Below, in pieces: positions 1 to 64,000 of a DNA stretch of 64,000 nt; within the stretch, counting starts at the first letter, position 1; every line of letters starts with the position of its first letter. Position numbers and translations under genes: made by a program. The notes under the pieces were generated by a model. The model was not told the origin of the DNA. It worked only from the letters and a program-made list of their open reading frames with translations, and ran no database searches. The DNA comes from Janibacter sp. DB-40. Its GTDB lineage: Bacteria; Actinomycetota; Actinomycetes; Actinomycetales; Dermatophilaceae. The stretch covers positions 2,604,001 through 2,668,000 of the forward strand of contig NZ_CP120360.1 of NCBI RefSeq assembly GCF_029510815.1, written 5' to 3'.

Positions 1-359
1 GCGGCCTCCTCGTCGGGGGTGATGGCGGCGCAGACGATGGGGCCACGCAGGTCGGCGACGTGGCGTCCGGTCGCGATGCGGCAGCGCACCTGACCGGTGA
101 CCGGACGCTCGCCCACGTACGCGATCGAGTCGATGACGAAGGTGCCGATCAGGCCCAGGTGCACGTGCAGGACCCGCTCGCCGGCGAACTCGACGAAGAG
201 GTGCTTGCCATGGGCGCGCGCCTCGACCACCTCGTGGCCGTCGAGCAGTGCCGCGCCGGCGGCGAAGCGCCCCTGCGGGGACGACACGGACACGACCCGG
301 CCGGCGAAGGCGGCGTGCAGGTCGCGGGCGATCCGGTGGAGGGTGTGGCCTTCAGGCAT
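1..359 (-). CDS. Fpg/Nei family DNA glycosylase (3' end outside window)
   Basis: Base-excision repair enzyme that removes oxidised bases and nicks the abasic site. The protein begins MPEGHTLHRIA, the hallmark N-terminus of the Nei branch: Pro2 becomes the catalytic amine after Met removal and Glu3 is the acid. An HGKHLF segment further on carries the conserved beta-hairpin Lys. About 119 residues are visible and the zinc-finger C-terminus lies beyond the window, so the exact subfamily (Nei1 or Nei2 type) cannot be set. The gene ends the leftward run that starts with Ku, 12 bp away, which suggests co-transcription of repair genes. Confidence 0.88.
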   Translation of the reverse strand, partial: MPEGHTLHRIARDLHAAFAGRVVSVSSPQGRFAAGAALLDGHEVVEARAHGKHLFVEFAGERVLHVHLGLIGTFVIDSIAYVGERPVTGQVRCRIATGRHVADLRGPIVCAAITPDEEA

Positions 360-371
360 GGCGAAGGGGGG

Positions 372-1376
372 TCAGCTCGCCTTCTTCTTGGGGGTGGACT
401 TCTTCGCCGAGGTCTTCTTGGCAGCGCTCTTCTTCGCCGTGGACTTCTTGGCGGCGCTCTTCTTCGCCGGCGCCTTCTTGGCGGTGGACTTCTTCGCGGT
501 GCTCTTCTTGGCCGCGCTCTTCTTCGCCGGCGTCGAGCCGGACTCCTGGGCGGTCGGCGACTCCTCCCGGTCCTCCTGCGATGAGCCGGTGCTCTCCCCA
601 CGGGACTTCTTGGCCTTCTCGACCGACTGGGCCAGGGCGGCCAAGAGGTCGACGACCTCGCCACCCTCCTCCTCCTCGGTCTCCGGGGCGCGCACCTCTC
701 CCCCTTCGATCTTGGCGCGGACGAGGTCCTGGACGGCGATCGCGTAGTCGTCCTCGAACTCGTCGGCGTCGTAGTCGCCGGCGAGCTCGTCGATGAGCAG
801 GCGGGCCATGGCCATCTCCTTCTCGGAGGCCTCACCCGCCTCGTCGACCGCGGCGAAGTCGGCGCTGCGGATCTCGTCGGGCCACAGCATCGTCTGCATG
901 ACGATGACGCCCTCGCGCACGCGCAGCACCGCCATCGTCATCCGGGTGCGGATGGCGACGGTGACCACGGCCATCCGGCCCTGCGCCTCGAGCGCCTCGC
1001 GCAGGAGGACATAGGGCTTGGTGGCCGACTTGTCGGGCTCGAGGTAGTAGCTCTTGTCGAGGAGCATCGGGTCGATCTGGTCCTCGGGGACGAACTTCTC
1101 GACGCTGATCTCCTTGCTCGACCGGGTCGGCAGGCCGGCCATCTCCTCGTCGGTGAGGATGACCATCTCCCCGTCCTCGGTCTCGTACCCCTTGGCGATG
1201 TCGTCGTAGGCGACCTCTTCGCCGTCGATGCTGCAGAAGCGCTTGTAGCGGATGCGGCCGCCGTCGGTGCGGTGGACCTGTCGGAACTGGACGTCGTGGT
1301 TCTCCGTCGCGGAGTACAGCCGGACCGGGACGTTGACGAGGCCGAAGGAGACGGCCCCCTTCCAGATGGCGCGCAT
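372..1376 (-). CDS. ku: Non-homologous end-joining protein Ku
   Basis: Homodimeric ring protein that binds double-strand DNA ends and recruits LigD for bacterial end joining. The N-terminus MRAIWKGAVSFGLVNVPV is the Ku signature, and the core beta-barrel runs to about residue 260. Residues about 275-334 are a low-complexity Lys/Ala/Ser tail with repeated AKKS/AKKT units, like the basic tails of some actinobacterial Ku and histone-like proteins, which probably adds DNA affinity. Start: an ATG lies nine codons further upstream, but GGGAGGAA sits just before position 1376, so the shorter start is chosen (334 aa). It is divergent from ligD across about 63 bp, so the two NHEJ genes share a promoter region. 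Confidence 0.95.
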   Translation of the reverse strand: MRAIWKGAVSFGLVNVPVRLYSATENHDVQFRQVHRTDGGRIRYKRFCSIDGEEVAYDDIAKGYETEDGEMVILTDEEMAGLPTRSSKEISVEKFVPEDQIDPMLLDKSYYLEPDKSATKPYVLLREALEAQGRMAVVTVAIRTRMTMAVLRVREGVIVMQTMLWPDEIRSADFAAVDEAGEASEKEMAMARLLIDELAGDYDADEFEDDYAIAVQDLVRAKIEGGEVRAPETEEEEGGEVVDLLAALAQSVEKAKKSRGESTGSSQEDREESPTAQESGSTPAKKSAAKKSTAKKSTAKKAPAKKSAAKKSTAKKSAAKKTSAKKSTPKKKAS

Positions 1377-1439
1377 GCATTCCTCCCGAGGGTGAGCGTC
1401 CACCTCAGACTACGCGGGTACACGGGGCAGGATGGGGTC

Positions 1440-2371
1440 ATGCGACCGATGCTCGCCACGCTCACCGACGCCGTGCCGCAGGGCGCGGAGTGGGTCCACG
1501 AGGTCAAGTGGGACGGGATGCGCGTCATCGTCGAGGCGAAGGGGGGTGCCCTCACCGTGACGAGTCGCACCGGTCGGGACGTCACGGTCGCCTACCCCGA
1601 GCTCGCACCGCTGGCGCAGCTCTACGACGACATGGTCCTCGACGGCGAGCTCGTCGCCCTGGTCGACGGCCGTCCCTCCTTCGCCGGTCTCACCGAACGC
1701 ATGCACGTGACGAACGCCCGCCGCGCGGCCACGCTCGCCGGCTCCCGCCCGGTGACGCTCATGGCCTTCGACCTGCTGCGGCTGCTCGGCCAGGACCTCA
1801 CCGCCCAGCCGTGGTCGGCGCGCCGGACGCTGCTGGAGCAGCTCGACATCGACGGGTCCCGCTGGCAGGTCCCGCCGACCCACGACGACGGCCAGGGCCT
1901 GCTCGCGGCGACCGCGGAGCAGGGTCTGGAGGGCATCGTCTCTAAGCGCCGCTCCTCCCCCTACGCCGCCGGTCGCCGCTCCCCCGACTGGCGCAAGCGC
2001 CCGCACCGCGACAGCGAGTCCGTCGTCGTCGGCGGCTGGCGGAGGGAGATCGGCGGCACCCTGCTCGGCGCCGTCCTCGTGGGGGTCCCGGGGCCCGACG
2101 GGTGGGACTTCGTCGGTCGGGTCGGCGCCGGCCTCGCCGGCCGTGCGGGAGCCGCCATGCTCGAGCGGCTCCGTCCCCTCGAGCGGGGCGACTCCCCTTC
2201 GCCTCCGAGGTGCCGCGCGAGGACGTGAAGGGGACGACGTGGGTCGAGCCGGAGGTCGTCATCGACGTCGCCAGCCTGGGCCGCGGGAGCGGCCGCCTGC
2301 GCCAGCCCTCGTACCTGCGCACCCGCACCGACCTGACCACCGCCGACCTGTGGGAGACGACCGATGGCTGA
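1440..2371 (+). CDS. ligD: ATP-dependent DNA ligase, LigD ligase module (single-base frameshift)
   Basis: Seals breaks in Ku-dependent end joining. The adenylation motif EVKWDGMR has its nucleophile at Lys23, ELVALVDG and EGIVSKR are later nucleotidyl-transferase motifs, and the OB-fold follows. As sequenced, the frame ends at 2228 after a non-homologous tail. The expected C-terminus (SEVPREDVKGTTWVEPEVV, then LRQPSYLRTRTD) continues in the -1 frame to a stop at 2371. Restoring one C in the run at 2194-2197 gives a continuous protein of about 310 aa. The stop overlaps the start of the polymerase gene by 8 bp. The frameshift lies in a C run and resembles an assembly error. If it is real, the ligase lacks the end of its OB-fold. 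Confidence 0.85.
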
Positions 2372-3251
2372 CTCACGCGGAAGCGTCACGAGGGTCGAGG
2401 TGGCCGGGCGCACGATGCGCCTGACCTCGCTGGAGAAGGTGATGTACCCCGCCACCGAGACGACGAAGGGGGAGATCCTCGCCTACTACGCCCGGGCCGG
2501 TGAGACGCTCCTGGCGCACCTGGCGCAGCGTCCCGTGACGCGGGTGCGATGGCCGCACGGGACCGGCGGGGAGAGCTTCTTCGAGAAGAACCTGCCGTCC
2601 GGGGCACCGAGCTGGCTGCCGCGGGTGCAGGTGGACGACGTGACCTTCCCCCTCGTGGAGGACCTCGCCCACCTGACCTACCTCGTCAACCTCAACAGCA
2701 TCGAGCTGCACGTCCCGCAGTGGCGGGTGGACGAGGACGGCGCGCGGCTCAACCCCGACCGGCTGGTCATCGACCTGGACCCGGGCAAGCCGGCCGGGCT
2801 GCACGAGTGCGCCCGGGTCGCCCTGCTGCTGCGCGAACGCCTCGGACGCCTGGGGCTCGACCTGTACCCGGTCACCTCCGGCAGCAAGGGGATGCAGCTC
2901 TACGCCCCGCTCGGCGGTGACCTCACGAGCAACCAGGTGCGCGACCTCGCCCAGCAGCTGGCGCAGGAGATGACCAAGAACCATCCCGACCTGGTGCTGT
3001 GGAAGATGACCAAGTCGCTGCGCCCGGGGAAGGTCTTCCTCGACTGGAGCCAGAACGTCGCGGCCAAGACGACCGTCTGCCCGTACTCGATGCGCGGTCG
3101 GGACGACCCGTGGGTGGCGGCACCGCGCACGTGGGACGAGGTCGAGGCCGGGGCGGAGGACGCGGAGGCGCTGCAGCAGCTGGACTTCGACGAGGTCCTC
3201 GTCCGGCTCGAGGAACACGGCGACCCGCTCGAGCCGCTGCTGCCCGCCTGA
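2364..3251 (+). CDS. LigD primase/polymerase module (stand-alone)
   Basis: Primase-polymerase of the archaeo-eukaryotic primase superfamily that fills gaps, preferring ribonucleotides, during end joining. The 295 aa match a whole LigD-Pol domain: an N-terminal TSLEKVMYPA segment, the catalytic DLDPG acidic motif near residue 136, then SGSKGMQLYAPL with the conserved Ser/His-region residues, and WSQN near the end. The ATG overlaps the ligase stop, so translation is probably coupled. In Mycobacterium, LigD is one polypeptide with polymerase, nuclease and ligase domains. Here polymerase and ligase are separate and no nuclease (PE) module is visible nearby. Confidence 0.92.
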   Translation: MADSRGSVTRVEVAGRTMRLTSLEKVMYPATETTKGEILAYYARAGETLLAHLAQRPVTRVRWPHGTGGESFFEKNLPSGAPSWLPRVQVDDVTFPLVEDLAHLTYLVNLNSIELHVPQWRVDEDGARLNPDRLVIDLDPGKPAGLHECARVALLLRERLGRLGLDLYPVTSGSKGMQLYAPLGGDLTSNQVRDLAQQLAQEMTKNHPDLVLWKMTKSLRPGKVFLDWSQNVAAKTTVCPYSMRGRDDPWVAAPRTWDEVEAGAEDAEALQQLDFDEVLVRLEEHGDPLEPLLPA

Positions 3252-3253
3252 CC

Positions 3254-5065
3254 CTAACGGGGGTCGACGACGCGGGCATCCCCGCCTCCGCGCCGCACCG
3301 GTTCGGCCACCGCTGTCGTGCTGCCGTCGGGCAGGAACTCGATCGCGGTGAGCGCACCGATCTCGGAGACCGCGGAGAACTCGTGACCGTAGGCCCTCAG
3401 CGCCGCGCCGTGGGCGGCGGTGAACTCGGGCTCAGCGCTCACCGTCGTCGTGTTTCGCTGGCTGGCCCGGGGCGCAGCCAGAGCCGACTCCATGTCCATG
3501 CCCAAATCGATCCGGTTGACCAGGGTTTGCGCCACCGTGGTGATGATGGTCGACCCACCGGGGGACCCCAGCGCCATGGCCGGCTCGCCGTCCTCGAGCA
3601 CGATGGTCGGCGAGATGGACGAGCGAGGACGCTTGCCGGGCGCGATGCTGTTCGGGCCCGTGTCGTCGGGGTCGGCCGAGAAGTCCGTCAGCTCGTTGTT
3701 GAGCAGGAAACCTCGATCCGGCACCACGATGCCGCTCCCACCGGTCTGCTCGATCGTGGTGGTGTACGAGACCACGTTGCCCCACTGGTCGGCCACGGTC
3801 AGGTGCGTGGTCGACAGGCCCTCGGAGTCCTCGCCGGATGCCCCGACGGTCTCGGGGACCTGGTCGCACGACTCCACGTAGTCCCCGTCGGCCTCACCTG
3901 CGTCCACCGGCTTGTCGGCGGCCCGCTCGGGATCGATCTGGCAGGAGCGCTCCCCGGCGAAGCCGTCCGACAGCAGCTCCTCGACGGGGACGTCGACGAA
4001 CTCGGAATCCCCCAGGTAGGCCCCACGGTCGGCGTAGGCCAGGGCACTGGCCTCCAGGTAGTGGTGGAGTGCCTGGTCCTGCGGCATCGAGCCGAGGTCG
4101 TACTGCTCCAAGATGTTGAGGATCTCACCGACGGTGGTGCCACCGCTGGACGGCGGCGCCATGCCGTAGACGTCGTACCCGCGGTAGTCGTTGTGCGTCG
4201 GCTCCGGGGTGCGCACCTCGTAGTCGGCGAGGTCGGAGGTCTCCATCGACCCGGGCGGCACCGGCAGGTCCGTGTCCTCGACGACGGGGGGATTCTGCAC
4301 GGCAGAGACGACCTCCTCGGCGAGCGGACCGTTGTAGAAGCTGTCCGCACCCTTCCGCGAGATCAGTCCGTAGGTGTGCGCAAGATCCCGGTTGCGGAAG
4401 ATTGACCCGACCTCGGGGGCCTCGCCGTCAGGCAGGTAGAGCTCGGACGTCGAGCTGAAGGCCGAGAACCGCTCCTCGTTGTCGAGGATCTGGGAGCGGA
4501 AGGTGTCGTCGACCACGAATCCGCGGCGTGCGAGCTGGGTCGCGGGTCGGAGCGCGTCGGCCATGGAGTAACTGCCCCACTGCGCGAGTGCCGCGTCCCA
4601 CGTCGCCAGGGTGCCGGGCACCCCGACGGCGACGCCACTCGTCACGCGCTCCGGCGAGAACGGGTACAACCCTCCGGTGTCCGGGTTGACGAAGGCGTCC
4701 TTCGTCATCCCCATCGGGGCTTCCTCGCGACCGTCGATGGTCTCGACCTCGCCGGTGTCGACGTCGTAGTGGACGAAGAACCCGCCGCCACCGATGCCGG
4801 TGCTGAAGGGCTCGGTGACGCCGAGTGCAGCCGTGGTGGCGATTGCGGCGTCGGTCGCGTTCCCGCCCTTGCGCAGCACTTCCAGTCCGACCGCACTCGC
4901 GGACGGATCGACCGACGTGACTGCTCCGCCGAAGCCGCTCGCGGTCGGATTCTTGTCCTCGGCGCGAGGGTCCCCGCTGGCCGGTGCTGCCGTCATCGAC
5001 AGCCCCAGCGCTCCGGCGGCAGCCAGCGCCACGAGGTAGCTGGCGCGCGGTCTCGTTGTGCCCAT
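3254..5065 (-). CDS. ggt: Secreted gamma-glutamyltransferase
   Basis: Ntn-hydrolase that cleaves the gamma-glutamyl bond of glutathione and related compounds and transfers it to water or amino acids. The 603 aa begin with a signal peptide (basic start, hydrophobic LVALAAAGALGLSM, then AAPASG). The large subunit includes GGNATDAAIATTAALGV and GIGGGGFFVHYD. The autocatalytic cleavage site is GLSTTHLTVAD near residue 416, where the conserved Thr becomes the N-terminal nucleophile of the small subunit; PGGSTIITTV is also typical. It lies tail to tail with the LigD polymerase gene, 2 bp apart. Length and motifs are normal for the family. Confidence 0.95.
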   Translation of the reverse strand: MGTTRPRASYLVALAAAGALGLSMTAAPASGDPRAEDKNPTASGFGGAVTSVDPSASAVGLEVLRKGGNATDAAIATTAALGVTEPFSTGIGGGGFFVHYDVDTGEVETIDGREEAPMGMTKDAFVNPDTGGLYPFSPERVTSGVAVGVPGTLATWDAALAQWGSYSMADALRPATQLARRGFVVDDTFRSQILDNEERFSAFSSTSELYLPDGEAPEVGSIFRNRDLAHTYGLISRKGADSFYNGPLAEEVVSAVQNPPVVEDTDLPVPPGSMETSDLADYEVRTPEPTHNDYRGYDVYGMAPPSSGGTTVGEILNILEQYDLGSMPQDQALHHYLEASALAYADRGAYLGDSEFVDVPVEELLSDGFAGERSCQIDPERAADKPVDAGEADGDYVESCDQVPETVGASGEDSEGLSTTHLTVADQWGNVVSYTTTIEQTGGSGIVVPDRGFLLNNELTDFSADPDDTGPNSIAPGKRPRSSISPTIVLEDGEPAMALGSPGGSTIITTVAQTLVNRIDLGMDMESALAAPRASQRNTTTVSAEPEFTAAHGAALRAYGHEFSAVSEIGALTAIEFLPDGSTTAVAEPVRRGGGDARVVDPR

Positions 5066-5239
5066 GTGTACTCCCTGGCCGGGTCGAACACCACCGGGCG
5101 GTCAGGCTGTCCGACGTGTGGGTGTGGTCCCGACCGACCCTATAGCCGTGATGTGAGGTGCGCCACACGAGACGATCGGTCGGTGGAGGTGAACGCGCCG
5201 ACGAATCACCCGCGGGTTGACGTTCGCCCCATCAATGCC

Positions 5240-5866
5240 TCACGCCCGTCGCGGGCAGCCGGCACAGGCGTCCAGGCCGGGCAGGGCGTACATGAGGCAG
5301 CACGACGTCCGCTCCGGCGGCGGCGCTCCGACGAGCCGGGCGAGGGCGATCTCCCACATGTCCTCGACCATGCCGAGCCGCTGCCGGCTGCTCATCTTCG
5401 TCGGTGTCGGCAACCGGGTGGCCAGGGTGGTGCCGGTCTCGCGGTACCCCGCCCAGGCCGTCTCCAGCCGCTCGACGTCGTCCTCGACCCGCTGGTGGCC
5501 GCCGGGGCGCACCTGCACCGCGACCGGGTAGAGGTAGGACGGGTCGAGGTCGAGGGACCACAGCGCCGGTTCGGCGTCGAGGGCGAAGGGGGTGCGCACC
5601 GCCGCGGTCGCGATGACCGTCGCGAGCGGGTCGAGCAGGTACTGCAGGACGAACGCCGAGGGCATCCCGGCCGGCGCGGTGCCGGACTGGGCGATCGTCA
5701 CCTGTCGGTAGGCCTCGATCCACCGCGGTGCGACCTGCAGCGCACGGGCGAGCGGAACGCCCCGGTCCGGGTCGCCGTCGTCGGCGACCCGGACCGTGAG
5801 GAAGGCGAGGTGCCGGTCGAGCTGCGCGACCGCGGCACGCAGCTCAGCGGCGCCGACCTCGCTCAG
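5240..5866 (-). CDS. FhuF-like (2Fe-2S)-binding protein, probable ferric-siderophore reductase
   Basis: About 208 aa. The C-terminus has a CC-x10-C-x2-C pattern (CCLMYALPGLDACAGCP), the unusual iron-sulphur ligand set of FhuF-type ferric iron reductases, which release iron from siderophores in the cytoplasm. The rest is a poorly conserved alpha/beta domain with an LLDP-centred segment. Start: there is no ATG, GTG or TTG at the expected place. The reading overlaps the lsr2 stop as CTGA, so a CTG start at 5866 is proposed; an ATG at 5950 would lie deep inside lsr2. No siderophore genes are adjacent. The family call rests on the cysteine pattern and general layout. Confidence 0.7.
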   Translation of the reverse strand: MSEVGAAELRAAVAQLDRHLAFLTVRVADDGDPDRGVPLARALQVAPRWIEAYRQVTIAQSGTAPAGMPSAFVLQYLLDPLATVIATAAVRTPFALDAEPALWSLDLDPSYLYPVAVQVRPGGHQRVEDDVERLETAWAGYRETGTTLATRLPTPTKMSSRQRLGMVEDMWEIALARLVGAPPPERTSCCLMYALPGLDACAGCPRRA

Positions 5867-6192
5867 CCCGTGGCCTTGGCGTAGGCGTCGCGGACCTTCT
5901 TGCTGATCCGGCCGCGGTCGGACACCTCGTGGCCGTTGGCCCGGGCCCACTCGCGGATCTTCGCCAGCTCGTTGCTGTTGGAACGCGACGAGGAGGACGA
6001 TCCGCTGCTGCGACGACCGGCCACCCGCCGACCGGCGCCGACGTACCCGGCAAGGGCGTCGCGCAGGGCGGTCGCGTTCTTCTCGTTGAGGTCGATCTCG
6101 TAGCTGACGCCATCAAGACCGAAGGTGACGGTCTCGGTGGCCTCACCCCCGTCGATGTCGTCCTCGAGGATGATCTGGACACGCTGGGCCAT
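5863..6192 (-). CDS. lsr2: Lsr2, H-NS-like nucleoid-associated protein
   Basis: Bridges DNA and silences AT-rich, often foreign, DNA in actinobacteria. The 109 aa start MAQRVQIILEDDIDGG with the N-terminal oligomerisation domain, including FGLDGVSYEIDL. A Ser/Arg-rich linker follows at about residues 54-72. The C-terminal DNA-binding domain IREWARANGHEVSDRGRIS carries the RGR hook that inserts into the minor groove. It sits upstream of the FhuF-like gene with a 4-bp overlap. The upstream region is clearly AT-richer than the window, which suits self-binding by Lsr2. Confidence 0.97.
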   Translation of the reverse strand: MAQRVQIILEDDIDGGEATETVTFGLDGVSYEIDLNEKNATALRDALAGYVGAGRRVAGRRSSGSSSSSRSNSNELAKIREWARANGHEVSDRGRISKKVRDAYAKATG

Positions 6193-6266
6193 GTCGGGCT
6201 CCGTTCAATTGAAGAAAGTCTTTGGGATGCATTCCACAATAGTCAGGAATCCGATGAATCGCCCAA
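6193..6266 (-). promoter_or_regulatory. AT-rich region upstream of lsr2
   Basis: This short gap has AATT and AAATAATT stretches that stand out from the 71% GC surroundings. It must hold the lsr2 promoter and is a plausible Lsr2 binding site for autorepression. No -35/-10 pair is clear enough to place. Confidence 0.4.
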
Positions 6267-6479
6267 TTATTTGTCCACAGGTCCGTCCTTCTTGGGGAGC
6301 GGCTGGTGATTTCCCTTGAGGTTGTCACCGTGCTCCGCATTCCATTTCGCAATGGCCTTTCGCTCACTGCGGTCGGCCTCGATCATGTAGCGGATGATCC
6401 AGTAGAAGAGATAACCCACCCCGACCGTCGGCAGCAGCGCGGCCAGATAGGGCCAGTACTCGGCAATGAATGCACCCAT
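6267..6479 (-). CDS. Small single-pass membrane protein, unknown function
   Basis: A 70-aa protein: a short N-terminus, one hydrophobic helix (YLAALLPTVGVGYLFYWIIRYMI, residues about 10-32), then a charged cytoplasmic tail with ADRSERKAIAKWNAEHG. It follows lysS by 2 bp, so it is almost certainly in the lysS transcript. The 3' end is AT-rich like the following intergenic stretch. Small membrane proteins of this form are common after lysS in actinobacteria, but I know of no assigned function. Confidence 0.7.
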   Translation of the reverse strand: MGAFIAEYWPYLAALLPTVGVGYLFYWIIRYMIEADRSERKAIAKWNAEHGDNLKGNHQPLPKKDGPVDK

Positions 6480-6481
6480 GA

Positions 6482-7984
6482 TCAGGCCTCGGGCTTCAGG
6501 TGGGGGAAGAGGATCGTCTCGCGGATGCCGACGCCGGTGAAGAGCATGATCAGGCGATCGATGCCCAGACCGAGTCCACCCATCGGCGGCGCGCCGAACT
6601 CCAGCGCCCGCAGGAAGTCCTCGTCCAGCTGCATCGCCTCGTCGTCGCCGGCAGCGGCGCGCCGGGACTGGTCCTCGAGGACCTCGCGCTGGATGACCGG
6701 GTCGATCAGCTCGGAGAACGCCGTGCCCCGCTCGACACCGCCGATGAAGAGGTCCCAGGCCTCGATGAGGCCCTCCTTCTCCCGGTGCGGGCGGGCCAGC
6801 GGCTGGGCGATCGCCGGGTAGTCGCAGATGAAGGTGGGCTGGATGCAGGTGGGCTCGACGAGCTCGGCGACCATCTCCATGGCGGCCTTGCCGGCGTCCC
6901 AGGACGGGTCGAGGGAGACCCCGTTCGCCTCCGCGATCTCGCGCAGGCGCTCGACCGGGGTGGTCACGTCGACGTCCTCGCCGACGGCCTCGCTCAGGGC
7001 GGGGTAGAAGGACAGCCACCGCCACTCACCATCGAGGTCGACCTCCCCGGCGGGAGTGGTCACCCGGCGGGTCCCGGCGACATCGGCAGCGGCAAGAATG
7101 AGCGCCTTGATCAGCTCGGCCATCGTGAACTGGTCACCCCAGGCCTCGTAGACCTCGAGCGAGGTGAATTCCGGGGAGTGTGTGGAGTCCACACCCTCGT
7201 TGCGGAAAAGGCGCCCCATTTCGTAGACACGGTCCACACCACCGACGACGGCCTTCTTCAACGGCAGCTCGAGGGCAATGCGCAGCGACATCCCCTGGTC
7301 GAAGGCATTCATGTGCGTATCGAAAGGACGCGCCGCGGCGCCACCGTGCACGAGCTGCAGCACCGGCGTCTCGATCTCGATGAATTCACGGGCGTGCAGG
7401 GTCTCGCGAATGGCCCGAACGATCCCCGCGCGCAGCCGGACCATGTCGCGGGCCTCCTGGCGCACGACGAGGTCGGCATAGCGCTGGCGCACCCGCGCCT
7501 CCTCCGACAGCTCCTTGTGCAGGACGGGAAGGGGGCGCAGCGCCTTGGAGGCCATCGACCAGGAGGTGGCCATGACAGACAGCTCCCCGCGGCGGGAGCG
7601 GATGACGCGCCCGGTGACGGCGACGTGGTCACCGAGGTCGACGTCGTGCTTCCACGAGTCGAGGGCCTCCTGGCCGACCTCGGCGAGCGAGAGCATGATC
7701 TGCAGGCGGGTGCCGACGCCCTCCTGCAGGGCGGCGAAGGCGAGCTTGCCGGTGTTGCGCACGAACATCACGCGACCGGCGACGGTGACGACGTCCTGGG
7801 TCTCCTCGCCGGTCTCCAGGTGGCCCCAGGTCTCGTTGACCTGCGCGAGGGAGTGGGTGCGCGCGGCGCCGACCGGGTAGGCCTGCTTGCCGTCGGCGAG
7901 GATGCGGTCGCGCTTCTCGCGCCGGATGCGCATCTGCTCCGGCAGCTCGTCGTCGGCAGGGGTCTCGGTCGGCTCGTCACTCAC
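6482..7984 (-). CDS. lysS: Lysyl-tRNA synthetase, class II
   Basis: Charges tRNA-Lys. The 500 aa have an N-terminal OB-fold anticodon-binding domain (VAGRVMFVRNTGKLAF to VAVTGRVIRSRRGELSV, about residues 65-150). The class II catalytic core follows: motif 2 near VYEMGRLFRNEGVDSTHSPEF and motif 3 GLGLGIDRLIMLFTG near residue 475. The start is a GTG at 7984. In the middle, LRIALELPLKKAVVGG differs slightly from the usual LRIAPELYLKRLVVGG. Many actinobacteria carry two lysyl-tRNA synthetases, so this copy could be the housekeeping or a second enzyme. Confidence 0.93.
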   Translation of the reverse strand: MSDEPTETPADDELPEQMRIRREKRDRILADGKQAYPVGAARTHSLAQVNETWGHLETGEETQDVVTVAGRVMFVRNTGKLAFAALQEGVGTRLQIMLSLAEVGQEALDSWKHDVDLGDHVAVTGRVIRSRRGELSVMATSWSMASKALRPLPVLHKELSEEARVRQRYADLVVRQEARDMVRLRAGIVRAIRETLHAREFIEIETPVLQLVHGGAAARPFDTHMNAFDQGMSLRIALELPLKKAVVGGVDRVYEMGRLFRNEGVDSTHSPEFTSLEVYEAWGDQFTMAELIKALILAAADVAGTRRVTTPAGEVDLDGEWRWLSFYPALSEAVGEDVDVTTPVERLREIAEANGVSLDPSWDAGKAAMEMVAELVEPTCIQPTFICDYPAIAQPLARPHREKEGLIEAWDLFIGGVERGTAFSELIDPVIQREVLEDQSRRAAAGDDEAMQLDEDFLRALEFGAPPMGGLGLGIDRLIMLFTGVGIRETILFPHLKPEA

Positions 7985-8047
7985 GATCCCCCACGATATC
8001 CGCGGACCGGTCGGCGCCCGAATCGCCTCGGTCCCGGGAGAGGGGGC

Positions 8048-8932
8048 TCAGACCAGGTCGAGCGCGAGGTCGATGATCGGCGAGGAGTGGGTCAGCCCAC
8101 CGACGCTCATGTAGTCGATCCCGGTGGAGCCGTACTCGGCGGCCACCGCCAGGCTCAGCCCGCCGGTCGCCTCGATCTCGACGGACACACCGAGCTCGGC
8201 CGCACGGGCCCGGGCCGCGTCGACCGTCGTGCGCAGCAGGTCGAGCGACATGTTGTCGCACATGAGGAACCGGGCCCCGACCTCGAGCGCCTCCAGCGCC
8301 TGCTCGGTCGACTCGACCTCCACCTCGATCGCGATCCCGGGGAAGCGCTCGCGGATGGCGGTGTACGCGGCGCCCACTCCCCCGGCGGCGACGACGTGGT
8401 TGTCCTTGACCATCGCGACGTCGAAGAGGCCCATCCTCTTGTTCGTCCCCCCACCGGCGCGCACCGCGTACTTCTCCAGCTCGCGCATGCCGGGCGTGGT
8501 CTTGCGGGTGTCGAGCACGCTGCACCCGGTCCCGGCCAGCGCGTCCGCCCAGCGGCGGGTGTGCGAGGCGATCCCGGACAGTCGGGACATGACGTTGAGC
8601 AGCGTCCGCTCGGCCATGAGTACCTGCCGGACGGATCCGTCGAGGACGGCGATGACGTCGCCGGCCGCCAACCGGGTCCCGTCGGCGATCCGCACGTCGA
8701 GCGAAGGGGGCGTCCCTCCGGTCAGCGCGGCGACCCCCTCGAGGACGAGCGCGATGACGGGTGCGCCGGCGAGGACCCCGCGCTCGCGGGCGACCACGTG
8801 ACCGGTCGCGACCTGGTCGGCCGGGATGGTGGCGGAGCTCGTGACGTCGAGACCGTCCGGACCGAGGTCCTCCGCCAGAGCGGTGTCGACGAGCCGGCGG
8901 GCGGCCTCGAGCGGGAAGTCCGGGTCGGTCAC
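8048..8932 (-). CDS. nadC: Nicotinate-nucleotide pyrophosphorylase (quinolinate phosphoribosyltransferase)
   Basis: Converts quinolinate and PRPP to nicotinate mononucleotide in de novo NAD synthesis. The 294 aa include SRLSGIASHTRRW, LDTRKTTPGMRELEKYAVRAGGGTNKRMGL and VKDNHV, the substrate-binding residues of the family, and end with the TGIDYMSVGGLTHSSP strand. The GTG start overlaps the nadB stop by 4 bp (GTGA), so translation is coupled. No nadA is visible in the operon, so quinolinate synthase must be encoded elsewhere. Confidence 0.95.
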   Translation of the reverse strand: MTDPDFPLEAARRLVDTALAEDLGPDGLDVTSSATIPADQVATGHVVARERGVLAGAPVIALVLEGVAALTGGTPPSLDVRIADGTRLAAGDVIAVLDGSVRQVLMAERTLLNVMSRLSGIASHTRRWADALAGTGCSVLDTRKTTPGMRELEKYAVRAGGGTNKRMGLFDVAMVKDNHVVAAGGVGAAYTAIRERFPGIAIEVEVESTEQALEALEVGARFLMCDNMSLDLLRTTVDAARARAAELGVSVEIEATGGLSLAVAAEYGSTGIDYMSVGGLTHSSPIIDLALDLV

Positions 8933-10683
8933 TGCACGCCCTCCAGCGTCTCGGTCTCGGGTGCCTCGCGCGGCTGCGGCCAGCAGAGGTCGACGTCCAG
9001 ACGGATGACGGCCAGCTCGCCGTCGGGGTCGCGCACGTGGACGAGGTGCGCGGACCAGCCGGCGTCGTCGGCGACCGGGTGGTCGTGGCGCACGTGGCCG
9101 CCGCGGGTCTCCTCGCGCAGGTGGGCGGCGGTGGCCAGCGCCTGCCCGAGGTGGAGCAGGTTGGTCGTCTCCCAGCTGCGCGGTCCCGGCTCCGCGTCGG
9201 ACGTGGCCGCGGCCAGCTCCTGCAGGGAGGCCAGCGCCGAGCGCGTGGACCCCCCGGAGCGAAGGGGGCCGACCCCCGTCGTCATCGTCTCCTGCAGGGC
9301 GGGGCGGTGAGCGGCGTCGAGGAGGCCGGTGGTCCCCTCGCCCGGTGCGTCGACGAAGGGCAGCTCGCCGGCGGCCAGCCGCTCCACGAGGTCCTCGGCG
9401 ATCCGGTGGGCGAAGACGAGCCCCTCGAGGAGGGAGTTGCTCGCGAGGCGGTTGGCGCCGTGCACGCCGGTGCACGAGACCTCCCCGCAGGCGTAGAGGC
9501 CGGGCAGGCTGGTGCGGCCGCGCAGGTCGGTGCGCACCCCGCCCGAGGCGTAGTGCTGCGCGGGGGCCACCGGAATGGGCTCGGTCGCGGGGTCGATGCC
9601 CAGCTCGCGGCACCGGGCGACGATCGTCGGGAAGCGCCGCTCGAGGAACTCCCCGCCGAGGTGCCGCGCGTCGAGGAGGACGTGGTCGGAGCCGGTCGCT
9701 TCCATCCGCTCGAGGATTGCCCGGGCGACGACGTCCCGGGGTGCGAGGTCGGCCAGCGGGTGAATGCCGGCCATGAAGGCCTCGCCGGTCGCGTCGACGA
9801 GGACCGCGCCCTCGCCGCGCACCGCCTCGGAGACCAGCGGCTGCTGACCGCTCGCCCCCGGGCCGAGGTGCATGACGGTCGGGTGGAACTGCACGAACTC
9901 GAGATCGGCGAGCGCTGCGCCGGCACGCAGGGCGACCGCCATGCCGTCGCCCGTGGCCACGGGAGGGTTGGTCGTCGAGGAGTAGATCTGGCCGAGCCCT
10001 CCGGTGGCGAGGACGACGGCCCGGGACCGCGCGGCCCCCACCCCGTCGATCTCCCCCTCGCCGATGACATGGACGGTCGCGCCGCACACGGAACCCTCGG
10101 CCGAGGTGAGCAGGTCGACGACGAGGGCGTTCTCGATGACCTCGATCCCGGGGTCGGCGCGCACGGCCTCGAGCTGGGCGATGAGCGCCCGCGAGATCTC
10201 CGCTCCGGTGGCGTCACCACCGGCGTGCGCGATCCGGTCGCGGTGGTGGCCACCCTCGCGGGTGAGCGTGATCTCGCCGGCGTCGTCGGTGTCGAACCGC
10301 GCGCCGAGCCCGATGAGCTCGCGCACCCGCGCGGGGCCCTCGGTGACGAGCACCTCGACGGCCGACTCGTCGCACAGGCCGACGCCGGCGACGAGGGTGT
10401 CGTCGAGGTGCTCGGCCGCGGAGTCCTCTGGTGCGAGGGCAGCGGCGATCCCGCCCTGGGCCCACGTGGTCGACCCGGCGGACAGCTCTGTCTTGGTCAC
10501 CAGCAGCACCCGGTCGACGTGCTCGCGCAGGCGCAGCGCGCAGGTCAGCCCGGCGATGCCGGACCCGACGACGAGCACGTCCGCATCCGCCGTCCAGCCG
10601 GGCGGCGGCGCGGTGAGGAAGCGCGGGAGCGCGACCACCTCGTCCGCGTCAGGCACCGGCGCTTCCGTCACCCGGGTGGTCAC
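8929..10683 (-). CDS. nadB: L-aspartate oxidase
   Basis: FAD enzyme oxidising L-aspartate to iminoaspartate, the first step of de novo NAD synthesis. The 584 aa have the dinucleotide fold [17 protein letters not shown] near residue 36, the [16 protein letters not shown] flavin loop, the [20 protein letters not shown] active region, the FVQFHPT segment and a C-terminal helical domain. The GTG start lies 35 bp inside the panD 3' end. The arrangement panC-panD-nadB-nadC ties coenzyme A and NAD synthesis together through aspartate, which both PanD and NadB consume. Confidence 0.95.
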
Positions 10684-11083
10684 GGTGGGTGACCGCCGAG
10701 GTGCTCAGCCCGAAGCCCTCCGGCACGTCGCCCACGTCGTGGTACTGGTCGACGAAGGCGTTGTCCCCGTCGACGAAGACGACCTGGGGCTCGTAGGTCC
10801 GCGCCTCGTGGTCGTCCATGGAGGCATAGGCGATGATGATGATCGTGTCACCGGGCTGGACGAGGCGGGCGGCGGCGCCGTTGATGCAGATGATCCCGCT
10901 GCCGCGCTCCCCCTCGATGGCATAGGTGGTCAGCCGGTTGCCGTTGTCGACGTCGACGATGTCGACCTGCTGCCCGGGGAGCATGTTCGCGGCGTCCATG
11001 AGGTCGCGGTCGATCGTCAGCGACCCGACGTAGTGCAGGTCGGCCTGGGTGACCGTGGCCCGGTGGATCTTGCTGTGGAGCAT
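10649..11083 (-). CDS. panD: Aspartate 1-decarboxylase
   Basis: Pyruvoyl enzyme that makes beta-alanine for pantothenate. The start [21 protein letters not shown] fits the family, and self-cleavage occurs at the Gly-Ser of HYVGS to form the pyruvoyl group. [13 protein letters not shown] is also typical. An in-frame ATG 20 codons upstream (11143) would add a non-homologous leader, so 11083 is preferred (144 aa). The 3' end runs into nadB. The final 20 residues are not conserved in E. coli PanD but extended tails are common in actinobacteria. Confidence 0.95.
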
Positions 11084-11191
11084 GTAACGCTGCACGACCA
11101 GTTGTCCTTCATCTCGGCGATTGACCGTCGTCCAGTCTCGCATCAGCGCGGTACCGCCGTCACGACGTGTGGAGCGAGACCTCCGGCACGC

Positions 11192-12100
11192 TCAGTCGTG
11201 GAGGGCGGCGTGGGGCACGTCGGAGAAGACCTCGAGCGCCCCACCCCCCGGACCGACGAGGACCGGGATGTTGTCGATGAGGCGGGTGGTGCCGACCTTG
11301 GCGGCGACGGCCAGCAGTGCCTCGCCGCGGTACCACTCCGGCACCTCGTCCAGGCTCGAGGGGTGGACGAGCACGAGGTAGTCCACCAGCGCGAGCGGCT
11401 CGCTGATGAGGACCTCCCGGGCGGCCCGTCGGATCGCCGAGGGCCCCTCCACCGCGCGATCGGCGCCGGCCCGCAGCGCGCGGGAGAGGCTGAGGGCGGT
11501 CTCCCGGTCGCTCTCGGACAGGTAGGTGTTGCGGCTGCTCATGGCCAGGCCGTCCTCCTCGCGCACGGTCGGCACGGAGACGACCGTCGCGGGGAAGTCG
11601 ATGTCGCGCACCATCCGACGGATGAGCAGCAGCTGCTGGGCGTCCTTCTGCCCGTAGTAGAAGAGGTCACCGCGGGTGAGGTGCATCAGCTTGGCGACGA
11701 CCGTGAGCATCCCGTCGAAGTGACCGGGCCGCGACTGTCCCTCGAGGACGTTGCCCAGCGGCCCGGCGGAGATGCGCACGCCGGGGTCGCCGTCCGGGTA
11801 GACCACGTCCGGGGTGGGCGCGAAGACCAGGTCGACCCCTTCACGGGTGCAGATCGTCAGATCGTCGTCGAAGGTCCGCGGATACTTCGACAGGTCCTCG
11901 CCCACCCCGAACTGCAGCGGGTTGAGGAAGATCGTCACCAGGACGTACCGGGCCCGCTCGCGGGCGGTGCGGATGAGCCGGGCGTGCCCCTCGTGCAGGG
12001 CGCCCATGGTCATCACGACGGCCACGTCGCCGTCGGTGAGCCCGGCGCGGGCGGCAGCGAGCTCGTCCCTGCTGCGGGTGACGAGGGGGGTGGTGGTCAT
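11192..12100 (-). CDS. panC: Pantothenate synthetase (pantoate-beta-alanine ligase)
   Basis: Joins pantoate and beta-alanine with ATP to give pantothenate. The 302 aa contain MTMGALHEGHARLI (HIGH-like ATP motif), VTIFLNPLQFGVGEDLSKYPR for pantoate, YYGQKDAQQLLLIRRM and the VREEDGLAMSSRN loop (KMSKS-like). It overlaps the upstream DUF2520 gene by 4 bp and precedes panD by about 108 bp, where a transcript leader but no further gene is seen. A product of PanD is its substrate, which supports operon function. Confidence 0.97.
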   Translation of the reverse strand: MTTTPLVTRSRDELAAARAGLTDGDVAVVMTMGALHEGHARLIRTARERARYVLVTIFLNPLQFGVGEDLSKYPRTFDDDLTICTREGVDLVFAPTPDVVYPDGDPGVRISAGPLGNVLEGQSRPGHFDGMLTVVAKLMHLTRGDLFYYGQKDAQQLLLIRRMVRDIDFPATVVSVPTVREEDGLAMSSRNTYLSESDRETALSLSRALRAGADRAVEGPSAIRRAAREVLISEPLALVDYLVLVHPSSLDEVPEWYRGEALLAVAAKVGTTRLIDNIPVLVGPGGGALEVFSDVPHAALHD

Positions 12101-12990
12101 CGGGTCTCCTCGTCGAGGATCGTCAGGATGGTCTCGGCCACGTCCGCGCGCAGCCGACCCGCGCGGGCGGCGCGCAGGGCAGTCGCCCTGGCCTGGGCGC
12201 GGTAGGCGGGACGGATGTCCTGCGGGAGGTCCGCCAGCTCGTCCAGGTGCGTGGCCACGGTACCGGCATCACCGCGCGCGACCGGCCCGGTCAGGGCCGC
12301 GTCACCGGAGGCCAGGGCGTTGTCCAGGCTCGCCTGGAGCAGTGGCCGCAGCACGCGGTCGGCGGGGTCGATGCCGGCCGTGCGCAGGATCTCCATGGCC
12401 TGGGCGACGAGGGTGACCAGGTGGTTGCTGCCGTGCGCCAGCGCCGCGTGGTACCGGCCGCGGGACTCCTCGGGCACCCACACCGGCTCGCCCCCGATCT
12501 CCACCACGAGGGTCTCGGCGACCGGTCGCATCTCCTCGGGCGCGGTGATCCCGAAGCAGCACTCGTGCAGCCGCGTGAGGTCGAGGCTGGTCCCGGTGAA
12601 GGTCATCGCCGGGTGGATCGCCATCGCCAGCACCTCGTCGGCGACCGGGGCGAAGGGGGCCAGCCCGTGCCGGCCCGAGGTGTGGACGACGAGCTGCCCG
12701 GGGCGCCAGGCACCGGTGGCGTGCAGGCCGGCGACGAGGTCGGTCAGGGCGTCGTCGGGCACGGCGAGGACGACGAGCTGCGCGGAGGAGACGACCTCGG
12801 GCACGGGCACGACCGGGACGCCGGGCAGGAGCAGCTCGGCGCGGTCCCGGCTGGCCTCGGAGACGGCGGAGACGGCGACGACCTCGTGGCCGGCTCCGCG
12901 CAGGGCGGCGCCGAGGACGGCACCGACGCGACCGGATCCGACGACCCCGACGCGCAGGGTGGGCCGCTCGGGCACGGGTGGGATGTTCAC
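12097..12990 (-). CDS. Rossmann-fold and DUF2520 domain protein, first gene of the pantothenate-NAD operon
   Basis: Predicted NAD(P)-dependent oxidoreductase of unknown substrate, about 297 aa. The N-terminus LRVGVVGSGRVGAVLGAALRGAGHEVVAV is a dinucleotide-binding fold. The C-terminal DUF2520 half includes AMAIHPAMTFTG and HAALAHGSNHLVTLVAQAMEIL, which resemble the helical domain of ketopantoate reductase-like enzymes. Members are often found beside panC, and a role as a stand-in ketopantoate reductase is possible but unproved. The GTG at 12990 begins just before the fold; an ATG at 13029 is an alternative. It diverges from the midA-like gene across about 64 bp. Confidence 0.85.
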   Translation of the reverse strand: MNIPPVPERPTLRVGVVGSGRVGAVLGAALRGAGHEVVAVSAVSEASRDRAELLLPGVPVVPVPEVVSSAQLVVLAVPDDALTDLVAGLHATGAWRPGQLVVHTSGRHGLAPFAPVADEVLAMAIHPAMTFTGTSLDLTRLHECCFGITAPEEMRPVAETLVVEIGGEPVWVPEESRGRYHAALAHGSNHLVTLVAQAMEILRTAGIDPADRVLRPLLQASLDNALASGDAALTGPVARGDAGTVATHLDELADLPQDIRPAYRAQARATALRAARAGRLRADVAETILTILDEETR

Positions 12991-13054
12991 CGGCCCGACG
13001 GTACCCGGGGGGACTCCCCCTTCGCCCATCTGCCTGCGGGGCGACAATGCGGGG

Positions 13055-13997
13055 GTGCGGACGTGGCAGCAGGCGTGGGCGGAGGCCCTCTACGGCGAAG
13101 GGGGTTCTACCGTCGCGCGGAGGGGCCGGCCGGGCACTTCGCGACCTCGACGCACGGCACGGCCGGTGAGCTCCTCGCGGACGCGCTGCTGCGGCTGGTC
13201 GAGAGGGAGGGCCTGCGGCGGGTCGTCGACGTCGGCTGCGGCCGGGGTGAGCTGCTGACCGCCCTCGCAGCCTCGTCCCGCCGCGACGGTGTCCACCTCG
13301 ACCTCCTGGGTGTCGACGTCGTGGACCGTCCCGCCGGTCTCGACCCGCGCATCGACTGGTTGGTCTCCCCGGCGGCGCCGACCTGCCCGACCTCGGCGCG
13401 CCGACCGACGCCCTCGTCCTCGCGCACGAGTGGCTCGACGTCGTGCCGTGCGGCATCGCCCGCGCGGACGAGCAGGGGGCCCTGCGCACGGTGTGCGTCG
13501 ACGAGGACGGTGTCGAGCGCCTCGGCGGGCCCCTCGACGACGCCTCCGCCGCCTGGGTGACGCGGTGGTGGCCGGGGCCGCACCCGCCGGGTGCCACGGT
13601 CGAGGTCGGCCGCCCCCGCGACGAGGCCTTCGACCGACTGGCGGCGCGGACGGGCTCGGGCCTCGTCGTCGCCGTCGACTACGGCCACCGGGCGGGCGCC
13701 CGACCGCCCGACGGGACGCTCATGGGGTACCGCGCCGGGACGACCTGCCCCCCGCTGCCGGACGGGTCGTGCGACCTGACCGCGCACGTGGCGATGGACT
13801 CCCTTCGCGCCGACACCGTGCGCACGCAGCGCGAGGTGCTGCAGGACCTGGGGGTCGACGGCACGCGGCCACCGATCGAGCGGGCGCACACGGACCCGGC
13901 CGGCTACCTGGCTGCCCTGTCCGGGGCCTCCCACGCCGCCGCACTTACCGGCCCGGGTGCCGGCGACTTCCTGTGGGCGACCCGCCGCGTGCCCTGA
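13055..13997 (+). CDS. MidA/NDUFAF7-type SAM-dependent methyltransferase (two single-base frameshifts)
   Basis: Class I methyltransferase of the MidA (DUF185) type. It needs three frames: start to about 13104, then to about 13370, then to the stop at 13997. Adding one G in the run 13100-13104 and one C in 13367-13370 restores a 314-aa protein with FYRRAEGPAGHFATSTH, the SAM loop VVDVGCGRGELLTAL, ALVLAHEWLDVVP (the family's NE.DA.P element) and VAVDYGHRAG then GTLMGYRAGT. The family's best known member, mitochondrial NDUFAF7, methylates an arginine of the NuoD homologue NDUFS2. A nuoD-like gene lies 1.3 kb downstream. Both lesions are in homopolymers and are probably sequence errors. Confidence 0.8.
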
Positions 13998-15260
13998 TCA
14001 CGGGGTCCGCGGAGCGTTCGCCCCCTCCAAGTCTGAGCGCGGGGCCAGCGCCTCGAGAAGGCTGTCGGCGATGAGCACCTGCCCGCGCGGGCCCGGGTGC
14101 AGGTCGTCCAGGTACACCCCGTCGGGCGCGAAGGCCACCGGCGGCAGCACCGCCGACAGGTCGATGAAGCTGACTCCCTCGTGGTCGGTGCGATCGGCCA
14201 TCTGGTCGAGGTAGAGGCTCCAGGCCGGGGCGCGGCCGCCCCAGTCGGGCACGAACCAGCCGACGAGCAGCACCGGTCCCTCGTACCCCTGCTCACGCGT
14301 CTGCTCGATCAGCGAGTCGAGGACACGGCCGAACTCCGCCGGTCCCACACCACGCAACGCGTCGTTGAAGCCGAGCGGCACGAGCAGCAGGTCCGGATCG
14401 AGCGAGAGGCTGTCGGCGAGGTAGGTCGGCGTCTGGGAGATGACGCGCGCCGAGACACCGGAGCGGGAGGCGTCGAGGACGTGGACGCACCGGTCGCGGT
14501 CGCCACGGTAGGGAGTCAGGTCGGTGACGGTCACCGGCGCCTCGCTCCCCGCTTCGCTGGCATTGGTCACCGTCACCGTGTGCCTGCCCGGCCCGAGGTC
14601 CTCGGAGGACCACACCCGGCGCTCGCCGGTGCTGCGCGTCTGCGTGCCGTCCGCCTCGGTGGCGCTCGGCCGGGGACTCCTCGTGCCGGTCGGGATGGCC
14701 AGCGCCGGCGTGGGGGTGACGCCATCGACCTCGATGCGCAGGGTGCCGCCGTCGGGCCGGGTGCGGTAACCGAGGTCGACCGAGCGGGCGTCGACCGGCC
14801 AGCTGATGCTGGCGCCGGGACCGAGCTGGAGCGCCCGCCCGCCGGGACCGACCTCCGTCAGCGGCGTGATCTCCCCCGTCGTCCGCGGGTCGGGCAGGGT
14901 CGAGGCCCGGTAGTCGGCGGGGACGACCGAGGTCGTGCCGTGATACCCGGCGGCACCGGTCGGGCAGTCCGGCGTCCCGGCCCGCTCACGAAGGCCGCGT
15001 TGCAGCCGGCCGACCCAACGGTTCTCCAGGTGGTCCTCGATGCCCGAGCCCTCACTCACCGAGTCACCGAGGACGACGATGTTCGCCGCGTCGTCGCCGG
15101 CCCCGCGCACGGCCTGCGTCCACGGCTCCAGTACGGGGTACCCGTCGAAGGTGCGCGTCGAGGAGGGCTGCGGGGACGGGAGCGAGCAGCCGGCCACGCC
15201 CAGCAGCGCGAGACCGACTGCGGCAGCGCACGCTGCCTTCACACGGGCCCGGATCGACAC
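13998..15260 (-). CDS. Lipoprotein SGNH/GDSL-type hydrolase
   Basis: Exported esterase-like protein, about 420 aa. The GTG start gives a signal peptide ending in the lipobox LLGVAGC, so it is anchored to the outer face of the membrane. Block I is VVLGDSVSEGSG with the nucleophilic Ser; block V is DDLHPGPRG with the catalytic Asp and His near the C-terminus. Between them lies a beta-sandwich-like insert (residues about 130-250) in the manner of carbohydrate-esterase SGNH proteins with an N-terminal jelly-roll. The substrate is unknown. It converges on the midA-like gene with adjacent stops and diverges from the nuoD-like gene. Confidence 0.82.
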   Translation of the reverse strand: MSIRARVKAACAAAVGLALLGVAGCSLPSPQPSSTRTFDGYPVLEPWTQAVRGAGDDAANIVVLGDSVSEGSGIEDHLENRWVGRLQRGLRERAGTPDCPTGAAGYHGTTSVVPADYRASTLPDPRTTGEITPLTEVGPGGRALQLGPGASISWPVDARSVDLGYRTRPDGGTLRIEVDGVTPTPALAIPTGTRSPRPSATEADGTQTRSTGERRVWSSEDLGPGRHTVTVTNASEAGSEAPVTVTDLTPYRGDRDRCVHVLDASRSGVSARVISQTPTYLADSLSLDPDLLLVPLGFNDALRGVGPAEFGRVLDSLIEQTREQGYEGPVLLVGWFVPDWGGRAPAWSLYLDQMADRTDHEGVSFIDLSAVLPPVAFAPDGVYLDDLHPGPRGQVLIADSLLEALAPRSDLEGANAPRTP

Positions 15261-15292
15261 CGTCCCATGGTGCCTGACGCATACTGGCGGAC

Positions 15293-16471
15293 ATGACGAG
15301 CACACCGGGACCCGGCGCCCGGACGCTGGACGTCGGCGTCGGGGACGCCACCCTCGCGAGCGCGGACATGGTGCTCAACATCGGCCCGCAGCACCCGGCC
15401 ACCCACGGCGTCCTGCGGCTGCGGGTCGTGCTCGACGGCGAGCGGGTGGTCTCGGCGGACCCGGTCGTCGGTTACATGCACCGCGGGGCGGAGAAGCTCT
15501 TCGAGGTCCGCGACTACCGACAGATCACGATGCTGGCCAACCGCCACGACTGGCTGTCGGCCTTCAGCAACGAGCTCGGGGTCGTCCTGGGGGTCGAGGC
15601 GATGCTCGGCATGGAGATCCCGGAGCGGGCGACGTGGGCGCGCACCCTCCTCGCGGAGCTCAACCGCGTGCTCAACCACCTGATGTTCCTGGGCTCCTAC
15701 CCGCTGGAGCTCGGTGCGATCACGCCGATCTTCTACTCCTTCCGCGAGCGCGAGGACCTCCAGGCGGTGATGGAGGAGATCTCCGGCGGCCGGATGCACT
15801 TCATGTTCAATCGCGTCGGGGGCCTGAAGGAGGATCTGCCGGCGGGCTGGCTGGACCGGGTGTCGACCGTCGTCGCGCTGATCCGGGACCGGATGCCACA
15901 GCTCGAGGCCCTGATCGTCGGCAACGAGATCCTCGAGGCGAGGACGAAGGGGGTCGGCCCCCTCCCCCACGACCTCGCCTGCGCCTACGGGGTCTCCGGG
16001 CCGATCGCCCGGGCCTCGGGCGTCGACGTGGACCTGCGGCGCGACGACCCCTACCTCGCGTACGGGGAGCTCTTCGGCGAAGGGGGCCCCGGCAGGGTCG
16101 TCACCCGCACCGCCGGCGACAGCCTGGCGCGGCTCGAGGTGCTCCTGGAGCAGACCCACGTCAGCCTCGACCTCGCCGACGCGTGCGTGGAGCGGATGCG
16201 CTCGCTCGAGCGCGGTCCGGTGAACCAGCGCCTCCCCAAGGTGCTCAAGGTGCCCGAGGGCGACCGGTACACCGCGACGGAGAACCCGCTGGGCCTCAAC
16301 GGATACCACCTGGTCTCGCGCGGCGACAAGACACCGTGGCGGCTGAAGCTGCGGTCCGCGTCCTTCGGGAACGTGCAGGTGCTCTCGCAGGTCCTGCCCG
16401 GCTGCCTCGTCTCCGACCTCGTTGCCGTGCTCGGCTCGATGTTCTTCGTCGTGGGGGACGTCGACAAGTAG
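15293..16471 (+). CDS. NuoD-like NADH-quinone oxidoreductase 49-kDa subunit, stand-alone
   Basis: Homologue of the quinone-site subunit of complex I, 392 aa. It has [27 protein letters not shown], the [15 protein letters not shown] region, [11 protein letters not shown] and the C-terminal [18 protein letters not shown] ending typical of NuoD/NDUFS2 (final Arg replaced by Lys). No other nuo genes are in the window. Actinobacteria that have a full nuo cluster elsewhere may carry such an extra NuoD; whether this one joins complex I or another hydrogenase-like unit cannot be told. The HRG arginine corresponds to the residue methylated by NDUFAF7 in human NDUFS2, which links it to the nearby MidA-type gene. 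Confidence 0.88.
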
Positions 16472-16534
16472 CGGTGTGGGTCCGTCCCTGCGACCGGTCT
16501 CATGACCGACGGGTAGTAAAAGTCTGGGAAAACC

Positions 16535-16563
16535 TTGTGAGTTCTCCCAGCCATCTGTAAGTT
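16535..16563 (+). promoter_or_regulatory. Predicted promoter of the first surface-protein gene
   Basis: TTGTGA (16535-16540), a 17-bp spacer, then TAAGTT (16558-16563), which fits TANNNT. The start codon at 16622 lies about 50 bp beyond the expected transcription start, giving a leader that contains an inverted repeat and an AGGGGAGA ribosome site. Confidence 0.5.
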
Positions 16564-16575
16564 GCAGGATGCAGA

Positions 16576-16595
16576 TACCTACTCAGTGGTAGGTA
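16576..16595 (+). promoter_or_regulatory. Perfect 7-bp inverted repeat in the leader of the surface-protein gene
   Basis: TACCTAC, six bases, GTAGGTA. It lies between the predicted -10 box and the ribosome site, starting about 6 bp after the predicted transcription start. It could be an operator or a short leader hairpin. No known regulator is assigned. Confidence 0.45.
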
Positions 16596-16621
16596 CATAA
16601 CTCTGACCTCAGGGGAGATCC

Positions 16622-17701
16622 ATGAGCAAGCGCGTCACCACCCGTCTGTCTGCGAGTGCCGCACTCGTCACCGGCCTCGGCTTGATGGGCATCGCCTCCG
16701 CGGCCCCGGCCCAGGCCGCTTCGGCCACGCTTGACTACAGCTGCACCTACACCGTGCTCAACATGGGTGTGATCGAGGGTGACAACGCCGTCAGTGTCGA
16801 CCTCGACGTCGCGCTGCCGGAGACCGCGCAGGTCGGCGATGTGATCGACCCCGACGTGACGGCCACCGTCACCATCCCGGAGTCCCGGCGTGACTCGTTG
16901 TACGGCTTGCTCAACGTGCGCAGCATCGATGGGCCGGGAGAAGCCGAGGCAGCTGCCGAGGACGGTGGACTCAACGCGCAAAATGCGCGAAACCAGGCGG
17001 ACTTCACGCTCAGCGACGGCACCACCACCCTCGATGGCACCATCCCGCTCCAGATCCCCATGACCGAGGTCCCGGCTGCCGGTGAGCTCGTCGTCACCGC
17101 CACCGGCTCGACGGAGCCCGTGACCCTCGAGCAGGCGGGCACCTACACCATCGCCGCGGGCGACTTCCAGAGCTACATCCGGGCGTACGACGCGAGTGGT
17201 GGCTACTCCACCAACGTCACGCTCGACTGCACCCTGGTCTCGTCGGACGCGACGATCGGCGCGGTCGTTGTCGAGCCCGGCACCGGGGATGACGGCACGG
17301 GCGGCACCGATGGGACCGACGGCACGGACGGGACTGACGGCACGGACGGGACCGACGGCACGGATGGCACGGACGGGACCGACGGCACGGATGGCACGGA
17401 CGGCACCGACGGAACCGACGGGACCGACGGAACCGACGGCACGGACGGGACCGACGGCACGGATGGCACCGACGGCACCGACGGCACCGACGGAACCGAC
17501 GGCACGGATGGCACCGACGGCACTGACGGCACGGACGCCGGCACCCCGCAGATCCCCGCGGTCGTCCAGACCGACGGTCTCACCCCGGCCATGACCTCCC
17601 AGGAGGACAACTCCGCCGCGCTCGCGCTCGGCGGTCTGCTCCTCGCGGGTGCAGGCGCCGGCACCGTGCTGGTCGCACGTCGCCGCGCGCAGCAGCACTG
17701 A
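16622..17701 (+). CDS. Secreted surface protein with Thr-Asp-Gly repeat stalk and membrane-anchor tail
   Basis: 359 aa. A signal peptide (MSKRVTTRL, then hydrophobic LVTGLGLMGIASA and AAPAQA) precedes a beta-sandwich-like domain of about 200 residues with two cysteines (YSCTYTV and LDCTL) that could form a disulphide; it may belong to the actinobacterial DUF6801 group. Then come 25 tandem TDG units, a flexible stalk. The tail is VVQTDGLTPAM, a short polar stretch ending in N, a hydrophobic LGGLLLAGAGAGTVLV and RRR. This has the shape of a sortase signal but no LPXTG. A paralogue and a sortase gene follow. The paralogue shares the signal, the cysteine domain and the tail but not the repeats. 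Confidence 0.85.
   Translation: MSKRVTTRLSASAALVTGLGLMGIASAAPAQAASATLDYSCTYTVLNMGVIEGDNAVSVDLDVALPETAQVGDVIDPDVTATVTIPESRRDSLYGLLNVRSIDGPGEAEAAAEDGGLNAQNARNQADFTLSDGTTTLDGTIPLQIPMTEVPAAGELVVTATGSTEPVTLEQAGTYTIAAGDFQSYIRAYDASGGYSTNVTLDCTLVSSDATIGAVVVEPGTGDDGTGGTDGTDGTDGTDGTDGTDGTDGTDGTDGTDGTDGTDGTDGTDGTDGTDGTDGTDGTDGTDGTDGTDGTDGTDGTDGTDAGTPQIPAVVQTDGLTPAMTSQEDNSAALALGGLLLAGAGAGTVLVARRRAQQH
17306..17536 (+). repeat. Tandem 9-bp repeat encoding (Thr-Asp-Gly)n
   Basis: 25 complete TDG units plus a final TD, coded by ACN-GAY-GGN with synonymous changes between units. The array keeps frame throughout. Such arrays change length by slippage and recombination, so the copy number may vary between strains. 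In the surface protein it forms the stalk between the folded domain and the anchor. Confidence 0.95.
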
Positions 17702-17739
17702 TGTAGGAAGCCACCGACCCCGGGTCGGCGAGCACGGCC

Positions 17740-17770
17740 ACGGGCCGCCGACCAGAGGTCGGCGGCCCGT
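17740..17770 (+). terminator. Strong hairpin terminator after the TDG-repeat gene
   Basis: Perfect 14-bp arms (17740-17753 and 17757-17770) with an AGA loop, starting 39 bp after the stop, followed by a weakly T-containing stretch (GTCGTTCTC). GC-rich hairpins with a poor U-tract are usual in actinobacteria. Confidence 0.85.
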
Positions 17771-17936
17771 CGTCGTTCTCCCGTGGCCAGCGCATCAGGG
17801 TCCGATGCCTCCGGGACGAGCACGTGACGATTCGGTCCCGACGAGCCCCTCGCGTTGAGAGTGGCCCAACTCACCGCTATCTTCCTCGAAGGGCACCCGC
17901 GCCCAGCGGTTGCCGTCGAGAACTGGGGAGACCAGC

Positions 17937-18773
17937 ATGGCTGCACGCCTGAAGACCCGCCTCTCCGCGGGTGCCGCACTCGTCACCGGCCTCGGCATGA
18001 TGGGCGTCGCCACCGCCCTGCCGGCCCACGCCGAGACCACAGTCACCTACTCCTGCACGGTCGAGGGCGCAGACGCCAACGCGACCGCAGACGTCACGGT
18101 CACCTTCGACACCAACGCCCCGGCGACCGTCGCCCCCGGCAACACCGTGACCGTGGACTCCGTCACTGCCACCGCAGCCATCCCGCTGGCGGGCGCCTCG
18201 TCCCCGGCCGACGGGGCCGAGGTCACCGTCCCCGTCACCGCTCCGGTGGCCGTCGACGGTGAGCCCATCGGCACCGTCGACGCAACACTCACGTCAGAGG
18301 CCATCACCGTCGACGAGACCGGGGTGCAGGTTCAGCTGGCGGACCGCCAGTCGCGGTCCGTCGAGGTTCCCGTCGAGGCTGCCGGCCGGACCTTCCAGGT
18401 GCTGGTGCCGGCATCCTTCCAGGCCACGTTCGACGGCTTCGCCCAGGACCCGATCATCGCGTCGTGCGAGACGTCCGAGGCGGACCAGGTCATCGACACG
18501 GTGGTCGTCACCGCCCCGGAGATGGAGGAGGAGCCCGACGACGCCGAGGACACCGCCGAGGTCCACGACCCGACCGACGGCGAGGAGGCGCCCACCGGGG
18601 ACACCTCCGAGGAGGCGCCCGCCGTCCCGCAGGTCGTGCAGACCGACGGCCTGACCCCGCAGATGCTGCCCGAGGAGGACAACACCATCGCGTACGCCCT
18701 CGGTGGCCTGCTCCTCGCCGGTGCGGGCGCCGGGACGGTCCTCGTGGCCCGTCGCCGCTCCACCCAGCACTGA
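17937..18773 (+). CDS. Secreted surface protein, paralogue with acidic linker and the same anchor tail
   Basis: 278 aa, starting MAARLKTRLSAGAALVTGLGMMGVATALPAHA, nearly the same signal peptide as the gene before it. The folded part again has two cysteines (YSCTVE and IASCET). In place of TDG repeats there is an acidic linker rich in Glu/Asp/Pro (about residues 195-235). The tail VVQTDGLTPQML, EEDN, LGGLLLAGAGAGTVLVARRR is almost identical to the paralogue, showing strong constraint on this segment. The start at 17937 is chosen because it begins the signal peptide; an upstream ATG would add nine residues. Own promoter not identified. Confidence 0.85.
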   Translation: MAARLKTRLSAGAALVTGLGMMGVATALPAHAETTVTYSCTVEGADANATADVTVTFDTNAPATVAPGNTVTVDSVTATAAIPLAGASSPADGAEVTVPVTAPVAVDGEPIGTVDATLTSEAITVDETGVQVQLADRQSRSVEVPVEAAGRTFQVLVPASFQATFDGFAQDPIIASCETSEADQVIDTVVVTAPEMEEEPDDAEDTAEVHDPTDGEEAPTGDTSEEAPAVPQVVQTDGLTPQMLPEEDNTIAYALGGLLLAGAGAGTVLVARRRSTQH

Positions 18774-18797
18774 GGACACACGACACACCACCACGGC

Positions 18798-18841
18798 ACG
18801 GGCCGTCGGCACCCGGGAGCATCCCGGAGCCGACGGCCCGT
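18798..18841 (+). terminator. Hairpin terminator after the second surface-protein gene
   Basis: Perfect 13-bp arms (18798-18810 and 18829-18841) around an inner CCGGG/CCCGG stem. The outer arms resemble those of the terminator at 17740, which suggests the whole gene-terminator unit was duplicated. Confidence 0.8.
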
Positions 18842-18916
18842 ACCGTTGCCCGCAGGGAACTCCACGACGGGGACAGCCGTTCACCCTGTGACGTCGAGAT
18901 CAAGGAGGGGGGACAC

Positions 18917-19681
18917 GTGACGACACCGCGCACACGCCGGGAGATGCGCCGCGAGGGCAGTCGCTACCGGCGCACGACCGCGCTCATGGCGGCCTCCGTC
19001 GCGCTCGTCGTGGGCGCCGGGGCCGCGGGGGTCTGGTGGGCGCAGCGCGACGAGCCGGTGATGAACGTCGACGTGGACGCCTACGTGCCGCCGACGGAGA
19101 TCATGCCGACCTCGGCGAGCTCGTCGTCCTCACCGACGTCGTCGCGCACGACCTCGTCCAGCTCGTCGTCGGCCACGTCGACGTCCTCCACCGACGGCAA
19201 CGTCGTCCAGGGCGCCCCCACCGGCAACCCGACTCGCGTCCAGGTCACCTCGGGCGGCCGCTCCATCGTCGACGCCACGCTCCAGGCCACGCTGCTCGAC
19301 TCCGAAGACGTCCTGGCCCCCCCCTTCGGCACCGCCGGCTGGTACGCCGAGCCCGGCTGGCCCAAGCCCGGCTTCGACGGGGCGAGCATCCTCGTCGGCC
19401 ACATCAACCACGGCAGCAACCCGGACGTCTTCTGGAACCTCCCCCGGGTCAACATCGGCGACGTCGTCACCGTCTCCTACAGCTCCGGCGAGCAGGTGAA
19501 GTTCGAGATCACCAGGTCCGAGGCGGCGACCAAGCAGGGTGTCCCCCAGGACGACTCGATCTGGGACCACGACAACCCGGATCCGGTGCTGCGCCTGATC
19601 ACGTGCGATCCGCAGACGTCCTTCAGCAACGGGCACTACGACGGCAACTGGGTCGTGTGGGCCGAGCGGCTCACGACCTGA
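18917..19681 (+). CDS. Class F sortase
   Basis: Membrane-anchored cysteine transpeptidase or housekeeping protease of the sortase superfamily, 254 aa. A basic N-terminus and one TM helix (TTALMAASVALVVGAGAAGVWW) are followed by a Ser/Thr-rich linker of about 45 residues and the catalytic barrel: GTAGWYAEPGWPKPG, the His motif SILVGHINHG, and the Cys motif LRLITCD. The end reads NGHYDGNWVVWAE; the usual Arg after the Cys strand is not obvious. GTG start with a strong AAGGAGGGGG site. Its position right after two proteins with sortase-like tails makes them likely substrates, although neither has LPXTG. Confidence 0.85.
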   Translation: MTTPRTRREMRREGSRYRRTTALMAASVALVVGAGAAGVWWAQRDEPVMNVDVDAYVPPTEIMPTSASSSSSPTSSRTTSSSSSSATSTSSTDGNVVQGAPTGNPTRVQVTSGGRSIVDATLQATLLDSEDVLAPPFGTAGWYAEPGWPKPGFDGASILVGHINHGSNPDVFWNLPRVNIGDVVTVSYSSGEQVKFEITRSEAATKQGVPQDDSIWDHDNPDPVLRLITCDPQTSFSNGHYDGNWVVWAERLTT

Positions 19682-19693
19682 CCCCGGAGCTCG

Positions 19694-20161
19694 TCAGGCG
19701 GGATCGCGCTCCTCGTCCTCGTCGTCGTCATCGATGCGGCACCAGGACTGCACGAGGAGCCCGGCGACGGCCAGGAGCAGGCCCCCGAACGCGGCGAGTC
19801 CGTGCTGGACCGCCAGGACCCCCCGGCCGCCGAAGTCGTGGTCCGGGAGCAGTGCGAGAGCCTGCCCGAGGTAGAAGCCCCCGGTGATCGCTCCGGTGAG
19901 CGCGCTGGCCTGGGCCAGACCGAGCAGACGGGCGGCGACGACGGGCTCGACGTGGGTGCGACCGCGCCGCATCCGCCACATCCGCGAGCCGGCCACCACG
20001 ACAACGACCGCCATCCCCGCGAGCAGGACACCGGCGACCCAACCGATCCGCAGCCCGGCATGACCACCCGTGATCCACCAGCGCCCGAAGCCCCAGCTGA
20101 GCACCATCACGGCAAAGGCGACGAGCACCGTCGTCGAGATCTTCAGGCCCGTCCTCAGCAC
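19694..20161 (-). CDS. DUF3180-type membrane protein
   Basis: 155 aa with four likely TM segments: STTVLVAFAVMVLSWGFG, IGWVAGVLLAGMAVVVVVAG, ASALTGAITGGFYLGQAL and FGGLLLAVAGLLVQSW. The C-terminus is strongly acidic (DDDDEDEERD). DUF3180 proteins follow folK in many actinobacteria and have no known function. The GTG start overlaps the folBK stop by 7 bp, so it is translated from the folate operon. It is convergent with the sortase gene, 12 bp apart. Confidence 0.8.
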   Translation of the reverse strand: MLRTGLKISTTVLVAFAVMVLSWGFGRWWITGGHAGLRIGWVAGVLLAGMAVVVVVAGSRMWRMRRGRTHVEPVVAARLLGLAQASALTGAITGGFYLGQALALLPDHDFGGRGVLAVQHGLAAFGGLLLAVAGLLVQSWCRIDDDDEDEERDPA

Positions 20162-21033
20162 GAGCCGGCCTCCGTGTCGCGCATGTCGGAGGTGTCGACC
20201 GCCGCGAGCAGCTCGCTCACGGCGATGACCGAGCCGCCGACGCGCAGGACGGCGTCCGGGTCGACGCGGGTCCACGGGGCAAGCACGAAGCCGCGCTCGT
20301 GCGCCCGCGGGTGCGGCAGCGTGAGCTGCGGTTCGTCGCTGACGACGTCCGTCCCGGCGGCGGGGTCGCCGTACTGGATGAGGTCCAGGTCGAGGCTGCG
20401 CGCCCCCCAGCGCACCTCACGCACCCGTCCGTGCCGGGCCTCGACGGCGTGCAGCCGCGCGAGCAGCGCGTCGGGCGCATGGGCCGTCGTCGCCACCAGG
20501 ACGGTGTTGGTGTAGCGCGGCTGGTCGGGACCGCCGACCGGGTCCGTCGTGACGAAGGGGGCCCGGCGCACCGCCTCGAGGTCACCGGCGAGGTCGTCGA
20601 TCGCGGCGTCGAGCCGTCGCTCAGGGTCCCCGAGGTTGGCACCGAGCGCGATCACCACGGGGACGGCGCGCCGACGCTCGATGCCCACGGTCACGTCCCC
20701 GAAGGGCACCCCCACGGGTGCGGAGGGCTTGTGGACGGTCACCTGGACGGTGTGCACACCGGGGCGGGCCAGCGCGTCCCCGGCGATCTGCTCGGCGAGC
20801 GACTCGATCAGGTCGAGCGAGGGGCCCTCGATCCGGGCGACGACGTCCGCGCCGACCTCGGCGTAGTTGACCGTGCGGGCGAGCTCGTCGCTCGTCCCGG
20901 CGGGGGCCAGGTCGAGGTGCAGCACGACGTCGACGACGAACTCCTGCCCCTCGCGCTTCTCCCGGGTCAGCACGCCGTGGTGGCCGAAGGCACGCACACC
21001 CAGCAGGCTGATGCGGTCGCGCGGCATGGTCAT
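20155..21033 (-). CDS. folBK: Bifunctional dihydroneopterin aldolase / HPPK (FolB-FolK fusion)
   Basis: Two consecutive folate steps in one 292-aa chain: FolB (residues 1 to about 120) splits dihydroneopterin, and FolK (about 125-292) pyrophosphorylates the product. FolB shows ISLLGVRAFGHHGVL and VNYAEV. FolK shows VIALGANLGDPERRL, PVGGPDQPRYTNTVL, the GRVREVRWGARSLDLDLIQYGD catalytic loop and LPHPRAHERGFVLAPW. The junction has only a few residues of linker. The ATG overlaps folP as ATGA. Fused FolB-FolK is known in several bacteria; substrate hand-over is a plausible benefit. Confidence 0.93.
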   Translation of the reverse strand: MTMPRDRISLLGVRAFGHHGVLTREKREGQEFVVDVVLHLDLAPAGTSDELARTVNYAEVGADVVARIEGPSLDLIESLAEQIAGDALARPGVHTVQVTVHKPSAPVGVPFGDVTVGIERRRAVPVVIALGANLGDPERRLDAAIDDLAGDLEAVRRAPFVTTDPVGGPDQPRYTNTVLVATTAHAPDALLARLHAVEARHGRVREVRWGARSLDLDLIQYGDPAAGTDVVSDEPQLTLPHPRAHERGFVLAPWTRVDPDAVLRVGGSVIAVSELLAAVDTSDMRDTEAGSC

Positions 21034-21887
21034 GCCGGTAGCTCCCCCATCGCCGCGGTGACGTCGATCGCGTCGATCGTGGCGGTGACGTCGTGCACAC
21101 GCACGCACCACACCCCGGCGCGGGCCGCGCGGGCGCTGGTGGTGGCCGTGGCCACGGCCCGGGCGTCGAGGGGACGCTCGTCCCCCTCCCTTCGCCCGAC
21201 CCGACCGAGGAATCCCTTGCGGGACGTGCCGAGCAGGACGGGGTAGCCGAGGTCGACGACCTCCTCGAGGCCGGCGAGCAGCTCCCAGTTGTGCTCGGCG
21301 GTCTTGCTGAAGCCGATGCCCGGGTCGAGGACCAGCTGCTCGGGCACGGCCCCGGCGTCGCGCAGCGCAGTGACGCGCTCCTCGAGCTCGGCGCACACCT
21401 CCGCGACGACGTCCCCGTAGCGCGCCTTGGACTGCATGTCGTGCGAGTGCCCGCGCCAGTGCATCACGACGAAGGGGGCGCCGCTGTCGGCGACGAGGGC
21501 CGGCATCTGAGGGTCGGCCAGTCCTCCGCTCACGTCGTTGATGATCGCGCCTCCGGCCTCGAGCGACGGACGGGCCACATCGGCCCGCATCGTGTCGACC
21601 GAGACGACGACACCCTCTTGGGCGAGGGCCTCGACGACGGGCACGACCCGGCGCAGCTCCTCCTCCGCCGACGGACGCTGCGCCCCGGGGCGTGTGGACT
21701 CACCGCCGACGTCGATGACGTCGGCACCGGCCGCGACGAGCTCGCGACCGTGGGCGATGGCCGCATCGGTCTCGATCCACCGGCCGCCGTCGCTGAAGGA
21801 GTCGGGCGTGACGTTGACGACGCCCATGACCACCGGGCCGGGCCGCGTCGCCCGGGCCGCGAGCTGCTCGAGGACGGCGTGCGTCAC
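21030..21887 (-). CDS. folP: Dihydropteroate synthase
   Basis: Condenses the pterin pyrophosphate from FolK with p-aminobenzoate; the target of sulfonamides. 285 aa with [17 protein letters not shown] at the N-terminus, [17 protein letters not shown] and a C-terminal [13 protein letters not shown], the pterin/phosphate-binding loops. GTG start overlapping the folE stop as GTGA. It lies between folE and folBK with overlaps on both sides, so all are made from one message. Confidence 0.96.
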
Positions 21888-22462
21888 CGAGCGGCCCCGG
21901 AGAGCAGTGCCATGGCCTCGGCCCGGGTGGTCGCGTCACGCAGCTGGCCGCGCACGGCGGAGGTGATGGTCTTGGCGCCCGGCTTGCGCACCCCGCGCAT
22001 CGACATGCACAGGTGCTCGGCCTCGACGACGACGATGACGCCACCCACGTCGAGGTGGTCGACGAGGGCGTCGGCGATCTGGCTGGTCAGGCGCTCCTGG
22101 ACCTGCGGGCGCTTGGCGAACATGTCGACGAGACGGGCGAGCTTCGACAGGCCGGTCACCTTGCCGCTCTTGCCGGGCACGTAGCCGACGTGAGCGACCC
22201 CGTGGAAGGGGACGAGGTGGTGCTCGCACGTGGAGTACAGCTCGATGTCACGCACGATCACCAGCTCGTCGTGCGCGATGTCGAAGGTCGTCCCGAGCAG
22301 CTCCGCCGGGTCGGAGTGCAGCCCGGCGAAGACCTCCTCGTACGAGCGGGCGACCCGCCCGGGGGTCTCGACGAGCCCGTCACGGTCGGGGTCCTCCCCG
22401 ACCGCGATGAGGATCTCGCGCACGGCTGCCTCGATGCGAGCCACGTCGACGCTGCGGGCCAT
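21884..22462 (-). CDS. folE: GTP cyclohydrolase I
   Basis: First step of folate synthesis, GTP to dihydroneopterin triphosphate. 192 aa with [21 protein letters not shown] (zinc Cys and His), [27 protein letters not shown] and [18 protein letters not shown] (second zinc Cys). It begins 3 bp after ftsH ends, and in many actinobacteria ftsH and folE are adjacent in this way. Confidence 0.97.
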
Positions 22463-22465
22463 GGA

Positions 22466-24592
22466 TCAGACGCGTCCGTCGCCGTCGACGGGCTCGCCCG
22501 GCGGGACCTCTCGGACCTCGCTCGGTGGGTTCTCCGGCGGGAGGCTCGCGCCCTCCTCGGCCGCCCGGTCGATCTGCTCGGCGACCGTCGGCTCGTGCCG
22601 GCCCTCCGTGGTGGCCGGAGGCTGGGTCTGCTCCTGGGAGCGGGCCCTCTCCTCACGCTGCCGCTTCGCATCCTCCTCGGCCGGGGTGAGGACCGGCGGG
22701 ATCTGCGAGATCGGGCGGTCCTCGCTGCTCAGCCACGTCGGGCGGACCGGGCGGCGCCGGACGTCGGCGAAGAGGTCCGCGAGCTCCTTGGCGTTGAGGG
22801 TCTCGTGCTCGAGCAGCTCCAGGACCAGCCGGTCGAGGACCTCCCGGTTGTCGTTGAGGGCGTACCAGGCCTCGTCGTGCGCGGCCTCGATGAAGCGACG
22901 GACCTCCTGGTCGACGATGCCGGCGACCCTCTCCGAGTAGTCCCTCTGGTGGCCCATGTCGCGGCCGAGGAAGGGCTCGCCCTGGGACTGGCCGAGCTTG
23001 ACCGCGCCGATCTTCTCGCTCATGCCGTACTCGGTGACCATCTTGCGGGCCATCGCCGAGGCCTTCTCGATGTCGTTGGCGGCGCCGGTGGAGGGGTCGT
23101 GGAAGATGATCTCCTCCGCGACGCGACCGCCGAGGGCGTAGGCCAGCTGGTCGAGGATCTCGTTGCGCGTGGTCGAGTACTTGTCGTCGGTCGGCATGAC
23201 CATCGTGTACCCGAGGGCGCGGCCGCGCGGCAGGATCGTGATCTTGGTGACCGGGTCGGTGTGGTTCATCGCCGCGGCGACGAGCGCGTGCCCACCCTCG
23301 TGGTACGCGGTGATCTTGCGCTCCTGCGCGCTCATGATCCGGGTGCGCTTCTGCGGTCCGGCGATGACGCGATCGATGGCCTCGTCGAGGATCGAGTCGT
23401 CGATGAACTGCTGGTTCAGGCGGGCGGTCAGCAGCGCCGCCTCGTTGAGCACGTTGGCCAGGTCGGCACCGGTCATGCCGGGCGTGCGCCGGGCGACCGC
23501 GAGCAGGTCGACGCCGGGGGCCATGGGCTTGCCGGCGGCGTGCACCTCGAGGATGCGGTGGCGGCCGATCATGTCGGGGTTCTCGACGGAGATCTGCCGG
23601 TCGAAGCGCCCCGGGCGCAGCAGCGCCGGGTCGAGGATGTCGGGGCGGTTGGTCGCCGCGATGAGGATGACGTTGGTCTTGACGTCGAAGCCGTCCATCT
23701 CGACGAGCAGCTGGTTGAGCGTCTGCTCGCGCTCGTCGTGGCCGCCGCCCATGCCGGCGCCGCGGTGGCGCCCGACGGCGTCGATCTCGTCGACGAAGAC
23801 GATGGCCGGCGCGTTGGTCTTGGCCTGCTCGAAGAGGTCACGCACACGGGAGGCACCGACACCGACGAACATCTCGACGAAGTCCGAGCCCGAGATGGAG
23901 AAGAAGGGCACTCCCGCCTCACCGGCGACGGCGCGGGCGAGCAGGGTCTTACCGGTACCGGGCTGGCCGTAGAGCAGCACGCCCTTGGGGATCTTGGCGC
24001 CGACCGCGAGGAACTTGCTCGGCTCGCGCAGGAAGTCGACGATCTCGTGCAGCTCCTCCACGGCCTCGTCGGCTCCGGCCACGTCGGCGAAGGTGACCTT
24101 CGGGGTGTCCGTCGAGGCGAGCTTCGCCTTGGACTTGCCGAACTTCATCACCTGGGAGCCGCCGCCCTGGGCGCGGCTGAGGATGAACCAGAACAGGGCG
24201 ACGAGCAGCAGCAGCGGCAGCAGCGAGAGCAGGATGTTGCTCCAGACGCTGGGGCGCTCGACCGTGTCGTTCTGCACGCCGTCGACGTTCTCGTCGACGA
24301 TCGTGAGCAGCTCGTTGGCGCGGGCGTCGATGAACTCGGTCTCGACCTTGTCCGCGTCCTGGACCGCCTCGCCGTCGGAGTAGGTCTCCCCCTCCTTCAG
24401 CTCGAGCTGCAGGACGTTGTCGGTCGTGAAGTGGGCGTTCTCGACCTTGCCGTCGGTGATCAGCTCCTCGGCGGCGGAGGTGTCCACCCGGGCGTACTCC
24501 TCGTCGCCCTGCGTGAGGAACATCAGTCCGAAGACGGTGATCATCAGCAGCGCCCAGAAGGCTGGGGAGCGGAAAAACTTCTTCGCGTTCAT
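22466..24592 (-). CDS. ftsH: ATP-dependent zinc metalloprotease FtsH
   Basis: Membrane AAA+ protease that degrades misassembled membrane proteins. 708 aa: TM1 ([15 protein letters not shown]), an extracytoplasmic domain, TM2 ([20 protein letters not shown]), AAA module with Walker A GQPGTGKT, Walker B VFVDEID, the SRH with RPGRFDR, and the HEGGH zinc site near residue 431. A Pro/Glu/Arg-rich tail of about 60 residues follows the protease domain. Start [13 protein letters not shown] at 24592; an upstream in-frame ATG would add a basic leader without support. Confidence 0.97.
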
Positions 24593-24929
24593 ACGGGTAC
24601 GGGGCTTCCCGGACTTCCTGACTCGACGACGTGGCGGCCTCCGGGGCAACCCGGGAGGAACAGGACGAAACTACCTGAACGCGGGACAACCACGGCTATG
24701 AGGCCAACGAGCATCCTGTCACGGGTGTTCCCACCACCAGCAATTACGCCCGAAGCCATGGCCGGCAGGGTACCGGCACGGCACCGAGGCACGGCGGCCC
24801 TTGGCGCAAAGCCCGGACTCCTGACCGCCCACGGCACCGTGACCACAGGGGTCCGGGCTTTGGCCTGAGCCGGACCACCATCCCTCGGCACCGCGCCTGA
24901 CGGTGCCGGCCGGGCGCGAGGCGGGGCCG
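24593..24929. other. Intergenic stretch between hpt and ftsH
   Basis: 337 bp with no supportable gene. It holds the large hairpin at 24807-24862 near the hpt side. The part from about 24690 to 24770 is somewhat less GC-rich and is where an ftsH promoter would be expected, but no convincing -35/-10 pair was found. Confidence 0.6.
24807..24862 (-). terminator. Long hairpin downstream of hpt
   Basis: Perfect 12-bp arms (24807-24818 and 24851-24862) extended by a T-G pair and four more pairs, closing a loop of about 22 bases. It starts about 67 bp beyond the hpt stop, and a CTTTG run ends the stem on the minus strand. Likely a terminator or processing signal between hpt and ftsH. Confidence 0.65.
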
Positions 24930-25481
24930 TCAGCTGTAGACGTGCGGGGCGAGCGTGGCGACGTCGCGCAGGTTGCGGTAGTTCTCGGCGAAGTCCAGGC
25001 CGTAGCCGACGACGAACTCGTTGGGGATGTCGAAGCCCACCCAGCGGGTGTCGATGTCGACCTTGGCCGCCTCGGGCTTGCGCAGCAGGGTGAGGATCTC
25101 GACGGAGGCCGGCGAGCGGGACTCGAGGTTGGCCCGGATCCACGACAGGGTCAGCCCGGAGTCGATGATGTCCTCGATGATGAGCACGTGCCGGTCGGTG
25201 ATGTCGCCGTCGAGGTCCTTGAGGATGCGCACCACACCCGAGGACTTGGTGCCGGAGCCGTAGGAGCTGACCGCCATCCAGTCCATGGGGGCGGAGCCGG
25301 GCAGGTGGCGCATGAAGTCGGCCATGACCATAACCGCGCCCTTGAGGACACCGACGAGCAGCAGGTCCTTGCCCTCGTAGTGCTTCCAGACCTCGTCCGC
25401 GAGCTCGGCGAGACGCGTCTGGATCTGCTCGTCGGTGACGAGCACCTCGACGAGGTCATCCTGCATGTGGGTGGTGTCCAC
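24930..25481 (-). CDS. hpt: Hypoxanthine phosphoribosyltransferase
   Basis: Purine salvage: hypoxanthine or guanine plus PRPP to IMP or GMP. 183 aa with LLLVGVLKGAVMVMADF, the SSYGSGTKSSG loop, the PRPP motif VLIIEDIIDSGLTL and WVGFDIPNEFVVGYGLDFAENYRNL. The GTG at 25481 is five codons before an alternative ATG (MQDDLVEV). It follows tilS by 24 bp, the common tilS-hpt-ftsH order. Confidence 0.96.
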   Translation of the reverse strand: MDTTHMQDDLVEVLVTDEQIQTRLAELADEVWKHYEGKDLLLVGVLKGAVMVMADFMRHLPGSAPMDWMAVSSYGSGTKSSGVVRILKDLDGDITDRHVLIIEDIIDSGLTLSWIRANLESRSPASVEILTLLRKPEAAKVDIDTRWVGFDIPNEFVVGYGLDFAENYRNLRDVATLAPHVYS

Positions 25482-25505
25482 GGCTCTCCTTCAGGTCGGC
25501 GGTTG

Positions 25506-26522
25506 TCATTGTCCACCAGCCGCGGGGGCGATGTGCACCCGGCCGTCGGCACGGCTCACGCGCAGATCGCCGGGCAGGTGCAGCGGTCCCTGCCCGTGCC
25601 AGTCGGTGACGAGTCGGTCGCAGGCGGCGACGTGCCCGGCAGTGAGGGAGCCGGCGGGGGCACCGGCGGTCAGGAGCAGTCGGCGCCACACCCGGGAGCG
25701 GAGGGCACCGGGCAGCTCGCCCAGGTCCCCGACCGCCACGCCGTCGGGGCCGTGGTCCGGGACCGCGGCATCGGCGAGCTCGTCGAGGAGGTCGGCGTCC
25801 TCGCGCAGGAGGTCTGCGGTGCGGGCGAGCGCCTCGTCGATGCCGGGGCCGAGCGCTCTCTCCAGCTCGGCCAGCGCGGCACGGGCCCGCACCCGGGTGA
25901 AGGCGGCGTCGTCGTTCATCGGGTCGGTCCACGGCACGAGTCCCCACGCCGAGCAGGCGTCGTGCGTGGTCTGCCGCGGCAGGTGGAGCAGCGGTCGGGC
26001 GAAGGGGGTGCCCTCCCGGACGGTGAGCACCGGCATCCCGGCGAGGGACCGGGCCCCGGATCCGCGGGTGAGCCCGAGGAGGACCTGCTCGGCCTGGTCG
26101 TCCCGGGTGTGCCCGAGCAGGACCACAAAGGCCGGGTGGTCAACGTCCTTCGAGGTGCCCATCGCCGCTGCGGTCTCGGCGAGGGCGGTGTAGCGGGCGT
26201 CCCGGGCGGCCGCCTCGAGCCCCTCCCCCGTCGCGACGACCTCGACGGGGACGACGGCCACCGGGGCGAGACCGACGTCCGCGCACTGCTGGACGGCGAG
26301 CAGCGCGACGTCCGTCGACTCCTCCTGCAGGCCGTGGTCGACGATGATCGCGCCGGCCGTGATCTCGTGGTTGGCCGCCTCGGCCGCGAGCGCGGCCGCG
26401 AGCGCGAGGGAGTCCCCGCCACCGCTGACCGCGGCGAGCGCCAGCGAGCCGGCAGGCAGACCCTCGAGGGCGGCGCGGACCCCCCTTCGGCAGTCAGCCT
26501 GTGCCGGGTGGCCGGCTCCCAT
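25506..26522 (-). CDS. tilS: tRNA(Ile)-lysidine synthase
   Basis: Modifies C34 of tRNA-Ile(CAU) to lysidine so that it reads AUA. 338 aa with the PP-loop LAAVSGGGDSLALA near residue 30, VDHGLQEES, LLGHTRDDQAEQVLLGLTRGSG and PLLHLPRQTT. The C-terminal half is the shorter actinobacterial form. The ATG overlaps the upstream metalloprotease stop as TGATG, so the two are translated together. Confidence 0.94.
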   Translation of the reverse strand: MGAGHPAQADCRRGVRAALEGLPAGSLALAAVSGGGDSLALAAALAAEAANHEITAGAIIVDHGLQEESTDVALLAVQQCADVGLAPVAVVPVEVVATGEGLEAAARDARYTALAETAAAMGTSKDVDHPAFVVLLGHTRDDQAEQVLLGLTRGSGARSLAGMPVLTVREGTPFARPLLHLPRQTTHDACSAWGLVPWTDPMNDDAAFTRVRARAALAELERALGPGIDEALARTADLLREDADLLDELADAAVPDHGPDGVAVGDLGELPGALRSRVWRRLLLTAGAPAGSLTAGHVAACDRLVTDWHGQGPLHLPGDLRVSRADGRVHIAPAAGGQ

Positions 26523-27565
26523 CAGCCGTGCACCCGGCGCACCCACGCGGTCGGATCGGTGATCTCGAGCGGGGTGGGCAGGGTTTCGGGGGAGGTCCAC
26601 ACGGCGTTGAAGCCGTCGACGCCGACGCTCTCCTGGACCGTGCGCACGAAGACGGCGCCGTCGCGGTACTGGCGCATCTTCGCCTCGAGACCGAGGAGCC
26701 GGCGCAGCAGACGGTCGACGGCACCGGCCCCCTTCCGTCGCTCGGTGAAGCGGCGCCGGATCGAGCGGACGGTGGGGACGTACGCGGGGCCCACGTCGTC
26801 CATGACGACGTCGGCGTGCCCCTCGAGGAGGGACATGACCGCGGTGACCTTGGCCATCTGCTCCCGCTGCTCCGGCGTGATGACGAGCTCGGCGAGCCCC
26901 TGGCTCTCGCCGCTGAAGACCTTGGGCAGCTGGGTGGCGATCTGCTCGACGCGATCACGCAGGTCGGAGGTGTCGGGCACGAGGTCCACGGCGAGGGTGC
27001 GGGCGGAGTCGATGATGTGGTCGCGCAGCCACGGCACGGCGGTGAACTGCACGCGGTGGGTCTCCTCGTGCAGGCACACCCACAGGCGGAAGTCGCGCGG
27101 GACGGCCTTGATCTCGCGCTCGGTGTGCACGATGTTCGGCGCGACGAGCAGCAGCGCCGGGGTGCCGCCGGGGGCGATGTCGTACTGGCCGAGGACCTTG
27201 GTGGAGAGGAAGGCGAGCATCCCGCCGGCCTCGGTGCCGGTGATCTTGCTGCCGACGGCCTGGGCCAGGCCCGAGGGCTCCTTGTCCCGGCGCCTGGCGA
27301 CCGCCTCCAGCGCCGGGTCGAGCATCGCGGCCATCGAGTCGGCGTTGACGTCGATCCACGTGGGGCGGTCGATGACCAGGGGTGGCGGTGCGTCGCCGGG
27401 CGCGCTCAGGCGGGCGGTGGCCGCGACGGGATCGACGGCGAAGGCCGCCAGCTCGCGGATCTCCTCGACGATCCGGGTGGCCTCCTCGGGCGACACGTCG
27501 GGTCCGGGGGGCACGAGGCGGGCCCCGGCGCTCTTGGCGAATGTCCAGTCGACGTAGTTCGGCAC
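26522..27565 (-). CDS. Zinc-dependent metalloprotease family protein (DUF2342)
   Basis: 347 aa, starting with GTG as [22 protein letters not shown]. The family is widespread in actinobacteria and is sometimes called F420-biosynthesis associated, without proof. The zinc motif is [10 protein letters not shown] near residue 172, and a second conserved acidic segment is [14 protein letters not shown]. No signal peptide, so it is cytoplasmic. It always seems to sit with tilS and dacB in this cluster type. Substrate unknown. Confidence 0.85.
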
Positions 27566-27600
27566 GCCCCCACCATACGAACTGCGGCCCGCGAGCACCG

Positions 27601-28998
27601 TCAGCGGCAGCCGCAGTCCGTGAGGTCGGCGACCATCCGGTCGAGCACGGCGCGCGCCCCGAGGGTGCCGGTGGTCGAGGGCACCCGGTCGGCGAGCAGC
27701 ACGTAGGTGAGCAGTCGCCCGTCGGCGGTCGTGGTCGTCCCCGCGAGCGCCGACGTGCCGGTCAGGGTGCCCGTCTTGGCCCGGGCGAGCCCGGCGGCGC
27801 TGCGGCTGTCGTCGGTGTCGAAGCGCTCGTGCAGCGTGCCGGTCAGCCCGGCGACGGGCAGCTCGGCCAGGATCGAGGTCATCTCCTTTGCCGAGCCGGT
27901 GATGCCCAGCTGCATGACGTCGGAGATCACCCGCGCCGGCACCTTCTGGCCCGAGCTGAGCCCGCTGCTGTCCTTGAGCGTGACTCCGGTGAGGTCGATG
28001 CCGGCGCCCGCCAGGGTCTGCTGGACCCAGTCGGAGACCGCCGCGGTCGAGGTGCCGACACCGTGGACGGCGGCGACCTGGCGGGCCACGTTCTCCGTCA
28101 GGGCGTTGTCGCTGTCGTCGAGGGCCACGGCGAGCACGTCCCCGAGCGGGGCGGAGTCCACCGCACCGAGGACCTCTGCGTCCTCCGGCGCGGGGGTCTG
28201 CCACTGCTTCGTCGAGGTGTCCGCCTCGACGGCGACCCCCACGGCCCTCAGCTCCTTGGCGAAGGCCTTGAGCACGCTGCGCTCGGGGAACTTGGGCGAG
28301 GGCTCGAAGGGTTTGGGTCGCTCCCCCGCGAGACCGATCATCGTCACGCCCTGGGTGTAGCCGGCCGCGACGTCGGCCATCTCCCAGGTCGGCGGGTACC
28401 GCTCGCCGTGGGCGTACGTCATGTCGAGGCGAAGGGAGTAGCTCCCCTCCCCCTTCGCCGGGACCGAGGCCGCCACCTGGCGGGCGAGGTCCGCCAGACC
28501 GGCCCGGCCCTCGACGGCCGTCGGGTCGCCCTCGCCGCGCGCGAGCATCGTGTCGCCCGCGGCGACGAGGACCAGCTCGTCCGGCCGGTCACCGGCGACG
28601 ACCTGCGTCGTCATGACCCGGCTGAGATCGGCGGTCTGTGCCACCGCGGCGGCGGTGAGCAGCTTCGCGGTCGAGGCGGGGGTGATCGGTCGGTCGCCGC
28701 CGTGGGAGTAGAGGGTCTCGCCGGTGAGGGCGTCGCGCACCACCACGCCCACGCGCTCACCCAGCGCCTTGGCCTCCGCGTCCTCCTCGAGGGCCGCGGT
28801 CAGCCCGGCCCTCGTCGGAACGGGCGCCTCGGTCGAGGCGGCCGGCAGGACGGGCGCGGTGGCGGGGGCCTGCGGAGCCTGCCGGGTGACCTCCTCGTCG
28901 ATCGTGAGCACGCCGGGGACGCGGTCGTAGGCGTCCGCCGCGCCGTACCCGATCAGCAGTGCTGCGACGGAGGTCACGGCGATGAGTGTGCGGCGCAC
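27601..28998 (-). CDS. dacB: D-alanyl-D-alanine carboxypeptidase/endopeptidase (PBP4 type)
   Basis: Trims or cleaves peptidoglycan peptides outside the cell. 465 aa, N-terminal membrane segment ([20 protein letters not shown]), Pro/Ala linker, then the penicillin-binding fold with Ser109-Thr-Ala-Lys112, the SDN triad member in [10 protein letters not shown], and AKTGTLTG. The long insert between SxxK and SxN is typical of PBP4. It diverges from ppa over 99 bp, which hold both promoters. It heads the leftward cluster toward tilS and ftsH. Confidence 0.94.
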
Positions 28999-29097
28999 CC
29001 GCTGCCCCCTGCGTGGATTGGTCGACGGTGGTGGAACACTGGCACCGAGACTAGATCACGGTCATCACATCACCGTCACCGAACAAAGGGGCACCTA

Positions 29098-29730
29098 GTG
29101 GAGTTCGACGTCACCATCGAGATCCCCAAGGGTCAGAAGAACAAGTACGAGGTCGACCACGAGACCGGGCGGATCCGTCTGGACCGGATGCTCTTCACCT
29201 CCATGGCCTACCCGAGCGACTACGGCTACGTCGAGGACAGCCTCGGCGAGGACGGGGACCCGTTGGACGCGCTCGTCCTGCTCGACGAGCCGACGTGGCC
29301 CGGCTGCCTCGTGCGTGCCCGCCCGATCGGCATGTTCCACATGCGCGACGAGGCCGGCGGGGACGACAAGGTCCTGTGCGTCCCTGCGGGCGACCCCCGC
29401 AAGGAGGGCATCAAGGAGCTCGAGGACATCAGCGAGTTCTGGCGCCTGGAGATCCAGCACTTCTTCGAGACCTACAAGGACCTCGAGCCGGGCAAGTCCG
29501 TCGAGGGCGCCCACTGGGTCGGCCGCGAGGAGGCCGAGAGGGTCGTCCTGGAGTCCATCGAGCGCGCCAAGGCCAACGGCATGAGCACCGCCCGCTGGAC
29601 GATGCCCTCCTCCGGCCACATCCCCGAGCCCGAGGACGTCACCCACTCCGAGGAGGACATCAAGGCAGCGGCCGCCCGTGCGCGCGAGCAGCTGGCCACC
29701 GAGGAGAGCCCCCTCAGCGACGAGGAGTGA
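29098..29730 (+). CDS. ppa: Inorganic pyrophosphatase
   Basis: Soluble family I enzyme that hydrolyses pyrophosphate. GTG start with AAAGGGG upstream. 210 aa: [27 protein letters not shown], the metal signature [10 protein letters not shown] and [20 protein letters not shown]. It is longer than the ~165-aa actinobacterial norm because of an acidic tail (after about residue 165) rich in Glu and Ala. A membrane pyrophosphatase, hppA, is also in this window. Confidence 0.96.
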
Positions 29731-30160
29731 CCTCCCGGGCCAACCCGTGGCGGCACTGCCGCATCATCCACGCGTGATTGGCCCGCAGCAGCAACGGCAC
29801 GAGGGTCGCCACCCGCTCCAGGCGGGTGGCGACCCTCACGCTTTGCGCGAAGTGGAGCACGCTGCCCTGCGGCACGGCCGCGATGCGCCACTGGGCGTGG
29901 CCGACGAGGTCCCCCGCGAGGAGCACCCGCAGCACGCCCGCCTCCCGGTCCGCGACCACGCGGGTCAGGCGCAGGCGCAGCGTGACCGGGAGGAGGCTGC
30001 GCACGACGGCGATGCCGGAGTCGTCGTCGATGCGGTCGACCGAGCGCACCTGCGGCCACCAGGTCGGGTAGCGATCGATGTCCGCCAGCACCGCTACCAC
30101 GTCGGGCGGCTCGGCGTCCACGAACCAGACGCTGCTGAAGTCGAAGGTCTGGGTGGTCAC
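29714..30160 (-). CDS. SRPBCC (START-like) family protein
   Basis: About 148 aa in the helix-grip fold: [40 protein letters not shown] is the typical first strand, helix and PxWWP element of polyketide-cyclase-like proteins, which bind hydrophobic ligands. The C-terminus [31 protein letters not shown] matches the long final helix. The stop overlaps ppa tail to tail by 17 bp. A GTG at 30160 fits the fold; an ATG at 30178 is an alternative. Ligand unknown. Confidence 0.8.
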
Positions 30161-30208
30161 ACCCCCATCCAACTCCACCCACCGGGTGCCGTCCCCGGCA
30201 CCACCGCC

Positions 30209-30248
30209 GGTCGAGGTGCGAGGCCGTCCACGGCCGAGCCTCGAGACC
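30209..30248. repeat. REP-like dispersed palindrome, copy 1
   Basis: A 40-bp imperfect palindrome centred on CCGTCCACGG between two divergent genes. The reverse complement of this sequence matches 49238-49277 at 38 of 40 positions. It lies about 40 bp upstream of the hydrolase start. Confidence 0.8.
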
Positions 30249-30287
30249 CCACCCCACTCCGCCCCTCCCCGGGATACCGTGCGACAC

Positions 30288-31184
30288 GTGCGCTACTTCT
30301 CCCGTGACGGACTGACCTTCGACGTCGACGACAGCGGCCCCCAGAAGGGGGAGGTCGTCGTCCTCCTGCACGGCTGGCCGCAGGACCGCACGGCGTGGGA
30401 CAAGGTGACGCCCCGGCTCGTCGACGCCGGCCTGCGGGTGCTGGCCCCGGACCTGCGCGGCTACTCCCCCGGCGCCCGCCCACCGCACCACCTCGACTAC
30501 GAGATCTCCGAACTCGTCGGGGACGTCATCGCCCTGCTCGACGCCGCCAGCGCCTCGCAGGCCCACATCGTCGGTCACGACTGGGGCGGCGCCCTCGCGT
30601 GGGCCGTGGCCGCCCGCCACCCCGACCGCGTGCAGACCCTGACCGTGTTGTCGACCCCGAGTCCGTCCGGGATGGCCCACGGCTTCCGTCAGGGTGAGCA
30701 GCTGAAGGCCAGCTGGTACATGGCCTTCTTCGCCCTGCCGATCCTGCCGGTGCTGTTCTTCCGGTTCTTCGCCCAGCAGGTCATGGAGAGGATCGGGATG
30801 CCTCGCGAGCGCGCGGCGTACGACGCCAAGCGGTTGAAGGACGCGAGCTCGGCCCAGGGATCCCTGAACTGGTACCGCGCGCAACTCTCCCCGACGCTGC
30901 TGTGGCGCCGGCGGTCCCGCCCCGGGACCCCTCGTCGCAGCAAGCACCGCGAGATGCTTCCGACCGCTTTCGTCTGGGGCGCCAAGGACCCGGCCTTCGC
31001 GAAGGCGTCGACCCGGCACACGGTCAACAAGCTGCGTGAGCGCGCCGGGGAGCAGATCGACCTCGTGCACACCCTCGAGCTCGACACCGGTCACTGGCTC
31101 ATGGAGACCCACCCGGAGACGATCGCCGAGGTCGTCCTCGATCGGATCGGTGGGCACGGTCGGAGCGAGCAGCAGGCGGGTTGA
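30288..31184 (+). CDS. Alpha/beta hydrolase, epoxide hydrolase-like
   Basis: 298 aa. It has VVLLHGWPQDRTAWDKV (oxyanion hole), the nucleophile elbow AHIVGHDWGGALAW with Asp as nucleophile, WGAKDPAF (acid) and DTGHWLMETHP (His). Asp in the elbow points to epoxide hydrolase or haloalkane dehalogenase chemistry rather than esterase. The cap holds a hydrophobic run (MAFFALPILPVLFFRFF). GTG at 30288 is chosen; another in-frame GTG lies nine bases upstream. Substrate unknown. Confidence 0.85.
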   Translation: MRYFSRDGLTFDVDDSGPQKGEVVVLLHGWPQDRTAWDKVTPRLVDAGLRVLAPDLRGYSPGARPPHHLDYEISELVGDVIALLDAASASQAHIVGHDWGGALAWAVAARHPDRVQTLTVLSTPSPSGMAHGFRQGEQLKASWYMAFFALPILPVLFFRFFAQQVMERIGMPRERAAYDAKRLKDASSAQGSLNWYRAQLSPTLLWRRRSRPGTPRRSKHREMLPTAFVWGAKDPAFAKASTRHTVNKLRERAGEQIDLVHTLELDTGHWLMETHPETIAEVVLDRIGGHGRSEQQAG

Positions 31185-31223
31185 GCGAAGGGGGGTGCGG
31201 GCCGAGCAGCACCCCCTTGGCTC
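31183..31223. terminator. Hairpin between convergent genes
   Basis: The hydrolase stop codon leads straight into a near-perfect inverted repeat (arms about 15-16 bp, 31183-31198 and 31209-31223) built around AAGGGGG/CCCCCTT. It can serve both the hydrolase and the gene ending at 31236. Confidence 0.6.
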
Positions 31224-31235
31224 GCCCATGAGGGG

Positions 31236-31619
31236 TCAGTCGCGCGAGGCCGCCTCGAGGACTGCTGACCAGCCACCGAACGCGTTTCGGACGGTGTTGG
31301 CCGACGGCGCGTCCTGCTGCTCCCGCAGCCACTGGCCGAAGCGACCGTAGGACGGCTTCTCGTCCTCGGCCAGGTAGAGCCGGACCCACTCCAGCAGGTC
31401 GGCCTCGCTCCACTTGCGGCGGTAGGAGGTCCGGGAGGCCTTGTTCGCCGCGACTCCCGCGGCGGCGCACGCCTCCCGCCACGAACCCTCACGCTGGATG
31501 ATGCGCGCGGAGGTCAGCGCCTCGGCACCGCGGTGCCTGTCGTAGAACGCCACCGAGAGCGGGGTGCCACCGGGCAACGCAGCCACCCGCCGCATCTCGT
31601 TGGTCGACTCGTCACGCAT
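31236..31619 (-). CDS. Small protein with HNH-associated helical repeats
   Basis: 127 aa. The C-terminal half (WSEADLLEWVRLYLAEDEKP to NTVRNAFGGWSAVLEAA) resembles the homing-endonuclease-associated helical repeat, a DNA-binding unit of the form 'helix, PSxxxF, WSAALEAAG'. A weaker second unit (FYDRHRGAEALTSARIIQREGSWREACAAAG) precedes it. No HNH nuclease motif is present, so it is probably a small DNA-binding protein. Start at 31619 follows a GAGGAG element. It lies 35 bp after the SDR gene and may share its transcript. Confidence 0.6.
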   Translation of the reverse strand: MRDESTNEMRRVAALPGGTPLSVAFYDRHRGAEALTSARIIQREGSWREACAAAGVAANKASRTSYRRKWSEADLLEWVRLYLAEDEKPSYGRFGQWLREQQDAPSANTVRNAFGGWSAVLEAASRD

Positions 31620-31654
31620 GCTGCCTGCTCTCCTCATCTCGGATCTCGTCGACG

Positions 31655-32410
31655 TCACAGCGCGGTGTAGCCTCCGTCGACGAGGTAGCCCGCTCCGGTG
31701 CAGAAGGACGCCTCGTCCGAGAGGAGGAAGGCGACCATCGCCGCGACCTCCTCCGGAGTGCCGAAGCGCTTCATCGCGTGCTTGTCCTCGAGGAAGGCCT
31801 TGGCGTCCTCGGGCATCTCGGTCAGGGGCGTGGCGATGACGCCCGGCTGGACCGCGTTCACCCGGATCCCTTCCGTGCCGTACTCGACGGCGGCAGCCTT
31901 GGTCATGCCGAGCACGCCGTGCTTGGCCGTCGTGTACGCCGACCCGGGGGCGTGGGTGGCCACGTTGCCGTGGACCGAGGCCATGTTGACGATCGAACCC
32001 CTGCCCTCGGCCGTGTCCTTCATCGCCGGGATCTGGTACTTCATCCCGTAGGCGACGCCGTCCATGTTGATTCCGATGACCTTGCGCCACACGTCGAGGT
32101 CGAGCTCTCCAATGGGACCGGGTGAGGCACCGATGCCCGCGTTGTTGACCGCTCCGTCCAGGCGACCCCAGGTGTCGAGCGCGAGACGCACGGCAGCCTC
32201 GTTGTCCTCGGGGCTGGAGGCGTCGAGGTGCATCGTTACCGCCTCGCCGCCGGCCCCTTCGACGAGGCGGGCCGTCTCGGCCGCGCCCTCGTCGTTGATG
32301 TCGGCGACGAGGACCCTGCCGCCCTCCTGCCCCAGACGCACGGCGACAGCCCGGCCGAGGCCCGAGCCCCCACCCGTGACGATGACGACCTTGCCGGTGA
32401 ACCGTTCCAT
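31655..32410 (-). CDS. Short-chain dehydrogenase/reductase
   Basis: 251 aa classical SDR: TGGGSGLGRAVAVRL cofactor loop, NNAGIG, catalytic Ser in NMASVHG, YTTAK (Tyr-x3-Lys) and a PGVIATPLTEMP segment. The residue after the second strand is Asp (VLVADIN), which favours NAD(H). Start MERFTGK has GAAGGA upstream; an in-frame ATG 14 codons earlier is less likely. Substrate unknown; the family includes 3-oxoacyl reductases and alcohol dehydrogenases. Confidence 0.88.
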   Translation of the reverse strand: MERFTGKVVIVTGGGSGLGRAVAVRLGQEGGRVLVADINDEGAAETARLVEGAGGEAVTMHLDASSPEDNEAAVRLALDTWGRLDGAVNNAGIGASPGPIGELDLDVWRKVIGINMDGVAYGMKYQIPAMKDTAEGRGSIVNMASVHGNVATHAPGSAYTTAKHGVLGMTKAAAVEYGTEGIRVNAVQPGVIATPLTEMPEDAKAFLEDKHAMKRFGTPEEVAAMVAFLLSDEASFCTGAGYLVDGGYTAL

Positions 32411-32592
32411 GGCTGCGATCCTTCGCGATCGGTGGACGTGTTCTTCCACCATGGCACTGCTGGACCTGCAGGGAGCCGACAGCGTGCTCAGCGGAACTTC
32501 TGCGAGAGGAGCACCTCAGGACCGGGTCACCCTGGACTTGGCCCAGGAGCTCCCCGAAACGACCAATGCCAAGGGGCCGGTAGCTGCAGTGA

Positions 32593-34137
32593 TCACTGGG
32601 GTGGACCGGTGAGCGCGTCGGCAGCATGACCGTCACGATCGCGCACGGTCAGCCTCAGCGCCACGTGCGGACCGAAGAGTTTCCTGGCTGCGCTCGGGAG
32701 CGCGATCCGCTTGACCCATCGGCGTGGTGACGCGTCCTCGTCCTCGAGCGGGGGGCCCGTCGGCACGTAGTCACGCAGGGGCACCGGCAACTCGGAGACC
32801 CAGGCAGCCCACGCTGCCAACCCGCCGTCCGCGGCGCCGATGTCGACAGCGAGCCAGTCGTCGAAATCCGCGGTCTGCTCCACGTGGTCCCGGAAGTCGA
32901 AGATGCCGTTCCGTTGACGCAGTGAGATGAGCCTGAGGTGCAGGGTGTAGCGGGCGTGCTCGGCCTCCTCGGGGCGCGTGGTCGGATCGGCGATGAGGAA
33001 GGTCGTGACCAGCGGTTGTGGCCGGTCCGATTCGTCCGCGGGGAAGTCCAGGATCACGGGGCAGTGGTGCGCTGCAGTCTGCTGGTGCATCAGGATCGGA
33101 AGACCGCGCACGGCGAGTTCCACCTCCGCCTGCCAGACGATGTCGTCGCGGTCCGCTGCCTCCTGCCTCGGGGGCCGGAGCCCGACGAGGTCCGCGGTGA
33201 CCTCCAGGTCGCCGAGGAGGAAGCGGCGCATGTTCTGGTAACCCTCTTCCGAGTTCACGATGCCGTAGCGCCCGGAGTGGCTGCGGTGTACGAATGCGAA
33301 CTTGGCGTCCGGAACGTACGCGTTCTCGATCTGGACCAGCCCATCGCTCTTCACCCCGACGGCTGCGGAGGAGAGGCCGCGGGCCACGTCGTAGTCGTCG
33401 GGGTTGGTGCCGATCAAGGCAAATACGCGTTCGGGCGCAAACGCCTCTTCCGGGATCTTCCTGGGGTCCCAGCTCGCCGTGCGGTCGCCGACACCGGCCG
33501 GATTCAGGTACTCCCACATCCGTTGCGGTCCGAAGATGTCGGCCCCTTGGATACCGAAGTGGTCCCTGACCTTCTCGAAGAGACCGAATCCGATGTCGAA
33601 GTCGATGCCCCCGTGGGGAGTCGCGTAGGTGAAGAGCCTGTCGACGTACTGCTCGGCGTGCGCGCCCCGGTCGGGGATGACCTTCTGCATCATGCTGCGG
33701 CAGACCAGACCGCCCATGGAGTGCGCGACCAGGTGAACCCTGGGGGCGCCGGTCTTGGTGCGTACCAGCGACACCAGATCAAGGAGATCTTCGGCGGCGC
33801 GTTCGAGACGGTACTCCTGCGGCGTCCGCCCCCAGGTGGAGGCGGCGTCGTCGTAGAAGCGATGGATCCAGATGGTCGCCTCGGGGACCTCGCCGTCCGG
33901 CTGCGTACCCAGCCACGCCAGCTGGCTGCCGTGGACCTTCAGGTCGTAGCCGTGGTCGAGCATCAGGCGCAGCAGCGGGCTCTCGAACTGGTAGAAGCTG
34001 GGGTCCCCGCCTGCCCCCACCCTCACGTGGGTGGAACCCACGTTGAAACCGTAGAACGGGTCCTCGACGAGCGAATCGATACCCGATTGCCCACCCCCGA
34101 AGCCGCGAACGTAGATGATCGGCAACTTGCGCGCCAT
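32593..34137 (-). CDS. Lipase/esterase-like alpha/beta hydrolase
   Basis: 514 aa. The fold begins LPIIYVRGFGGG (oxyanion strand) and the nucleophile elbow is VHLVAHSMGGLVCRSM; YATPHGGIDF follows, as in PGAP1/lecithin-acyltransferase type lipases. After the catalytic domain (to about residue 320) there is a C-terminal region of about 190 residues without a recognised motif. No signal peptide is seen, which is odd for a lipase and suggests a cytoplasmic role. Start at 34137 has a GGGGAGGA site. Confidence 0.75.
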   Translation of the reverse strand: MARKLPIIYVRGFGGGQSGIDSLVEDPFYGFNVGSTHVRVGAGGDPSFYQFESPLLRLMLDHGYDLKVHGSQLAWLGTQPDGEVPEATIWIHRFYDDAASTWGRTPQEYRLERAAEDLLDLVSLVRTKTGAPRVHLVAHSMGGLVCRSMMQKVIPDRGAHAEQYVDRLFTYATPHGGIDFDIGFGLFEKVRDHFGIQGADIFGPQRMWEYLNPAGVGDRTASWDPRKIPEEAFAPERVFALIGTNPDDYDVARGLSSAAVGVKSDGLVQIENAYVPDAKFAFVHRSHSGRYGIVNSEEGYQNMRRFLLGDLEVTADLVGLRPPRQEAADRDDIVWQAEVELAVRGLPILMHQQTAAHHCPVILDFPADESDRPQPLVTTFLIADPTTRPEEAEHARYTLHLRLISLRQRNGIFDFRDHVEQTADFDDWLAVDIGAADGGLAAWAAWVSELPVPLRDYVPTGPPLEDEDASPRRWVKRIALPSAARKLFGPHVALRLTVRDRDGHAADALTGPPQ

Positions 34138-34242
34138 CACGGTCCTCCCCCCACCAGTGCGGCTCCCCCTCGCCCGAGCCACCGTGTGGATCGACCCTAT
34201 GGTGGTGGGCCGATCTGGTCCAGCACTTGGCGGTGCGGTCCC

Positions 34243-34755
34243 TCACGGATTGAGCCTCCACAATCTGTACGACCAGGGCACGTCGTAGCCAAGAACCCAC
34301 GCCGTGTAGACGCCCGCAGCCACGCGGGCCCACCGATCCCTCTGGGCGCGGTGTTGCAGCGCCAAGACCATGGGGGTGAAGGCCAGCATCCCGACGAATC
34401 CCGCTCGGGTGCTCCGGCGGCCGAAGAGAAGGACATTCCACAACTCGTTGCCCGCGAGCACCGCGTAGGTCCGGTTGCGCAGCACGGTGTCCTGGCCGCG
34501 CTGTGCGCGCTGCAGGACCACCCCCATCAGCCCGTAGTAGACCCCGCCGACGACGATGAACACTGGTAGCGGGACCTGCATCCCCGGTCGCCGCAACTCG
34601 TTGAACCACGCCAGCGACGAACGCCCGATGAACCCGTTACCGATCACTGCCGCCACCAGGGGTGGAGCCGCCACCGGCATCGACGCCCGCACGGCGGGAC
34701 CGATCCAGGCATTCCTAGACGGTCCGGACGGTGGAAGATCGTCAGGACCCGACAT
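34243..34755 (-). CDS. TspO/MBR-like membrane protein
   Basis: 170 aa with about five TM segments. Several elements match the tryptophan-rich sensory protein family: SLAWFNELRRPGMQVPLPVFIVVGGVYYGLMG, the NELWNVLLFGRR segment and the ending YTAWVLGYDVPWSYRLWRLNP, where the family ends in a WRLN-like motif. TspO proteins bind porphyrins and respond to oxidative stress. The match is by pattern only. It lies next to the integrated element but outside it. Confidence 0.65.
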   Translation of the reverse strand: MSGPDDLPPSGPSRNAWIGPAVRASMPVAAPPLVAAVIGNGFIGRSSLAWFNELRRPGMQVPLPVFIVVGGVYYGLMGVVLQRAQRGQDTVLRNRTYAVLAGNELWNVLLFGRRSTRAGFVGMLAFTPMVLALQHRAQRDRWARVAAGVYTAWVLGYDVPWSYRLWRLNP

Positions 34756-34863
34756 AGGACCATTGTGCCGCGCAATCAGTCAGATGGAGAGGGCGAAATC
34801 GGATTCGTCCCTCGTCCCGGACGGCATGCCACAGCAGCGGGGTGTGAAGCCGGCTGACTGACA

Positions 34864-34944
34864 AGCAAGAACGCCCCCGACCGTGTCGAGGGCGTTCCGC
34901 TGAGCCGCCTATCGGAATCGAACCGATGACCCATTCATTACGAG
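34864..34944 (-). other. attL: truncated tRNA-Thr 3' half plus terminator
   Basis: 81 bp identical to attR except at 34869 and 34932. It starts at the first base of the anticodon loop and covers the rest of the tRNA and its terminator. It is the original chromosomal 3' half, cut off from its 5' half by the insertion, so it makes no tRNA. Confidence 0.92.
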
Positions 34945-35780
34945 AGGCGTCACCGCCAATTTTGGCTTTTCGGCAACCGCGAAAACCGCATGAAATCGGG
35001 GTTCTTCAAGTCAGTCGTGCCAAGCGTGGCGACCGTCATGTGCCCAAAGTGTGCCCACGAATCCGACCGTGGAGGGCAGCCGACCCGATAGCGGAGCAGC
35101 CTTGGTCGGAGGGGCGCCGGGTCAAGCGGCCCGCTGTGGCGACGGGGTGGTGCGCAGGTGCGGGAGCACCTTCCGGGACCGATGGTTCGATCTGCCGCTT
35201 GAGGCGGTGGCCCGGAGGCCGGATCGTGTAGCGGCGGGTCGACGGCACGAGGGGGGAGGGCGTCTCGGCACTGGTTCGGGGCGTCTTCGTCTGTGTGGCC
35301 GTCCGCGTGCGGGCGGACGCGAGAACGGCCGCCAGGCCGCATGCGCAGCGGGCGGCCAGCGGCGACGGAGTCGCCGCCTTGAGTCAGTAGAGAAAGTTCT
35401 CACATGGAGCGTGAATTGACGGCGCGAGGACTACTCGTTGTGTTGTAGGTCCCGCGCGATCTGTCAGCAGTGGAGGCCGCTGACCTGGGATGGGCCGGCG
35501 GACGGATGCGCCAGGAGGCGTCCGTGTGCCAAGGCAGAGATCGCGTCCTGACCTGCGGGTTGACCGTTTGAGGTTCGGCTTGAGGGACAGGGCACTCCGT
35601 GTAGCTGTCCGTGACCGCTGAACATCGCCCGAAATGACGCCGCTTGATGTGCGCGAAAGAAACATTTCCCGACTGGGTGGGAGATGCACATTTCGCGAGT
35701 CCGAACGCCCGTTCGCGTACGCGATCTCCCGCCGGCTACTCGAGAACATCCCCGAGATCAGTCAGCGGTGCTACTTCGGG
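34945..35780. other. Left end of the element without a supportable gene
   Basis: 836 bp. Several open frames exist on both strands but none has a ribosome site with a recognisable or compositionally normal product. The segment holds the left 20-bp arm-like repeat (35038-35057). Part of it (about 35390-35780) is markedly lower in GC, like the cargo gene that follows, so a decayed gene or cargo-associated non-coding sequence is possible. Confidence 0.6.
35038..35057 (+). promoter_or_regulatory. Left integrase arm-type site (20-bp repeat)
   Basis: ATGTGCCCAAAGTGTGCCCA, which is itself two TGTGCCCA units three bases apart. An identical copy in the same orientation lies at 40590-40609. The pair is placed about 90 bp inside each att core, as expected for tyrosine-integrase arm sites. 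Confidence 0.65.
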
Positions 35781-37439
35781 CTACCCGAGACTATCCTCAG
35801 CGGCAGGCGCCTCGTCGGCGCCCTCGGCACCGGCGTCGGGCGGAAGAGCCCAGTCCTTCAGGTCGGCGAGGAACTGGAGGCCCTCCTGCAGCAGGACCTG
35901 GATCGCCTCTATGCCGCGGTCGGTGCCTAGGTTTTTCGCGAGCATGGCCTGGTAGTCGCTGCCCTTGAGGTGGGCGGCGACCTTGGACCGGAGCTCCTGG
36001 ACCCTCCGCAGGTAGGCGATATCCCTGGCAACGTGCGGGTAGCCCTCAGCAGTGAGGAAACGCTCGAACTTCGAGATCCCCTTCTCGTCGGGGATCTTCG
36101 TGCCCAAGGCCTTCCCGATGGAGCCTTCGTTCAGAGCGTCGCTCATCAGCTTGGCCAGCACCTTGATCGAGTCCTCGAACTCGTTCTGGCCGTCGTTGAG
36201 CGGGAGCCGAAGTTGCTGGAGGAGATGTACGTCGCTCTCCTTCAGATCCCTGAACAACCGCCAGCCGTACTTTGCCTCCCACGCCTTCGTCGTGTCGCGG
36301 TACGCACGTCGGAAGACTAGGTCAACGACCTTAGGGTTCGTGGCCTGCGCAAGGAACGAGCGGCGGATGTTGGTTTCGCTCATGTGGGCATCTGGCGCGA
36401 TCATGTTCGCTCGCCAGTGGTCTCGTTCCCCTGCCGGCAGGTCGCGGCCGATGTCGCCGAGGAACATCAGGACCCGGTCCGAGTGGTCGTTGTCGATGGC
36501 CACGCCCCAGAGGGAGGCGCAGCGCAGGTAGCCGTCCTCGACTGAATACAGCTCCGGTTTGTCGTAGTACTTCTGGAGGACCTCGCGGCGGAAGTGGACG
36601 GGCGTCAGGTAGTGCGGCGCTTCGGGGTTCTTCCCAAAGTAGTTGGCGAGGAGATCGGGGTCGCACGAGAACTTGATCGGCCTGCCGTGCTCGTCCTCGC
36701 CGATGATGAATTGGGGGTAGTTGTCGTCTTCGTCTTCGTAGGGCCACATACCGCAGGAGGTCACCGGGCCGTGCGCGATCACCTTGGTCGCGAGGTAACG
36801 GCTGCCGTACGGGCCGGATGAGGCCCACCGGTTCTCAAAGAAGTTGAGCAGTCCGCCGACCTTGTCTGTGGCGAACTCTTGCGTCTCGTCCAACGCTGGG
36901 GCGGTGTCTGAGTAGGTTGCGGAGTCCACGAACAACAGTAGGTCCATGCCTCGAGCGGCGAGGTACTGCTTGAGCAAGGAGGTGCGGATCTCGATCTTGC
37001 TGCCTTCGAACCGAACCGCGGGGATTTGGCTCCCGTCATCGTTCATCTTGACGTAGGTGTTCGACGCAGCCTCGAAGCGCAAGTTGTGAAACAGGCGGAA
37101 CTGCTGGTCGATCTCGTACTCGCTGTCTGCGGCGCCGTGGTATTCGCGAACGAGGATCAGCGGCTCGATGTCCTCGTCCAGGGAGCCCTTCGAAAGGTAG
37201 GTGGTGGTCTGCTCGCCGTCCCCCCAGTGCTGAACGAAACCGGGGGCGCCGTCGGTCTTGGTTAGCAGCCATCCGGTTCGGGCCAGCGCCTCTTCGCGGC
37301 GTTCAGGTGACGCGATGGCGCAGTAGATTCCGAGGTTCAGTCCGTTCTCGTAGGTCGAGTCATGGACCGTCGTCCACGGTCCGTCACCTTGCGCCTCGAA
37401 GGTCGCTCGGATCGTTTGCTGCTCAAGCTCGTGGGCCAC
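35781..37439 (-). CDS. Large unrecognised cargo protein with possible C-terminal HEPN-like region
   Basis: 552 aa, no signal peptide or TM helix. I cannot assign a family. Visible features: a long N-terminal alpha/beta region (to about residue 390) with acidic runs (MWPYEDEDDNYPQF), the segment NPEAPHYLTPVHFRREVLQKYYDKPELYSVEDG split here by a GYLRC strand and WGVAIDNDHSDRVLMFLGDIGRDLP; then a helical C-terminus with LRRVQELRSKVAAHLKG, an R-x5-H pattern like the ribonuclease motif of HEPN domains. The tail is Ala/Asp/Glu-rich. GTG at 37439 is preferred over an ATG 18 codons upstream because AGGAG lies eight bases before it. GC is clearly lower than in Rep, Int and the chromosome. As the only cargo of the element it may be a defence gene; this is inference. 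Confidence 0.7.
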   Translation of the reverse strand: MAHELEQQTIRATFEAQGDGPWTTVHDSTYENGLNLGIYCAIASPERREEALARTGWLLTKTDGAPGFVQHWGDGEQTTTYLSKGSLDEDIEPLILVREYHGAADSEYEIDQQFRLFHNLRFEAASNTYVKMNDDGSQIPAVRFEGSKIEIRTSLLKQYLAARGMDLLLFVDSATYSDTAPALDETQEFATDKVGGLLNFFENRWASSGPYGSRYLATKVIAHGPVTSCGMWPYEDEDDNYPQFIIGEDEHGRPIKFSCDPDLLANYFGKNPEAPHYLTPVHFRREVLQKYYDKPELYSVEDGYLRCASLWGVAIDNDHSDRVLMFLGDIGRDLPAGERDHWRANMIAPDAHMSETNIRRSFLAQATNPKVVDLVFRRAYRDTTKAWEAKYGWRLFRDLKESDVHLLQQLRLPLNDGQNEFEDSIKVLAKLMSDALNEGSIGKALGTKIPDEKGISKFERFLTAEGYPHVARDIAYLRRVQELRSKVAAHLKGSDYQAMLAKNLGTDRGIEAIQVLLQEGLQFLADLKDWALPPDAGAEGADEAPAAEDSLG

Positions 37440-37923
37440 TTCTCGGTCTCCTCGGGGACGCCAGATCAAATCGCTCAGCCCTGACCTTTCCATACGACTC
37501 GGGCTTCAGTCCTGCGATCGGCCGCGCGCAGCCCTTGCCTGCAACTCAACCAGCGGACGCTGTCGGGCGGTCTCCTCGGGGTACGTCAGACAATTCTCTG
37601 GTCACGGCGCTCGATTTGCTGGAACAGCCTCATCAAGCACGGCATCGTGGGTGGTGCGGATAGACATAGACGCACATATGGACACCCATTGTCCCGGGGG
37701 TCGGCTCCCCTCTCGGGCCTGACGGCTCGCATCCATCGAAGGCCGCAAAGACTCGTTGACGGGATCCGCACTTGCACCCTCTTTGGGTGTGCCCGGCGTT
37801 GAGCGGCTCTGGAACGTCGGTGACCACGTATCGCCGCTCACCCCACAGTCTGGGTGTGCCGCGCGGATCTCAGAGCCGCACTCCGGTCCGCGTGGCACAC
37901 CCTTCTTTGGTTGGGAGGGGACC
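37440..37923. other. Divergent intergenic region between cargo gene and rep
   Basis: 484 bp with no gene. The right part contains the inverted and direct repeats at 37785-37902; the left part must hold the promoter of the cargo gene and is AT-richer, for example around 37590-37680. A replication origin is expected near rep in this class of element. Confidence 0.6.
37785..37902. repeat. Repeats upstream of rep: inverted pair plus a third GGGTGTGCC
   Basis: A 16-bp inverted repeat (37852-37867 and 37887-37902, one mismatch) starts with GGGTGTGCC, and a third GGGTGTGCC is at 37785-37793. The inverted pair ends about 20 bp before the rep start codon and just before its ribosome site. Candidates: operator for rep control, or double-strand origin for rolling-circle replication. 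Confidence 0.55.
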
Positions 37924-39474
37924 GTGGCCACCACCGACACGCACGCCCCTGCCGCCGGCCAGGACCGCTTCCCCGGCTTCGGTGAGGACGCGCCGCTGGA
38001 CATTCCCGACCTCAATCACCCCGAGAACGCCAAGCTGATCGCCCAGCGGATGCGCGACGGGAGCATGGACAACTTCGCCCAGGCCCTGAACACCACACAC
38101 AACTGCGCCCACCCCGTCCGGCTGGCCGGGTCCTCGGTCACCGTCGACACCACGACCGGCGAGATCGTCTCGACCTTCGACGCCAGTGACCTGCCGTTCG
38201 GGGTGCTCCACCGTCCGTGTGGCAACCGCCGTGCCTCGGTGTGCCCGTCCTGCTCACGCACCTATGCCCGTGACACCTACGCACTGATCCATGCCGGGGT
38301 TGTCGGAGGCAAGAGCGTCCCCGACCAGGTGCGGGACAACCCGCTGCTGTTCGTCACCCTCACCGCCCCCTCGTTTGGGCCGGTCCACGGCCACCGGAGC
38401 GGGAGGGCGTGTCGGCCCCGGCGACGCGACGACCGCACCCGGTGTCCCCACGGACGGCCGTTGTGGTGCACCCGGGTCCACGACCGGGACGACGAGGTCA
38501 ACGGGGCGCCGTTGTGCTTCGAATGCCACGACACGGCGTCGGCGGTGATGTGGCAGTGGCACGCTCCCGAGCTGTGGCGACGCTTCACCATCGCCTTCCG
38601 CCGCGCCGTCGCCCACCACGTGGCCGTGCCCGACTCCCGCCTTGGCGAGGTCGCGTCGATCCAGTACGCCAAGGTCGCCGAGCACCAGGCACGAGGCCTG
38701 ATCCACTTCCACGCCCTGATCCGCCTCGACGGACCCGCCGCCGGCGGCACCGGGTCGCCCGCTCCCCCATCGATCGACGGCGACACCCTCGCCACCCTCG
38801 TCCACCAGGTCGTCCCGACCGTCACGGCCATCGCCGAGCCGGCCGACCACAAGGACACCCCTCGAGTGTTGGCCTTCGGGTCCCAGGTCGACGTGCGTAC
38901 CGTCCGAGCCGGCTCGCGCACCGACGACCCGGCCGGCCCGCTAACCCCCGACCAGGTCGCCGGGTACCTGGCCAAGTACTCCACCAAGGACTCCTCCGGC
39001 CTGCACGGCCGCGGCCAGCAGCGGCCGCACATCCTCGCCCTGCGCCGGCAGTGCCACGAGATGGCTGCCCGGGCCGCGACCTTCCACGATCAGGATCACG
39101 ACTACCAACGCATGGGCAAGTGGGTGCACTGCCTGGGCTTCCGCGGTCACTTCGGCACCAAGTCCCGCTGCTACTCCCTCACCCTCGGCGCCCTGCGTCG
39201 CGCCCGCTCGCGGTGGCAGGCCCTGGCCGCTGAGTCCCGCCGCACCGGGCAACCCCTCGACACCCGCGACCTCGAGGCACGGCTGCTCGCCGACGACGCG
39301 GAAGAGACCACCCAGGTCGTGGGCACCTGGACCTACGTCGGGACCGGCTGGCGCGACCACCTCGAACAAGCCCTCGCCCTGGCGGTCGCCGCCCGCGCCC
39401 GTGAGTACGACCTGTGGAAAGCCGAACGGCGAAAGGCTCGATCTGGGCTAGAGAGAGGAGATGGCGATGCATGA
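37924..39474 (+). CDS. Replication initiator protein (RepSA-like, rolling-circle type)
   Basis: 516 aa. Start at GTG 37924 with a GGGAGGGG site. Cysteine pairs (CGNRRASVCPSCSRTYA, and CPHGRPLWC to CFECHD) form zinc-finger-like elements. GLIHFHALIRLDG matches the HUH metal motif as HFH, and YLAKYSTK contains the candidate nicking Tyr, in the expected order for rolling-circle initiators. This is the architecture of Rep proteins of actinomycete integrative elements such as pSAM2, which replicate the excised circle. GC is near that of the host. Confidence 0.85.
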   Translation: MATTDTHAPAAGQDRFPGFGEDAPLDIPDLNHPENAKLIAQRMRDGSMDNFAQALNTTHNCAHPVRLAGSSVTVDTTTGEIVSTFDASDLPFGVLHRPCGNRRASVCPSCSRTYARDTYALIHAGVVGGKSVPDQVRDNPLLFVTLTAPSFGPVHGHRSGRACRPRRRDDRTRCPHGRPLWCTRVHDRDDEVNGAPLCFECHDTASAVMWQWHAPELWRRFTIAFRRAVAHHVAVPDSRLGEVASIQYAKVAEHQARGLIHFHALIRLDGPAAGGTGSPAPPSIDGDTLATLVHQVVPTVTAIAEPADHKDTPRVLAFGSQVDVRTVRAGSRTDDPAGPLTPDQVAGYLAKYSTKDSSGLHGRGQQRPHILALRRQCHEMAARAATFHDQDHDYQRMGKWVHCLGFRGHFGTKSRCYSLTLGALRRARSRWQALAAESRRTGQPLDTRDLEARLLADDAEETTQVVGTWTYVGTGWRDHLEQALALAVAARAREYDLWKAERRKARSGLERGDGDA

Positions 39475-39502
39475 GCAGGACACGAGTGAGGTGCCGACAT
39501 GA
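39461..39502 (+). CDS. 13-codon stub between rep and int, possible xis remnant
   Basis: ATG with a strong GAGAGAGGAG site directly upstream, 13 codons (MAMHEQDTSEVPT) and a stop that overlaps the integrase start as ATGA. In related elements an excisionase of about 60-80 residues occupies this place. The stub has the signals of such a gene, with no room for a helix-turn-helix. It could be a deletion product, or simply a leader that couples integrase translation. Confidence 0.4.
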   Translation: MAMHEQDTSEVPT

Positions 39503-40572
39503 TCGAGCGTCGAGTCCTGGACTCGGGGCGGGTGCGTTGGCGGGTTCGGTACCGGACACCGGAGCACCGCCAGCGGTCCCGGACGTTCGACCGGCGTGCG
39601 GATGCCGAGGCCTTCGAGGACGAGCTGCGTGGTCGGATGCGCCGTGGGGAGTTCGTCGACCCTCGACGTGGACTGGTGACGCTATCGGCCCTGTGGTCGC
39701 AGTACGAGCAGGGCGGGATGACCCACCTACGTGTGACGACGCAGCAGAACTACCGCATGGCGTTCCGTCACGTGCTGAACCACTTCGGCACGTGGCCGGT
39801 CGCGAAGATCGAGCACGCCGACATCGCCGAGTGGGTGACCTCGCTCGGAAAGACCAAGGGCCCGGAGACCGTGCGCTACGCCCACCGAGTCTTCTGCCTC
39901 GTCCTCGACTTCGGCATGCGGACCCGGCGCCTGAGCCACAACGTCGCTCGGGGCGTGCGGTTGCCAGCGAGGCCACCATCGCGCGAGCGGATTCTGACCA
40001 TGGCCCAGGTCGAGGCCCTCGCGGCACGCCTCGGTCGTGAGGGCGACCTCGTGCTGGCGATGGCCCTGCTCGGTCTGCGGTGGTCGGAGCTGGCCGCCCT
40101 CAAGGTCTCGGACGTCGACCTCGAGCGGGGCCAGGTCCGGGTGGTCGAGCGAGCCACCGAAGTCGGCGGTCGGATGGATGTCTCTGCACCGAAGTCGCGG
40201 GCCTCTGCGCGCTCGATCGGCATCCCGCCCTCGATGCGGGAGGTGCCCGAGGCCAGGACCGCGGGTCGGTCTGCCGATGCGTTGATCTTCCCGGCTCCGG
40301 ACGGTGGCTACCTGCGCAACGGCAACTGGCGACACCGGTCAGGGTGGAGTGCCGCGCTGAAGGCAACGGGGCTCGACGGGGTGACGCCGCAAGACCTGCG
40401 ACGCACCTTCGGCAGCTTGGCGAGGAAGGCCGGCGCGGACCTCCGCTACATCCAACGGGCGATGGGCCACGAGTCGATCACCACCACGGCGCGAATCTAC
40501 GCGCACCTCTACGACGACGAGCTGGACGAGATCGCGGCAGCGCTGGATGGCCTGCGGGGAGCCCAGCCATGA
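39499..40572 (+). CDS. int: Tyrosine recombinase (integrase)
   Basis: 357 aa. N-terminal arm-binding domain, core-binding domain (about residues 60-150) and catalytic domain. Catalytic residues: Arg in GLRWSELAAL, box II as TPQDLRRTFGS where the usual first His of HxxR is Gln, the later His in MGHESITTT, and the nucleophile Tyr in RIYAHLYDDE. A Gln at the first box II position occurs in some active integrases but may reduce activity. The stop lies about 120 bp from the attR core, the usual int-att spacing. Confidence 0.93.
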   Translation: MIERRVLDSGRVRWRVRYRTPEHRQRSRTFDRRADAEAFEDELRGRMRRGEFVDPRRGLVTLSALWSQYEQGGMTHLRVTTQQNYRMAFRHVLNHFGTWPVAKIEHADIAEWVTSLGKTKGPETVRYAHRVFCLVLDFGMRTRRLSHNVARGVRLPARPPSRERILTMAQVEALAARLGREGDLVLAMALLGLRWSELAALKVSDVDLERGQVRVVERATEVGGRMDVSAPKSRASARSIGIPPSMREVPEARTAGRSADALIFPAPDGGYLRNGNWRHRSGWSAALKATGLDGVTPQDLRRTFGSLARKAGADLRYIQRAMGHESITTTARIYAHLYDDELDEIAAALDGLRGAQP

Positions 40573-40589
40573 GCCCCCTTCGCCACCTG

Positions 40590-40609
40590 ATGTGCCCAAA
40601 GTGTGCCCA
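40590..40609 (+). promoter_or_regulatory. Right integrase arm-type site (20-bp repeat)
   Basis: Exact copy, same orientation, of the 20 bp at 35038-35057. It lies between the int stop and attR. Confidence 0.65.
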
Positions 40610-40692
40610 TTTCGGCCCCGCCGACCTGCTCTTGGCGGCACTTGCTGGTCTGGTCGCCGTCCTTGCCGGCTCGACGAAAACCGCCTCTGATC

Positions 40693-40773
40693 AGCAAAAA
40701 CGCCCCCGACCGTGTCGAGGGCGTTCCGCTGAGCCGCCTATCGGAATCGAACCGATGACCTATTCATTACGAG
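40693..40773 (-). other. attR: element-borne tRNA-Thr 3' half plus terminator
   Basis: 81-bp copy of attL. It completes the tRNA-Thr gene whose 5' part lies to the right, so the insertion does not destroy the tRNA. The two differences from attL affect the variable loop region and the U-tract of the terminator. Confidence 0.92.
40695..40725 (-). terminator. Rho-independent terminator of tRNA-Thr
   Basis: Stem of 11 pairs with one T-G, loop of three, then TTTTT on the minus strand, starting 7 bases after the tRNA. The copy in attL has an interrupted run (TTCTT). Confidence 0.9.
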
Positions 40774-40805
40774 TGAATCGCTCTAGCCGACTGAGCTAAG
40801 GCGGC
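40732..40805 (-). tRNA. tRNA-Thr (anticodon CGT)
   Basis: 74 nt. The acceptor stem pairs GCCGCCT with AGGCGGC, the discriminator is T, the D arm is GCTC/GAGC, the anticodon stem is ATTCA/TGAAT with loop CTCGTAA, and the T arm is ATCGG-TTCGATT-CCGAT. CCA is not encoded. Its 3' part from the anticodon loop onward belongs to the integrated element. Confidence 0.96.
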
Positions 40806-40890
40806 ATGCGCCGTGGCGCGAGGCACGAGTATACGGATGCGGTGGGTTGGGGTGAAATCGCAGTCCACCCGGCCGGGCGACCGTGTGCAC

Positions 40891-42519
40891 TCACCCCAGA
40901 TGGTGCCGGTGGGCGAAGGCCGCCGCCTCCGTGCGGGACCCGACATCGAGCTTGGTGAAGATGTTGGACAGGTGCCGGGCGACCGTCTTGATCGACAGGT
41001 GCAGCTCCTCGGCGATCTGGGCGTTGCTCATGCCGACGGTCACGAGGCGCAGCACCTCGACCTCTCTGCCGGTGAGTCCACCGGGCCGGTCCGCCTCACC
41101 GAGCTGGTCGGCGACACCACGGGCGTCGGGGACCGCCCCCTGCGTCACGAATGCCTCCCGGGCGGCCTCCAGCTCGAGCACCGCGCCGTCCTCATCACCC
41201 AGCAGGCGCAGCGCCCGCCCCACGAGCACCCGAACTCGTGCCGCCTCGTAGTCCGCGTCGATGACCGACCACCGGGCCAGCGCCGACCTCGCCATCGGCA
41301 GCGCGGACTCGGGATCGTCGCGGGCCAGGGCCACCTGCGCGGCCACGGTCTCGGACGAGGCGCGCACGGCCGCGCACCCGAAGTCCTCGGCGATCCCCGC
41401 AAGTTCGTCGGACAGGACGTCCGACTCGTCGATGAGATCACCCGCCAGGAGCACCTCGACGCAGCCCGGGATGACCCGATGACGGAAGATCGCACCGTGG
41501 GTCCCGGCGAGGGTTCGTCGGGCGGCAGCAACGGCCTGATCGAGGTCACCCCGGTCCCGCGACAACAGGGCCCGTCCGGGCTGCGCGTCGCTGCCGTGTT
41601 GCAGCGCCTGACCGTATGCCCGGTCCGCGCCGTCGAGGTCCCCGAGCAGGCGGAGGACGTCGCCGCGCTCGTGGTGGGCGAGGGCGATGGCCGGATGGCC
41701 GCCGGCCGCCTCGTACCTCGCCGCGGACCGCTCCAACTCGGTCACCGCGTCCTGTAGCGAGCCGTGCAGCCGCATCAGCTGCGCCCGGTGCACCGCGCAC
41801 TGGCCGGTGAAGGCCACGATTGTGGGCTGGGCGTCGCACCACTGCGACAGGGCACGCGTCCACTGCGCCGCCCTGCCCAGGTCACCGACCCACTGGCAGG
41901 CCTCGATCATCGAGCAGTAGACCTCGCCGGCCACGAGTGGGTCGACCTCGCCCGCGACCACCCCGACCATGGCCTCGTCCAGCAGCCGCAGCCCCGCGGG
42001 GACCTGCCCGAAGACCGTCAGCACACGCCCTTCCTGGTTGAGCCCGAGCGCCACGAGGTTGGGGTCGGCGTGGCGTCGCCCGCACGCCGTGATCTGCGCC
42101 GGCAGCGGGCGGGCCCCCTCCAGGTCACCGACGCTCACCCGCTCCAGCATCCGCCCGACGAGCAGGTACCCCCGCTCCACGACGTCACCGTCGACCTCCT
42201 CGAGCACGCGCTCCCCGCGGGCCAGCCAGCCGCCGGCGACGGCGCTCTCCCCCCTCAGTGCCAGCAGTATCCCGAGCCGCGCGGCCGCACGGGCCGCGAG
42301 CAGGGGGTCCGTCGCGTCGAGGGCGGCGTGGTGGGCCCGTTGCAGTGCCTGCACCGCGTCGTCCGGACGGCCGAGCAGCTCGGCCGCGTCGGCCAGGGAC
42401 AGGAAGTCCGTGGCCGCGAGAACCGCGTCGTCGAGGTCCGACAGGGTGCGGTAGGCCGCGAGCCACTCACGGCGCTCGTACGCTTCGCGCGCCCGGTGCA
42501 GATCCTCGACCACGCCCAT
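40891..42519 (-). CDS. LuxR-family regulator with TPR-like repeats
   Basis: 542 aa. The first 450 residues are helical pairs typical of TPR/MalT-like sensor arms; there is no clear P-loop at the N-terminus, so it is not a full LAL-type ATPase. The C-terminus [52 protein letters not shown] is a textbook LuxR helix-turn-helix. The flavin monooxygenase gene lies 60 bp upstream on the same strand and could be a target or operon partner. Confidence 0.9.
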
Positions 42520-42579
42520 GGCGACCCCCTCACCACCGATGCTAGCGGCAGGGAGCCGTCCGGGACCGGGATCGCGGTG

Positions 42580-43686
42580 TCAGGCAGCCGGCACGCGCGC
42601 CGCCCGCCGACGGGCGATCCGATCGGCGACGTGTGCCGCGTCGCGGCCGACACCACACATCTCGCCCGAGCTGAACGCGTACTGGAAGGCCAGCCCACAG
42701 AAGTACAGGCCGGGCACGTCCTCGACGACTCCCCGGTACTCGACCGGCCAGCCGTCCTCGACCTCCATGGGCACGTCCAGCCACGAGTGATCGTGGCGCC
42801 AACCAGTGGCCCACACGACACTGGCGACCTCGAAGGTGCGCCCGTCCGCCAGCTGCGGCAGGCCGTCCGTAGACGCCCCGACGACGTGGTCGTCGATCCA
42901 CTCGACCCCGGCCTCTGCCAGGTGGTGCGCCTTGACCCGCAGCTGCGGAGCGCCGTGGTGACGCATGACCCCGAGCATCTTGCGCCCCATCGGAGTCCGC
43001 CTGGTCAGGATGTGCTGGAAGGCGAACTCGATGACGGGGAAGGCCCGTCGCATCCGCCACGTGCCCCACTCGAGCGGGACGCTGCCGTGGACGGGGCCGA
43101 CCAGCGTGGTCTCGCGCTCGGCGGCCAGCTCGAGTGCGATGTCGAGACCGCTGTGCGACGCCCCGACGACGAGGACCGGCCCGGCGGGCAGGTCATCAGG
43201 ACCGTGGTACCGACTCGAGTGCACCTGGTGGACGGTCTCGGCGAGACCGGAGGCGAAGGGAGGCAGGTTCGGTCGTTCACCGAAGGTCCCCGTGGCGACG
43301 ACGACCGCGTCGCAGGTGATCGGGTGCTCGGCCGGCTCCTCCAGCTCGACGCGGAACCCGTCGCCGTCCGCGGCCACCCGGCGCACCCGGCTGCGCAGCC
43401 GCACCGGCAGCTCGTGCGTGAGCGCGTAGAGCTCGAGGTAGTCGGCCATCTCGTCCTTGGTCGGGAAGGCCCACGGGTCCCCAGGGAAGGGCAACCCGTC
43501 GAGGTGGCTCCTCCCGGCAGGGGTGAAGAGGCGCAGGCTGTCGTAGCGTCGTCGCCACTCGTCCCCGATCCGTGCGTTCCCGTCCAGGACCAGGCAGTCG
43601 ACCCCCTCGCGCCTCAGGTGGTAGGCGGTCGACAGGCCGGCCTGACCCGCTCCGATGATCACCGTGTCCACGTGCTGTGCCTGCAT
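42580..43686 (-). CDS. Flavin-containing monooxygenase-like NAD(P)/FAD protein
   Basis: 368 aa. FAD site VDTVIIGAGQAGLSTAYHL at the N-terminus, WRRRYDSLRLFTP and FPGDPWAFPTKDEMADYLELYA as in FMO/Baeyer-Villiger type enzymes, NADPH site VLVVGASHSGLDIALELA near residue 170, and VVWATGWRHDHSWLD near the end. The strict BVMO fingerprint FxGxxxHxxxWP is replaced by VHSSRY, so a single-component FMO is more likely. Start at 43686 has GGGAGGG upstream. Substrate unknown. Confidence 0.87.
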   Translation of the reverse strand: MQAQHVDTVIIGAGQAGLSTAYHLRREGVDCLVLDGNARIGDEWRRRYDSLRLFTPAGRSHLDGLPFPGDPWAFPTKDEMADYLELYALTHELPVRLRSRVRRVAADGDGFRVELEEPAEHPITCDAVVVATGTFGERPNLPPFASGLAETVHQVHSSRYHGPDDLPAGPVLVVGASHSGLDIALELAAERETTLVGPVHGSVPLEWGTWRMRRAFPVIEFAFQHILTRRTPMGRKMLGVMRHHGAPQLRVKAHHLAEAGVEWIDDHVVGASTDGLPQLADGRTFEVASVVWATGWRHDHSWLDVPMEVEDGWPVEYRGVVEDVPGLYFCGLAFQYAFSSGEMCGVGRDAAHVADRIARRRAARVPAA

Positions 43687-43814
43687 GACGCCCTCCCGGG
43701 TTCGATCCGTACCCATCACGCTATGGACGTCGGGGCACCCCGGCATCGGCCGCAGTGCCCATCCCCCGCCGAGACCACGTGGGTCGTTCTACCCACCCCT
43801 CGCGCTGCTCCCGC

Positions 43815-45422
43815 CTACTCCTCGCAGGTCAGCTCCCCGCCCTCGGGCAGCTCGCCCGTGAGCCAGTACTCCTCCACCGCGGAGTCGACGCAGTCGTTCT
43901 GTCGCATGTAGGCGGTGTGGCCGTCGCCCTCGTGGGTGATCATCGCCGAGTCGTCGATCTGCTCGTGCAACCGCACCGCCCACTCGTAGGGCGTGGCCGG
44001 GTCGCGGGTGGTGCCGACGATGAGAACCGGGTCGGCCCCCTTCGCCTCGACCGGGCCGATGCCCTCGACCGGCTCGACGGGCCAGGTGGCGCAGACCAGG
44101 CTCTCCCAGGCGAGGAAGGTCCCCCAGATCGGCGCTTCGGCCTCGACCTCGTCGACGACCTGCTGCCACTCCTGCGGGTCCCTGTCGACGCCGTCGTCGA
44201 GACAGCTGACCGCGGGCAGAGCCTCCATGATGTTCGAGGTGTAGGTCCCCGAGGTATCGCGCCCGGCGTACGACATCCCCAGCTGCATCAGCGCGCTGCC
44301 GTCACCCTGCTGGGCGGCGACGAGTGCCTCGGTGAGCATCGACCACATGCCCTGGTCGTACATGGCCTGGGCGATGCCGACGGAGGCCCACCCCTCGGTG
44401 AGCCGGGGGCCACCACCGGCAGGCACCGGATCCTTGTCGAGCTCCTGCAGCAGGCCGGTGACCGTCGCGAGGACCTCCTCTTCCGTGCCCCCGAGGGGGC
44501 AGTCGTCGGCGAGGCAGTCCGCGGCCCAGGCGCGGGTCGCGGTGTCGAAGCCCTTCGCCTGCCCGATCGCGGCCTCCGTGCTGCTCAGGTCGGTCGGGAA
44601 GACCCCGTCGAGGACCATCCGGCCGACCCGCTCGGGGAAGAGCTCCGCGTAGGTCGCTCCGATGGTGGTCCCGTAGGACTTGCCGAGATAGGTCAGCTTG
44701 CCGTCGTCGAGCGCCGAGCGGAGCACGTCGAGGTCCTTGGCGACGTCCTGGGTGGACACGTGCCCGATGAGCTCACCGGTCGTCGCCTCGCACGCCCGGC
44801 CGAACTCCCTCGACTGCTCGATCGCCGCCGCGCGCTCCGAGGCGTCGTCCGGCGACGGGTCGTTGCCCATCCACTGATCGAGCTCTGCGTCGCCGACGCA
44901 GTCGATCGGTGCCGACCGCTGGACGCCCCGGGGGTCGAAGCCGACGACGTCGAAGTGCTCCCGGATCGACGTCCCGACGATCTGGTCGGCCGCGGCCGCG
45001 TAGTCCACACCGGAGCCGCCCGGACCACCCGGGTTCACCACGAGGGAGCCGGCGGCGTCCCCCTTCGCCGGGACGCGGTTGACAGCGATCTCGAGGGTCT
45101 CGCCGTCCGGCTCGGACCAGTCGACGGGCACCTCGAGGCTCGCGCACTCCACCGCCGCGCAGTCGCTCCAGTCCAGCTCCTGCTCGTAGTACCGCTCGAG
45201 TCCGTCGCTGCCGGGCGGCACCTCGCGGTCGCCGGCGGACAGGCCGGTCGGCTCCGGGCCGGGCGCCAGGAGTGAGCAGCTGGTCACCGGCAGCACGAGT
45301 GCGACGAGCACCGAGGCAAGGCGAAGGCGCCGTCTTGAGGTGCGACCGAGGCGCCGTCCTGAGGTGCGACGAAGGAACCTCGAAGGGAGCCTCGAAAGGG
45401 GGGCACGGCCGGGCGAGAGCAT
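43815..45422 (-). CDS. Lipoprotein alpha/beta hydrolase of the tripeptidyl aminopeptidase (TAP) type
   Basis: 535 aa. A long basic N-terminus precedes a hydrophobic stretch and lipobox LPVTSC, so it is exported and lipid-anchored. Catalytic residues: Ser in YLGKSYGTTIGATYAE, Asp in GTTRDPATPYEWA and His in GDGHTAYM. The C-terminal part matches the TAP-like domain; such enzymes release N-terminal peptides in Streptomyces. The N-terminal 30 residues overlap a 24-bp tandem duplication and may not be original coding sequence. It starts 10 bp after holB ends. Confidence 0.88.
   Translation of the reverse strand: MLSPGRAPLSRLPSRFLRRTSGRRLGRTSRRRLRLASVLVALVLPVTSCSLLAPGPEPTGLSAGDREVPPGSDGLERYYEQELDWSDCAAVECASLEVPVDWSEPDGETLEIAVNRVPAKGDAAGSLVVNPGGPGGSGVDYAAAADQIVGTSIREHFDVVGFDPRGVQRSAPIDCVGDAELDQWMGNDPSPDDASERAAAIEQSREFGRACEATTGELIGHVSTQDVAKDLDVLRSALDDGKLTYLGKSYGTTIGATYAELFPERVGRMVLDGVFPTDLSSTEAAIGQAKGFDTATRAWAADCLADDCPLGGTEEEVLATVTGLLQELDKDPVPAGGGPRLTEGWASVGIAQAMYDQGMWSMLTEALVAAQQGDGSALMQLGMSYAGRDTSGTYTSNIMEALPAVSCLDDGVDRDPQEWQQVVDEVEAEAPIWGTFLAWESLVCATWPVEPVEGIGPVEAKGADPVLIVGTTRDPATPYEWAVRLHEQIDDSAMITHEGDGHTAYMRQNDCVDSAVEEYWLTGELPEGGELTCEE
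45326..45373. repeat. 24-bp tandem duplication in the lipoprotein N-terminus
   Basis: Two adjacent copies beginning GGCGCCGTC, with a few differences. Their length keeps frame, so the signal-peptide n-region carries a repeated basic TSxRRLxR segment. Beside it CTCGAAAGGGGG-type runs recur. Confidence 0.75.
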
Positions 45423-45432
45423 GTCGCCGACG

Positions 45433-46596
45433 CTATCGCGGCAGCTGCAGCCCGACCGCCATCGCCTCCAGGGCGAGGAGGGGCGCGCCGTTGGCACCGA
45501 TGCGCTCGCGCGCGGTCGCGATCTCCTCCATCGCGAGGAGCAACCCCTCGGCACTGAAGGCGCGGGCGACCTCCTCGACGACCGGCCGGGCGTCCTCGTT
45601 GACGAGCTCGACCGGGGTGCCCGCGTGCAGGACGAGCGCATCGCGGTAGACGGACAGCAGGTCCACGAGGGCGCGGTCGATCATGTCGCGGGTGAATCGG
45701 GTGGCGCGGGTCTTCTGCTCCTTCTCCAGGGAGCTGATCTGGGCGCGGATGTGCGGCGGCTGCGTCCGGGCACTCGGGTCGGCGCCGAGCGTCTCGAGGA
45801 GGCGCGCCTTCTCCTGGGTGGCGCGGGACTCGAGGGTGCGGTCACGCTCCTGCTCGGCGATCTGGAGCAGGTCGGCCGCGGCCCCCACCGCGTCGGAGAC
45901 CCCTCGGATGCGCGAGGCCATCATGATGGTGTCGCGGCGCCGGATGCGGGCACCCTCGTCGGTCGCCAGACGCTTGGCGAGGCCGATGTGACTCTGCGCG
46001 GCCCGCGCGGCGTACGTCGCCATCCCCGGGTCGATGCCGTCCCGGCGCTGCAGCAGCTCGGCGACCTCCGCGACCGGTGGGGTACGCAGCCGCACGTGCC
46101 GCGAGCGCGAGCGCACGGTGATGAGCACGTCCTCCAGGCTCGGCGCGCACAGCAGCCACACGGTGCGCGGTGTCGGCTCCTCGAGTGCCTTGAGCAGGGC
46201 GTTGCCGGACTGCTCGGTCAGCCGGTCGGCGTCCTCGACCAGGATCACCCGGTAGCGCCCCACGCTCGGCGAGCGCCCGGCCAGCTGGACGAGCCCGCGC
46301 GTCTCGGCCACACCGATGGACAACGCCTCCGTCGCGAGCACCTCGACGTCGGCGTGCGTCCCGTCCAGCGCGGTGCGGCACTCGCGGCACTCCCCACACC
46401 CGCCGCTCGGGCACAGCAATGCCCCGGCGAAGGCCCGCGCCGCGACCGAGCGTCCCGACCCGGGTGGGCCGGTGAACAACCACGCGTGCGTCATCGACGC
46501 GGGCTCGCCGACCGCCCGCTGCAGCGCGGCCACGGTCTGCGGCTGGCCGATGACGTCCCGCCAGATCCCGGCGCCGGTCGTGGTGGAGGCGGTCAT
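45433..46596 (-). CDS. holB: DNA polymerase III delta' subunit
   Basis: Clamp-loader subunit, 387 aa. AAA+ fold with TGPPGSGRSVAARAFAG (the Walker A Lys is Arg here, as expected for the non-hydrolysing delta' subunit), the zinc cluster CPSGGCGECRECR, VILVEDADRLTEQSGNALLKALEEP and VRSRSRHVRL. The ATG overlaps the tmk stop as ATGA. The tmk-holB pair is conserved across bacteria. Confidence 0.93.
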   Translation of the reverse strand: MTASTTTGAGIWRDVIGQPQTVAALQRAVGEPASMTHAWLFTGPPGSGRSVAARAFAGALLCPSGGCGECRECRTALDGTHADVEVLATEALSIGVAETRGLVQLAGRSPSVGRYRVILVEDADRLTEQSGNALLKALEEPTPRTVWLLCAPSLEDVLITVRSRSRHVRLRTPPVAEVAELLQRRDGIDPGMATYAARAAQSHIGLAKRLATDEGARIRRRDTIMMASRIRGVSDAVGAAADLLQIAEQERDRTLESRATQEKARLLETLGADPSARTQPPHIRAQISSLEKEQKTRATRFTRDMIDRALVDLLSVYRDALVLHAGTPVELVNEDARPVVEEVARAFSAEGLLLAMEEIATARERIGANGAPLLALEAMAVGLQLPR

Positions 46597-47213
46597 GCCC
46601 AGCCCTCCTCGACCACACGCGCCCACACCCTGGAGGCGATCTCCGCGGGGTCGGCCGAGCCGTCGACGACGAGATACCGGCTGCCGTCGTCCGAGGCGAG
46701 CGAGAGGAACCGGCCGCGGATGGTGGCGTGGAATGCCTCGGCTTCCGACTCCATCCGGTCGTGGACCGCGCCACGGCGGCGCCTGCCTTCGCCGGGGTCG
46801 ATGTCGACGACCACGGTGAGGTGCGGGACGAGCCCGTCGACCGCCCAGTCCTGCAGCTGCGCCACCTCGTCCGCACCGAGGTCACGGCCGGCACCCTGGT
46901 AGGCAATGGCCGAGTCGGTGTAGCGGTCGGTGATGACCACGGCTCCGTCCTCGAGCGCGGGGAGGACGACCTCGTCGACGTGCTGGGCCTTGTCGGCCGC
47001 GAAGATCAGCGCCTCGGCCCGCGGGGTGATCTCGTCACCGTGGAGGACGAGGTCGCGAAGCGCTCCGCCGAGCGCCGTGCCGCCCGGCTGCCGGGTGATC
47101 ACGACCTCGCGGCCGGCCTCCTCGAAGGCCTGCGCCAGGCGCCTGACCTGCGTGGACTTGCCGGCCCCGTCGCCCCCTTCGAAGGCGATGAAGGTCCCCT
47201 CTGGTTCACTCAC
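46593..47213 (-). CDS. tmk: Thymidylate kinase
   Basis: Phosphorylates dTMP to dTDP. 206 aa: P-loop FEGGDGAGKSTQ, VITRQPGGT, the DRY motif ITDRYTDSAIAYQG and the LID region with GRRRRGAVHDRMESE. Start at 47213, divergent from the serine hydrolase gene over 58 bp. Length and motifs are normal. Confidence 0.96.
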   Translation of the reverse strand: MSEPEGTFIAFEGGDGAGKSTQVRRLAQAFEEAGREVVITRQPGGTALGGALRDLVLHGDEITPRAEALIFAADKAQHVDEVVLPALEDGAVVITDRYTDSAIAYQGAGRDLGADEVAQLQDWAVDGLVPHLTVVVDIDPGEGRRRRGAVHDRMESEAEAFHATIRGRFLSLASDDGSRYLVVDGSADPAEIASRVWARVVEEGWA

Positions 47214-47271
47214 CCCGCGAGCCTATGGCAGCCCCCGGACAACCGTGGTCGGGGGCACTACGTTGTCCCCC

Positions 47272-48612
47272 ATGGCTTTCACCGAGGAGACCGCACGTGC
47301 CCTGACCGCGCGCGCCCTGACGGCGCAGACCGACGGGCGGGTGCCCGGCCTCGCGGCGGGCGTGGCGCGCAAGGGCGGCCTCGAGTGGTTCCGCGGGATC
47401 GGGACGATCGACCTCGCCTCCCCCGGCGACGCCCCGGACGAGGACACGCAGTACCCCGTCGCGAGCAACTCCAAGACCTTCACCGCCGTCGCGGTCATGG
47501 CGCTGCGCGACGAGGGCCGCCTGAGCCTCGACGACACCGTCGACGAGCACCTCTCCGACAGCTCGCACGCCCGCGTGACGATCCGGCAGCTGCTCTCGCA
47601 CACCTCCGGGATGCAGCGCGAGCCCGTCGGCGACGTCTTCGACACGCTGGAGATGCCCACCCGCGAGGAGCTGCTCGCCGGCTGGTCGGGTGCCGAGCGC
47701 GTCGGTCGCCCGCACGACCGCTGGCACTACTCCAACCTGGGCTTCTCCGTCCTCGGTGAGATCATCGCCCGGCTCGACGGCGGCACCTGGGAGGAGTCGA
47801 TCCGCCGTCGCATCCTCGACCCGCTCGGGATGAGCCGCACCGGGACCGCCCCGATCGGTCGCGGGGCGAAGGGGTACTACGTCCCGCCCTTCGCCGACGT
47901 CCCCGTCGAGGAGCCCGTCCTCGACGCCCGCGCCATGGACCCCGCCGGTGGTCTTCTCTCCACCCCTGCCGACATGGCCCGCTGGGGTGGTTTCATCGCC
48001 GACCCCGTCGAGGAGGTCCTCTCCCCCGACACCCTCGAGGAGATGTGCCAGCCGCAGGTCATGGCCGACACGGTCGGCTGGGTCAGCGCGTGGGGCCTGG
48101 GGCTGCAGCTGGTCCGCCACGAGGGCCGCTTCTGGGTCGGGCACACCGGCGGCTGGCCGGGCTCGATCACCGGGGTCTTCACCGAGCGCTCCTCTGCGAC
48201 CACCGGCCTGATCATGATGAACAACTCCGCGCCCGTCCCGCCGGCCACCGCTGCCGTCGAGATGGGCACCATCGCGATCGAGCGCGAGCCGGTCGAGCCG
48301 GAGCCGTGGGAGCCCGGCACCGAGCTGCCCGCCGACCTCGTCCCGCTGCTCGGGCACTGGTACTCGGAGGGCACCCACTTCGTCCTGTCGGTCAGGCAGG
48401 GCGCGCTCGAGGCGCGCATCGCCGGTCAGCCCAAGGAGCAGCCGCCGTCGGTCTTCGAGCGCGAGGGCGCCGACCGATTCCGCACCGTCTCCGGCCGGGA
48501 GCGGGGCGAGCTGCTGCGCGTGCAGCGGGACGCGAAGGGGGAGGTCAGCCACTTCAACTGGGCCACCTACCGCTTCGACCGTCGGCCGATGGCCTTCGGC
48601 GAGTGGCTGTGA
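47272..48612 (+). CDS. Serine hydrolase of the beta-lactamase / class C PBP type
   Basis: 446 aa without a clear signal peptide. VASNSKTFTAVAV holds the SxxK nucleophile, HYSNLGFS the YxN motif and GHTGGWPG the third HxG motif. A C-terminal beta-domain (residues about 345-446, PLLGHWYSEGTHFVLSV to YRFDRRPM) is typical of DUF3471-like lipocalin additions. Such enzymes are often D-aminopeptidases or esterases rather than beta-lactamases, and no resistance function is implied. Confidence 0.9.
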   Translation: MAFTEETARALTARALTAQTDGRVPGLAAGVARKGGLEWFRGIGTIDLASPGDAPDEDTQYPVASNSKTFTAVAVMALRDEGRLSLDDTVDEHLSDSSHARVTIRQLLSHTSGMQREPVGDVFDTLEMPTREELLAGWSGAERVGRPHDRWHYSNLGFSVLGEIIARLDGGTWEESIRRRILDPLGMSRTGTAPIGRGAKGYYVPPFADVPVEEPVLDARAMDPAGGLLSTPADMARWGGFIADPVEEVLSPDTLEEMCQPQVMADTVGWVSAWGLGLQLVRHEGRFWVGHTGGWPGSITGVFTERSSATTGLIMMNNSAPVPPATAAVEMGTIAIEREPVEPEPWEPGTELPADLVPLLGHWYSEGTHFVLSVRQGALEARIAGQPKEQPPSVFEREGADRFRTVSGRERGELLRVQRDAKGEVSHFNWATYRFDRRPMAFGEWL

Positions 48613-48618
48613 CCGTCC

Positions 48619-49053
48619 TCAGCTCGTCGCGCGCTCCCAGTCGGCCACCGGCCCGCTGACCACGTCGAAGAGCGGGTGGGCGCGCGGCGCGGCGATCACC
48701 AGGTCCGCGGCCCAGTCCGGCGAGCGCTGCTCGCACTTGGCGAGCAGGTGGCGCCACTCGAGCTGCAGCTGGTCCTCGGTGACTGTCATCCGCAGCGTCG
48801 GGTCGGGCGCCGGGACCACCCGGGAGCGGTCGAACCGGTAGCCGCGGCGGTCCGCCTCGTCGGCGAGGCCGAGGAGCCACGTGGCCACCCCGACGACCGG
48901 GTCGTCCAGCTGCTGGAAGCGCACCAGCTGCGGGTGCCGGGTGTACCCCTTCGTCCGGCCGAGCAGCACGGCCTGCGCCAGCAGCCCCTCGCGCCAGCCG
49001 GAGACCAGGGCCGCCCGGTCCAGCTGGGCAGGGTCAAGACTCCACAGCCGCAT
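48619..49053 (-). CDS. Pyrimidine dimer DNA glycosylase (endonuclease V / DenV family)
   Basis: 144 aa. MRLWSLDPAQLDRAALVSGWREGLLAQAVLLGRTKGYTRHPQLVRF matches the N-terminus of the T4 endonuclease V type proteins, which flip out UV dimers and cut the strand. The segment PTLRMTVTEDQLQLEWRHLLAKCEQRSPDW is also conserved in bacterial members. Convergent with the serine hydrolase gene. No other UV-repair gene is adjacent. Confidence 0.85.
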   Translation of the reverse strand: MRLWSLDPAQLDRAALVSGWREGLLAQAVLLGRTKGYTRHPQLVRFQQLDDPVVGVATWLLGLADEADRRGYRFDRSRVVPAPDPTLRMTVTEDQLQLEWRHLLAKCEQRSPDWAADLVIAAPRAHPLFDVVSGPVADWERATS

Positions 49054-49104
49054 GACGTGAGCGTAACCGGAGCGGACGCAGGGGTGGGGTCGTCCGGCTC
49101 AGGC

Positions 49105-49158
49105 CGACGTCCGCACCGTGCACCCACGCAACGCCTGCACCCGGTCGTGCGGACGTCG
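49105..49158. terminator. 12-bp-arm hairpin in the repeat-rich gap before the glycosylase gene
   Basis: Perfect arms CGACGTCCGCAC (49105-49116) and its complement (49147-49158) around a 30-base loop with inner GTGC/GCAC. It lies 144 bp beyond the acyl-CoA ligase stop and could end that transcript. Confidence 0.5.
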
Positions 49159-49235
49159 CGCCAAGGACGGCCCCTCCCCTTCGTCCGCGGCCACCCACGG
49201 CCCGCGCCAAGGACGACCCCACCCCTTCGTCCGCG
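49158..49235. repeat. Tandem 32-bp repeat, two copies
   Basis: 49158-49189 and 49204-49235, both starting GCGCCAAGGACG and ending CCCCTTCGTCCGCG. Each copy can fold through GGACG and CGTCC. Non-coding. Confidence 0.85.
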
Positions 49236-49237
49236 AC

Positions 49238-49277
49238 GGTCTCGAGGCTCAGCCGTGGACGGCTTCGCACCTCGACC
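49238..49277. repeat. REP-like dispersed palindrome, copy 2
   Basis: 40 bp matching the reverse complement of 30209-30248 at 38 of 40 positions. It is an imperfect palindrome between two genes, directly after the tandem repeat. Confidence 0.8.
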
Positions 49278-49301
49278 AGCGTGGGTCCGGGTGGCGGCGA
49301 C

Positions 49302-50879
49302 TCAGGCGAGGTGCTTGCGCAGCTCCCGGTTGAGGACCTTGCCCGTGGCGTTGCGCGGCAGCTCGTCCATGAAGACGACCTCGCGCGGGACGCAGTGGCG
49401 GGCCCGGTGGGCACGCACGTGCTCCTTGACCGCGTCCTCGTCGAGGGAGTGCCCCTCGCTGACGGCGACGAAGGCGGCCAGCCGCTGCCCGAAGTCGGGA
49501 TCCGGCACGCCGACGACCGACACCTCGCGCACGGCGGGGTGCTCGGCGAGCAACCACTCGACCTCGGTCGGGTAGACGTTCTCGCCGCCGCTGACGATCA
49601 TGTCGTCGTCGCGGCCGTCGACGAAGTACAGGCCGCCCTCGACGTGGCCGACGTCGCCGGTGGAGACCAGGCCGTTGATGAAGTCCTTGGACCTGCCCTC
49701 GTTGGTGTACCCGTCGAAGACCAGCTCGTTGCCCGCGAAGATGCGGCCCGTCTGGCCGGCGGGGACCTCACGCCCCTCGTCGTCGTAGATCTTCACGACC
49801 GTGCCCAGCGGCGGGGTGCCGGCGGTGTTGGGGTCGCGGCGCATGTCCTCCGGCGTGGCGATGCACACCCAGGAGGCCTCCGTCGAGCCGTAGAGGTTGT
49901 AGAGGACGTCGCCGTAGGCGTCCATGAACTTCGTGGTGAAGCCGGAGGGGAAGGCCGAGCCCGAGGTGGCCACGACCCGCAGGTTGCGACGGGCCCGGGC
50001 GCCCGGGTCCTCCGGGAGCTCCATCATCCGCTGGAGCATCACCGGGATGGCGAACATCGCCTGCGGCTGCTGCTCCTCCAGCGCCGCGCGGGCCGCCTCC
50101 GGCGTGAAGCGCCGCTGCAGGATGATCGTGGCGCGCAGGGCCATCGACAGCTGCATCGCGGCGTAGCCCCACGTGTGGAAGATCGGCGCGGAGATGAGGA
50201 TCCGGTCACCTGCGTGGAGCGGGATCCGGTCGATGATCGAGATCAGCGGACCGAAGCCACCCGGGGTCTTGCGGGCGGCCCCCTTCGGCGTGCCCGTCGT
50301 GCCCGAGGTGAGGATGATCGTCTTGCCGCCGCGGGCGGGGACGGGCAGCTCGCTCGCGCGGGGCGCGGCCTCGACCCGGCGGGCCAGCTCGCTCTCCGTG
50401 ACCTTCGGCATCGACTCCGGCAGGTGGGTCACGACCTCGGCGAACTCGTCGTCGTGGATGAGCGCCCTGATCCCCTGCTGCTCGCAGACCTGGGCGAACT
50501 GCGGCCCGGACAGGCCGGTGTTGCCCAGCACGAGGTCGATCCCGATGGCCGAGGTGGCGCACATGACCTCGATGGCCTGCACGTGGTTGCGGGCGAGCAG
50601 CCCGATGCGGTCACCGGCCGTGAAGCCCATCTCGTTCAGGATGACCGAGATCTTCTCGGAGTTGGCCAGCAGCTCGGCGTAGGTCGTGGCGCCCCTGGTC
50701 TCGTCGACGACGGCGACGGCCTTGGGCGAGCGGTTGGCCGCCTGGCGGATCTCACCGGCGAGGCCGAAGCCCCACTTCTTCAGGGCGGTCAGCTGCTTGA
50801 CCTGGTTGGTCGGCGGCCCGGGGGCGAGCATGCCCCGCTTGGCCATGGTCTTGGCGACGGTCAGTGCATTGATGGACAT
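49302..50879 (-). CDS. AMP-forming acyl-CoA synthetase (FadD-like)
   Basis: 525 aa. P-loop IILTSGTTGTPKGA, acyl/adenine region YNLYGSTEASWV, STGDVGH, the hinge RDDDMIVSGGENVYPTEVE and the catalytic Lys in LPRNATGKVLNREL. The N-terminus has about 60 extra residues before the ANL fold. It activates a fatty acid, and the downstream partner on the transcript side is the SCP2-like gene, 1 bp from its start, so a lipid-handling pair is likely. Chain-length specificity unknown. Confidence 0.92.
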   Translation of the reverse strand: MSINALTVAKTMAKRGMLAPGPPTNQVKQLTALKKWGFGLAGEIRQAANRSPKAVAVVDETRGATTYAELLANSEKISVILNEMGFTAGDRIGLLARNHVQAIEVMCATSAIGIDLVLGNTGLSGPQFAQVCEQQGIRALIHDDEFAEVVTHLPESMPKVTESELARRVEAAPRASELPVPARGGKTIILTSGTTGTPKGAARKTPGGFGPLISIIDRIPLHAGDRILISAPIFHTWGYAAMQLSMALRATIILQRRFTPEAARAALEEQQPQAMFAIPVMLQRMMELPEDPGARARRNLRVVATSGSAFPSGFTTKFMDAYGDVLYNLYGSTEASWVCIATPEDMRRDPNTAGTPPLGTVVKIYDDEGREVPAGQTGRIFAGNELVFDGYTNEGRSKDFINGLVSTGDVGHVEGGLYFVDGRDDDMIVSGGENVYPTEVEWLLAEHPAVREVSVVGVPDPDFGQRLAAFVAVSEGHSLDEDAVKEHVRAHRARHCVPREVVFMDELPRNATGKVLNRELRKHLA

Positions 50880-50880
50880 C

Positions 50881-51333
50881 TCAGGCCTTCGGGGTGTCGA
50901 ACATGGAGGGGAAGGTGGCGGCGAGCGCGAGGTCGCCCTTCACCTTGATCTTGCCGCGCATCACCATCATCGTCGGGTTGCCCCGACCTGTGGTCATCTT
51001 GAGGAACTCCGCGGGCGCCATCATCAGGGAGACGTCGAAGTCGTCGCCCGGCTCCTCGGAGACGCGGCACGAGCCGTCGTCGATGACGATCTCGTAGGTG
51101 TCGTGGGGCCGGCTCTCGGGGCCCCCGGTGATCCGGAACTGTGTGGTGGCGCTGACGCCCTCCGCCCGGTCGGGGCGGAAGCGCGTCGGGAAGCGGGCGA
51201 AGACCGCGTCCAGCACGGCGCTGCGGTGCTCGCCGCGCATGGTCTCGGCGATCTCACGGTCGGACATGCCCTTGACGAGCGCGGCGAACTCCTCGGGACT
51301 CGTGGTCGCGAAGCTCGACGGGTCCAGTTCCAT
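50881..51333 (-). CDS. SCP2 sterol-binding domain protein
   Basis: 150 aa. The SCP2-type fold is indicated by TQFRITGG, YEIVIDDGSCRVSEEP, DVSLMMAPAEFLKMTTGRGNPTMMVMRGKIKVKGDLALA, a hydrophobic tunnel for fatty acyl or sterol ligands. Start at 51333 has GAAGGAGCT. It is co-transcribed with the acyl-CoA synthetase. It may act as a lipid carrier for that enzyme. Confidence 0.85.
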   Translation of the reverse strand: MELDPSSFATTSPEEFAALVKGMSDREIAETMRGEHRSAVLDAVFARFPTRFRPDRAEGVSATTQFRITGGPESRPHDTYEIVIDDGSCRVSEEPGDDFDVSLMMAPAEFLKMTTGRGNPTMMVMRGKIKVKGDLALAATFPSMFDTPKA

Positions 51334-51451
51334 GGCAGCTCCTTCGGTGCGGTGTGCGGCGACCATACCCGCGGGTAACGTGGCCCGCCAGCGGTCGCGG
51401 CCGCACTGCCGCGTGCGTCCTGTCACACCGTCGAAGGGAGCGTGGCCCGCC

Positions 51452-54250
51452 TCAGGAGGTGGGCTTCTTGGCAGCCGTCTTCTTCGTCGCGGCCTTCTTG
51501 GCACCCGTCGTCTTCGCCGTCGTCTTCTTCGCGCCCTTCTTGGCGGTCTTCTTCGTCGACTTCTTGGCACTCTTCTTGCGGGTGCTCGGGCCCTTGGCCC
51601 GCTTGTCGGCGAGCAGCTCGAAGGCGCGCTCCGCGGTGATCGTCTCCGGGTCGTCCTCACGACGGAGGGTGGCATTGGTCTCGCCATCGGTGACGTACGG
51701 GCCGAAGCGGCCGTCCTTGACGATGACGGCCTTGCCGCTGGCCGGGTCCTCGCCGAACTCCTTCAGCGGGGGCTTGGCCGCGCGACCACGCCGCTTCGGC
51801 TGCGCGTAGAGGGCCATCGCCTCCTCGAGGGTGATCGTGAAGATCTGCTCCTCGGTCTCCATCGAGCGCGAGTCCGTGCCCTTCTTCAGGTAGGGCCCGT
51901 AGCGGCCGTTCTGCGCGGTGACGTCCACCTCGACCTGGCTCTCGGTGCCGTCCTCGGCCGTCTTCGTCTCGGTCACGGTGCCGACGACGCGCGGCAGCGA
52001 GAGCAGCTTCAGCGCGGTCTGCAGATCGACCGTCGCCGGGTCCATGGTCTTGAAGAGCGAGGCCGTGCGCGGCTTGACCTTGGCCTTGCCCTTCTTCGGC
52101 TTCTCCTCGGTCTCCTCGAGCACCTCGGTGACGAAGGGGCCGTAGCGACCGGTCTTGACGATGATGTCGCGCCCGGTCCCGGGGTCCTGCCCGAGGACGC
52201 GACCGTCGTCTGCGGCCTGGGCCAGCAGCTCGCGGGCCATCGCCGGCGTCAGCTCGTCCGGCGGCACGTCGTCGTTGATCGTCGCGCGCCTGGGCTTCGG
52301 CTCGGTCGTCGCCCCGTCGGTGACCTCGCCGGTCGCCGGGTCGACCCCGGTGGGCACGACCTCCTCGACGTAGGGGCCGTAGCGGCCGACGCGCACGACG
52401 ATCCCGTCGCCGATGTCGATGGTGGAGATCGCCCGCGCGTCGATGTCGCCGAGGTCGGAGACGAGGTCCGCCAGCCCCTCGGTGCCGTCGGCGCCGTAGT
52501 AGAAGCGCTGCAACCAGGCGGCGCGCTCCGCGGAGCCGGACGCGATCTGGTCGAGATCCTCCTCCATCGATGCGGTGAAGTCGTAGTCGACGAGGCGGGT
52601 GAAGTGCACCTCCATCAGCCGGGTGACGGCGAAGGCCAGCCACGTCGGGACGAGCGCGGACCCCTTCCTGCGCACGTACCCGCGGTCCTGGATCGTGCTG
52701 ATCGTCGAGGCGTACGTCGAGGGGCGCCCGATCCCCTTCTCCTCCATGGTCTTCACCAGCGACGCCTCGGTGTAGCGGGCCGGCGGTGAGGTCTCGTGGC
52801 CGGACGCGGTGGCGTCGACGACGTCGAGGTCCGCGCCCTCGGTGACCTTCGGGAGGCGGGCCTCGCCCCCCTTCGCCCCCTTGGTCTCGGGCTCGTCGGT
52901 GCCCTCCTCGTACGCGGCGAGGAATCCCTTGAAGGTGATGACGGTGCCGGAGGCGGAGTACTCGGCGGTCGTGGCGACCTCGCAGCCGCCGAGGTCCGCG
53001 GTGACCTTGATCGTCGCGGTCGAGCCCTTCGCGTCGGCCATCTGGGAGGCGATGGTGCGCTTCCAGATCAGCTCGTAGAGCCGGAACTCGTCGCCGCGCA
53101 GCTCACCGGCGACCTGGGCCGGGGTGCGGAAGCGGTCACCGGCGGGGCGGATCGCCTCGTGCGCCTCCTGGGCGTTCTTGGCCTTCTTGCCGTACATCCG
53201 CGGCGACTCCGGGACGAAGTCCGCGCCGTACATGTCGCGGGCCTGCCCGCGGGCGGCGGAGACGGCCGAGCCCGATAGGTTGGTGCTGTCGGTACGCATG
53301 TAGGTGATGTAGCCGTTCTCGTACAGCCGCTGGGCGACGCGCATGGCGTCGCGGGAGCCGAGGCCGAGCTTGCGGCCGGCCTCCTGCTGCAGCGTCGAGG
53401 TCGTGAAGGGGGCGTACGGGCGGCGCGTGTACGGCTTCTCGGCGACCGAGCTCACCGTGGCGGTGGCCGCGATCGTCGCCTCGGCGACGGCCGTGGCGGC
53501 CCGCTCGTCGAGGTGGCGGGCGCTGCCCTTGAGGGAGCCGGTGTCGTCGAAGTCGCGCCCGGCGGCGACCTTCGTCCCGTCGAGGGAGGACAGGCGGGCG
53601 GCGAAGGGGGCGGTGCCGGCGGAGAACTTCCCCTCGACGTCCCAGTAGGAGGCGGCGGTGAAGGCCATCCGCTCCCGCTCGCGCTCGACGACGATGCGGG
53701 TGGCGACGGACTGGACGCGGCCGGCGGACAGCCCGGCCTTGACCTTGCGCCACAGGACCGGCGAGACCTCGTAGCCGTAGAGGCGGTCGAGGATGCGGCG
53801 CGACTCCTGGGCGTCGACGAGGTGCAGGTCGAGCTCGCGGGTGTCCTCGACCGCCCGCTCGATGGCCTCCTGGGTGATCTCGTGGAAGACCATCCGCTTG
53901 ACCGGGACCTTGGGCTTGAGGGTCTCCAGGAGGTGCCAGGCGATGGCCTCGCCCTCCCGGTCCTCGTCCGTGGCGAGGTAGAGGGTGTCGGCGTCCTTGA
54001 GCAGGCGCTTGAGCTCGGTGACCTTCTTCTTCTTGTCCGGGTCGACGACGTAGTAGGGCTCGAAGCCCTCCTCGATGTTGACCCCGAAGCGGCCGAAGGG
54101 CCCCTTCTTCATCTCCGCGGGCATCTCCGACGGGGTCGGGATGTCCCGGATGTGCCCCACCGATGCCTCGACGACGAAGTCGCCGCCGAGGTACCCCGCG
54201 ATCGTCTTGGCCTTGGCTGGCGACTCGACGATGACGAGCTTGCTGGCCAT
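51452..54250 (-). CDS. topA: DNA topoisomerase I
   Basis: Relaxes negative supercoils. 932 aa: TOPRIM start KLVIVESPAKAKTIAGYLGG, the acidic ATDEDREGEAIAWHL, catalytic Tyr in GYITYMRTDSTNLS, then several C-terminal repeats of the form GRYGPYxxxG. Instead of zinc fingers the protein ends with a Lys-rich tail (about the last 50 residues, KKSAKKSTKKTAKKGAKK), as in other actinobacteria, which aids processive relaxation. Start at 54250 (MASKLVIVESP). Confidence 0.96.
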   Translation of the reverse strand: MASKLVIVESPAKAKTIAGYLGGDFVVEASVGHIRDIPTPSEMPAEMKKGPFGRFGVNIEEGFEPYYVVDPDKKKKVTELKRLLKDADTLYLATDEDREGEAIAWHLLETLKPKVPVKRMVFHEITQEAIERAVEDTRELDLHLVDAQESRRILDRLYGYEVSPVLWRKVKAGLSAGRVQSVATRIVVERERERMAFTAASYWDVEGKFSAGTAPFAARLSSLDGTKVAAGRDFDDTGSLKGSARHLDERAATAVAEATIAATATVSSVAEKPYTRRPYAPFTTSTLQQEAGRKLGLGSRDAMRVAQRLYENGYITYMRTDSTNLSGSAVSAARGQARDMYGADFVPESPRMYGKKAKNAQEAHEAIRPAGDRFRTPAQVAGELRGDEFRLYELIWKRTIASQMADAKGSTATIKVTADLGGCEVATTAEYSASGTVITFKGFLAAYEEGTDEPETKGAKGGEARLPKVTEGADLDVVDATASGHETSPPARYTEASLVKTMEEKGIGRPSTYASTISTIQDRGYVRRKGSALVPTWLAFAVTRLMEVHFTRLVDYDFTASMEEDLDQIASGSAERAAWLQRFYYGADGTEGLADLVSDLGDIDARAISTIDIGDGIVVRVGRYGPYVEEVVPTGVDPATGEVTDGATTEPKPRRATINDDVPPDELTPAMARELLAQAADDGRVLGQDPGTGRDIIVKTGRYGPFVTEVLEETEEKPKKGKAKVKPRTASLFKTMDPATVDLQTALKLLSLPRVVGTVTETKTAEDGTESQVEVDVTAQNGRYGPYLKKGTDSRSMETEEQIFTITLEEAMALYAQPKRRGRAAKPPLKEFGEDPASGKAVIVKDGRFGPYVTDGETNATLRREDDPETITAERAFELLADKRAKGPSTRKKSAKKSTKKTAKKGAKKTTAKTTGAKKAATKKTAAKKPTS

Positions 54251-54392
54251 GTGTGCCCCTTCTCCCGACCACACGTGCAGCGGATTCGTCGCTGCCTCGA
54301 CGTGCGGTCACTCTCGCGCAGACCGTACTACGCCCGGCAGGGCGGCCCTGCCGATCCCCGACAGACGGGACCAGTGCACGGCTGGCTTTTTA

Positions 54393-54411
54393 TTGAAGGT
54401 TCAAGTAATAT
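54393..54411 (+). promoter_or_regulatory. Palindromic operator and -10 box before the dioxygenase gene
   Basis: TTGAAGGTTCAA (54393-54404) is a 5+2+5 palindrome followed by TAATAT (54406-54411), a good -10 box. The ATG is at 54418, so transcription would begin at about the start codon, i.e. a leaderless message. The region is AT-rich against the background. Confidence 0.6.
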
Positions 54412-54417
54412 TGAGGC

Positions 54418-55206
54418 ATGACGACGACCCCGCCCGTGCTCTTCCTGTCCCACGGCGCCCCTCCGCTGGCCGACGACGCCCGGTGGACCGCCGAGCTCGC
54501 CCGCTGGTCCGGCTCCTTCGAGAAGCCGAAGAACATCCTCATGGTGTCCGCGCACTGGGAGAACGCCCCCGTGACGGTCAGCCCCACCCGCACCCGGGTG
54601 CCGCTCACGTACGACTTCTGGGGCTTCCCCCAGCACTACTACGAGGTCACCTACGACGCCCCCCTGGCGCCGGACCTCGCCTCCGAGGTCACCTCCCTCC
54701 TCGGGGCGAAGGGGGTCGACGTGCGCCGCGACGAGACCCGCGGCCTGGACCACGGCGCCTACGTGCCGCTGGTGGAGATGTACCCCGACGCGGACGTCCC
54801 GGTGCTGCAGATGTCCATGCCGACCCTCGACCCGCACGAGCTGACCGAGCTCGGCCGCTCCCTGGCCCCGCTGCGCGACCAGGGCACACTCATCGTCGGG
54901 TCCGGATTCACCACCCACAACCTGCGCTGGTTCAACCCGCGCCTCGGCCCGGACACGCGGCCGCCGAGCGCCTCCAGCGAGTTCGACCACTGGGCGCGCG
55001 AGACGGTCGACTCCGGTGACCTCGACACCCTCGAGCGGATGCTCGAGGTCGCCCCCGCCGCGCACGAGGCGCACCCGCGCACCGAGCACTGGGCGCCGCT
55101 CTACGTCGCTGCCGGCGCCGCCGAGGCCTCCGGCGCCACCGAGCGGACCACCGCGGTCGACGGCTTCTGGTTCGGCCTGTCGAAGCGCTCCTGGCAGTTC
55201 GCCTGA
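54418..55206 (+). CDS. Class III extradiol ring-cleavage dioxygenase (DODA type)
   Basis: 262 aa. Iron-ligand and acid/base histidines appear in FLSHGAPPLAD, MVSAHWENAP, GLDHGAYVPL and GFTTHNL, with HWAPLYVAAGAA near the end, the pattern of the LigB superfamily DODA/YgiD branch that cleaves catechols such as DOPA. No aromatic pathway genes are nearby, so the natural substrate is unknown. It probably responds to a quinone or phenolic signal through the palindrome in its promoter. Confidence 0.9.
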   Translation: MTTTPPVLFLSHGAPPLADDARWTAELARWSGSFEKPKNILMVSAHWENAPVTVSPTRTRVPLTYDFWGFPQHYYEVTYDAPLAPDLASEVTSLLGAKGVDVRRDETRGLDHGAYVPLVEMYPDADVPVLQMSMPTLDPHELTELGRSLAPLRDQGTLIVGSGFTTHNLRWFNPRLGPDTRPPSASSEFDHWARETVDSGDLDTLERMLEVAPAAHEAHPRTEHWAPLYVAAGAAEASGATERTTAVDGFWFGLSKRSWQFA

Positions 55207-55262
55207 CCACCTCCCGCTGCAGAACGACGAGGCGGGCCCCCGAGGGTTCCTGACCCCCTTCC

Positions 55263-57281
55263 TCACTCCCCCGCCGGCACGGCCCGCGGGTCGAGCAGCA
55301 CGTCCTCCTGGTCCATCGGGGCGACGAACTGCGCCTCGTACAGGCGCGCGTAGGCGCCGCCACGGTCCAGCAGCTGCTCGTGCGGTCCCTGCTCGACGAT
55401 CCGTCCGGACTCCATGACGAGGATGACGTCGGCGTCGCGGATGGTGGACAACCGGTGCGCGATGACGAAGGACGTGCGCTGTCCGCGCAGGGCGCGCATC
55501 GCGTCCTGGACGAGCTTCTCCGTGCGGGTGTCGACCGAGCTGGTGGCCTCGTCGAGGATGAGCAGGTCCGGGTCGGAGAGGAAGGCCCGGGCGATCGTGA
55601 TCAGCTGCTTCTCCCCCGCGCTGATGTTGGTCGCCCCGTCCGTGAGCACGGTGTCGTAGCCGTCCGGGAGGGAGTGGACGAAGCGGTCGACGAAGGTCGC
55701 CTGGGCCGCCTCGCGTACGTCCTCGAGGTCCGCGCCCGGGCGGCCGTAGGCGATGTTCTCCCCGATGGTCCCGCCGAAGAGCCACGTGTCCTGCAGGACC
55801 ATCCCGATGCGCGAGCGCAGCCCGGCCCGGGACATCCGGGTGATGTCGACGCCGTCGAGGGTGATCCGTCCGGCGTCGAGCTCGTAGAAGCGCAGGACGA
55901 GGTTGACGAGGGTCGTCTTGCCCGCGCCGGTCGGACCGACGATCGCCACCGTCTGACCGGGCTCGACGTGCAGGTCGAGGTCCTCGATGAGCGGCCGGTC
56001 CGGCGAGTAGGAGAAGGAGACGCCCTCGAGGGTGACCCGACCGTCCGAGCGCTCGGGCACCACCGGCGCCACCGGGTCGGGTCGCTGCTCCTGCGCGTCG
56101 AGCACCTCGAAGACCCGCTCGGCCGAGGCCACGCCGGACTGGACCAGGTTGGCCATCGACGCCAGCTGGGTGATCGGCATCGTGAACTGCCGCGAGTACT
56201 GGATGAAGGCGACGACGCTGCCGAGGGTGAGGACTCCGTCGGCGACCTGCAGACCCCCGACGACGGCGACGACGACGTAGGTGAGGTTCCCGACGAACAT
56301 CATCACCGGCATGATCACACCGGAGACGAACTGCGCCCCGAAGGTCGCCCGCCGCAGCGCCTCGTTGCGCTCCTCGAAGGTCGCGGTCACCTCCTCCTGG
56401 CGGCCGAACACCTTGACCAGCTCGTGCCCGCTGAAGGTCTCCTCGACGATCGAGTTCACCTCGCCGGTGGTGGCCCACTGCTGCTTGAAGTAGCGCTGGC
56501 TGCGGGTGCCGATGACCTTCGTCACCCAGATCGAGACCGGGATGGTCACCAGGGCGATGACCGCCAGCAACGGCGAGATGGAGAACATCATCGCGAGCAT
56601 CGCCACGACCATGACGAGGTTGGTGAGCATCTGCCCCAGCGTCTGCTGGACCGACTGGGCGAGGTTGTCGATGTCGTTGGTGACCCGGCTGAGCAGCTCG
56701 CCACGCGGTTGCCCGTCCAGGTACGGCAGGGGAAGCGCGTGCAGCTTGTCCTCGACGTCCCGGCGCAGGTCGCTGATGACCCGGTTGACCGCGACGACGA
56801 CGAGGCGGTTCTGCACGAAGGTCAGCACCCCCGCGCCCGCGTAGAGGGCCGCCGCGAGCAGCAGCACCCGGCCGATGGCCCCGAGGTCCATCCCCTGACC
56901 GGGCACGAGGTCGGGGACGCCGCTGACCATGTCGGCCAGCTGGTCACGCCCGGCTTGCCGCAGCCCCTCGACCGCCTGCTCCTTCGTCTGCCCGGGCGGC
57001 AGCCGCTCGCCGACGACACCGGCGAAGACGAGGTCCGTCGCCCACCCGAGGATGCGCGGGCCGATGGCGGTCAGGACCACGCCGACGACGGCGACGGAGG
57101 TCGCCAGCGCGACGATCGCGCGCTGCGGGCGCAGCAGGCCCGCGAGGCGGCGGGCGGACGCGGCGAAGTCGGCGGGCTTCTCCACCGGCACGCCGAGACC
57201 GGCGCCGGGCGGTCCCCCGCGCGGGGCGGGCTGCCTGCGGGCCGCGGCCGCCTTCTCCTCCTCGGTGGGGACCTCGCTCAT
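55263..57281 (-). CDS. Heterodimeric ABC exporter, subunit with canonical Walker B
   Basis: 672 aa half-transporter: cytoplasmic N-terminus of about 50 residues, six TM helices, NBD from about residue 410. Walker A is VGPTGAGKTTL, the signature is NISAGEKQ (deviates from LSGGQ), and Walker B LLILDEATSSVD has the catalytic Glu; the switch is IAHRLST. The ATG overlaps the upstream partner as ATGA. Together they form a multidrug or lipid-type exporter like TM287/288 or BmrCD. Cargo unknown. Confidence 0.93.
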   Translation of the reverse strand: MSEVPTEEEKAAAARRQPAPRGGPPGAGLGVPVEKPADFAASARRLAGLLRPQRAIVALATSVAVVGVVLTAIGPRILGWATDLVFAGVVGERLPPGQTKEQAVEGLRQAGRDQLADMVSGVPDLVPGQGMDLGAIGRVLLLAAALYAGAGVLTFVQNRLVVVAVNRVISDLRRDVEDKLHALPLPYLDGQPRGELLSRVTNDIDNLAQSVQQTLGQMLTNLVMVVAMLAMMFSISPLLAVIALVTIPVSIWVTKVIGTRSQRYFKQQWATTGEVNSIVEETFSGHELVKVFGRQEEVTATFEERNEALRRATFGAQFVSGVIMPVMMFVGNLTYVVVAVVGGLQVADGVLTLGSVVAFIQYSRQFTMPITQLASMANLVQSGVASAERVFEVLDAQEQRPDPVAPVVPERSDGRVTLEGVSFSYSPDRPLIEDLDLHVEPGQTVAIVGPTGAGKTTLVNLVLRFYELDAGRITLDGVDITRMSRAGLRSRIGMVLQDTWLFGGTIGENIAYGRPGADLEDVREAAQATFVDRFVHSLPDGYDTVLTDGATNISAGEKQLITIARAFLSDPDLLILDEATSSVDTRTEKLVQDAMRALRGQRTSFVIAHRLSTIRDADVILVMESGRIVEQGPHEQLLDRGGAYARLYEAQFVAPMDQEDVLLDPRAVPAGE

Positions 57282-59005
57282 GCCACCTCCTCGGTGACCT
57301 GCGACTCGACGATCTCCACGTAGGTCGGGCACTGCCGCAGCAGCTCGGCGTGGGTGCCGCGCCCCACGACCCGCCCGTCCTCGAGGACGACGATCTGGTC
57401 GGCGTCCATGATCGAGGCGACGCGCTGGGCCACGACGAGGACCGTGGCCTCCCGGGTCCAGGGGCGAAGGGCGGCGCGCACCCGGGCGTCGGTCGCGACG
57501 TCGAGCGCGGAGAAGGAGTCGTCGAAGAGGTAGACATCGGGTCGACGCACGATCGCGCGCGCCATCGCGAGGCGCTGGCGCTGCCCCCCGGACAGAGTGG
57601 CGCCGCCCTGCCCGACCGGGGCGTCGAGGCCCCCCTGCTCGCGGACGAAGTCGGCGGCCCGGGCCACCTCCAGCGCGGCCCACAGGTCCTCGTCGCTCGC
57701 CTCGGGCGCTCCCTGGCGCAGGTTGCCGGCGACCGTGCCGGCGAAGAGGAAGGCGCGCTGGGGCACCAGCCCGATACGTGCCCACACGTCCTCGAGAGCC
57801 GCGTCGCGGACGTCGACCCCACCGAGGCGCACCGCTCCGGAGGTGCAGTCGTAGAGACGGGGGACGAGCCCGACGAGGGTGCTCTTGCCGGCGCCGGTCG
57901 ACCCGATGACGGCCGTCGTCGTCCCCGGCCGCGCGACGAGGTCGATGTCGTGGAGGACGGGCACGTCGGCACCGGGGTAGGTGAAGGTGACCCCCTCCAG
58001 GCGCACCTCGAGCGGACCGTCGGGCACCGGCACCGGGTCGGTGGGCGCCGCGACGCTGGACGGGGTGTCGAGGACCTCGACGATGCGCCCGGACGCCACG
58101 GCCGCACGCGGGATCATCATCGTCATCATCGTGGCCATGACCACCGACATGAGGATCTGGGTCAGGTAGGTCATGAAGGCGGTGAGCGACCCGATGCTCA
58201 TCTGACCGGCGTCGATGCGCTGCGCACCGAACCAGACGACGGCGACCGTCGAGAGGTTGAGCACGAGCATCGCGAAGGGGAAGACGGTCGCGAAGAGGTT
58301 GCCGACCTGCACTGCCGAGGCGGTGTACCGCTGGTTGGCCTCGGCGAAGCGCTCGCGCTCGTCCTGCTCGCGCACGAAGGCCCGCACGACCCGCACCCCG
58401 GTGATCTGCTCCCGCAGGATCCGGTTGACCGAGTCGACGCTCTCCTGCATCGTGCGGAAGCCCGGCAGCATGCGGCTCACGAGCAGCCCGACGCCGACCC
58501 CGAGGACCGGCACCGCGACGGCCACGAGCCACGAGAGCCCGACGTCCTCCTGCAGGGCCATGATGATGCCGCCGACCATCATGATCGGCGCGCTGAGCAT
58601 CATCGACAGGCCGAGGTTGGTCACCAGCTGCACCTGCTGGACGTCGTTGGTGCTCCGGGAGATCAGCGTCGCGGCGCCGAAGCGGTTCACCTCCTGCGCG
58701 CTGAACCGGCCGACCCCCGCGAAGACGTCGGAGCGCACCTGCGCCGACAGGCCGGAGGAGCACCGCGAGGCGATCCACGCGACCCCGATCGTGGCGACGA
58801 CCTGGACCAGCGAGACCCCCAGCATCACCGCGCCGGCGCGCAGGATGAACCCGGTGTCCCCCACCGCCACGCCCTCGTCGATGATCCGGCCGTTGAGGCT
58901 CGGCAGGGCCAGGGCCGCGAGGGTGCCCAGGAGCTGGAGTGCGACGAGGCCGGCGAGCAACCCCGGCCGACGGCCGAGGTGCGTGCGCCACAGACGGACC
59001 AGCAC
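57278..59005 (-). CDS. Heterodimeric ABC exporter, subunit with degenerate Walker B
   Basis: 575 aa half-transporter with six TM helices and a C-terminal NBD. Walker A IGSTGAGKSTL and signature TLSGGQRQRL are canonical, but Walker B reads YLFDDSFSALD, with Asp in place of the catalytic Glu, and the switch region is VAQRVASI with Gln in the usual His position. This makes one of the two ATP sites of the dimer hydrolysis-poor, as in other heterodimeric exporters. First gene of the pair. Confidence 0.93.
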   Translation of the reverse strand: MLVRLWRTHLGRRPGLLAGLVALQLLGTLAALALPSLNGRIIDEGVAVGDTGFILRAGAVMLGVSLVQVVATIGVAWIASRCSSGLSAQVRSDVFAGVGRFSAQEVNRFGAATLISRSTNDVQQVQLVTNLGLSMMLSAPIMMVGGIIMALQEDVGLSWLVAVAVPVLGVGVGLLVSRMLPGFRTMQESVDSVNRILREQITGVRVVRAFVREQDERERFAEANQRYTASAVQVGNLFATVFPFAMLVLNLSTVAVVWFGAQRIDAGQMSIGSLTAFMTYLTQILMSVVMATMMTMMIPRAAVASGRIVEVLDTPSSVAAPTDPVPVPDGPLEVRLEGVTFTYPGADVPVLHDIDLVARPGTTTAVIGSTGAGKSTLVGLVPRLYDCTSGAVRLGGVDVRDAALEDVWARIGLVPQRAFLFAGTVAGNLRQGAPEASDEDLWAALEVARAADFVREQGGLDAPVGQGGATLSGGQRQRLAMARAIVRRPDVYLFDDSFSALDVATDARVRAALRPWTREATVLVVAQRVASIMDADQIVVLEDGRVVGRGTHAELLRQCPTYVEIVESQVTEEVA

Positions 59006-59015
59006 GACTACCCCC

Positions 59016-60536
59016 TCACGGGAGGATCAGGAACCCGTCCGCGACGAGTCCCCGCACGAGCGAGACGCCCGCGTCGAGCGCCTCGTCCGTGGGCCGCTCG
59101 AGCAGCCCGGAGATCGCGACGAGCGACTGGCGGGCGGTCAGCTCGCCGTCGCACACCGAGACCAGGGCGGCGTCGAGCGTGTCGAGACGGACGACGCGGC
59201 CCAGCCCCCCGCCCTGCCGGAGCAGGATGACGCTGGGGTCGGTGGCGCCGGGCTCCGCGTGCGTCTCGGTGGTGACGTCCGCCGCGCACCGCCAGGCGGT
59301 GTCGAGCACCTCAGCGTCGGTCATGCCGGCGAGCCGGTCCCGGGCGGCGAGACCTGCGGCGACGGTGGGGCCCATCGGTGCCGCCACCGGGCCGGTCGCC
59401 TCCACGAGGTCGACGAAGGGGGCCCGCTCGCTCGTCGGTCGGTGCAGCGTGATGATGCCGAACCCGATCTCGCTCACGCCCCGGTTCGCGAAGTCGTCGA
59501 GCCACGCGCCAACGAGCGCGTCGTACTCGGGGGTGCCGGGCCGGTGGCCGCCGTCGCGGGCCCACAGCTCGGCGTACTCCGCCGGGTCCTGCACGTCCCG
59601 TTGGACCACCCAGGCGTCCAGGCCGCTCTCGGCGACCCACTCGCCGACCCGCTCCCGCCAGTCCTGCCCGGCGCCGGTCTCCCAGTTGCCGAGCAGCTGC
59701 GCGACCCCGCCCGGGGCGAGGTGGGCCCCGACCCCCTTCGTCAGGGCCGCGACGACGCCGTCGCCGGCGGCACCGCCGTCGCGGTACTCGTAGAGCGGCA
59801 CCCCCTCGGCCCGCGGCGTGATGACGAAGGGGGGATTGCTCACGATGAGGTCGAAGGTCTCCCCGGCCACCGGGTCGAGGAAGGACCCGGAGCGCAGGTC
59901 CCAGTCGACGCCGTTGAGGCCGGCGTTGAACTCGGCGTAGCGCAGCGCCCGCTGCGACAGGTCGGTGGCGACGACCGACCCGGCGTGCCCCGACAGGTGG
60001 AGCGCCTGCACGCCGGAGCCGGTGCCGAGGTCGAGCGCGCGGGCCACCGGGGTCCGGGGCGTCCACGAGGCCAGCGTCGTCGACGCACCGCCGATGCCGA
60101 GGACGTGGTCGACGGGCAGGGGCTCGCTGCGCAGGTGCTGGAAGAGCGCAGGGGGGTCGGAGGCGATCCACCAGCTGTGACCGAGGTCGTCGCCGTAGGG
60201 CCGCAGGTCGCACGTGGCGACGAGGTGCGCACCGTGCGGCTCGACGATGCGCAGGGCGATCGCCCCGGTCACGCCGGTCCGCGGCAGCGCGGCCCCGAGG
60301 GTGTCGGCGGGGATGGGCAGCCCCAGCCCGAAGCAGCCGATGAGCACACCGAGCGGATCGCTCGCCCCGGCGACGACCCGCCTGGCCGGCAGCGGCTGCT
60401 CGCGGCCGAGTGCGTCGGCCGCGAGACCACCCAGGCGCTCCCGGACGGCGTCGACGCGGAAGTCCGCCGCGGTCAGGTCCTCGCGTAGCTGCTCGAGGAG
60501 GGCTGGGTCGATACGGAGGTTCGCCGAGGAGGTCAC
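59016..60536 (-). CDS. SAM-dependent methyltransferase, HemK/N6-type motif
   Basis: 506 aa. N-terminal domain of about 160 residues, then a Rossmann methyltransferase: motif I ALDLGTGSGVQALHL, VVATDLSQRALRYAEFNA and motif IV LIVSNPPFV. NPPF is found in enzymes methylating an amide or exocyclic nitrogen (glutamine, adenine). The C-terminal ~150 residues look helical. Common in actinobacteria without an assigned substrate. The stop is 10 bp from the ABC exporter start, so co-transcription is possible. Confidence 0.85.
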   Translation of the reverse strand: MTSSANLRIDPALLEQLREDLTAADFRVDAVRERLGGLAADALGREQPLPARRVVAGASDPLGVLIGCFGLGLPIPADTLGAALPRTGVTGAIALRIVEPHGAHLVATCDLRPYGDDLGHSWWIASDPPALFQHLRSEPLPVDHVLGIGGASTTLASWTPRTPVARALDLGTGSGVQALHLSGHAGSVVATDLSQRALRYAEFNAGLNGVDWDLRSGSFLDPVAGETFDLIVSNPPFVITPRAEGVPLYEYRDGGAAGDGVVAALTKGVGAHLAPGGVAQLLGNWETGAGQDWRERVGEWVAESGLDAWVVQRDVQDPAEYAELWARDGGHRPGTPEYDALVGAWLDDFANRGVSEIGFGIITLHRPTSERAPFVDLVEATGPVAAPMGPTVAAGLAARDRLAGMTDAEVLDTAWRCAADVTTETHAEPGATDPSVILLRQGGGLGRVVRLDTLDAALVSVCDGELTARQSLVAISGLLERPTDEALDAGVSLVRGLVADGFLILP

Positions 60537-60545
60537 GGCATGAGC

Positions 60546-62885
60546 CTAGGCCCGGTCGCCCACGGACTCCTCCTGCACCTCGGCGATCGCGACATCATCG
60601 CGCTTGGCGACCACGAGGGCGATGACGAGGACGAGGAGGGCGACGAGGGCGATCGCCCACCGGATCATCTGCGACCCCTCGTCACCGAGGTAGAGGGTGA
60701 CGATGGCCGGCGCGATCAGCACGGCGACGAGGTTCATCACCTTGATCAGCGGGTTGATCGCCGGTCCGGCGGTGTCCTTGAAGGGGTCGCCGACCGTGTC
60801 GCCGATGACCGCGGCCTCGTGCGCCGGCGAGCCCTTGCCGCCGTGGCGCCCGTCCTCGACGATCTTCTTCGCGTTGTCCCACGCACCACCGGAGTTGGCC
60901 AGGAAGACCGCCATGAGGGCACCACAGGCGATCGCCCCGGCGAGGAACCCGGCGAGCGCCCCGATGCCCAGGCCGAAGCCGACGACGACCGGGGTCAGGG
61001 CGGCGAGCAGGCCCGGGGTCGCCAGCTTGGTCAGCGAGTCGCGGGTGCAGATGTCGACGACGCTGGCGTAGTCGGGCTTCTCGGTGCCGGCCATGATCCC
61101 GGGGTGGTCGCGGAACTGGCGGCGCACCTCGTGGACGATCGACCCCGCGGCGACGGTCACCGCGTTGATCGCGAGCCCGGAGAAGAGGAAGACGACCGCG
61201 GCGCCGAGGAGCAGGCCGACGAGGACGCTCGGGGTGACGATCTGGGTGTTGACCATCTGCTCGAAGCCCCCGACGCGGTCCTGGGAGACCGCGCCCTCCT
61301 CGAGTGCCCGCACCGTGGAGGTCCACGCGTCGGTGTAGCTGCCGAAGAGCGCGGTGGCCGCGAGGACGGCCGTCGCGATCGCGATGCCCTTGGTGATCGC
61401 CTTGGTCGTGTTGCCCACGGCGTCGAGCTCGGTGAGGACCTGCGCGGCCTCCTCGTCGACGTCGCCGGACATCTCGGCGATGCCCTGGGCGTTGTCGGAG
61501 ACGGGGCCGAAGGTGTCCATCGCGACGATGACCCCGACCGTGGTCAGCAGACCGCAGCCGGCGAGCGCGATGAAGAACAGCCCGAGGACGACGGAGGAGC
61601 CCCCGAGCAGGAAGGCCAGGTAGATGACGACGGCGATCGTCGTCGTCATGTAGACCGCGGACTCCAGGCCGAGGCTGATGCCGGAGAGGATGACCGTCGC
61701 GGCGCCGGTCTCGGTCGTGCGGGCGACGTCCTCGGTCGGGCGCTTGTCGGTGCCCGTGAAGTGCCCGGTCATCCGCAGGATGACGGCGGCCAGGACGATG
61801 CCGAGGATGACCGCCAGGAGCGCGGCGCGCCGCGGGTCGCCGACGAGGGCGGCGACGTCCTGGTCGGAGGAACCCAGCTGCTCGTAGCTGCCGGGGAGGT
61901 AGAGGTAGGCGGCGGCCGCGCAGAGCACCGCGGAGATGACCGCCGAGATGTAGAAGCCGCGGTTGATCGCGTCCAGGGCCGACTCGCCGGCGCGGGCGCG
62001 GGTGATGAAGATACCGATCATGGCGGTCACGGCGCCGATCGCCGGGATGAGCAGCGGGAAGACCAGGCCGTAGGCGCCGAAGGCCGCCGAGCCGAGGATC
62101 AGTGCGGCGACGAGCATGACGGCGTAGGACTCGAAGAGGTCGGCGGCCATGCCGGCGCAGTCACCGACGTTGTCCCCGACGTTGTCGGCGATCGTCGCGG
62201 CGTTGCGCGGGTCGTCCTCGGGGATGCCGGCCTCGACCTTGCCGACGAGGTCGGCGCCGACATCGGCGGCCTTGGTGAAGATGCCACCCCCGACGCGCAT
62301 GAACATCGCGAGCAGGGCGGCACCGAAGCCGAAGCCCTCGAGGACACGGGGCGCATCACCGCGGTAGGCCAGGACGACGATGGCCGCCCCGAGCAGACCG
62401 AGCCCGACGGTGAACATGCCGACGGTGCCGCCGGTGCGGAAGGCGATCTGCATGCCCTCGTCGCGTCCGGTCGAGCGGGCCGCCTCGGCGACGCGGACGT
62501 TGGCCTTGACCGCCAGGCTCATGCCCAGGTAGCCGATGGCCGCGGAGAAGACGGCACCGAGGACGAAGAAGCCGGACCGGCCCCACCGCACCCCAGCGGT
62601 GTCGGCCGGCAGGAAGAGCAGCAGGACGAAGACGAGGACGACGAAGATGATCAGCGTCCTGAACTGCCGTCGCAGGTAGGCGTGGGCCCCCTCCTCGACC
62701 GCACCGGCGATCTCCTGCATCCGCTGGGTGCCGGCGCCGGCCGCGATCACCTGGCGTCGCAGGACGACGCCCAGCACGAGCGCGGCGAGACCGATGACGG
62801 CCACACCGCTGATGAGGGTCAGGTTGGCGCCGTCGAGCTCGAGCGCCGACGACGCCGCGGTCAGGGACACCTGCATACCGGCCAT
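60546..62885 (-). CDS. hppA: Proton-translocating membrane pyrophosphatase
   Basis: Couples pyrophosphate hydrolysis to proton export. 779 aa, about 16 TM helices. DVGADLVGKVEAGIPEDDPRN and NVGDNVGDCAGMAADLFESY carry the Mg-pyrophosphate ligands. At the K+ switch the sequence reads GNTTKAITKG, and Lys at this position marks the K+-independent H+-pumping class. Start at 62885 has AAGGAGGAT. The window also has a soluble pyrophosphatase (ppa). Confidence 0.95.
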   Translation of the reverse strand: MAGMQVSLTAASSALELDGANLTLISGVAVIGLAALVLGVVLRRQVIAAGAGTQRMQEIAGAVEEGAHAYLRRQFRTLIIFVVLVFVLLLFLPADTAGVRWGRSGFFVLGAVFSAAIGYLGMSLAVKANVRVAEAARSTGRDEGMQIAFRTGGTVGMFTVGLGLLGAAIVVLAYRGDAPRVLEGFGFGAALLAMFMRVGGGIFTKAADVGADLVGKVEAGIPEDDPRNAATIADNVGDNVGDCAGMAADLFESYAVMLVAALILGSAAFGAYGLVFPLLIPAIGAVTAMIGIFITRARAGESALDAINRGFYISAVISAVLCAAAAYLYLPGSYEQLGSSDQDVAALVGDPRRAALLAVILGIVLAAVILRMTGHFTGTDKRPTEDVARTTETGAATVILSGISLGLESAVYMTTTIAVVIYLAFLLGGSSVVLGLFFIALAGCGLLTTVGVIVAMDTFGPVSDNAQGIAEMSGDVDEEAAQVLTELDAVGNTTKAITKGIAIATAVLAATALFGSYTDAWTSTVRALEEGAVSQDRVGGFEQMVNTQIVTPSVLVGLLLGAAVVFLFSGLAINAVTVAAGSIVHEVRRQFRDHPGIMAGTEKPDYASVVDICTRDSLTKLATPGLLAALTPVVVGFGLGIGALAGFLAGAIACGALMAVFLANSGGAWDNAKKIVEDGRHGGKGSPAHEAAVIGDTVGDPFKDTAGPAINPLIKVMNLVAVLIAPAIVTLYLGDEGSQMIRWAIALVALLVLVIALVVAKRDDVAIAEVQEESVGDRA

Positions 62886-62909
62886 GCCATCCTCCTTGAT
62901 GGACGAGGG

Positions 62910-63713
62910 TCACGGCCGGAGCCACGTGTGAGGTCGACCACAGCCGTGGCCACACCCTAGCGCCGGAAGGCTTCTCGCGTGGGGACTTCGGATGAGGCCC
63001 CCCCCTTCGCCTCCACCTGCGGGGGAAGGGGAGCGCCCCGGCCAGACCGGCTCGGGCACCCGGTCGGGGGCGGCCGGTCGCACGTGCTCGGTGAGCTGAC
63101 CCAGCAGGTGCAGCACGACCGCGCCGAGGAAGGCCAGGCCCGCCCCGAGCTCGATCACCTCCTCGAGGGTCTGCTGGACCCGCTCGGCCGCCACGGACCA
63201 CGTGTGCGGGTCGATCGAGTCCATGCCCACGGTCACGCAGGCCAGGGCGACGCCGACGACGAGCAGACCCGTGGCCCAGCGGTCAGCGCGCAGGCTGCGC
63301 ACGACGAGGGGCAGCAGGGCCAACCCGACGACCCCGACGATCAGGAGGAGGAAGTCCCCCGGCGCCACCCACGTCAGGAGCGGCAGCCGGACGTCGCGCG
63401 GGGCGAGGTAGCCGTCGCGCAGGCGCTCGTGGATCGCGAAGCGTTCGTCGAAGGCCAGGACGCAGAAGCCGACGGCGAGCACCGCCAGACCGGCTCGGGG
63501 ACGCTGATCGCGCAACCGCGCCACGAACCACGCGAGGGCGGCGAGGACCCCGGCCACGACGAGCGTCACCGACTGGAACCAGGTCATCGGCACCTGCTCC
63601 TGGGCGATCCACGCCCACCACGTCGGGTATCGGGCGGCGAAGAGCAGCCCCGGGACGAGCAGCCACGTCAGCAGCAGCGCCCCGAGCAGTCCGGTCCTCG
63701 CCCGGGTGCTCAT
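62910..63713 (-). CDS. Multi-pass membrane protein, unknown function
   Basis: 267 aa with six to seven hydrophobic segments: GLLGALLLTWLLVPGLLFA, WFQSVTLVVAGVLAALAWFVA, AGLAVLAVGFCVLAF, GDFLLLIVGVVGLALLPLVV, GLLVVGVALACVTVGM and ELGAGLAFLGAVVLHLL. A conserved-looking DERFAIHERLRDGYL lies in a loop after TM3. The C-terminal 60 residues are Pro/Gly-rich and pass through a long G run, where a base error could have changed the true end. Overlaps the dehydrogenase stop as ATGA. No family recognised. Confidence 0.65.
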   Translation of the reverse strand: MSTRARTGLLGALLLTWLLVPGLLFAARYPTWWAWIAQEQVPMTWFQSVTLVVAGVLAALAWFVARLRDQRPRAGLAVLAVGFCVLAFDERFAIHERLRDGYLAPRDVRLPLLTWVAPGDFLLLIVGVVGLALLPLVVRSLRADRWATGLLVVGVALACVTVGMDSIDPHTWSVAAERVQQTLEEVIELGAGLAFLGAVVLHLLGQLTEHVRPAAPDRVPEPVWPGRSPSPAGGGEGGGLIRSPHARSLPALGCGHGCGRPHTWLRP

Positions 63714-64000
63714 GCGGTCCGTCCGACGAGGGCACCGGACGTGACCACGTCGACCGGGGCGTGCCGTACCGCGGCGAGGACCGCCCGGCCGAACTGCTCC
63801 GCACCGCGCTCGAGCACCTCGTCGCGCCACCAGGCGCTGTGACCCGTCTGCAGGACACGGCCCTCGGTGACGAGGTCGCACGCGGGATCGAGCACGGCGT
63901 CGTCGACGCCGTACCCGCGCAGGTGGCCGGAGCGGATGGCCGCGGCCACCGCGTCGTGGTCGACCAGGGCCGGTCGACCGATGTTGACGAGGAGCCCACC
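63710..64000 (-). CDS. D-isomer-specific 2-hydroxyacid dehydrogenase (5' end outside window)
   Basis: The last 96 residues of the NAD-binding dehydrogenase: GGLLVNIGRPALVDHDAVAAAI is the conserved strand after the nucleotide-binding domain, HLRGYGVDD the following one, and TGHSAWW the catalytic His region. The N-terminal two thirds lie beyond the window, so the substrate class (phosphoglycerate, glyoxylate, lactate) cannot be set. Coupled to the membrane protein by a 4-bp overlap. Confidence 0.8.
   Translation of the reverse strand, partial: GGLLVNIGRPALVDHDAVAAAIRSGHLRGYGVDDAVLDPACDLVTEGRVLQTGHSAWWRDEVLERGAEQFGRAVLAAVRHAPVDVVTSGALVGRTA

What the first reader, a model, noticed from the sequence alone, without database searches (positions are those of the whole stretch)
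35781..37439. Single-gene cargo of an integrative element, unrecognised, possibly a defence protein
Seen: a 552-aa protein with no motif I can assign, lower GC than the element and the chromosome, its own AGGAG-GTG start, and a helical C-terminus with R-x5-H (LRSKVAAH). Known: small integrative elements often carry one defence gene opposite rep-int, and HEPN ribonuclease domains use an R-x4-6-H motif. Inference: a one-gene abortive-infection or nuclease system acquired separately from the element backbone.
Basis: partly seen in the sequence, partly recalled or inferred. Interest (0 to 1): 0.8.

Follow-up and report, generated by a model that had tools for sequence, protein, structure and literature searches.

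The report
Candidate single-gene defence on mobile element
A small mobile DNA element in an actinobacterium carries one extra gene whose relatives across bacteria and archaea often sit on other mobile elements or near antivirus systems, and which probably makes an RNA-cutting protein that shuts down a virus-infected cell.

Summary
Window 35781-37439 (minus) is a 552-aa gene, the only cargo gene called in a 5.8-kb element bounded by 87-nt direct repeats at tRNA-Thr(CGT), with a RepSA-like gene and an integrase and no transfer gene found. Two same-genus genomes carry the same backbone at that tRNA with other DNA (15.3 and 11.4 kb) in exactly this slot (35404-37557).

The protein belongs to a rare, patchy family in about a dozen phyla plus archaea, without convincing match in Pfam, NCBIfam, PADLOC or PDB. 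Some members adjoin tRNA genes, type I restriction genes or gamma-mobile-trio genes; in E. coli one occupies a P2-like prophage slot that elsewhere holds a DUF262+HEPN pair (PD-T4-2/NsnA-like).

Best reading: a single-protein abortive-infection factor, with an undescribed N-terminal sensor and a C-terminal HEPN-type RNase. HEPN rests on motif anatomy; profile tests lacked power and structure prediction was off. Anti-phage activity is untested; sister cargo includes copper genes, and some subgroups keep the same neighbours.

The parts
35781..37439 (-). cargo gene, 552 aa (P0001): N-terminal domain of unknown fold about residues 1-390, C-terminal helix-prone domain about 395-535 with R484-x5-H490
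35970..35990 (-). codons R484 to H490 (predicted HEPN-type active site)
   Evidence: position computed from the GTG at 37439; both residues kept in 59 of 59 relatives that reach the motif
35404..37557 (.). exchangeable cargo slot (2,154 nt); in two same-genus elements other DNA lies between the same backbone ends
34858..34944 (+). left attachment repeat (87 nt)
40687..40773 (+). right attachment repeat (87 nt), covers the 3' end of tRNA-Thr
40731..40805 (-). tRNA-Thr (CGT), the integration target
37756..39474 (+). RepSA-like replication initiator (start may be 37924)
   Evidence: NF041486 E 1.1e-92, 311 bits, below its curated cut-off of 700
39499..40572 (+). tyrosine integrase
   Evidence: related to XerC/XerD-type models, all below their curated cut-offs
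35038..35057 (+). 20-nt repeat, left copy, 93 nt inside the left attachment repeat; candidate integrase arm site (inference)
40590..40609 (+). 20-nt repeat, right copy, 77 nt inside the right attachment repeat; candidate integrase arm site (inference)

Best explanation
The gene is the swappable cargo of a small tRNA-Thr integrative element and encodes a single-protein anti-phage factor of the abortive-infection type. Shown: the element and its slot, the protein family, the invariant R-x4-6-H with an invariantly acidic column about 50 residues upstream, a helix-prone C-terminus, and mobile or defence-linked contexts for a part of the relatives. Inferred: the C-terminal ~140 residues are a HEPN-type metal-independent RNase; the ~390-residue N-terminal domain, with its own conserved block (consensus ANYFGxNPxAPHYLTPVFF ... 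LW...IDN....V.VFLGDLGRDLP..EQ.YW), senses a phage product or a disturbed host process and keeps the RNase silent until infection; the released RNase cuts RNA (tRNA or rRNA most likely), stops translation and ends the infection together with the cell. Where it sits in a type I restriction operon (L054) it may instead be held silent by the restriction enzyme, as the anticodon nuclease PrrC is.
For: Motif: R484 and H490 in 59 of 59 members that reach the motif (61 aligned); spacer 5 in 53, 4 in 5, 6 in 1; column 434 is D or E in 59 of 59, and helix-prone stretches surround the motif. PMC3710099 gives R-x4-6-H, a polar residue after R and an upstream acidic residue as HEPN features (passages). Context: in E. 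coli one gene, opposite in strand to its phage neighbours, inside a P2-like prophage between baseplate gene V and the virion morphogenesis gene; the same slot in another E. coli holds a HEPN and a DUF262 gene, the DUF262 protein hitting NsnA at 6.6e-80 and PD-T4-2_A at 9.5e-43, and 21 of the 40 listed rows are annotated so; PD-T4-2 defends its native strain against T4 (PMC9519451, passage). Type I restriction genes in 9 of 64 loci, directly adjacent in five (L030, L047, L050, L054, L061); L054 reads hsdM-hsdS-family gene (4-nt overlap)-small gene-hsdR. Gamma-mobile-trio genes in 2 of 70 loci. A tRNA gene within 1 kb in 10 of 50 loci scanned, null mean 2.8, 0 of 5000 random placements. Patchy: 5 of 297 genomes of the order and 6 of 396 of the phylum, own genome counted in both and some matches partial, and 11 of 5426 E. 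coli genomes. PrrC is regulated by a restriction protein (abstract start of PMC3874168).
Against: No member matches a HEPN model or any other model convincingly (best stray hits E 0.003-0.01), and hhalign against two HEPN families is not significant, although these two did not find each other either. The residue after R is S in 56 of 59, where HEPN mostly has N, D or H. The smoothed helix propensity shows no break at the motif, which in HEPN lies at the end of helix 3. Sister elements hold copper and metabolic cargo in the slot. Several loci lie beside housekeeping genes, and some subgroups share neighbours. The copy beside Cas3 and Cse1 (L079) carries stops. No infection data exist.
Confidence: 0.6

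Rival explanations
1. The protein is an anti-phage (or anti-plasmid) factor, but the C-terminal R-H pair is not a HEPN RNase: it is a binding or structural site, and the N-terminal domain does the catalysis (for example a nuclease or nucleotide-modifying domain of new fold).
For: The N-terminal part has its own near-invariant residues (F283, V287, Y291 in 61 of 61; D329 in 60, D316 in 58, N317 in 57, R360 in 56); no HEPN model matches.
Against: R484 and H490 are the only charged residues identical in every member that reaches them, with the 4-6 spacer that HEPN shows, and column 434 is always acidic.
Confidence: 0.18
2. A stability (addiction-like) or self-regulation factor of the mobile element: it keeps the element in the cell or controls its copy number, and has nothing to do with phages.
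For: It is the only cargo of an element with a replication gene and lies beside that gene.
Against: Homologues sit in quite different carriers (P2-like prophage, gamma-mobile-trio island, restriction operon), and the sister elements with the same rep-int half have other DNA in its place; no small partner gene was called beside it.
Confidence: 0.12
3. A metabolic or stress enzyme picked up as ordinary cargo, like the copper and dehydrogenase genes of the sister elements.
For: Much of the cargo of the two sister elements looks of that kind (by eye).
Against: No enzyme family matches in Pfam, NCBIfam or PDB; presence in about 1.5% of genomes of the order and phylum and closeness to restriction genes in 9 of 64 loci.
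Confidence: 0.07

Closest known systems
HEPN RNase effectors of abortive-infection and restriction-linked systems (PrrC, RloC; superfamily paper PMC3710099, passages read; ApeA recalled)
   Same: R-x4-6-H in a helix-prone C-terminal domain, acidic residue upstream, occurrence beside type I restriction genes and on mobile elements
   Different: no sequence match to any HEPN family tested; N-terminal domain matches nothing, and is neither the ATPase of PrrC/RloC nor the ApeA N-terminus (both recalled); S follows the R in 56 of 59 members
PD-T4-2 / NsnA (PADLOC names; PD-T4-2 in PMC9519451, passages read), here a DUF262+HEPN pair
   Same: occupies the same P2-like prophage slot as the E. coli family member and includes a protein annotated as HEPN
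   Different: two genes; the DUF262 protein carries the PADLOC match; no homology to the family was seen
DUF4238 single-protein defence of P2-like phages (PMC9122126, passages read)
   Same: single protein in a P2-like prophage; annotated DUF4238 genes lie next to a family member in L007 and to a fragment in L009
   Different: another protein family and another prophage locus
Actinomycete integrative elements of the pSAM2 kind (name recalled)
   Same: tyrosine integrase, RepSA-like initiator, tRNA attachment site
   Different: no transfer gene found, and no excisionase gene between rep and int

Membership tests
HEPN superfamily | conserved R-x4-6-H motif | tested here: met
   59 of 59 members that reach the motif; spacers 5 (53), 4 (5), 6 (1)
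HEPN superfamily | polar residue right after R | tested here: met
   S 56, N 1, Q 1, G 1 of 59; HEPN has mostly N, D or H (passage), so met in kind, not in letter
HEPN superfamily | conserved acidic residue upstream (helix 2), often Ex3[KR] | tested here: inconclusive
   column 434 D 53, E 6 of 59; the Ex3[KR] pattern itself is not clear
HEPN superfamily | helical fold with the motif at the end of helix 3 | tested here: inconclusive
HEPN superfamily | significant profile match to a HEPN family | tested here: inconclusive
   no HEPN model in the Pfam scans (one search listed 25 of 36 families); hhalign against two HEPN families not significant, but the HEPN-HEPN control failed too
HEPN superfamily | RNase activity dependent on R and H | not testable with these tools
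   needs an assay
Known PADLOC defence systems | match to a PADLOC-DB 2.0.0 model | tested here: not met
   window protein and E. coli member none; among 50 members three single stray hits, best E 0.0048
ApeA | HEPN_Apea domain (PF18739) | tested here: not met
   not among the matches of 50 members at E up to 1; hhalign against a 3-row HEPN_Apea alignment not significant
Self-transmissible actinomycete integrative element | integrase plus tRNA attachment repeats | tested here: met
Self-transmissible actinomycete integrative element | RepSA-type initiator | tested here: met
   NF041486 1.1e-92 but under the curated cut-off
Self-transmissible actinomycete integrative element | FtsK/SpoIIIE-like transfer gene (feature recalled) | tested here: not met
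   three genes called between the repeats; the remaining ORFs there are short and uncalled; no family search was run for a transfer gene

The most novel reading that the evidence does not exclude
An undescribed immune-protein family, spread over bacteria and archaea, in which one polypeptide joins a new sensor domain to a HEPN RNase; it travels alone on integrative elements and prophages and, in some genomes, is built into type I restriction operons as a guard that fires when restriction is disabled.
Probability: 0.35. Interest if true: 0.75.

Novelty: new variant of a known kind. Interest (0 to 1): 0.58.

Why it matters
If right, this adds a defence family that the annotation libraries searched here miss, with an N-terminal domain that matches nothing found and so may detect phages in a way not yet described. 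It also gives a clean natural comparison: one element backbone at one tRNA gene with three different cargoes in one genus. The E. coli prophage member makes it testable in standard phage assays.

Tried and rejected
Family libraries (Pfam, NCBIfam, PADLOC) and PDB, by sequence or profile, gave nothing convincing for the window protein, for 50 relatives, or for 53 C-terminal domains. Stray hits were set aside because each came from one to three of 50-53 members: AbiEii 0.0048, PglZ 0.0078, BrxB 0.021, a PRK03057 model 0.013, TRIM_CC 0.0032, Neil1-DNA_bind 0.077, and PDB chains at 0.096 or worse. hhalign against HEPN_RiboL-PSP (5 rows) and HEPN_Apea (3 rows) was not significant, and HEPN against HEPN failed as well, so it decides nothing. 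That the slot is a pure defence slot was rejected after reading the sister cargo. That the family is phage-borne in general was rejected: no match in 50,697 phage records, none in IMG/VR with the window protein and 1 locus with the family alignment. A partner gene was looked for: the clearest recurrent one is a 228-aa gene downstream in four related loci, so no partner is required in general. Direct repeats in the tRNA-linked relatives L022, L034, L053, L061, L064, L032 and L043 showed no attachment-site pair; the L064 repeats are tRNA-like copies. The PADLOC and Pfam neighbour scans give tallies of the first 25 families only, so I claim no percentage of defence neighbours from them.

Rows left out of counts: of 64 genome loci, 9 (L024, L049, L055, L074, L076, L079-L082) were left out of the 61-row alignment as broken, cut or near-duplicate; six rows came from elsewhere (window, L002, L006, L007, L008, L010). 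The tree used 58 of the 61 (L035, L051, L073 left out). tRNAs were scanned in 50 of 64 loci. The neighbour scans took 207 proteins (two genes each side, 90 aa or more) from 70 loci after dropping six loci (L009, L047, L055, L080, L081, L082) and proteins with stops. The gene caller missed the family gene in some loci, so its coordinates were set from the matches.

Full report
What is there. The gene at 35781-37439 (minus) encodes 552 aa; the codon-usage caller keeps the same gene with the GTG start. It lies in a 5.8-kb element bounded by 87-nt direct repeats, 34858-34944 and 40687-40773, the latter covering the 3' end of tRNA-Thr(CGT). Besides the cargo the element has a RepSA-like initiator and a tyrosine integrase; no further gene was called, and the other ORFs are short. 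A 20-nt sequence is repeated near both ends, at 35038 and 40590, and again, with at most one change, near both ends of the two sister elements; it may be an integrase arm site (inference).

The cargo is exchangeable. Of 16 genomes of the genus (own included) searched with the right flank, G782 and G778 have a second copy of the attachment site 19 and 15 kb away. Their elements share the window's left end (34945-35403, 87-88% identity) and rep-int half (37558-40686, about 92%), but between these ends they hold 15.3 kb and 11.4 kb of other DNA instead of the window's 2.15 kb. In G782 parts of both chromosomal flanks are shared too (92% and 90%), so backbone and chromosome have diverged about equally: the backbone may have been resident and the cargo swapped (inference); in G778 only the attachment site and 186 nt of right flank match. 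The sister cargoes look by eye like a multicopper oxidase, cation efflux, two-component and UvrA-like genes plus two HEPN-like ORFs (G782), and insertion sequences, a dehydrogenase and a LysR regulator (G778). Two relatives of the family level at tRNA-Thr(CGT), G741 and G700, have related int and rep with a 67-69 aa putative excisionase (by eye) between them, which the window lacks; G700 has 98-nt attachment repeats, G741 showed none.

The family. A scan of 84,980 species genomes with one conserved pattern gave 64 loci in Actinomycetota, Chloroflexota, Thermomicrobiota, Cyanobacteriota, Planctomycetota, Acidobacteriota, Pseudomonadota, Bacillota, Patescibacteria/Saccharibacteria, Spirochaetota, Verrucomicrobiota, Deferribacterota and the archaeon Methanosaeta (phylum names from the record titles). 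The single pattern makes prevalence a lower bound, and many records are metagenome bins, whose assignment can be wrong. Direct searches find it in 5 of 297 genomes of the order and 6 of 396 of the phylum, own genome counted in both and some matches partial, and in 11 of 5426 E. coli genomes. The tree of 58 members mixes phyla: two cyanobacteria inside proteobacteria, a saccharibacterium beside Actinomyces, a methanogen beside planctomycetes, with support of at least 95/80 at these joins (the places of the long branches L007, L008, L010, L061, L072, L083 are unsure). This points to horizontal spread, with misbinned contigs as a caveat.

Protein anatomy. In 61 aligned members R484 and H490 are kept in all 59 that reach the motif (2 end before or within it); the spacer is 5 (53), 4 (5) or 6 (1) residues. 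They are the only invariant charged residues in three alignments; F283, V287 and Y291 are equally invariant. Column 434 is D or E in all 59. Helix propensity averaged over the alignment gives long helix-prone stretches 418-443, 454-464, 473-504 and 512-531, with the motif inside the third and no break there (a crude measure without control); the helix-prone fraction is 0.66 for 395-535 and 0.33 for 1-390. PMC3710099 (passages read) places R-x4-6-H at the end of helix 3, with a polar residue after R and an acidic residue in helix 2. The anatomy fits broadly; formal homology is not shown, and the tests had little power.

Context. In E. coli the gene is a single, oppositely oriented gene in a P2-like prophage (two records opened). 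Of 51 genomes with a match to this stretch, 11 have the gene; of the 40 rows listed, 9 have it, 21 are annotated with DUF262 and HEPN genes, 3 with another hypothetical gene, and 7 match on one flank only. I opened six without it: the slot held DUF262+HEPN once and single proteins of 309 (twice), 398, 328 and 597 aa. The DUF262 protein hits NsnA and PD-T4-2_A; its HEPN partner and the four kinds of single protein have no PADLOC match. One P2 defence hotspot in print lies elsewhere, between the replication and portal genes (PMC9122126); for the second, at the gene fun (PMC9519451), the passages seen do not give the position.

Type I restriction genes occur in 9 of 64 loci: L030, L031, L039, L047, L050, L054, L061, L063, L076 (five directly adjacent, the others 2 to 7 kb off; gene names from sequence similarity among the loci and from the tallies). 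The HsdM rate is 6 in 0.87 Mb, against 70 HsdM_N matches in 149 actinobacterial genomes, about 0.15 per Mb if the mean genome is near 3 Mb (my estimate); the two counts were made by different methods and other phyla may run higher. In L054 the gene overlaps the hsdS end by 4 nt, and hsdR follows one gene later; in the archaeal L047 an HsdR-like frame begins 6 nt after the gene. L079 lies within 3 kb of Cas3 and Cse1, but its own copy carries stops. L006 and L059 follow gmtX in gamma-mobile-trio islands, an element that PMC12715929 calls rich in anti-phage systems (passage). L007, and a fragment in L009, lie beside annotated DUF4238 genes; a DUF4238 protein alone gave strong resistance to T7 (PMC9122126, passage). 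tRNA genes lie within 1 kb in 10 of 50 loci. Against this, several loci stand beside housekeeping genes, and two subgroups keep a neighbour: one gene directly upstream in L067, L071, L074, L076 and L081, and a DnaB-like gene in three actinobacterial genomes.

How it works and how sure. Mobile accessory gene with a defence association: about 0.9. HEPN-type RNase at the C-terminus: about 0.65. Abortive-infection defence: about 0.6. The single-gene setting and the long N-terminal domain suggest sensor and effector in one chain. The target RNA and the trigger are unknown.

Novelty. I found no description of the family. Searches for five homologue accessions and one locus tag gave no paper, and topic searches did not show one; of those listings only titles and abstract starts were seen, apart from the passages cited. 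PADLOC-DB is of 2023 and newer catalogues were not available, so a name given elsewhere is possible.

Noticed in passing
L143:1880-3494, L144:1978-2907, L145:1858-3054, L147:2685-3671, L148:1742-3535: The slot between baseplate gene V and the virion morphogenesis gene of E. coli P2-like prophages held different cargo in the six records opened; four kinds of single protein there have no PADLOC match and are candidate defence genes.
   Followed up: partly
L137:6530-6943, L136:10866-11894: The 15-kb cargo of the sister element in G782 contains two further ORFs with RN-x3-H motifs (LRNAVVH, LRNALVH), HEPN-like by eye, without PADLOC match.
   Followed up: partly
window 39474-39499: No excisionase gene between rep and int, while related elements L120 and L121 have a 67-69 aa HTH-like gene there (by eye); the window element may need another way out.
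   Followed up: partly
L063, L067, L074, L076 (gene directly downstream): A 228-aa gene, 75-95% identical to the L067 copy, follows the family gene in these four loci and may be a local partner.
   Followed up: no
L024, L055, L076, L079: These copies of the family gene are interrupted by in-frame stops within the matched stretch; decay of the gene is not rare.
   Followed up: no
window 41213-41301: ARAGORN reports a tRNA of unclear type with a four-base anticodon inside the called gene 40891-42519; probably false.
   Followed up: no
L011:8417-12571: A Moraxella plasmid fragment of the family is followed by a 1384-aa P-loop protein, possibly another defence gene (by eye).
   Followed up: no
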